The notes under the pieces are model-generated. The model ran no database searches. It saw nothing but the letters and a program-made list of their open reading frames with translations, and was not told the DNA's origin. A stretch of DNA of 32,517 nucleotides from Oscillospiraceae bacterium (lineage in GTDB: Bacteria; Bacillota; Clostridia; Oscillospirales; Oscillospiraceae). Made by a program: the position numbers and the translations under genes. How positions within the stretch are numbered: the stretch's first letter is position 1; each line of letters starts with the position of its first letter. The DNA lies in assembly GCA_009776905.1 (NCBI GenBank), contig WRMX01000009.1, positions 2,491 to 35,007 of the forward strand. Reading direction: 5' to 3'. This document shows positions 1-32,517 of this stretch, in pieces.

Positions 1-1865
1 GAACCGGTCTTGTCGATGACAAATACGATATCCGCTCTGCCCATCGCGCCGGCAGCGGGAGCTGCTGTGGAAACCGCAGCAGCAGCGGGAGCAGCAGCCA
101 TGGGCGCGGCATAAAGCGAGAAACCGCCTTCGGAAGACCCCGCATCAAACGCCGCGACAGGCGAAATAATCCCCGCGCCGCCAAAAGCCGCTTCATTGTC
201 ATCCACATACAAAGGGTTATCAATTTCGCCAATCACAACGCCCGCATTGTTGACAATTGCGATCGTTTCCGGTTCATAATCCGATGAAAACAACGCTGCA
301 TCAAACCCAGCCTTGGCAGCCACCGGCGCAACGGGCGGCATATAGGCCATCGGCCCAGCCATAGCCGAGGACTCAGCTACACTTCCTAGGACATCAATGC
401 CAATACCCTTCAGGAATTCATTTAAGTCAAGGACAAGATATGTGCCCTCGCCGGATATCTCTCCACGGATTTTGCCGCTTGCCTTATCGACAACCGTATC
501 GACGATATATAGTTCCTCGCCGTCAAATCTGAAGATGACCAAACTGTCAATGTCGCCCGCATAATCATTGAGAGACGCGGTGCAGTCAAATGACAACGTC
601 AGCGCGGATGAATAATCCGTCTCAATATCGATTACGGAACTCACCAAAGCGCGGCTGTCGTCGAAAGCGTCAATCGCAGATTCAACGACGCCGATATGGG
701 AATTAATGATGCCAGGAACCTTGCCTGATATAGACGGCACCAGCCAATTATCCTTCGATGTCAACGAACCGCTGATTAGGCTGCTGTCATACTCCTGATA
801 GAAAGTCCTCTCCGCATCAGGGGTGACCCCATCGGACTTCGGATTGTTTGGGTCGAGACCGAGAAGGATTTCCTCATAATCTGTCAAACCGTCGCCATCG
901 GTATCTACGAGCAACGGGTCAGTATGGTAAACGTATACTTCATCATAATCTGTGAGCCCATCGCCATCAGTATCTGCGAGATCGGGGCGCGTCCCCAGAC
1001 GATACTCATCAATATTTGTGATCTTATCATAATCAGTGTCCCTGTTCGCATCGCAAACGCCATCGCCCTCGGTATCCCATAACGTCGGATTCGTTTGAGT
1101 TGAATAGACCTCATAACCGTCCGGGAGGCCATCTCCGTCAGTATCTGCATTATATGGGTCGCTGCCAATGATTGCTTCGAGATAGTCCGGCAAACCATCA
1201 CCGTCAGAATCAAGGACCATCAGCTTGAATGTTGCCGTTATAGTCGTATTATTTGCAGGCATCAAAAACTCTGTCTCGGTATATGCCGAGTTGCCGAATA
1301 ACCCTCCATTGGAAGACTGCCAGCCCACGAAAGCATAACCATCATTTGCCAAAACTCCAAGATCAATGACAGTGTTCGCTGCATACTTACCGTTGCTGCC
1401 CATTGTGGCGACGCCGCCTGCGCCGCAGATTATCGTAAGGTCATATAATGTCTTGTCGTCATCGTCGTCTCCGCCGCCTGTATCACCGCCATCATCGCCG
1501 TCGTCTCCACCATCATCGCCGCCGCCCGTATCTCCGCCGCCGTCTGTGAACGCCACAAAGTAACACGCATTGATCTGCGTATTGCCCTTTGTGTCCACAT
1601 ACACCTGATATTCGCCTGCGCCGGTGCTGATCTTGTAAGTGCCATCGGAATTGTTGGCAATCATATACGACTCCGTCTTGCCGCCGCTCGTGTCCGTGAC
1701 CGTGATCCACAACTTATTCTGGTTGCCGCTGAGTTTGTCCACCTTTGCGCTTACGGAAGCGCCGGGAATTTTCTTCTCTGCGGGGGCTTTTGACGCCGCA
1801 AAAGCCGGCACCGCGAGGGAGAGCACCAATAGAACCGCGAGGATGACAGATAGGATCTTTTTCAT
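1..1865 (-). CDS. Secreted multidomain surface protein (partial, C-terminus off the left edge): signal peptide, ~60-aa 'GNQNKL..VYVDTKGNTQI' module, G/D-rich linker, InlB/Flg_new-like repeat, TSP3-type Ca-binding repeats, start of VWA domain
   Basis: Reverse-strand reading from ATG at 1865 (SD GGAGG upstream): MKKILSVILAVLLVLSLAVPAFAASKAP...GNQNKLWITVTD...VYVDTKGNTQINACYFVA...; repeated DxDxDGLxD motifs (DTDGDGLPDGYE, DTDGDGLTDYDE, DTDGDGLTDYEE); ends in frame at the window edge with ADIVFVIDKTGS, a VWA MIDAS-like start. Not in the ORF track because it has no stop in the window. Confidence 0.88.
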   Translation of the reverse strand, partial: MKKILSVILAVLLVLSLAVPAFAASKAPAEKKIPGASVSAKVDKLSGNQNKLWITVTDTSGGKTESYMIANNSDGTYKISTGAGEYQVYVDTKGNTQINACYFVAFTDGGGDTGGGDDGGDDGDDGGDTGGGDDDDDKTLYDLTIICGAGGVATMGSNGKYAANTVIDLGVLANDGYAFVGWQSSNGGLFGNSAYTETEFLMPANNTTITATFKLMVLDSDGDGLPDYLEAIIGSDPYNADTDGDGLPDGYEVYSTQTNPTLWDTEGDGVCDANRDTDYDKITNIDEYRLGTRPDLADTDGDGLTDYDEVYVYHTDPLLVDTDGDGLTDYEEILLGLDPNNPKSDGVTPDAERTFYQEYDSSLISGSLTSKDNWLVPSISGKVPGIINSHIGVVESAIDAFDDSRALVSSVIDIETDYSSALTLSFDCTASLNDYAGDIDSLVIFRFDGEELYIVDTVVDKASGKIRGEISGEGTYLVLDLNEFLKGIGIDVLGSVAESSAMAGPMAYMPPVAPVAAKAGFDAALFSSDYEPETIAIVNNAGVVIGEIDNPLYVDDNEAAFGGAGIISPVAAFDAGSSEGGFSLYAAPMAAAPAAAAVSTAAPAAGAMGRADIVFVIDKTG

Positions 1866-1887
1866 TTTCACAAACCTCCAAAAAAAT

Positions 1888-1914
1888 GTTTAATGCTTCT
1901 GATACGCATTAAAC
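1888..1914 (-). promoter_or_regulatory. Terminator-like hairpin followed by a T-run just upstream of the SD of the VWA gene
   Basis: Minus strand GTTTAATGC-gtatcagaa-GCATTAAAC (9-bp perfect stem), then ATTTTTTT, then GGAGG and ATG at 1865. Confidence 0.4.
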
Positions 1915-2125
1915 ACCAAACGACGAAAACTGTGAAAATAATGTAACATTTGTCGCGAAACGTGTAATTATTGAATAATTATTCGTAAGGAAAAACCGGC
2001 CAAAACAGCCAGCTATCCATTGCAATCGCTTATCATCAGGCCGTCCCATGGGCACTTGCCACCGATGCGTATTGTTGTGATATCAGCCTTTCACCTGATA
2101 TTTTGCAAACTTTGAACTCAAATCA

Positions 2126-2159
2126 AGAGGCGGCGAGCGCTTATATGCTCGCCGCCTCT
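2126..2159 (-). terminator. Strong GC hairpin downstream of the LPQTG adhesin gene
   Basis: AGAGGCGGCGAGC ... GCTCGCCGCCTCT, 13-bp perfect inverted repeat just after the stop at 2185. Confidence 0.6.
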
Positions 2160-2184
2160 ATGAACATTGGTTTGTTGGTCGCCG

Positions 2185-6939
<4,755 letters not shown>

Positions 6940-7008
6940 AAAGAACCTCCAAACTATGACCACTATGCATGCAGATAGACAGCTCTGCATCGAGAGTCAA
7001 CAAATGAC

Positions 7009-7036
7009 GGTCAGCCAGTCCGTTTTCAGGCTGACC
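7009..7036 (-). promoter_or_regulatory. 5'-leader hairpin of the LPQTG adhesin gene
   Basis: GGTCAGCC-agtccgttttca-GGCTGACC, 8-bp perfect stem upstream of ATG 6939; a second 7-bp hairpin ATGCAGA...TCTGCAT lies at 6969-6990. Confidence 0.4.
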
Positions 7037-7249
7037 ACCGTTGGTGTGTTTTCTACATTTCCAGTCTACATATTTTTTACACATAGTCAAGTGAAAAGTG
7101 CATAAATAACTGTGACATTTTTGTTACAAACGCTGATATTTCTACGTTTTCCTAGCAACAGCCATACTTATGACAATATGCAACATTCTACAAAATTTTC
7201 ACACTTTATGAAGGTACGCCACATTGCCACACTATAACGGCTGCGCCTC

Positions 7250-7278
7250 TTGACATAGCTTCGCATTATTTGTACTAT
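7250..7278 (+). promoter_or_regulatory. Sigma-A-type promoter for the beta-helix protein gene
   Basis: TTGACA (7250-7255), 17-nt spacer, TACTAT (7273-7278). Confidence 0.6.
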
Positions 7279-7316
7279 ATACGCAAAAAAGAACACCATT
7301 ATCAAGGAGGCCACCC

Positions 7317-8477
7317 ATGAAAAAGAACAAAACCCTAATAACCCTCGTCGTCATTGCGATATGCCTGACGACAATCATCTCCGCAACAGCATCCGAAATA
7401 CGCACGCAACAGCTCAACGCGGTGTATCGCGACATCAAGATCGTCATCGACGGCGAGGAATTCACGCCGACCGACGAAAATGGCAACATAGTTGAGCCCT
7501 TCATCGCCAACGGAACCACATATGTCCCGCTGCGCGCGATTGCTTCCGCATTTGACAAGGACGTCCGATGGATTCCCGAGGATTCGACGATTGAAATTAA
7601 CGCGATTGACGTAGGCGCGCCTCAATACGAAGCACCCACGCTAGAATACAAAGAAGCCCCTGCCGAGCCGTCGATCCAAGTCACGGTATCGACGCCGCAG
7701 GAGCTGATTGACGCTGTCGCGCCGGACACATGCATCACGTTCAAGGCAGGCCTCTATGATCTGTCAACCGTCACGGAGTCCGATAATCAATATGTATGGG
7801 CCGGCGATGAAACAGCCGCATTATACGTATGCGGCGTAGAAGGCCTGACGCTCCAAGCCGAGCCCGGCGCGGAAGTGGAACTCGTCACTCCAAAGAGCTT
7901 CTCAGAGGTATTGATGTTCGATGGCTGCAACGGCATCAAGCTCTCCGGCATCAAAGCGGGACATTCGATAACCGGCGAATATATGTGCGATGCGGGCGTG
8001 GCCAGGTTTAATTCGTCGATGAACATAACTATAGAGGACTGCTTTTTCTATGGCTGCGGCTCCATCGGAATAACATTATTGGATTGCATCGCGGCGGATA
8101 TCACCAACACAACGGTGACGGACTGCTCGCTGCGCGCGATCGATCTCGGACGCAGCACCGATATTGCATTTTCAAAATGCAGCTTCGTCGATAACCGCGC
8201 ATATGGCTGCGCGATATTTGCATTATATTCTTCGGCGGAGTTTTACGATTGCGTGGTGACGGGGAACAAGAGCCTCCTATGGAGCCTTGTCGAATTTGAC
8301 GGTTACGCCTTGTTCGAACGCTGTGTTTTCAAGGACAATGCGTTGATCGAAGGCGAGGTGCCCGTGTTCGCGGGCAGAGAAATAAGCCTGCTCGACTGCG
8401 AAGTCGATAGCACAGGCTTTGGTGGGTTCTGGGACAGCGGCGTCGCTGATTTAGGCGGAAACACTCTTACGCCGTAG
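7317..8477 (+). CDS. Secreted protein with copper-amine-oxidase-like N-terminal (stalk) domain and right-handed parallel beta-helix domain
   Basis: Signal peptide MKKNKTLITLVVIAICLTTIISATA; 'IVIDGEEFTPTDENGNIVEPFIANGTTYVPLRAIASAF' is CuAO_N1-like; C-terminal NosD/pectate-lyase-like repeats ('NITIEDCFFYGCGSIGITLLDC'). Confidence 0.75.
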   Translation: MKKNKTLITLVVIAICLTTIISATASEIRTQQLNAVYRDIKIVIDGEEFTPTDENGNIVEPFIANGTTYVPLRAIASAFDKDVRWIPEDSTIEINAIDVGAPQYEAPTLEYKEAPAEPSIQVTVSTPQELIDAVAPDTCITFKAGLYDLSTVTESDNQYVWAGDETAALYVCGVEGLTLQAEPGAEVELVTPKSFSEVLMFDGCNGIKLSGIKAGHSITGEYMCDAGVARFNSSMNITIEDCFFYGCGSIGITLLDCIAADITNTTVTDCSLRAIDLGRSTDIAFSKCSFVDNRAYGCAIFALYSSAEFYDCVVTGNKSLLWSLVEFDGYALFERCVFKDNALIEGEVPVFAGREISLLDCEVDSTGFGGFWDSGVADLGGNTLTP

Positions 8478-8566
8478 CTCAAGCATTCCTACGCCATAGC
8501 TCGCGCCGCTTCTCACTTATAGATGCATCTTTAACATCGCGTCTCATGCTGCGGCCACGCTGACTC

Positions 8567-8632
8567 GCAGGTTCCACGCAGGTTACACGCAAACTACACG
8601 CAGGTTCCACGCAAGCTCCACGCAGACTCCAC
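8567..8632. repeat. Six tandem copies of an 11-bp repeat (GCAGGTTCCAC family)
   Basis: GCAGGTTCCAC|GCAGGTTACAC|GCAAACTACAC|GCAGGTTCCAC|GCAAGCTCCAC|GCAGACTCCAC read directly. Confidence 0.9.
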
Positions 8633-8636
8633 CGCG

Positions 8637-9419
8637 CTATAGCTGCGCGACAACGAGCCCTGTGATGATCCCCAAAAGCGTGACGATCGTCGCCGCCCTG
8701 CTCTTCACGAGAATGATCGACTGCGGGATGATCTCTCCAAAAACGACATACAGCATCGCACCGCCCGCCGCCGCCAAAGATAGTGCTATGGCAGTGTCGG
8801 AAATGCCGCCGATCAAGCTTCCGATAACTCCGCCGAGGAGCGTTGGCGCTCCCGACAGCGCAGCCAGCAGCACGACAACCACCTTCCGCATGCCACCCGC
8901 CAGCATCGGCGTCGCAATCGCCATGCCCTCCGGGATGTTGTGCAGCGCAATCATAATCGCCAATAGCAAGCCGAGCTGGTAGTCGTGGCTGCCCCCCGCT
9001 CCGATAGCGAGCCCCTCAGGGATATTGTGCAGCCCTATGGCCGCGAACATTATGAACCCCGACTGCACCATGCGCGAACGGTTTTTAATGAGCTTGCTCT
9101 CGTGGTAGAGCTCTTCATGCGTCGTGTGCAGCTTTGGGTGGTCTCCTTTCGATTCCGTGATCCTGTCGATAATCCTGTTTAAAGGCATGATGATGATTAT
9201 GCCTGCAACGAGCCCGATGACTGCAATTACAATATTCGTCAGGTCGACAGCTTCCGGGAGCAGCCCGAAGCATACGATGCTCGTCATCACTCCTGCCGCA
9301 AACGATAACATCCAGCACGCCACCCTTTCCGAAGAGCGTCGCATGAACACCGCCGACACCACTCCGCCCAATCCTGTCCCGCATATCCCGGCTATCGCGC
9401 TGAATATTATTGCTTGCAT
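8637..9419 (-). CDS. ZIP-family metal transporter
   Basis: 'AIGLHNIPEGLAIGAGG' and 'MIALHNIPEGMAIATPM' are the ZIP TM4/TM5 HNxPEG motifs; multiple TM segments; ATG 9419 with a GGGGG upstream. Confidence 0.88.
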   Translation of the reverse strand: MQAIIFSAIAGICGTGLGGVVSAVFMRRSSERVACWMLSFAAGVMTSIVCFGLLPEAVDLTNIVIAVIGLVAGIIIIMPLNRIIDRITESKGDHPKLHTTHEELYHESKLIKNRSRMVQSGFIMFAAIGLHNIPEGLAIGAGGSHDYQLGLLLAIMIALHNIPEGMAIATPMLAGGMRKVVVVLLAALSGAPTLLGGVIGSLIGGISDTAIALSLAAAGGAMLYVVFGEIIPQSIILVKSRAATIVTLLGIITGLVVAQL

Positions 9420-9448
9420 CAATTATCCCCCTGTATGTTATCAGTGTG

Positions 9449-9581
9449 TCCTCGAAAACTCAAAAGCCTTGCAACACCTGTCATTCCGAGCGAAGCGAAG
9501 AATCTTTGCCTCCGTTATTTCGCAAGTGCTCAAACAAGATCCTTCGCTATCGCTCAGGATGACAACGAGAGTTTTCGAGGA
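9449..9581. repeat. MITE-like nested inverted-repeat element
   Basis: Outer perfect 13-bp inverted repeats TCCTCGAAAACTC (9449-9461) / GAGTTTTCGAGGA (9569-9581) enclose the imperfect palindrome TGTCATTCCGAGCGAAGCGAAGAATCTT ... AAGATCCTTCGCTATCGCTCAGGATGACA (9479-9564). Confidence 0.7.
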
Positions 9582-9611
9582 GACTCTATCATTCCGTGCC
9601 GTTCCGCGCCG

Positions 9612-11132
9612 TCAACGCTGCGACGAGCGGCGGTTTCTCTTTGTCGTATACATCTCATAATCCGCCGCCTTCATCAACTCCTCGATCTGCTCATAAGGCG
9701 ACGTCTTAATCTTATACCCAAGAGCAATTGACGCTGTCGCAAGCTCCGGATCATCCGCCTGCACCTGCAAGAGCCCGTAATCGATTTCCTTGATATACCC
9801 CTCGACGCGCTCCTCGGTCGTGTTCGGCAGCAGCCCGACAAACTCATCGCCGCCCATCCTAAATAGAATCGCGTCGTGAGGGGCGCACTGAAGCATGATG
9901 GACGAAACCCATTTAAGCAGCAAGTCGCCCTTCACGTGGCCATACGTATCATTGACGAGCTTCAACCCATTGATGTCGCCGACTATAACGCACAGAGGCA
10001 GCGATTCCGGCCTGTCGATCTCATAAATCATCTTGACGAAATAATTGCGGTTCGGCATGCCCGTCAAGCTGTCGTAATAAGCCGCGTCCTGCAGCATGTG
10101 GATGAGCGACATGATGGGCGAAATATTCTTGATCTCCATATATGAGCCGATCACGTGCCCGTTCTTCCCGAACATGTCGTTGACCTGGACCTGGTAATGA
10201 TAATCCATCTCGTTCTCAACGATTGCAAATATCGAAGCATCTTCCTCAAAGACATAGCTCTGCGAAGAGCTGCGCCACGATTCGAGAAATTCGTCTCCGC
10301 GCATCCCGATCAAATCCGCAATCTGCAGCCGTCTGGCGACCTCATTGGCCTGCTTGTTGTAGTCCACAATGCTGCTTTCGCTGTCCAGGACCAGGATGAT
10401 GCTGCTCGAATTGTCGAATATGATGTCTCGCGAAATGAACAGCATGTCCATTGATTTTGAATTAAAGAGCGCGTTGTAAAACATGACGAGCATGACCTGC
10501 ACTCCAAACGGTGCGAGATCGATCGGATAAGGCAGCAGTTGCAGAACGGCGGTCAGAGTCAGCGCAAAAACGACGACCATCCCGAAAAAAAGCCATCCGA
10601 GCATCTTCCCATGCCTCTTCGGAAGGCGGATGAATCTTACGATGATGTCTGCGGCGGCAAGGGCCAGAGGCGCATATGAAAGGATGCAATGGTATATGAA
10701 CCCGATCCCATCGGTCTCCACGAGCGCCCGAAATCCGTTTATGGTGATATACCCTGCATAATCGATGAATATTCCGGTAGTGCTGTTGGCCAGGACCAAA
10801 ACGAGGTCAATGATCGGAAATAACGCCAATAGCAGCAGCGTGCGGCGTTTGAATGGCTGGTGCGACAGCGTCCTGTGAATGAATATAAAGACAAACCAGC
10901 CCGACGCCATGACAAACACATATCGCAGGTCGATGAAAAAGATCGCAAGGTTCCCCGTGGGCAGCAGATAGAACAGCGCGTATGTGATGCTCCAAAGAAT
11001 CGCCGACACAATGAGGCACAAAAGCCACACAGCCGCCTTCGCTTCGCGCCTGCGTAGATACGCTTTGATGAAAGCGGCCATGCCAATGACCGTGAATGAC
11101 AAGAGCATTACGCCGAATATCAGATCGTTCAA
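9612..11132 (-). CDS. Membrane diguanylate cyclase: N-terminal 7TM (histidine-kinase-type 7TM) region, PAS-like domain, GGDEF domain
   Basis: Hydrophobic N-terminal half; 'YDSLTGMPNRNYF ... VIVGDINGLKLVNDTYGHVKGDLLL ... FRMGGDEFVGLL'. TTG start at 11132 preferred because AGGAGG lies 5 nt upstream; the listed ORF start 11195 lies upstream of that SD. Confidence 0.85.
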   Translation of the reverse strand: MNDLIFGVMLLSFTVIGMAAFIKAYLRRREAKAAVWLLCLIVSAILWSITYALFYLLPTGNLAIFFIDLRYVFVMASGWFVFIFIHRTLSHQPFKRRTLLLLALFPIIDLVLVLANSTTGIFIDYAGYITINGFRALVETDGIGFIYHCILSYAPLALAAADIIVRFIRLPKRHGKMLGWLFFGMVVVFALTLTAVLQLLPYPIDLAPFGVQVMLVMFYNALFNSKSMDMLFISRDIIFDNSSSIILVLDSESSIVDYNKQANEVARRLQIADLIGMRGDEFLESWRSSSQSYVFEEDASIFAIVENEMDYHYQVQVNDMFGKNGHVIGSYMEIKNISPIMSLIHMLQDAAYYDSLTGMPNRNYFVKMIYEIDRPESLPLCVIVGDINGLKLVNDTYGHVKGDLLLKWVSSIMLQCAPHDAILFRMGGDEFVGLLPNTTEERVEGYIKEIDYGLLQVQADDPELATASIALGYKIKTSPYEQIEELMKAADYEMYTTKRNRRSSQR

Positions 11133-11163
11133 TTTCGCCTCCTGTGCGCGATTGTCAACTTTT

Positions 11164-11353
11164 AGTGCCTTAGCGACTCGCAACACTAATAACAAACACG
11201 TTGTTATCGGTCGCTAAGGCGCTATCACCGCGCGAAGCGCGGTGCGCCGGTGCGAAGGCGAAAATTCACAGGCGGAATTCATTTTCGCCGTTGAGTGAAT
11301 TGAGCCGAAGCGCGCGGCGTCCGGGTTGTGGGGGTGGAACCCCCACGTTTAAC
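11164..11353 (+). repeat. Composite intergenic repeat, copy A: 60-bp stem-loop, CACCGCGCGAAGCGCGGTG hairpin, GGGTTGTGGG..CCCCACGTT hairpin
   Basis: AGTGCCTTAGCGAC (11164-11177) pairs with GTCGCTAAGGCGCT (11210-11223); then CACCGCGCGAAGCGCGGTGCGC; later GAATTCATTTTCGCC and GGGTTGTGGGGGTGGAACCCCCACGTT. Same order of modules in copy B (23705-23879, opposite strand). Confidence 0.7.
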
Positions 11354-11496
11354 AGTCATTATATATTGTTTTCACTCAAAGTTCAATCATAAATAATATG
11401 TATATTATTGCCTCAATCTTCATTAATATGGTACAATGCGAATATATCGGAACGAATCTCGTGGAAGCGCCCGGGGAACAGGAATAACGAACGATT

Positions 11497-11976
11497 ATGA
11501 ACATAAAAATCATCTGCGTCGGAAAGCTGCGCGAGCGCTACCACATCGACGAATCCAACGAATATGTCAAGCGGCTCTCCGCTTTTTGCTCGGCAGAAAT
11601 AGTCGAAATCGCCGAACAGCGCCTGCCTTCCGACCCCTCCGAAAACGATATCGCCCTCGCGCTGCGCAAGGAAAGCCTTGCGATCATCGATAAAATCCCA
11701 GCAGGCGCGACGGTCGTCGCGCTTTGTGTCGAAGGCGACGGAATCGACAGCGAGTCGCTGTCTAAATTTCTCGAGACTGAAGCATTGCGCGGCATATCGC
11801 GTTTTTGTTTTATCATCGGCGGGTCATACGGTCTGGGCGCAGACATCAAAAAACTCGCCCATTTCAAGCTATCGCTGTCAAAGATGACCTTCCCGCACGC
11901 TCTGGCCAGGATTATCCTGCTCGAGCAGCTCTATCGCGCGTTCAAAATAGCCGAAGGCAGCAAATACCATAAGTAA
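11497..11976 (+). CDS. rlmH: 23S rRNA (pseudouridine1915-N3)-methyltransferase RlmH
   Basis: 159 aa, 'MNIKIICVGKLRERY ... FIIGGSYGLG ... LSLSKMTFPHALARIILLEQLYRAFKIAEGSKYHK', characteristic SPOUT RlmH ending. Confidence 0.97.
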   Translation: MNIKIICVGKLRERYHIDESNEYVKRLSAFCSAEIVEIAEQRLPSDPSENDIALALRKESLAIIDKIPAGATVVALCVEGDGIDSESLSKFLETEALRGISRFCFIIGGSYGLGADIKKLAHFKLSLSKMTFPHALARIILLEQLYRAFKIAEGSKYHK

Positions 11977-12033
11977 AACAAAATATTGCAAGAAAAACCA
12001 TGAAATGTCACAAATAAAAACAAGAAATAATGC

Positions 12034-12067
12034 TTGCATTATTTACAAATTGTGTTACAATGTAACA
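12034..12067 (+). promoter_or_regulatory. Putative murA promoter with overlapping palindrome
   Basis: TTGCAT - 16 nt - TACAAT; the -10 is embedded in the perfect 15-nt palindrome TGTTACAATGTAACA (12053-12067). Confidence 0.45.
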
Positions 12068-12123
12068 AAATGATACAACTCTGATACAAAATGCAACAAA
12101 TTCACATTGGGGGGAACATATCT

Positions 12124-13422
12124 GTGACGCAATATGTCATTAACGGCGGGAACAAACTCCATGGCGAAATCGAGATCAGCGGCGCTAAAAACGCTGCCGT
12201 GGCTATTATCCCCGCAGCTCTGATGGTAAACGGCGTATGTAGGATCGAAAACCTGCCGCAAATCTCCGATGTTTCTACGCTTCTCAATATCCTCAAAGAA
12301 ATGGGCGCGGTCATCCGCGTCGTTGACAAAAGAACCATCGACATCGACTGCTCGCATGTCGGGACGTCTTCCGCCACCTTCGACACGATGCGCCGCATCC
12401 GCGCGTCATACTACCTCATCGGCGCCTTGCTCGGCAGGTTCGGCAAGGCCGATGTCGCAATGCCCGGCGGTTGCAATTTCGGCGGCGTCCGCCCGATCGA
12501 CCAGCACATGAAAGGTTTCGTCGCCATGGGCGCGGAGATGACAGTGCAAAACGGCATCGTCTCTGCAACGACCGGCGGCCGTCTGCGCGGCGCTTCGATA
12601 TATCTCGACGTCGTCTCTGTCGGTGCCACGATCAATCTCATGCTCGGCGCCGCCCTCGCTGATGGCAATACTTTCATCGAGAACGCCGCCAGGGAGCCTC
12701 ACATTGTCGATCTCGCTAACTTCCTTAACTCCATGGGCGCCGACATTCGCGGCGCCGGCACTAACGTCATAAAAGTCCGCGGAGCGCGCCGTCTCAACGG
12801 CGGTTTCTATTCCATCATCCCGGACCAAATCGAGGCCGGGACGTATATGGCGGCTGTCGCGGGCGCGGGCGGCGAGGTTCTCATCAAGGACGTCATCCCC
12901 AAGCACCTCGAGTGCATTTCCGGCAAGCTGCGCGAAATGGGCGTTTCCGTTTTCGAACATGAGGATTCCGTCACTGTCCGCCGCGTCGCCCCCCTTCTCG
13001 GCGCCCATGTCAAAACCATGCCATACCCCGGTTTTCCGACTGACATGCAGCCTCAAATTTCCACGATTCTCAGCACTGCGACGGGGACTAGCACCGTCAC
13101 GGAGGGCGTTTGGGACAATAGGTTCAGCTACACGGACGAGCTTGCCAAAATGGGCGGTTCCATCAGGGTCATCGGCAGGACTGCCATCATCGAAGGCGTG
13201 CCGTACATCACAGGCGCGCCAATCAAGGCCGGCGACTTGCGTGCCGGCGCGGCCCTTGTCATTGCCGGCTTGTGCGCGCGCGGCGTGACTGTTCTCGAAG
13301 GCGTCAACTACATCGAGCGCGGCTACGAAAAGATGATCAAAAAGCTTTCCGCCATCGGCGCGGACATTCATTCCAGGTATGTCTCCGACGAGCCGCAAAT
13401 CGTCGTGCAGGAAGCGGGATAA
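12124..13422 (+). CDS. murA: UDP-N-acetylglucosamine 1-carboxyvinyltransferase
   Basis: 'NGGNKLHGEIEISGAKNAAVAIIPAAL' and active-site Cys region 'MPGGCNFGGVRPIDQHMKGF'. GTG start at 12124 preferred over ATG 12091 (GGGGGG upstream, N-terminus matches family start). Confidence 0.95.
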   Translation: MTQYVINGGNKLHGEIEISGAKNAAVAIIPAALMVNGVCRIENLPQISDVSTLLNILKEMGAVIRVVDKRTIDIDCSHVGTSSATFDTMRRIRASYYLIGALLGRFGKADVAMPGGCNFGGVRPIDQHMKGFVAMGAEMTVQNGIVSATTGGRLRGASIYLDVVSVGATINLMLGAALADGNTFIENAAREPHIVDLANFLNSMGADIRGAGTNVIKVRGARRLNGGFYSIIPDQIEAGTYMAAVAGAGGEVLIKDVIPKHLECISGKLREMGVSVFEHEDSVTVRRVAPLLGAHVKTMPYPGFPTDMQPQISTILSTATGTSTVTEGVWDNRFSYTDELAKMGGSIRVIGRTAIIEGVPYITGAPIKAGDLRAGAALVIAGLCARGVTVLEGVNYIERGYEKMIKKLSAIGADIHSRYVSDEPQIVVQEAG

Positions 13423-13485
13423 GCATATTAGCGTGGGAGCACCCCACAATCCATATCGTGTTATGCAACATATGAATAAATTTTA

Positions 13486-13513
13486 GAACAAGGGGGCTTT
13501 GCTACCCTTGTTC
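13486..13513 (+). terminator. Hairpin between murA and the next gene (terminator or attenuator-like)
   Basis: GAACAAGGG-ggctttgcta-CCCTTGTTC, 9-bp perfect stem. Confidence 0.4.
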
Positions 13514-13555
13514 ATCTTAGGCTCGATTATGGGTCTATATTGGAGGCGTGATACT

Positions 13556-14020
13556 TTGGCTCGAAAGAATAAACCGGACCCAGGCCCCGACTGGCCTTAC
13601 GACGCGGAGGGCTCAATGGTTCCGCCCACGTTCCTGAAACGTGTTCACGGCGGGCCGCTCGACATGGAGCTGACATTGAACCTGCTCAATGCTTATGGCA
13701 TCCCTTTTGTCTGCGAATATCCGAATAATGGCCTCTTTGGCAAGCTGATTCTCGGCTATTCTCCCGGTGGCATGGATGTCTATGTCCCCGAGTCCATGCT
13801 CGAGGACGCGCAAAACGTGCTGAACGCCGACATTCTTGAAGACGACTATGTTCTGACGGACGAGATCGATGACGATGGCGGCAGCGATGCTTTTTTAGGC
13901 AACGGCGAAAATGGCGACGGTGCAAATGGCGGCGGCGCAAATGGCGATGGCGAGCGTATCGATGAATTGCCTGCCGGCATCGCGGGTGACGGCGGTGTTT
14001 CGCCCGGCGAGGAGGAGTAA
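13556..14020 (+). CDS. Small DUF2007-like protein with acidic/Gly-rich C-terminal tail
   Basis: 'GPLDMELTLNLLNAYGIPFVCEYPNNGLFGKLILGYSPGGMDVYVPESMLEDAQNVLNA' resembles DUF2007 (signal-transducing protein-like); TTG start at 13556 with GGAGG 5' rather than 13499, which lies in a hairpin. Confidence 0.6.
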   Translation: MARKNKPDPGPDWPYDAEGSMVPPTFLKRVHGGPLDMELTLNLLNAYGIPFVCEYPNNGLFGKLILGYSPGGMDVYVPESMLEDAQNVLNADILEDDYVLTDEIDDDGGSDAFLGNGENGDGANGGGANGDGERIDELPAGIAGDGGVSPGEEE

Positions 14021-14023
14021 GAA

Positions 14024-15742
14024 ATGAATTATCTCGATGAATATAATAAATGGTTAAGCAGCCCCGCGCTTTCGCAAGACGAAAAGGATGAGCTGCAAGC
14101 AATCTCTGGCAACGACGCCGAAATCAAGGACCGCTTCTTCAGCAGGTTGGAGTTTGGGACCGCGGGGCTCCGCGGCATCATGGGAACGGGCCTTTTCAGG
14201 ATGAACATCCATGTCATCCGCCACACGACTCAGGCGCTCGCCGAGCTCATCCTCATGGAGCAAAGCCCCTCGAAATGCGTCGCAATTTGTTATGACTCTC
14301 GCATCAATAGCGCCAAGTTCGCCCGCGAAGCCGCCTGCGTCATTTCCGCCAATGGCATCAATGTCCGGCTCTTCGACGCGCTCCGGCCGACTCCCGAGCT
14401 GTCTTTTGCCATTCGCGAATATGGCTGCATCGCCGGCATCAACATCACTGCCAGCCATAATCCTAAAGAGTACAACGGATATAAGGTATATTGGGACGAC
14501 GGCGCGCAGGTGCCGCCCCGCCATGCGGAGATAATTGCGCAAAAAATCGAGGAGCTGGATATTTTTTCCTCGATAAAAAGAATCGACTTCGACGAGGCTG
14601 TCGAAAAAGGCCTAATCAGCATAATGGGCGGCGAAACTGACGAATTATTCTTGAAAAACGTCATGGAACAGGTGAACGACTATGATGTGGTCAAACGAGC
14701 CTCTGATAGGTTCGGCCTTGTTTTTACGCCTTTTCACGGCGCGGGGCATAAGCTGGTGCCCGAAGCCCTGCGCAGGCTCGGCCTTACAAACATCGTATGC
14801 GTCCCGGAGCAAATGGTGCTCGATGGCACGTTCCCGACCGTCATATCGCCAAATCCCGAAAACCCCGAAGGCTTCCACTTGGCTTCCGCGCTGGCCGTGG
14901 AACACGGCGCAGCTCTGATAATCGGGACCGATCCGGACTGCGACCGCGTTGGGATCATGGTGCGCGACGATGCCGGCGGGTTCGTGCCCCTTTCCGGCAA
15001 CCAGACAGGCGCGCTGCTGCTCGATTATGTCATCGGCGCCAAAAAACGGGCGAATACGATGCCCGCCGATCCTGTCGCGCTCAAAACAATCGTCTCCACA
15101 GAGATGGCGCGTCACATCGCCGAGACCAACGGCGTCGCCTGTTTCGACACTTTTACGGGTTTCAAGTTCATGGCGGAAAAAAAGAACGCATTGGAAACGA
15201 GCGGAGCCGGAAAAGTGATTTTCTCATATGAGGAGTCGTATGGATATATGTTCGGAGACTTCGTGCGCGACAAAGACGCTGTCACGGCCTCCATGTTGAT
15301 AGCGGAGATGGCCGCATGGTATTTCGAGCGCGGCATGACCCTTTTCGATGCAATGCGCGATTTATATGAAAAATACGGCCAATATGGCGAAAAGACGCTC
15401 AATCTTCTGATGCCGGGTCTGGACGGCCTTGAAAAAATGCGTGAGCTTATGTCCGGGCTGCGCGAAAACCCGCCCACTCAAATTGCCGGCTCGCGAGTGG
15501 TTTCGACCCGCGACTATCTGTCCGGCGTCGTTACGGACACGGCGACCGGCGCCACCGCTCCGATGGAGCTTTCCGGCTCCAATGTGCTGCGTTACGAAAC
15601 AGACGACGGTACTGTCGCAATCGTGCGCCCTTCCGGCACCGAGCCGAAGGTCAAGGTATATATCATGGCGAGCGATGCAACTCGCTCCGGATGTGACGAA
15701 AAAATCGAAAAATACTCCCGATGGGCGGAAACGCTGTCATAA
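14024..15742 (+). CDS. Phospho-sugar mutase (phosphoglucomutase/phosphomannomutase family)
   Basis: 'GTAGLRGIMGTGLFRMN', catalytic 'TASHNPKEYNGYKVYWDDGAQV', metal-binding 'GTDPDCDRVGIM', C-terminal 'RPSGTEPKVKVYI'; SD GGAGGAG. Confidence 0.95.
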   Translation: MNYLDEYNKWLSSPALSQDEKDELQAISGNDAEIKDRFFSRLEFGTAGLRGIMGTGLFRMNIHVIRHTTQALAELILMEQSPSKCVAICYDSRINSAKFAREAACVISANGINVRLFDALRPTPELSFAIREYGCIAGINITASHNPKEYNGYKVYWDDGAQVPPRHAEIIAQKIEELDIFSSIKRIDFDEAVEKGLISIMGGETDELFLKNVMEQVNDYDVVKRASDRFGLVFTPFHGAGHKLVPEALRRLGLTNIVCVPEQMVLDGTFPTVISPNPENPEGFHLASALAVEHGAALIIGTDPDCDRVGIMVRDDAGGFVPLSGNQTGALLLDYVIGAKKRANTMPADPVALKTIVSTEMARHIAETNGVACFDTFTGFKFMAEKKNALETSGAGKVIFSYEESYGYMFGDFVRDKDAVTASMLIAEMAAWYFERGMTLFDAMRDLYEKYGQYGEKTLNLLMPGLDGLEKMRELMSGLRENPPTQIAGSRVVSTRDYLSGVVTDTATGATAPMELSGSNVLRYETDDGTVAIVRPSGTEPKVKVYIMASDATRSGCDEKIEKYSRWAETLS

Positions 15743-15763
15743 TGTTTGATTTTGCACAAACTG

Positions 15764-15792
15764 TTGACTTTTCTGTGTAAAGTGTATATATT
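15764..15792 (+). promoter_or_regulatory. Sigma-A-type promoter for the 443-aa secreted protein
   Basis: TTGACT (15764-15769), 17-nt spacer, TATATT (15787-15792). Confidence 0.55.
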
Positions 15793-15842
15793 ATATGTCA
15801 AGGATTAGACAATTTCTGAATCACTACTTAGGAGGGATCGCA

Positions 15843-17174
15843 ATGCGCAAGAAAATACTATCTACAATTCTAGTAATAACCATGCTATTCGCCTTCGCAA
15901 TACCCGCCCTCGCAATAACAAATGTTGACCATGATGACTTTAACGATATTGCTCTGAGGGCAATCATCGTTGAACAAACTTCGTCCGTCGCGACATTGGT
16001 CGCGAACATCCTCCCGGCAGATACAATTAAAGAAGCCATCAAAACCGCCGTCTCGGGCATGCTGGACCTCGACGATGTCAGCAAGCTGGCAGGGCCGGCG
16101 CTCGCCGGGTTGCTCGGAAACGCAGCGAAAAACTCGCTTGGCCTCGCCATCCCGGACTCTGTCGACCTTGAATCCATCGTCAACAGCGTCCTGAGCAGCG
16201 ACATCGTCAGCTCCATAGTCACAAGTGGCTTCGTAAGCAAGGTGATCGACAGGACCATCGACAATCTCATTAACGCGCTGGTCGTGGAAGATGCCATCAA
16301 CGCGCTCGCGGACAGCGTAGTCGACCAGCTCACCGCAGAAATTTGGAACGATGCCAATCCCAACTCCGGTTCGTTCCTAGGCATACAGACAGGCCACTGG
16401 AATACCAACGGCGGTTGGAACAAAACAAATATAGGCATCACGATCGCTGCAAAACTCGGCATCGCCGGAGTAAGCGGCAACATCGAAGACTATATCGATG
16501 TTGACAATATCGACCTCACAAAGATATTCAGCGTGGAGACGCTGCTTGGCGCCGTGACGAAAGCCATCACCGACACCAGCAAGGAATACTTTGAGGCATA
16601 TAAGGCAGCGTTGGTCGCAAAAGTGCAAGCGAAAATCGAGGAATTGAAGACCTTGGCAAAGAACGAGCTCGTCAACGAACTCAACAAGATATTCGGATTG
16701 AAGCTCGCCGCCCGCGACGATTTTGATGCGATCGAAGCAAAGATCACCACTTTCATCAATGAGTCAAAAAGCTACATCGATGCGAACAGGGACAAAATAA
16801 TCAGGGAGGTCAAAGCACTTCAGACCGCCGTCAAGACTCTTGATAAATATTCGTGCCTGGATCTCGGCAAGGTCAACTCCATGCTCGACAGGCTGTTGAA
16901 GTGCCTTGAAAAGAAAGAGAAACCAGTCATCCCCACTCCCGATCCTATCCTCGATTCCGTCTCCGCTTCCGCTGTGGTAGAAAAGCAAAACGGTAACCAA
17001 AACAAGCTGACGATCACAGTTACGGAGAAATTTAAGGACGGCACGACAAAAACATATACCAAGAGTTTCCAAATCAACAACAACGCAGCCGGCACATATG
17101 AGGTGGGCGCATATAAGGTCTATGTCAATACGAAGGGCAACACCCAGATCCGCGAGTGCTATATTGTTGCATAG
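15843..17174 (+). CDS. Secreted alpha-helical protein of unknown function with a C-terminal 'GNQNKL..VYVNTKGNTQI' module
   Basis: AGGAGG then ATG 15843: MRKKILSTILVITMLFAFAIPALA signal peptide; C-terminus GNQNKLTITVTEKFKDGTTKTYTKSFQINNNAAGTYEVGAYKVYVNTKGNTQIRECYIVA. Confidence 0.8.
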   Translation: MRKKILSTILVITMLFAFAIPALAITNVDHDDFNDIALRAIIVEQTSSVATLVANILPADTIKEAIKTAVSGMLDLDDVSKLAGPALAGLLGNAAKNSLGLAIPDSVDLESIVNSVLSSDIVSSIVTSGFVSKVIDRTIDNLINALVVEDAINALADSVVDQLTAEIWNDANPNSGSFLGIQTGHWNTNGGWNKTNIGITIAAKLGIAGVSGNIEDYIDVDNIDLTKIFSVETLLGAVTKAITDTSKEYFEAYKAALVAKVQAKIEELKTLAKNELVNELNKIFGLKLAARDDFDAIEAKITTFINESKSYIDANRDKIIREVKALQTAVKTLDKYSCLDLGKVNSMLDRLLKCLEKKEKPVIPTPDPILDSVSASAVVEKQNGNQNKLTITVTEKFKDGTTKTYTKSFQINNNAAGTYEVGAYKVYVNTKGNTQIRECYIVA

Positions 17175-17189
17175 CAATCCCCACAAATT

Positions 17190-17229
17190 AAAAAACAGTT
17201 GCTGCTCATATGCGCAGCAACTGTTTTTT
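17190..17229. terminator. Bidirectional intrinsic terminator between convergent genes
   Basis: AAAAAACAGTTGCTGC-tcatatgc-GCAGCAACTGTTTTTT. Confidence 0.9.
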
Positions 17230-17234
17230 CTTAT

Positions 17235-17283
17235 CTAACTTGGGAGGTTCCATCCCCACAACCCGGATGTCGCGCGCTACGAT
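17235..17283 (-). repeat. Truncated copy C of the composite intergenic repeat
   Basis: Reverse complement reads ..CGCGCGACATCCGGGTTGTGGGGATGGAACCTCCCAAGTTAG, matching copy A ..CGCGCGGCGTCCGGGTTGTGGGGGTGGAACCCCCACGTTTA. Confidence 0.65.
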
Positions 17284-19770
17284 CTATTTCGCGGGCTTTT
17301 GCGAGGCGACATTCACAGCATCTAGAACCATCTGCGCATAAAGCTCCATGGACGCGGATCCGCCCATATGCACCTTGTCTGCGGCAAGCACGTTGGCCTG
17401 CTCCCCGACGATATAATTCCAATCCGCAATTGTAATGTAGTCATATTGCCACGACAATCCTCTTAGCCACTCGGCGGTCTCCTTCGTAAGTCTACCGTTC
17501 GTATTGTTATTGCCATCGTATGGGGTCACAAAAATCAGCCTGTGGCCGGGTTCCAAAGCTGTCACTATTTTCAGCAACTGCTCCGCATAATCATAATTCG
17601 CGTTCGTCCCCACGGCTATGACAACATATTCGCGAAGCTCCCCTTTGTTCTGCAAGTTCACCATTATGTTTCTGCCCTGCGGCACCGTGCGGCTGACCTC
17701 CGCGTCCACGACGCAGTTCGGAATCGTTCTCGTCATCGCAGACTTTGCCCCAAGCGGCACAGAGTCGCCAATCAGCGTGACCCCCTCCGGCCATTTTCTA
17801 TCCTCCGGCTCCGTGTCACCGCTGTCATCGCCGATATCGTCAGTGGTTGCAGCAGGCGGCGTTGCGCCATCCTCCCCGACGTCCGCGCCCTGCCCCTGTG
17901 CGGTCTGCGTCGCCGAGCCCTGTCCTTGCGCAGTCAGCGTCGTCGAGCCTTGCCCCTGCGCGGTCTGCGCCACCGAGTCCTGCCCCTTCGCGGTCTGCGT
18001 CGCGCCCTGTCCTTGCGCGGTCTGCGTCGCGCCCTGTCCTTGCGCGGTCTGCGTCGCCGAGCCTTGCCCTTGCGCGGTCTGAGCCTGTCCTTGCGCTGTT
18101 GACTGAGGTTGGGCATTATTATTTTGATTACCGCCGTCTGCGCCGTCGCCATTTTCCATTGCGCCTTGCAACGCACCTGCACCATCCGCCGAGCCTTGCA
18201 GCGCACCTGCACCATCCGCCGAGCCTTGCAGCGCACCTGCACCATCCGCCGAGCCTTGCAGCGCGCCTATGCCTTCCTCTGCTGAGCCCTGCTCCGCGCC
18301 AATGCCTTCTTCATCTATCGAGCCTTGCAACGCAGCCTCACCCTGCATCTCGCCTCCGCTCTGAGACGATTCTTCCGAAACCTGCCGCTCTTCGCCTAAT
18401 TCGCTATCCGTACCCTCATGCGACAAAGACTTCAAACTCGCGCTCATCTCATCGGCTCTGCGCCCGTAATCAGCCTTTTGGCTCATCAAAAGCATGTCAT
18501 GCACGTCGCTTGCGACATAGTTCGCGACAAAATCCGCTTCAATGCTCGTTATTGCGGGCGCTTTATAAACGACGAAACCTCCCAAGGCCACTCCCGCAGC
18601 CGTCACGGCTCCGATCGCAGCCAACGCAATACGACGATGTTTCATGCCCTTCCCGCCATTGCCGGCAAACAGTGCCTTTTCGACTATATAAACCATCAAC
18701 GCGGAAAAGCTTATCGAAACCGCAAGCGTCGTAAGCGAAGCGGCAATATGGTTCAATACCACCGCAGAAACGATTATATATATCGGCCAATGGAACAGAT
18801 AGAGGTCATATGACATCTCGGAAGCAATAGTCAGCGCAGCCGGTTCTTTCATTTTCACAGGCGTCAAAATATGCAGCCCGTGCGTGCAATATATCATCAC
18901 GACAGTCAATGCTGATGTTAAAACGAACCCATATTTATAAATGAATAAATCATTAAAATCATACTGCGAAAAAATGAATACAATAACGGCAGCAGAAGCA
19001 ACCGATACGATTATCATTGCAGCGGCTTTTTGCTTTTTATGCTCTGAAAGCAAACGCTTCTTGATAGCTTTATCCTGTTTTGAGTTGATGCCCCATATCG
19101 CGCCTGCGGTGGCTCCTATGAAAAATGGGAATAAACGTGAAAGCGTGTTAAAATAGATATCGTTCAATCCGATTTCCGACACGATCTGCAGGCGCAAAAA
19201 CATATACGATCCAATCGCAACCAAGAGCGATATTGTCAACACCGCACCATTCAAAAATAACAGCCGTTTAGAGCTGTATTTTTTATATATCGCCTTAGAT
19301 ACCGATGACAAAAGCGCGCAAACAATACCCCAGGCAACGTAAAACTGCATCAGTACCGCAAGCGACCACATATGCATGTATAATTGCGGCATCAGCTGCG
19401 CTTCGTAGCTCGACCCGCTGAAAATATTGAACCAATTGGCCGTGAAGCTAAGCGCGGATGCGAGCTGTTTTGCAATGCCGACCGTGAAATCAGGCGATAT
19501 TAACAATGCAAAGGGCAATGTAAACGCGATTGAAAGGTACATCGGCACAAGGATACGCTGCACTCGTCTCTTGAAATACTTAAAAACAGCAAAATCGCCG
19601 TTCTTCCTGACTTCTTCCATTATAAGCGCGGTGATTAGGAATCCCGAAAACGTGAAGAACACATCCACGCCTAAAAATCCGCCCGGCAAAGCGCTGTGGA
19701 AAAGGTGATATCCCAATACGAGAAAGAGCCCGAATGCGCGGACAGAGTCGAACCATTTGATCCTATTCAT
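17284..19770 (-). CDS. OatA-like membrane acyltransferase (acyltransferase-3) with repetitive linker and C-terminal SGNH domain
   Basis: N-terminus 'WFDSVRAFGLFLVLGYHLFHSALPGGFLGVDVFFTFSGFLIT'; C-terminus 'GVTLIGDSVPLGAKSAM ... VVIAVGTNANYD ... AADKVHMGGSASMELYAQM' contains Ser and Asp-x-x-His catalytic blocks; linker of GALQGSADGA and TAQGQG(A/S)TQ repeats. Confidence 0.88.
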   Translation of the reverse strand: MNRIKWFDSVRAFGLFLVLGYHLFHSALPGGFLGVDVFFTFSGFLITALIMEEVRKNGDFAVFKYFKRRVQRILVPMYLSIAFTLPFALLISPDFTVGIAKQLASALSFTANWFNIFSGSSYEAQLMPQLYMHMWSLAVLMQFYVAWGIVCALLSSVSKAIYKKYSSKRLLFLNGAVLTISLLVAIGSYMFLRLQIVSEIGLNDIYFNTLSRLFPFFIGATAGAIWGINSKQDKAIKKRLLSEHKKQKAAAMIIVSVASAAVIVFIFSQYDFNDLFIYKYGFVLTSALTVVMIYCTHGLHILTPVKMKEPAALTIASEMSYDLYLFHWPIYIIVSAVVLNHIAASLTTLAVSISFSALMVYIVEKALFAGNGGKGMKHRRIALAAIGAVTAAGVALGGFVVYKAPAITSIEADFVANYVASDVHDMLLMSQKADYGRRADEMSASLKSLSHEGTDSELGEERQVSEESSQSGGEMQGEAALQGSIDEEGIGAEQGSAEEGIGALQGSADGAGALQGSADGAGALQGSADGAGALQGAMENGDGADGGNQNNNAQPQSTAQGQAQTAQGQGSATQTAQGQGATQTAQGQGATQTAKGQDSVAQTAQGQGSTTLTAQGQGSATQTAQGQGADVGEDGATPPAATTDDIGDDSGDTEPEDRKWPEGVTLIGDSVPLGAKSAMTRTIPNCVVDAEVSRTVPQGRNIMVNLQNKGELREYVVIAVGTNANYDYAEQLLKIVTALEPGHRLIFVTPYDGNNNTNGRLTKETAEWLRGLSWQYDYITIADWNYIVGEQANVLAADKVHMGGSASMELYAQMVLDAVNVASQKPAK
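18171..18260 (-). repeat. Three near-identical 30-bp tandem repeats in the acyltransferase linker (GALQGSADGA)
   Basis: (A/G)CGCACCTGCACCATCCGCCGAGCCTTGCA x3. Confidence 0.92.
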
Positions 19771-20368
19771 ATCTAGCTATCAGCGCCCCCCTTTCCCATA
19801 ATCCGCCCACAATTTCGCCCTCCACCGAGACGAACGTCCCCGAGCCGTCGAACAGTCCCTCGCTGAAACCGCCCTCGTAAGCCCAGCCCTCCGCCGAGAC
19901 AAACGTCCCCGAGCCGTCGAACAATCCCTCGCTGAAGCCGCCCTCGTAAGTCCAGCCCTCCGCCGAGGTGAACGTCCCCGAGCCTTCGAACAATCCCTCG
20001 CTGAAGCCGCCCTCGTAAGTCCAGCCCTCTGCCGAGATGAACGTCCCCGAGCCATTCGGTTTGCCGTTCAAAAAATCTCCGACATATATTGCTTCACCGT
20101 CATCGTCTTTAAATTCTCCGTTCCCGGAAAACCTCCCGCCTTCAAACCGGCCCGAATACGTATATCCGCTCGAAAAATCGATCGTTCCTACTCCATCAAA
20201 AAGCCCATTCTTCAGCTCGCCACTATATATAATTTCACCGAAGAGGTATGCATCAAACTCGACTTGCGCAAGGATAGCCTTATCCGGCAGCAAAATAGCG
20301 TAATACGCAAAAAACGCGATTACGGCAATAAGCAATATTGATATCACAGGGGTCAAAACCTTAGACAT
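19763..20368 (-). CDS. Membrane-anchored MORN-repeat protein
   Basis: ATG 20368: MSKVLTPVISILLIAVIAFFAYYAILL (TM) followed by MORN units 'GTFTSAEGWTYEGGFSEGLFEGS'. Stop overlaps the downstream acyltransferase ATG by 8 nt. Confidence 0.85.
   Translation of the reverse strand: MSKVLTPVISILLIAVIAFFAYYAILLPDKAILAQVEFDAYLFGEIIYSGELKNGLFDGVGTIDFSSGYTYSGRFEGGRFSGNGEFKDDDGEAIYVGDFLNGKPNGSGTFISAEGWTYEGGFSEGLFEGSGTFTSAEGWTYEGGFSEGLFDGSGTFVSAEGWAYEGGFSEGLFDGSGTFVSVEGEIVGGLWERGALIARYE
19832..20038 (-). repeat. 69-bp x 3 near-identical tandem repeats encoding MORN units (23 aa)
   Basis: Units 19832-19900, 19901-19969, 19970-20038 begin '(G/A)AACGTCCCCGAGCC' and differ at a few positions only. Confidence 0.9.
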
Positions 20369-20509
20369 CAGATTATGATAGACCTCCGATTTTCTTCGTA
20401 ACTGTTTGGGACGAGCCGGGCATCGCCCCCGCACGCGCCTGCATCATTCAAGGCCTACAACGCGGCAGCGCAGGATGGAGCCGGGCATCGCCCCCTCCGC
20501 GCGCCAGCA

Positions 20510-21616
20510 TCATTCCGCCTGCTTGCTCAAATACGCGTTGATAAACCCATCGAGATCCCCGTCCATGACCGCATTAATATTCCCATTTTCAAAATTCGTA
20601 CGATGATCCTTCACCAAAGTATAAGGCATAAAGACATATGACCGTATCTGGCTTCCCCACTCGATCTTCATCTGCTCGCCCTTGATGTCGCTGATTTTGT
20701 CCAAATGCTGGCGCTCCTTGATCTCGATGAGCTTCGACCGCAGCATCCGCATGGCAACCTCGCGGTTTTGATGCTGGCTGCGCTCCATCTGGCAAGCGAC
20801 TATCAACCCCGTGGGAACATGCGTGATGCGGACAGCGCTCTCCGTCTTGTTGACATGCTGCCCGCCCGCTCCCGATGAACGATATGTATCAACCTTCAAA
20901 TCCTCGGAACGGATCTCTAGCTCGACATCGTCGGAAATGAGCGGAGTCACCTCGATTGCAGCAAAGGAAGTATGCCGCCTGCCGGAAGCATCGAAAGGCG
21001 ATATCCGCACGAGCCGATGAATGCCGCCCTCGCTCTTTAGATAGCCATAAGCATTATCGCCGACGATCTCAATAGACGCCGATTTGATGCCGGCTTCCTC
21101 GCCATCGAGCCAATCGACCAGCTTATATTCCATGCCGTGCCTCTCCGCCCAACGCGTATACATGCGATATAGCATCTGCGCCCAATCCATCGCTTCAGTC
21201 CCGCCCGCGCCCGCATGGAACGACAGAATCGCGCTGCAATTATCGTATTCCCCCGAAAGCAGCGTCGCAAGTCTTGCAGCTTCAAGCGTGTCGCTATATG
21301 CATCAAACTCGCTCGCGAGCTCCGGCAGCAAGCTTTCATCAGTTTCCTCAATTGCCATCTGGCACAAAGCCATCAAATCGCTCCAGCTGCCTGCGAGCTT
21401 ATCATATTTGTCAAACTTGCTCCTGAGCTGCTTCGTCCTCTGCAACACTTTTTGGGAATTATCCAAATCGTTCCAGAACCCGTCGCTTGCGGACTCCTCC
21501 TCAAGGCTTCTAAGCTCCTCAGCAGCATCATCCAGCTTGAACGCTAACTTCAAATTATCCAGCGTAGGCTTCAATGCCAGGATTTTCTGTTTAAATTCTT
21601 CAAATTCGATTAACAT
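20510..21616 (-). CDS. prfB: Peptide chain release factor 2
   Basis: 'RISPFDASGRRHTSF' (SPF motif) and 'SSGAGGQHVNKTESAVRITHVPTG' (GGQ). Start at ATG 21616 (MLIEFEEFKQK). Confidence 0.95.
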   Translation of the reverse strand: MLIEFEEFKQKILALKPTLDNLKLAFKLDDAAEELRSLEEESASDGFWNDLDNSQKVLQRTKQLRSKFDKYDKLAGSWSDLMALCQMAIEETDESLLPELASEFDAYSDTLEAARLATLLSGEYDNCSAILSFHAGAGGTEAMDWAQMLYRMYTRWAERHGMEYKLVDWLDGEEAGIKSASIEIVGDNAYGYLKSEGGIHRLVRISPFDASGRRHTSFAAIEVTPLISDDVELEIRSEDLKVDTYRSSGAGGQHVNKTESAVRITHVPTGLIVACQMERSQHQNREVAMRMLRSKLIEIKERQHLDKISDIKGEQMKIEWGSQIRSYVFMPYTLVKDHRTNFENGNINAVMDGDLDGFINAYLSKQAE

Positions 21617-21710
21617 ATTTCGCGACCAATCTCGCTGTTCCCGGAGCGAAATCCAGTCCGACGTGAGGTCTCCGCCCCACATCCCGGACACGGTCCGCTC
21701 CCCAAAACAA

Positions 21711-22583
21711 TCAACCTTTCTTTAAAATAACAACCGGGATATGCGGATTATTCAAAAATCTCGGCCAACCGGTATGGTTGCCAATCCCGCGCGAAACCAC
21801 CATGTTCGTGCTGCCCATCGAATATAATCCATTCGTATATGACGGCAGCCATTCACGTGAAGGCCCGATCAACCCATCCGTGAACGGCAGTCTGATGATG
21901 CCTCCATGCGCATGGCCGGACAATACGAGGTCGATCCCAAGCTCGCTATAGAGAGGCAAATTTCCGTTCCTATGCTCGAGCATGATAAAGAACGAATCGC
22001 CTTCTGCCTGACGCACCCTCTCGACGAATTCCTCCGGTTTGGTCATATCGGCAGGGCCGTTCGGATCGTCAGTGCCGGCAAGAACCAACGACTCCCCGCC
22101 GGATTCGAGAAGCACATACTTATTGCGAAGAACAGTTACCCCATGCTCCTCCAGCATTGGCAGAAGCTCCCGAATCCCACCATCGTCCCACTCATGATTC
22201 CCCGTGATGTAGTACAAGGGGGCGATAAGCGAAAGCTCACTGACAAGATTCTCCGCAATCGCAAGTTGGCCGTCAATCGGAGGTTTGTCATAATGGTCGG
22301 TGAAATCCCCAGCGATCACGATAATATCCGGCGCCGTATCCCTGACTTTTGAAACAAGTCTGATATTATCCTTGCCAAAAACCGCCGCATGGATATCAGA
22401 AAGCACGGCGATCCTGAACCCGTCAAACGCATCGGGCAAGTTTGAATATTCCAGAACATACTCCGTTGTGACGATTCTATAATAACTATCCAGCAGCAAT
22501 GCCGCAACAGCAACAATCAACAGCAGCAAAACCCACGGAAGCACCCTATGCTTCCTCCCGGCATTCCTATCATCACTACTCAC
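21711..22583 (-). CDS. Membrane-anchored calcineurin-like metallophosphoesterase (YkuE/YaeI-like)
   Basis: 'RIAVLSDIHAAVFG', 'IIVIAGDFTDHY', 'YYITGNHEWDDGG', 'LVLSGHAHGG'; N-terminal TM; GTG start at 22583 proposed because the listed ATG 22682 lies inside the upstream gene. Confidence 0.85.
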   Translation of the reverse strand: MSSDDRNAGRKHRVLPWVLLLLIVAVAALLLDSYYRIVTTEYVLEYSNLPDAFDGFRIAVLSDIHAAVFGKDNIRLVSKVRDTAPDIIVIAGDFTDHYDKPPIDGQLAIAENLVSELSLIAPLYYITGNHEWDDGGIRELLPMLEEHGVTVLRNKYVLLESGGESLVLAGTDDPNGPADMTKPEEFVERVRQAEGDSFFIMLEHRNGNLPLYSELGIDLVLSGHAHGGIIRLPFTDGLIGPSREWLPSYTNGLYSMGSTNMVVSRGIGNHTGWPRFLNNPHIPVVILKKG

Positions 22584-22599
22584 AATCCACTCCACATAT

Positions 22600-23679
22600 C
22601 TACGTCGCCTCGCGGTCCCGCACAAAAACATGCTTGATATTAGGATCCGCCGTCTGGCGAAAATCGATTTCAAAACGATCAATCGACTTGATCATCGCAG
22701 AAAGGCTCATATAGCCGAAATTCCTATGGTCGAAATCCGGCTGCTTCTTTATAATCAGATTACCAAGCTCGCCCATAAAAACAACGCCATCATCATCCGC
22801 AAGATCGGCGACGGAATCCGCAATCAAGTGGACGACAGGATCCGGCACGCGGACGCCGCGCTGCTTTGATGAACTTGACGAATGGGCCTGTCTGTCACGC
22901 AGTGCGGACTCCAAGCTCAGCTCGCCATCATCATCGCCAGGCTTCTCATCATCGCCGGATTTCGCATCACCGTCCGTCTTAGCGGCATCACCGCCCGTCT
23001 TGGCTGCATCGCTGCCCGACTTCGCGGCATCACCGCCCGATTTGGCGGCATCGCCACCCGACTTGGCAGTACCGCCGCCGGATTTCGCAGCACCGCCCGA
23101 CTTGGCAGCGCCGCCGGAACCGCCATTGCCATTTCCGGATTTCTTCTCCCCACGCCCCGGCCGCGTATTTTCCGTCTCCGCCGGCGCCTCCTCCTCATCC
23201 ACGCCCAAGCCATTGCCCCTGGCGCGGATGACCTCGATATAAGTGAACTTATCACAGGCAGCGATAAACGCGCTCGGCGTTTTTCGCTCGCCAATGCCAA
23301 TCACGCGCTGCCCCGCCTCGCGAAGCCGAATCGCAAGCCGCGTGAAATCGCTATCGCTCGAAACAATGACAAAACCATCAGTTTTCTCAGTATACAAAAT
23401 ATCCATTGCATCGATGATCATAGCGGAATCGCTGGAATTCTTCCCTGTAGTGTAGCCATATTGCTGAATCGGCGTTATCGCATTTTCAAGCAAAGAGAAC
23501 TTCCAGTTCGCGACGGAAGGATTCGTCCAATCGCCATAAATTCTTTTAATCGTAGGAGTGCCGTATATGGCAACCTCCTCCAAAATGCTTTTTATATGCT
23601 TGCGCGGCACGTTCTCCGCATCAATAAGCACTGCAAGCCTCAAATTGTTGAGATCAAGCGCATTATTCACCATCCGCAC
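22600..23679 (-). CDS. NYN-domain (PIN-like nuclease) protein with C-terminal OST-HTH/LOTUS domain
   Basis: 'LRLAVLIDAENVPRKHIKSILEEV ... DSAMIIDAMDILYTEKTDGFVIVSSDSDFTRLAIRLREAGQRVIGIG' (NYN/LabA-like); C-terminus 'VVHLIADSVADLADDDGVVFMGELGNLIIKKQPDFDHRNFGYMSLSAMIKSIDRFEI' (LOTUS-like); linker of ~7-aa AAKSGGD repeats. Confidence 0.85.
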   Translation of the reverse strand: MRMVNNALDLNNLRLAVLIDAENVPRKHIKSILEEVAIYGTPTIKRIYGDWTNPSVANWKFSLLENAITPIQQYGYTTGKNSSDSAMIIDAMDILYTEKTDGFVIVSSDSDFTRLAIRLREAGQRVIGIGERKTPSAFIAACDKFTYIEVIRARGNGLGVDEEEAPAETENTRPGRGEKKSGNGNGGSGGAAKSGGAAKSGGGTAKSGGDAAKSGGDAAKSGSDAAKTGGDAAKTDGDAKSGDDEKPGDDDGELSLESALRDRQAHSSSSSKQRGVRVPDPVVHLIADSVADLADDDGVVFMGELGNLIIKKQPDFDHRNFGYMSLSAMIKSIDRFEIDFRQTADPNIKHVFVRDREAT

Positions 23680-23704
23680 CTCTCACATAAGATTTAATAC
23701 CAAC

Positions 23705-23879
23705 TAACGTGGGCTGCGCCCACAACCCATCGGGACAGCTCGCTTACGAGCGAAATGAATTCGATCTACTCGCTTGTCCCTCACGCAGCTACGCTGCGCA
23801 CCGCGCTTCGCGCGGTGTTAGTACCTGACGGACTGAAAATATCTTGCTTTTTGTTGGTGTTATGCATCCGTCAGGTACT
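23705..23879 (-). repeat. Composite intergenic repeat, copy B (opposite orientation to copy A)
   Basis: Terminal arms AGTACCTGACGGA (23820-23832) / TCCGTCAGGTACT (23867-23879) give a 60-bp stem-loop; adjacent CACCGCGCTTCGCGCGGTG; GAAATGAATTC; distal ACGTGGGCTGCGCCCACAACCC hairpin. Confidence 0.7.
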
Positions 23880-23951
23880 GAATGAAATACCGTCGCTATT
23901 CTACCACATAAAAAAGCACTACGCAATATATCGAATCGGGGGGTGTTCTGG

Positions 23952-23980
23952 TTGACATGCAGATATTATTGTGATACTAT
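23952..23980 (+). promoter_or_regulatory. Sigma-A-type promoter for the oligopeptide transporter operon
   Basis: TTGACA (23952-23957), 17-nt spacer, TACTAT (23975-23980). Confidence 0.65.
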
Positions 23981-24029
23981 CCATATAACAAAAACACAGC
24001 AAAAAGCAACAGCAAAAGGAGGAATATCA

Positions 24030-26039
24030 ATGAATAAAAGAAAGCTACTCGCCCTGCTGCTCTCGGCAATGATCCTCATCAGCATCCTCGCAGCCTGCGG
24101 AGGCACGGAAACCAAAAACGAATCTCCACCCCCGCTAGAAAACAACGCCACAGACAGCACGGACACCACGGACACCACCCCGCCCGCGACTAACACATCG
24201 CCGCAACAGCCCGGCGGACAACAGCCCGGTGGACAACAAACTGAGGAAACCGACAATGCGCCGCCGTCCACTGACAATTCCGGAGCTCCCGCGAATATCA
24301 ACTCCAAAGTCCCGCGCGACACATTCATAGTCGGGACGCCCGCCATGAACGGCGACTTCATCCCCGGCTTTGGTAACAGCGCATACGACAAGTCCATCAA
24401 AGTCCTCACTAACGGGTTCTACGAGACGTATTGGGAAACCCCCGACGGCCAGCTCGCTCTCAACCCCACGGTCGTCAAGGACGAGCAGATATCTTTCGAC
24501 GCTGATGGCAACAAAACCTACACATTCACCATCTGGGACGATCTGAAATGGAACAATGGCGAGACTATATACGCTAAAGATTATGTCGCGACGTATCTGT
24601 TCTTCGATTCTCCCGAATATGCCGCCGTCGGCGCCGTGTTCGAGTTGGAAGGCATCATCGGAACATTTGAATATCTCGAAGGCGATGCGGAATATTATGC
24701 CGGCGTCAAGCTCATCGATGACTTCACATTCTCCCTGACTGTCTCCGCTGATGAGCTCCCGTATTTCTGGGAATCGGCCTTCGTCACGACAGCCCCCTAC
24801 GGCCCCATCTGCCTTAAAACTTACTCCCCCGGCAATGACATTATCTCAGACGAGAACGGCTCGCGCTTCGTCAACGACATTGCGGCCGACTGCGAACGCA
24901 TTGCTGCCGGAGAGCGCTATGCCCCCACTGTGACATGCGGTCCGTATAAATTCATCAGCTTCGACGGCTCGACGGTCACGATGCAGCGCAATCAATTCTA
25001 TAAGTCCGACCAGACCGGCAACAAGCCCGTGTTCGAGTGGGTCATCCAAAAGGAAGTTCCCACGGAGACCGACGTTGACATGGTGCTCAGCGGCGACATC
25101 GACTTTCGTGCCGGAAACGTTGAGGGTAATAAGATTGAAGCAGCCATTGCAAGCGAGAATGGTTCATACACCACTTATCTGCGAGCCGGATATGGCTTGC
25201 TTGCGTTCGCGTGCAACTTCGGCCCGACTGCCGACGTCAATGTCCGTTGGGCAATCGCCAGCATCATCGACCGCAACACGATCATCAACAACGTCCTTGG
25301 CGGATATGGCGGAACAGTCGATGCTTCTTATGGCATGGCGCAGTGGACGTATCAGCTTAAACGCAGAGAGATTGCCGCGCAGCTCACCCCCATTGCGTTC
25401 AACCTCGACAAAGCCAATGACCTGCTCGATTTGTCCGATTATAAGTATGAAGCCGATGGCACGACCCCCTTCGACCGCACGAAAGCCGGCCCCGATGGCT
25501 CATACATGCGGTATAACAGCAACGGCGAGATGTTGGTCATCCACCACCTGAGCGCCTCCCCGACAGTCGGCGGCGCCATCGAGAGCGAGACAATCAAAAA
25601 CGCTCCGCTCGTCGGCATGAAATATGAAGTCACCCACGGCGAGTTCAACGATTTGCTCAACAACTACTATTACGGAGCCGACATGGGCGACGACCAATAT
25701 TTCCATTCGTTCAACCTCGCGGTTGACTTCACTTCTGTGGACGATAAATACTGGAGTTCCCACTCCGATGTCGCAAACACATGGATGAACCCCACCCCGA
25801 TCATCGACGACGAGATCGACAGGCTCACGGAGGAGATGCGCCGCCTCGATGGTTCGGAAACCGAGAAGTATGCCGACCTTTGGCTGCAATACCAGGTACG
25901 TTGGCAGCAAATCCTCCCGCAACTCCCGCTCTATTCAAACCAATACTACGATATTTATAACACTGTCGTTGTAGACGTTCCGACTTCGCCATACGCGAAT
26001 TATGACAACGTGATCTGCCAGATCACAAAGTGGCCGTAA
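24030..26039 (+). CDS. Oligopeptide/dipeptide ABC transporter substrate-binding lipoprotein (SBP_bac_5 type)
   Basis: AGGAGG then ATG 24030: MNKRKLLALLLSAMILISILAACGG (lipobox), Pro/Gln/Thr-rich linker, then 'DAD.NKTYTFTIWDDLKWNNGETIYAKDYVATYLF'. Listed start 23943 lies upstream of the promoter. Confidence 0.92.
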   Translation: MNKRKLLALLLSAMILISILAACGGTETKNESPPPLENNATDSTDTTDTTPPATNTSPQQPGGQQPGGQQTEETDNAPPSTDNSGAPANINSKVPRDTFIVGTPAMNGDFIPGFGNSAYDKSIKVLTNGFYETYWETPDGQLALNPTVVKDEQISFDADGNKTYTFTIWDDLKWNNGETIYAKDYVATYLFFDSPEYAAVGAVFELEGIIGTFEYLEGDAEYYAGVKLIDDFTFSLTVSADELPYFWESAFVTTAPYGPICLKTYSPGNDIISDENGSRFVNDIAADCERIAAGERYAPTVTCGPYKFISFDGSTVTMQRNQFYKSDQTGNKPVFEWVIQKEVPTETDVDMVLSGDIDFRAGNVEGNKIEAAIASENGSYTTYLRAGYGLLAFACNFGPTADVNVRWAIASIIDRNTIINNVLGGYGGTVDASYGMAQWTYQLKRREIAAQLTPIAFNLDKANDLLDLSDYKYEADGTTPFDRTKAGPDGSYMRYNSNGEMLVIHHLSASPTVGGAIESETIKNAPLVGMKYEVTHGEFNDLLNNYYYGADMGDDQYFHSFNLAVDFTSVDDKYWSSHSDVANTWMNPTPIIDDEIDRLTEEMRRLDGSETEKYADLWLQYQVRWQQILPQLPLYSNQYYDIYNTVVVDVPTSPYANYDNVICQITKWP

Positions 26040-26082
26040 GCATTCGTCTGCATCTGCCGCATCATCACGCACGCAATTGTGG

Positions 26083-26110
26083 GGATGGGTGAACTCCCAT
26101 CCCCACTAGA
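26083..26110 (+). repeat. Intergenic hairpin (GTGGGGATGGG..CCCATCCCCAC) related to the composite-repeat hairpin
   Basis: TTGTGGGGATGGG-tgaact-CCCATCCCCAC, perfect 11-bp stem between the SBP and permease genes. Confidence 0.65.
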
Positions 26111-26201
26111 CAATTGTGTATGAGCTAGGCTTCGCGAGGCCCGGCGGGATCTGCGCAACAGAGCCACGTAACAGAACCACGACTGACGGAGGGGGGCTAC
26201 T

Positions 26202-27176
26202 ATGTTCAGATACATAGTAAAGCGTATATTGATACTTATCCCGGTAATCATCTGCATATCCATCATATTATTCGCCATTGGCAAAGCGATGCCCGGAGAC
26301 CCTGTTCGCGCGATGCTGCCGCCGACGTTAAAACCCGATCTCTATGAGATCGCATACGCCAACACCTACGAGCGCCTCGGACTCGATAAATCGTTGCCTG
26401 AGCAGTATTTCCGATGGATATATAACATAATCCTCAAAGGCGACCTCGGCTGGTCGACGATGAACAACCGCCCGGTTGCCGATGCCGTGCAGATCCCCCT
26501 CAGAAACACCATAATGCTCAACATTTTCGTCAACATATTATACCTTGCTATCGCCCTGCCCGTTGGCATAAAAATGGCGACAAAGCGGGGTTCTTTGTTT
26601 GACAACGCATTTCAGGTCGGCTCGCTGATAACCTGGTCGGTGCCGACATTCTTCCTCGCGCTCGTCCTTGTCTTTTTCTTCAGCGTAAAACTCGGCTGGC
26701 TGCCGATGGGCGGCATGCCGGACACATACATGCTGGGAGCATTCGATTCCTTTGTCCAATGGGTGAGGTTTCTTATCTTGCCCGTGATTACGCTCACGAT
26801 CGTCAGCCTCGCCGGCGCCCTTAGATATATTCGCAACGCAATGATCGACGCATTGTCCCAGGACTATATCCGCACGGCGCGATCAAAAGGTCTGGGGGAA
26901 AAAGTGGTCATATATTCGCATGCTTTGAGAAACGCGATGATCCCGATTTCCACAATAATCGTTTCGACATTGTTCTCCCTCTTCACGGGCGCAGCGCTCA
27001 CGGAGTCCGTTTTCGCCTACAACGGCATCGGCAGGCTGCTCCTGCGCGCGGTCTACCAACGGGACACCATGCTCATCGTCACGATGAACCTGTTTTTTGC
27101 GCTCATAAGCATCATCTCCGTGCTGGTCTCGGACGTCATATATGGCCTCGCGGATCCGCGCATCAAGCTGCGATAG
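26202..27176 (+). CDS. Oligopeptide ABC transporter permease (DppB/OppB type)
   Basis: 'MFRYIVKRILILIPVIICISIILFAIGKAMPGDP', 'QDYIRTARSKGLGEKVVIYSHALRNAMIPI' (EAA loop); SD GGAGG. Confidence 0.95.
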   Translation: MFRYIVKRILILIPVIICISIILFAIGKAMPGDPVRAMLPPTLKPDLYEIAYANTYERLGLDKSLPEQYFRWIYNIILKGDLGWSTMNNRPVADAVQIPLRNTIMLNIFVNILYLAIALPVGIKMATKRGSLFDNAFQVGSLITWSVPTFFLALVLVFFFSVKLGWLPMGGMPDTYMLGAFDSFVQWVRFLILPVITLTIVSLAGALRYIRNAMIDALSQDYIRTARSKGLGEKVVIYSHALRNAMIPISTIIVSTLFSLFTGAALTESVFAYNGIGRLLLRAVYQRDTMLIVTMNLFFALISIISVLVSDVIYGLADPRIKLR

Positions 27177-27190
27177 GGGGGGGTGGAGAT

Positions 27191-29083
27191 ATGGCAAAAA
27201 ACAGCAACGGGGCAAACAAGGTCGGGCGTTCATTCGGCTCGATGTTCAAGCGTTTGTTCGTGCGTGATAAAAGCGCTGTAAACATACTTGAAGAAGAAGC
27301 GCTCAGGACTCCCGGCAAGACAATATTATTGAATCTCTTGCATAATAAGCTCGCGATCATCGGCTTCTGCGGCTTTGTCGTGATAATACTCTTCTGTTTC
27401 GTGGGCTCCGCCATCAACCCTCTGACAGAGACATACAGCGAGTTCACCAACGCGAACCTCCGCCCGGGGATCAACTATCTGAAATATCCAAAGGATCTTG
27501 GCGATAAAAACATCATAAAGATCGTATCCGGCGTGTCGTTCAGCATCGCGCTCGACGACCGGGGCGACTTATATATATGGGGCACGGAATGCAACCTTTT
27601 GCAAGCGGGCGTCTCCGACCCTATATTGAAAATCCCCGATGAGGTCAAAAATGCCCGCATCGTGGACATTGAGAGCGGGGGCGCGCACATAATCGCCCGC
27701 GACGATCAAGGCTATTTCTATGCATGGGGCCATTATGGGCATGGGCAGACGCGCATTCCGGATGACATCATGCAACAAATGTATGAAGAGAACCTCTCCT
27801 CAATAGTTAAAATGGCCGCAATGACGCGCTGGACAGCCCTTCTCGGAGACAATGGCTATGTATACTTATGGGGCAGCTTGCAGTCCGAAACAATTTTCAA
27901 CACCGGAATATATGCGACGACGGGCGTCATAGACATGGCTGCCGGCGACAACAACATGGTGCTCCTCCATCGCGACGGGACTGTTTCCGTCGTCGGCCAG
28001 TCCGGGACGGAGGTCATCACCCAGGTTCCGCCGGAATTGCAGGATGGTTCCGTCCGCGTGGTGTCCATCGCCGCGACAAACCGCAACGCGCTCGCCTTGG
28101 ACGACACGGGGAAGCTGTGGCTCTGGGGCAGCACGGAATATAGGCTCAATAACATGCCTGAAATCAAAGGCACGCCCATGGAGATCGCCGGCGGTTACAA
28201 AAACCTCGTCGTCCTTACTGACGCAGGGGAAATCATCGTATGGGGTTCAAATGAACTCAATCAGCTCAAGCTCCCGAAAAGCCTCTCCGGCCCCACGACG
28301 AGCGCCAAGCACATCTTTGCGGATTATCACCAATTCTATGCCACCGACGCCAATGGAAAAATCCTCGGTGCCTGGGGCAACAAAGGATATCTGTGGGGCA
28401 GCGATCAATTCGGCCGCGATATCTTCACGCGCACGATGCACGGCGGCAAGATTTCGCTGACGGTCGGTATTTGGGCCGTCATCATCTCTACTGTCATCGC
28501 AATCGTAGTCGGTTTAACAAGCGGATACTTGGGCGGGTGGATCGACCAAGGCCTGATGCGCCTGACCGATATATTCAGCGCTCTCCCCTTCCTCCCCATC
28601 GTCGTCACTCTCAATTACGTCATTGGGCAGAGCATTTCGTCGGCAAATCGCGTAAACTTGTTGATGATCCTTCTCGGCGTTTTGGGCTGGATGGGCCTTG
28701 CGCGGCTCATACGCGCGCAGCTGCTGCTCGAACGCGAAAAGGACTTTGTGCTCGCGGCGCGTTCGCTCGGGATCAAGCAGCGCGGCATCATGCTGCGCCA
28801 CATCCTCCCCAATGTCGTCAATTTCGTAATCGTCAGCGTCACGCTGAATTACGCCAGTTTCATATTGTCGGAAGCCGTTTTCAGTTTCCTCGGTTTCGGC
28901 GTCCCAGAGCCAAAGCCCTCCTGGGGCAATATGCTCAACAGCGCGATGGAGTCGGCTGTCATCCAGTTCTACTGGTGGCGGTGGATCATCCCCGCGCTCT
29001 TTGTCGTGGCGGCTGCTTTCTCCATAAACCTCGTCAGCGACGGTTTGCGCGAGGCTATGGACCCAAAAGCGAATGAGAGGTGA
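27191..29083 (+). CDS. Oligopeptide ABC transporter permease (DppC/OppC type) with an inserted seven-repeat RCC1-like beta-propeller
   Basis: TM1 'LAIIGFCGFVVIILFCFVGSAINPL'; RCC1-like repeats about aa 106-398; then 'LWGSDQFGRDIFTRTMHGGKISLTVG' and the remaining DppC TMs with EAA loop 'KDFVLAARSLGIKQRGIMLRHILPNV'. One uninterrupted ORF. Confidence 0.95.
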   Translation: MAKNSNGANKVGRSFGSMFKRLFVRDKSAVNILEEEALRTPGKTILLNLLHNKLAIIGFCGFVVIILFCFVGSAINPLTETYSEFTNANLRPGINYLKYPKDLGDKNIIKIVSGVSFSIALDDRGDLYIWGTECNLLQAGVSDPILKIPDEVKNARIVDIESGGAHIIARDDQGYFYAWGHYGHGQTRIPDDIMQQMYEENLSSIVKMAAMTRWTALLGDNGYVYLWGSLQSETIFNTGIYATTGVIDMAAGDNNMVLLHRDGTVSVVGQSGTEVITQVPPELQDGSVRVVSIAATNRNALALDDTGKLWLWGSTEYRLNNMPEIKGTPMEIAGGYKNLVVLTDAGEIIVWGSNELNQLKLPKSLSGPTTSAKHIFADYHQFYATDANGKILGAWGNKGYLWGSDQFGRDIFTRTMHGGKISLTVGIWAVIISTVIAIVVGLTSGYLGGWIDQGLMRLTDIFSALPFLPIVVTLNYVIGQSISSANRVNLLMILLGVLGWMGLARLIRAQLLLEREKDFVLAARSLGIKQRGIMLRHILPNVVNFVIVSVTLNYASFILSEAVFSFLGFGVPEPKPSWGNMLNSAMESAVIQFYWWRWIIPALFVVAAAFSINLVSDGLREAMDPKANER

Positions 29084-29093
29084 GGGCACGAAT

Positions 29094-30086
29094 ATGAAAA
29101 TGTTGGAAATACGCGACCTCCATACTTATTTCGATACAAAGCGCGGCCTTATCCGCGCCGTTGACGGCGTCAGCCTCAGCCTGGAAGAGGGGCGCACGCT
29201 CGGCGTCGTTGGCGAATCCGGGAGCGGCAAGAGCCAGACCGCCCTCTCCATACTCAAGCTATTCGAAGATAACCAACGCATCCACCAAGGTGAGATATAT
29301 TTTGACGGCGACAAAATCAGCGAGCTCGACGCGGAGGCTATGTTCAAAATCAGGGGTAACAAAATCTCCATGATTTTCCAGGAACCCATGACATCGCTCA
29401 ATCCGGTCTTCACAGTCAGCAAGCAAATCAGCGAGGTCCTCATCTTGCACCAAGGCATGTCAAAAAAGCAGGCACACGCGCGCGCCGTGGAAATGCTCGA
29501 AGCGGTCAAGATTCCGAATGCAAGCAAAATGGCAAGCCAATACCCGCACCAGCTCTCCGGCGGCATGCGGCAGCGCGTCATGATCGCAATGGCGCTTGCA
29601 TGCAATCCAAAACTGCTAATCGCCGACGAGCCCACGACCGCGCTGGACGTCACCATTCAAGCGCAGATTCTGCGCCTGATGAACGACCTGAAAAACGAGT
29701 TGAAGACGGCAATAATGTTCATCACCCACGACTTGGGCGTCATTAACCAGATGGCGGACGAGGTAGCTGTCATGTATTGCGGGCAGGTCGTCGAAATCGC
29801 ACCGGTAGACTATATATTCAAACCTATCACAAACTATTCGCATCCATATACGGAAGCGCTTCTGCTGTCGATTCCCTTGCTTTCCGGCGATCGCGGAAAC
29901 AGGCTGGAGGCGATCCCCGGCGCGGTGCCGCACCCTCTCGACCTGCCGCAAGGCTGCCGATTCGCGCCGCGATGTAAATATTCCACCGAGCAATGCAAAA
30001 AAGTGATGCCGGAGCTGAACATGGTCACAGAGGAGCAAGGCGTCCGCTGCTTCTATCCCAAGAAAGGGGTGCGCCACGATGGTTGA
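29094..30086 (+). CDS. Oligopeptide ABC transporter ATP-binding protein (DppD/OppD type)
   Basis: Walker A 'GESGSGKSQ', signature 'LSGGMRQR', Walker B 'LLIADEPTTALD', C-terminal oligo_HPY 'HPYTEALLLSIP ... GCRFAPRCKYS'. ATG 29094 with GAGGTGAGGG upstream preferred. Confidence 0.95.
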   Translation: MKMLEIRDLHTYFDTKRGLIRAVDGVSLSLEEGRTLGVVGESGSGKSQTALSILKLFEDNQRIHQGEIYFDGDKISELDAEAMFKIRGNKISMIFQEPMTSLNPVFTVSKQISEVLILHQGMSKKQAHARAVEMLEAVKIPNASKMASQYPHQLSGGMRQRVMIAMALACNPKLLIADEPTTALDVTIQAQILRLMNDLKNELKTAIMFITHDLGVINQMADEVAVMYCGQVVEIAPVDYIFKPITNYSHPYTEALLLSIPLLSGDRGNRLEAIPGAVPHPLDLPQGCRFAPRCKYSTEQCKKVMPELNMVTEEQGVRCFYPKKGVRHDG

Positions 30087-31506
30087 CACAAACAAAGCGC
30101 TGCTCAGCGTCAATAATGTCAAGATGCATTTCCCGCTTAAAAAAGACCGCTTCTTCCAAAAAGAGATATCATATGTGAAAGCCGTGGACGGCGTGACTCT
30201 CGATATATATGAGGGCGAAACGTTCGGGCTCGTCGGCGAAAGCGGCTGCGGAAAATCCACGCTCGGCCGTATATTGCTCCAGCTCTATACTCAAACATCG
30301 GGTACGGTGCGCTACAACGGCTCCACTCTCAACGATTTTGCTCCCGCATACTCGTTTAAAGATGCCTCCGGCATCGCTGCGGTCAATGGAACTCCTGATG
30401 AGATATTGATGAACTTTCCTCATCAGGCACAGCTCGCAGGCGCTCTGCTGCTTTCAGACGATACTGCGGGGCTCTCGCACCTCCTGCACCAATACCTCGT
30501 TGCTGTCCGGTCTGTCAACGACATTCAGACAAGCCTCCGTTTGTGCGAAATCAAGCACGACGCGCTCGTCAGCAGCAAAAATCTATCTGCTACGGAGCAA
30601 AGGCGACTTAAAAAACTGAAAGCAGCCATGATTGAGCAAAATGATGAGTTGCAAAAAGCACAGCAATCACGTGATAAATATATTATGGAGCTGGAAAAAA
30701 TGCGGGCCGCCTGCTCGGATAAACCGGGGTATGAACTGCTGGAAGCTGCGCGCGATGCTTCAATCGACCTCAGCAGGCTCACAAAGGAGGAAATGCGCCG
30801 CCAGCGTCGCTATCTCCAGGTCATTTTCCAAGACCCTTATTCCTCGCTCAATGCCCGTTTCTCCGTCGGCCAGATAATCAGCGAATCATTGGTCGCGCAC
30901 AAAATATTCGGCCGAGGGTCGCGCCAGCTTGAGGAATATACGTTGAACATCATGGAGAAATGCGGTTTGCAGCATTATTTTCTGCATCGCTATCCCCACC
31001 AATTCTCCGGCGGCCAGCGGCAGCGCATCGGCATCGCCCGTGCATTGGCGCCACAGCCGAAATTTGTCGTCTGCGATGAAGCGGTCAGCGCGCTGGATGT
31101 GTCGATACAGTCTCAAATCATCAACTTGCTGCTGGATTTAAAAGAGAGCTCAAATCTGACTTATCTGTTTATCTCCCATGATCTCAGCACCGTCAAGTTT
31201 ATCAGCGACCGCGTCGCCGTCATGTATTTGGGCAATATTGTAGAGCTTGGCGATTCCGACAAGATTTTTTCGGAGCCGCTGCATCCATATACAAATGTCC
31301 TCCTGGAGGCGATCCCAACGACGGAGGAAGCGTCGCAGAAGGAGTTGCAAGTCATTGAAGGGGATGTGCCGAGCCCGATCAATCCGCCGCCCGGTTGCAA
31401 GTTCCATACGCGGTGCAGGTATGTCACGGACGTTTGCAAAAGTGAGCCGCCGGAGTTTCGCGAGCTGCGCCCGCGCCACTGGGTCGCCTGCCACTTCCCC
31501 CGTTAG
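30079..31506 (+). CDS. Oligopeptide ABC transporter ATP-binding protein (DppF/OppF type) with a ~150-aa insertion
   Basis: Walker A 'GESGCGKST' and signature 'FSGGQRQR', Walker B 'FVVCDEAVSALD', but a non-canonical segment of about aa 82-232 precedes 'RRYLQVIFQDPYSSLN'. Overlaps the DppD stop by 8 nt. Confidence 0.93.
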   Translation: MVDTNKALLSVNNVKMHFPLKKDRFFQKEISYVKAVDGVTLDIYEGETFGLVGESGCGKSTLGRILLQLYTQTSGTVRYNGSTLNDFAPAYSFKDASGIAAVNGTPDEILMNFPHQAQLAGALLLSDDTAGLSHLLHQYLVAVRSVNDIQTSLRLCEIKHDALVSSKNLSATEQRRLKKLKAAMIEQNDELQKAQQSRDKYIMELEKMRAACSDKPGYELLEAARDASIDLSRLTKEEMRRQRRYLQVIFQDPYSSLNARFSVGQIISESLVAHKIFGRGSRQLEEYTLNIMEKCGLQHYFLHRYPHQFSGGQRQRIGIARALAPQPKFVVCDEAVSALDVSIQSQIINLLLDLKESSNLTYLFISHDLSTVKFISDRVAVMYLGNIVELGDSDKIFSEPLHPYTNVLLEAIPTTEEASQKELQVIEGDVPSPINPPPGCKFHTRCRYVTDVCKSEPPEFRELRPRHWVACHFPR

Positions 31507-31545
31507 GCCTTGTCATTCTGAGCGCAGCGAAGAATCTTTCCCCTC
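31507..31545. repeat. Half-copy of the CATTCTGAGCGCAGCGAAGAATCTT dispersed repeat
   Basis: TTGTCATTCTGAGCGCAGCGAAGAATCTTT is near-identical to TGTCATTCCGAGCGAAGCGAAGAATCTTT at 9479. Confidence 0.75.
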
Positions 31546-31618
31546 GTAGCGGCGGCATTCTGCCGCCACATTGGCAGCGACCGCACCCCGCCCTTGCAAT
31601 ATCAAACTAGGTGATGCC

Positions 31619-31819
31619 ATGTTTCTCAATAATAAAGCAAAAAACCTCTTGCCCAAATCCAAAACAAAAGACGAACTCGATGAACGCTACGACAAAGTCG
31701 AGCTTGAAAAAGGCGACTTTCCCGCAATGATCATCGCGGCATTCATAACATTCTTCCCTGTTCTGATCATTGCGATGGCCGTCCTGTTTGGCATAATATG
31801 GCTTCTATTCCTGCGCTAA
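31619..31819 (+). CDS. Small single-pass membrane protein of unknown function (~66 aa)
   Basis: ATG 31619 with AGGTG upstream: MFLNNKAKNLLPKSKTKDELDERYDKVELEKGDFPAMIIAAFITFFPVLIIAMAVLFGIIWLLFLR. Confidence 0.6.
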   Translation: MFLNNKAKNLLPKSKTKDELDERYDKVELEKGDFPAMIIAAFITFFPVLIIAMAVLFGIIWLLFLR

Positions 31820-31840
31820 TCCTCCCCGCGCCACCCCCAC

Positions 31841-31878
31841 AACAGAGAAGGCAGCCACCCGGCCGCCTTCTCTGTTAT
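31841..31878. terminator. Bidirectional terminator hairpin between convergent genes
   Basis: AACAGAGAAGGCaGCC-accc-GGCcGCCTTCTCTGTT. Confidence 0.85.
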
Positions 31879-31907
31879 TCACACCTTAATACCCAACTAA
31901 AACCCAA

Positions 31908-32517
31908 TCACTTAGGCTCGTACATCTCCTTCTGCTTCACCAGCATCTCATAACGCTCCATGGCCTCCTTCTCCGCAGCGGCAAACAACGTCTCCGCACG
32001 ATCCGGGAAAGCTAACTTCAACGAACTGTACCGCACCTCACCCATAATGAAATCGTTATAACTCGTCGTCGGCGCCTTGCTATCAAGCGTCAACGGATTT
32101 TTGCCGGCTTCCTGCAGGCGCGGATCAAAGCGGAACGTATTCCAATAACCCGCCTCCACAGCGTTCTTCATCTGCTCGATCGACTTACCCATGCCAATGC
32201 GCACGCCATGGTTTATGCAGGGCGAATACGCAATGACTATCGAGGGGCCGTCATAGCTCTCGGCTTCGAGCAGCGCGTTCAACGTCTGCTGGTAATTCGA
32301 CCCCATTGCTATTTGCGCGACATAGACATAACCATATGCCATGGCAATCTGCGCCAGGCTCTTTTTCTTTACGGACTTGCCGGCAGCGGCAAATTGCGCG
32401 ACCGCCCCGGTCGGCGTGGACTTCGATGCTTGGCCGCCCGTGTTGGAATACACCTCCGTGTCAAACACAAGCACATTGACATTCTCGCCCGATGCTAGGA
32501 CATGGTCGAGCCCGCCA
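31908..32517 (-). CDS. nifJ: Pyruvate:ferredoxin (flavodoxin) oxidoreductase, C-terminal part (partial, N-terminus off the right edge)
   Basis: 'GGLDHVLASGENVNVLVFDTEVYSNTGGQASKSTPTGAVAQFAAAGK' TPP-binding region; reading frame stays open to 32517 beyond the listed 32474. Confidence 0.93.
   Translation of the reverse strand, partial: GGLDHVLASGENVNVLVFDTEVYSNTGGQASKSTPTGAVAQFAAAGKSVKKKSLAQIAMAYGYVYVAQIAMGSNYQQTLNALLEAESYDGPSIVIAYSPCINHGVRIGMGKSIEQMKNAVEAGYWNTFRFDPRLQEAGKNPLTLDSKAPTTSYNDFIMGEVRYSSLKLAFPDRAETLFAAAEKEAMERYEMLVKQKEMYEPK

What the first reader, a model, noticed from the sequence alone, without database searches (positions are those of the whole stretch)
27506..28384. Complete seven-repeat RCC1-like beta-propeller inserted in a DppC/OppC-type ABC permease
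Seen directly: one continuous 630-aa ORF starts as a normal DppC (cytosolic N-terminus, TM1, 'INPLT'), then has seven units of the form '(I/M)xxGxxxxxAL.DxGxLYxWG' (IVSGVSFSIALDDRGDLYIWG; IESGGAHIIARDDQGYFYAWG; MAAMTRWTALLGDNGYVYLWG; MAAGDNNMVLLHRDGTVSVVG; IAATNRNALALDDTGKLWLWG; IAGGYKNLVVLTDAGEIIVWG; IFADYHQFYATDANGKILGAWG), then resumes exactly at the conserved 'GxDxxGRDxxxR' motif and the remaining TMs. Established: RCC1-type repeats form seven-bladed propellers, and the TM1-TM2 region of DppC proteins faces outside. Inference: an entire extracytoplasmic propeller is built into the translocator, perhaps as a docking or gating site for the substrate-binding protein, peptide or cell wall. I do not know of a described oligopeptide importer with this architecture.
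Basis: partly seen in the sequence, partly recalled or inferred. Interest (0 to 1): 0.88.

Follow-up and report, generated by a model that had tools for sequence, protein, structure and literature searches.

The report
Peptide importer with built-in propeller
One membrane subunit of a bacterial peptide importer carries a complete seven-bladed propeller domain on its outer face; the same design recurs in about 50 sampled Bacillota species, so it is a real, old and apparently undescribed variant of a well-known transporter, probably a docking site for the importer's binding protein.

Summary
ORF 27191-29083 is one 630-aa OppC/DppC-type permease with a complete seven-bladed RCC1-type propeller (residues about 101-397) in the loop between TM1 and TM2. 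Profile searches, an AlphaFold model (seven three-stranded blades) and Foldseek (best match BLIP-II, TM-score 0.80 over the target) agree. It is not a chimera: about 51 sampled genomes from several classes of Bacillota carry the same insert at the same point. On a tree that leaves the insert out, all 49 propeller permeases form one branch (100/100), with no loss seen. The setting is always SBP-B-C-D-F. The window's genome has 13 other OppC-type permeases, all of ordinary size. The DppF gene of the same operon usually carries a second, helical insert that tracks the propeller. DppF is the partner of DppC in E. coli, so both extra modules would sit on one half of the transporter. Most likely function (inferred): an extracytoplasmic docking domain for the cognate binding protein, analogous to MalF-P2. 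The propeller's divergence follows the SBP's more closely than other parts of the operon do, which is modest support. I found no paper describing this architecture. It is a new variant of a known kind; mechanism untested.

The parts
24030..26039 (+). Substrate-binding lipoprotein (family 5 SBP, OppA/Opp4A-like); likely start ATG at 24030, lipobox ILAAC; the ORF as listed runs from 23943
   Evidence: Pfam SBP_bac_5 E 3.5e-30; PDB 9p48 OppA E 7e-31; start and lipobox read from the sequence
26202..27176 (+). DppB/OppB-type permease, ordinary size (324 aa)
   Evidence: BPD_transp_1 and BPD_transp_1_N; best NCBIfam Opp4B
27191..29083 (+). DppC/OppC-type permease with inserted propeller (630 aa)
27191..27466 (+). 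DppC N-terminus, TM1 (about residues 54-76) and start of the TM1-TM2 loop, up to P92
   Evidence: OppC_N 40-92; hydropathy; boundary alignment
27491..28381 (+). Seven-bladed RCC1/BLIP-II-type propeller, residues 101-397 (strands 108-396), between 'N-L-x-P' and 'WGxKGYxxGTDxxGRD'
28385..29083 (+). DppC core: G-S/T-D-xx-G-R-D motif and TM2-TM6
   Evidence: BPD_transp_1 437-627; PDB OppC/DppC chains 8z21, 8z1v, 8j5q match from residue 392-397 on
29073..30086 (+). DppD/OppD-type ATPase (337 aa)
   Evidence: ABC_tran, oligo_HPY
30079..31506 (+). DppF/OppF-type ATPase (475 aa) with an internal insert
   Evidence: ABC_tran, oligo_HPY; spacing Walker A to Q loop 195 residues
30319..30747 (+). Helical insert in DppF (residues about 81-223), homologous across propeller operons (conserved P-x-Y and G-G positions)
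   Evidence: AF2 single-sequence model helical but of low confidence

Best explanation
This is the C subunit of an oligopeptide-type ABC importer (SBP-B-C-D-F) in which a BLIP-II-like seven-bladed RCC1 propeller has been inserted once, long ago, into the extracytoplasmic TM1-TM2 loop, and then kept. Shown: sequence, fold by prediction, insertion point, single origin, retention, operon context. Inferred: the propeller stands beside the mouth of the translocation pathway, where the binding protein lands, and holds or orients the cognate lipoprotein SBP on the translocator, as the MalF-P2 domain does for MalE. The transported substrate is probably oligopeptides. The helical insert in DppF, the ATPase that pairs with DppC, is a second module of the same half-transporter, of unknown task.
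For: RCC1 profiles and PDB matches; AF2 propeller with pLDDT mostly 70-90 in residues 100-400 and Foldseek top hit BLIP-II, E 1e-17, TMt 0.80. BLIP-II is a seven-bladed propeller with three-stranded blades and a protein binder (PMC6121496). 49 propeller permeases form one branch 100/100 with a single change on a tree without the insert columns. The SBP-B-C-D-F order holds in all 46 operons read, where the contig reaches. Divergence of the propeller follows that of the SBP after removing the other subunits: partial r 0.44, against 0.19 for the DppF insert and 0.08 for the DppC N-terminus/TM1; 0.54-0.56 with linear controls, while propeller against DppB gives -0.03. In E. coli Dpp the SBP caps DppB and DppC, and the TM1-TM2 regions are periplasmic (PMC12136057). 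MalF-P2 precedent (PMC3150292). An M3 oligoendopeptidase lies next to 11 of 46 operons, though one of 10 plain operons has it too.
Against: No structure of the complex and no experiment. The co-divergence test does not fully correct for shared ancestry and for saturation of two fast-evolving outer proteins. Ordinary Opp systems dock their SBP without such a domain.
Confidence: 0.5

Rival explanations
1. The propeller binds the substrate itself (peptides or glycopeptides) or another outer ligand, as a fixed second receptor or selectivity filter on the translocator, while the SBP docks in the usual way.
For: The propeller varies about as much as the SBP (median pairwise identity 0.33 and 0.35, against 0.50 for the permease core), as expected of a ligand-reading part; propeller centres and faces are common binding sites (general knowledge). 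Blade 7 keeps a non-standard motif Q-N-Y (window Q381-F382-Y383) in most members.
Against: No known peptide-binding RCC1 propeller of this kind was found; the E1-E2 and E2-E3 loops are about equally conserved (mean entropy 1.88 and 1.91), so no one face stands out as a conserved pocket.
Confidence: 0.2
2. The propeller docks the importer to some other outer-surface protein or to the cell wall, for example a peptidase or a sensor, so that peptides are released near the importer.
For: BLIP-II, the closest fold match, binds its target protein with picomolar affinity (PMC6121496). An M3 peptidase gene is next to about a quarter of the operons.
Against: M3 peptidases are cytoplasmic as a rule (general knowledge); no other gene recurs near the operon. 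Co-divergence points to the SBP.
Confidence: 0.15
3. The insert is a passive passenger: a domain acquired in a tolerant loop, folded but without a task in transport.
For: The TM1-TM2 loop of OppC tolerates other inserts: L030/L031/L050 carry an unrelated stretch of about 240 residues there.
Against: No loss among 49 permeases spread over several classes, seven complete blades with conserved W-G and other positions, linked with a second insert in DppF.
Confidence: 0.08
4. The insert is an assembly chimera or frame artefact.
For: None beyond the unusual architecture.
Against: Same insertion point and homologous propeller in independent genomes, including two public Erysipelotrichaceae MAGs and an Oscillospiraceae MAG; GC content continuous across the insert.
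Confidence: 0.01

Closest known systems
Oligopeptide/dipeptide ABC importers, C subunit (OppC/DppC; NCBIfam Opp4C best; PDB 8z21, 8z1v, 8j5q, 8wd9)
   Same: TM1 with OppC_N, GTDxxGRD motif, BPD_transp_1 with TM2-TM6, operon SBP-B-C-D-F
   Different: About 300 extra residues forming a propeller between TM1 and TM2; Opp4C score 294 against a cut-off of 350
BLIP-II (beta-lactamase inhibitory protein II) and RCC1/BLIP-II-type propellers (RCC1, UVR8, HERC2)
   Same: Seven blades, three strands per blade as in BLIP-II, RCC1-type repeats ending in WG
   Different: BLIP-II is a free secreted protein and the others are soluble eukaryotic proteins or parts of them; here the propeller is inserted in a membrane transporter subunit
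MalF P2 domain of the enterobacterial maltose importer
   Same: A large extracytoplasmic domain inserted in one TMD of a type I importer; contacts the binding protein (PMC3150292)
   Different: Other fold, other loop and other transporter family; works-like comparison only, contact with the SBP not shown here
DppB scoop motif (E. coli DppABCDF)
   Same: Element of a TM1-TM2 loop that contacts the SBP (PMC12136057)
   Different: A short motif in the B subunit, not a 300-residue domain in the C subunit

Membership tests
OppC/DppC permease | OppC_N domain followed by BPD_transp_1 above curated cut-offs | tested here: met
   28.5 against 23.9 bits and 101.3 against 26.4 bits
OppC/DppC permease | (L/M)GTDxxGRD motif before TM2 | tested here: met
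   WGSDQFGRD in the window; conserved in all propeller permeases apart from A or K at the Arg in a few
OppC/DppC permease | Short TM1-TM2 loop as in plain members | tested here: not met
   Motif at residue 402 here against 74-90 in most plain relatives. This defines a variant; it does not exclude the protein from the family
NCBIfam Opp4C equivalog (NF045476) | Score at or above the curated cut-off of 350 bits | tested here: not met
   294.2 bits
Type I ABC peptide importer (SBP + 2 TMD + 2 NBD) | One operon with SBP_bac_5, OppB, OppC, OppD, OppF with oligo_HPY | tested here: met
Type I ABC peptide importer (SBP + 2 TMD + 2 NBD) | Uptake of peptides | not testable with these tools
   Inferred from families; M3 oligoendopeptidase neighbour in 11 of 46 loci
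RCC1/BLIP-II propeller | RCC1 repeats above the curated cut-off | tested here: met
   RCC1_2 74.9 bits against cut-off 22; WD40_RLD stays below its own cut-off (119.7 against 150)
RCC1/BLIP-II propeller | Seven blades closing a ring; in BLIP-II three strands per blade | tested here: met
   AF2 model and Foldseek, a prediction rather than a solved structure; BLIP-II description PMC6121496
RCC1/BLIP-II propeller | Beta-lactamase inhibition (BLIP-II) or Ran exchange (RCC1) | not testable with these tools
   No reason to expect either here
MalF-P2-like docking domain (works like) | Extracytoplasmic location of the inserted domain | tested here: inconclusive
   By homology to DppC TM1-TM2 (PMC12136057) and charge/hydropathy; no topology experiment
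MalF-P2-like docking domain (works like) | Physical contact with the SBP during transport | not testable with these tools
   Only indirect: co-divergence partial r 0.44

The most novel reading that the evidence does not exclude
A distinct class of peptide importers in which one half-transporter (C-F) has gained two coupled modules, an outer propeller that captures the binding protein or its cargo and an inner helical hairpin on the ATPase, so that loading outside is reported or coupled to a factor inside the cell.
Probability: 0.15. Interest if true: 0.8.

Novelty: new variant of a known kind. Interest (0 to 1): 0.6.

Why it matters
Oligopeptide importers are among the best-studied bacterial transporters, and their C subunit is thought of as a bare six-helix permease. 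Here an entire outer domain of a protein-binding fold is built into it, in a lineage spread across Bacillota, together with a second insert in the partner ATPase. If the propeller docks the binding protein, it gives a new, easily tested answer to how an importer selects its own SBP when, as here, a cell has about 14 similar systems.

Tried and rejected
Assembly chimera: rejected by independent genomes. Literature search for an RCC1 propeller in a permease: nothing relevant; the library lacks most subscription papers and preprints. Plasmid and phage records: the best plasmid matches cover at most 48% of the protein, the permease core, and the propeller has no phage match. Search of the own genome with Pfam RCC1_2: the control did not ring either, so it says nothing. 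Conserved face of the propeller: the E1-E2 and E2-E3 loops are equally conserved, no verdict. AF2 of DppF from one sequence: mean pLDDT 36, useful only as a hint of helices. Conserved neighbour genes: only an M3 peptidase in 11 of 46 loci, also beside one of ten plain operons.

Full report
Observation. The ORF 27191-29083 on the + strand codes for 630 aa without a stop. Pfam finds OppC_N at 40-92, five RCC1_2 stretches (E 3e-21 for the whole protein, 1e-24 for the insert alone), an RCC1-like-domain model (E 2e-34, below its own curated cut-off) and BPD_transp_1 at 437-627. NCBIfam's best model is Opp4C, 294 bits against a cut-off of 350. By sequence, the permease part matches solved OppC/DppC chains from residue 392-399 on, and the insert matches HERC2, UVR8, RCC1 and BLIP-II. 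Base composition is continuous across the insert.

Fold. AlphaFold2 with four aligned sequences gives seven groups of three strands between residues 108 and 396, with block pLDDT mostly 70-90 in the propeller and low in the membrane part, where the alignment was too shallow. Foldseek against the PDB puts BLIP-II first (3qhy, E 1e-17, TM-score 0.80 normalised by the target), then UVR8, RCC1, RPGR and HERC. BLIP-II is described as a seven-bladed propeller whose blades have only three strands (PMC6121496), which is what the model shows. The consensus of 49 members keeps WG in six of the seven blades and, in several blades, '..gQ..vP' after it.

Boundaries. Plain relatives have a linker of the form 'N-L-P-P-S-x-x-H-x-L-G-T-D-x-x-G-R-D'. 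The propeller lies between 'N-L-x-P' and 'G-(S/T)-D-x-x-G-R-D', the last blade's WG running into 'KGYxxGTD'. The insert has no hydrophobic stretch (maximum 19-residue mean 1.08), one cysteine and a net negative charge, and TM1 is preceded by a basic N-terminus. In E. coli DppBCDF the TM1-TM2 regions are periplasmic and the binding protein caps DppB and DppC (PMC12136057). The propeller therefore lies outside, by homology rather than by experiment.

Distribution. Close relatives with the whole insert are a 67% identical protein of an Oscillospiraceae MAG and 41-43% identical proteins of two Erysipelotrichaceae MAGs. Draws of 301, 392 and 399 genomes from the same family, class and phylum gave about 51 species with the propeller after setting aside the plain permeases among the matches (my count). 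A tree of the permease without the insert columns puts 49 propeller permeases on one side of a branch with 100/100 support and needs one change. The window's genome has 14 OppC-type permeases; the other 13 have ordinary open frames of 284-349 aa.

Operon. All 46 propeller operons that I could read in context have the order SBP-B-C-D-F, as far as contigs reach. An M3 oligoendopeptidase with HEXGH lies beside 11 of them, ten within 1 kb, which fits oligopeptides as substrate; one of ten plain operons also has it.

A second insert. DppF in 40 of the 46 operons has about 140-200 extra residues between Walker A and the Q loop (spacing 191-250 against 48-54 in all nine plain relatives read). It is missing in L001 and in the clade L038/L039/L041/L042, and L114's gene is broken by a stop. 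The inserts are homologous. In one draw of 399 genomes the DppF insert and the propeller each occur in 14 genomes, 13 of them shared. The two odd ones are explained: G1028's DppF lies off the contig, and G870 keeps only D and F, without the SBP, B and C genes. In E. coli Dpp, DppC pairs with DppF (PMC12136057), so both inserts would belong to the same half-transporter. I could not model the DppF insert with confidence.

Mechanism. Docking of the cognate binding protein is the explanation I favour (0.5). MalF-P2 shows that a large outer domain of one TMD can hold the binding protein (PMC3150292), and BLIP-II, the closest fold match, is a tight protein binder (PMC6121496). As indirect evidence I compared divergence within 35-41 operons. 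After removing what the other subunits explain, with linear and squared terms, the propeller follows the SBP with r 0.44 (no permutation of 1000 as high), the DppF insert with 0.19 and the DppC N-terminus/TM1 with 0.08. With linear controls the value is 0.54-0.56, and propeller against DppB gives -0.03. The permutations do not account for shared ancestry, so this is support, not proof. Direct binding of substrate (0.2) or of another outer protein (0.15) is not excluded.

Novelty. Neither half is new: OppC-type permeases and RCC1/BLIP-II propellers are both well known. Their union in one subunit, its single origin, wide retention and link with a DppF insert were not found in the literature available here. 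That library is open-access only, and domain databases may already list the combination. I therefore call it a new variant of a known kind.

Noticed in passing
window 30319-30747: Helical insert in the DppF ATPase between Walker A and Q loop, homologous across propeller operons and absent from nine plain relatives; no Pfam match for its middle part
   Followed up: partly
L030 490-2202, L031 490-2202, L050 7340-9052: OppC-type permeases of 571 aa with a different, unrelated insert of about 240 residues at the same TM1-TM2 loop, without a Pfam match
   Followed up: partly
L069 1495-2916 (-): OppC-type permease of 474 aa with an N-terminal extension that looks like extra membrane helices
   Followed up: no
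L137 7221-9756 (-): Orphan DppD-DppF pair, DppF with the insert, without SBP, DppB and DppC, beside BmpA-type transporter genes
   Followed up: partly
L131 (G817:C14:24019-24516): DppF gene interrupted by a TAA in its insert region
   Followed up: no
L034, L035, L039, L041, L042, L092, L093, L104, L105, L107, L111: M3-family oligoendopeptidase gene beside the propeller operon
   Followed up: yes
window 19763-20434 (-): Small protein with MORN-like repeats (YEGGFSEGLF.GSGTF) beside an acyltransferase-like protein with a long low-complexity stretch (17284-19770), read by eye from the ORF list
   Followed up: no
window 2185-6990 (-): 1601-aa surface-type protein with many repeated units and an LPQTG-like sortase motif at its C-terminus, by eye
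   Followed up: no
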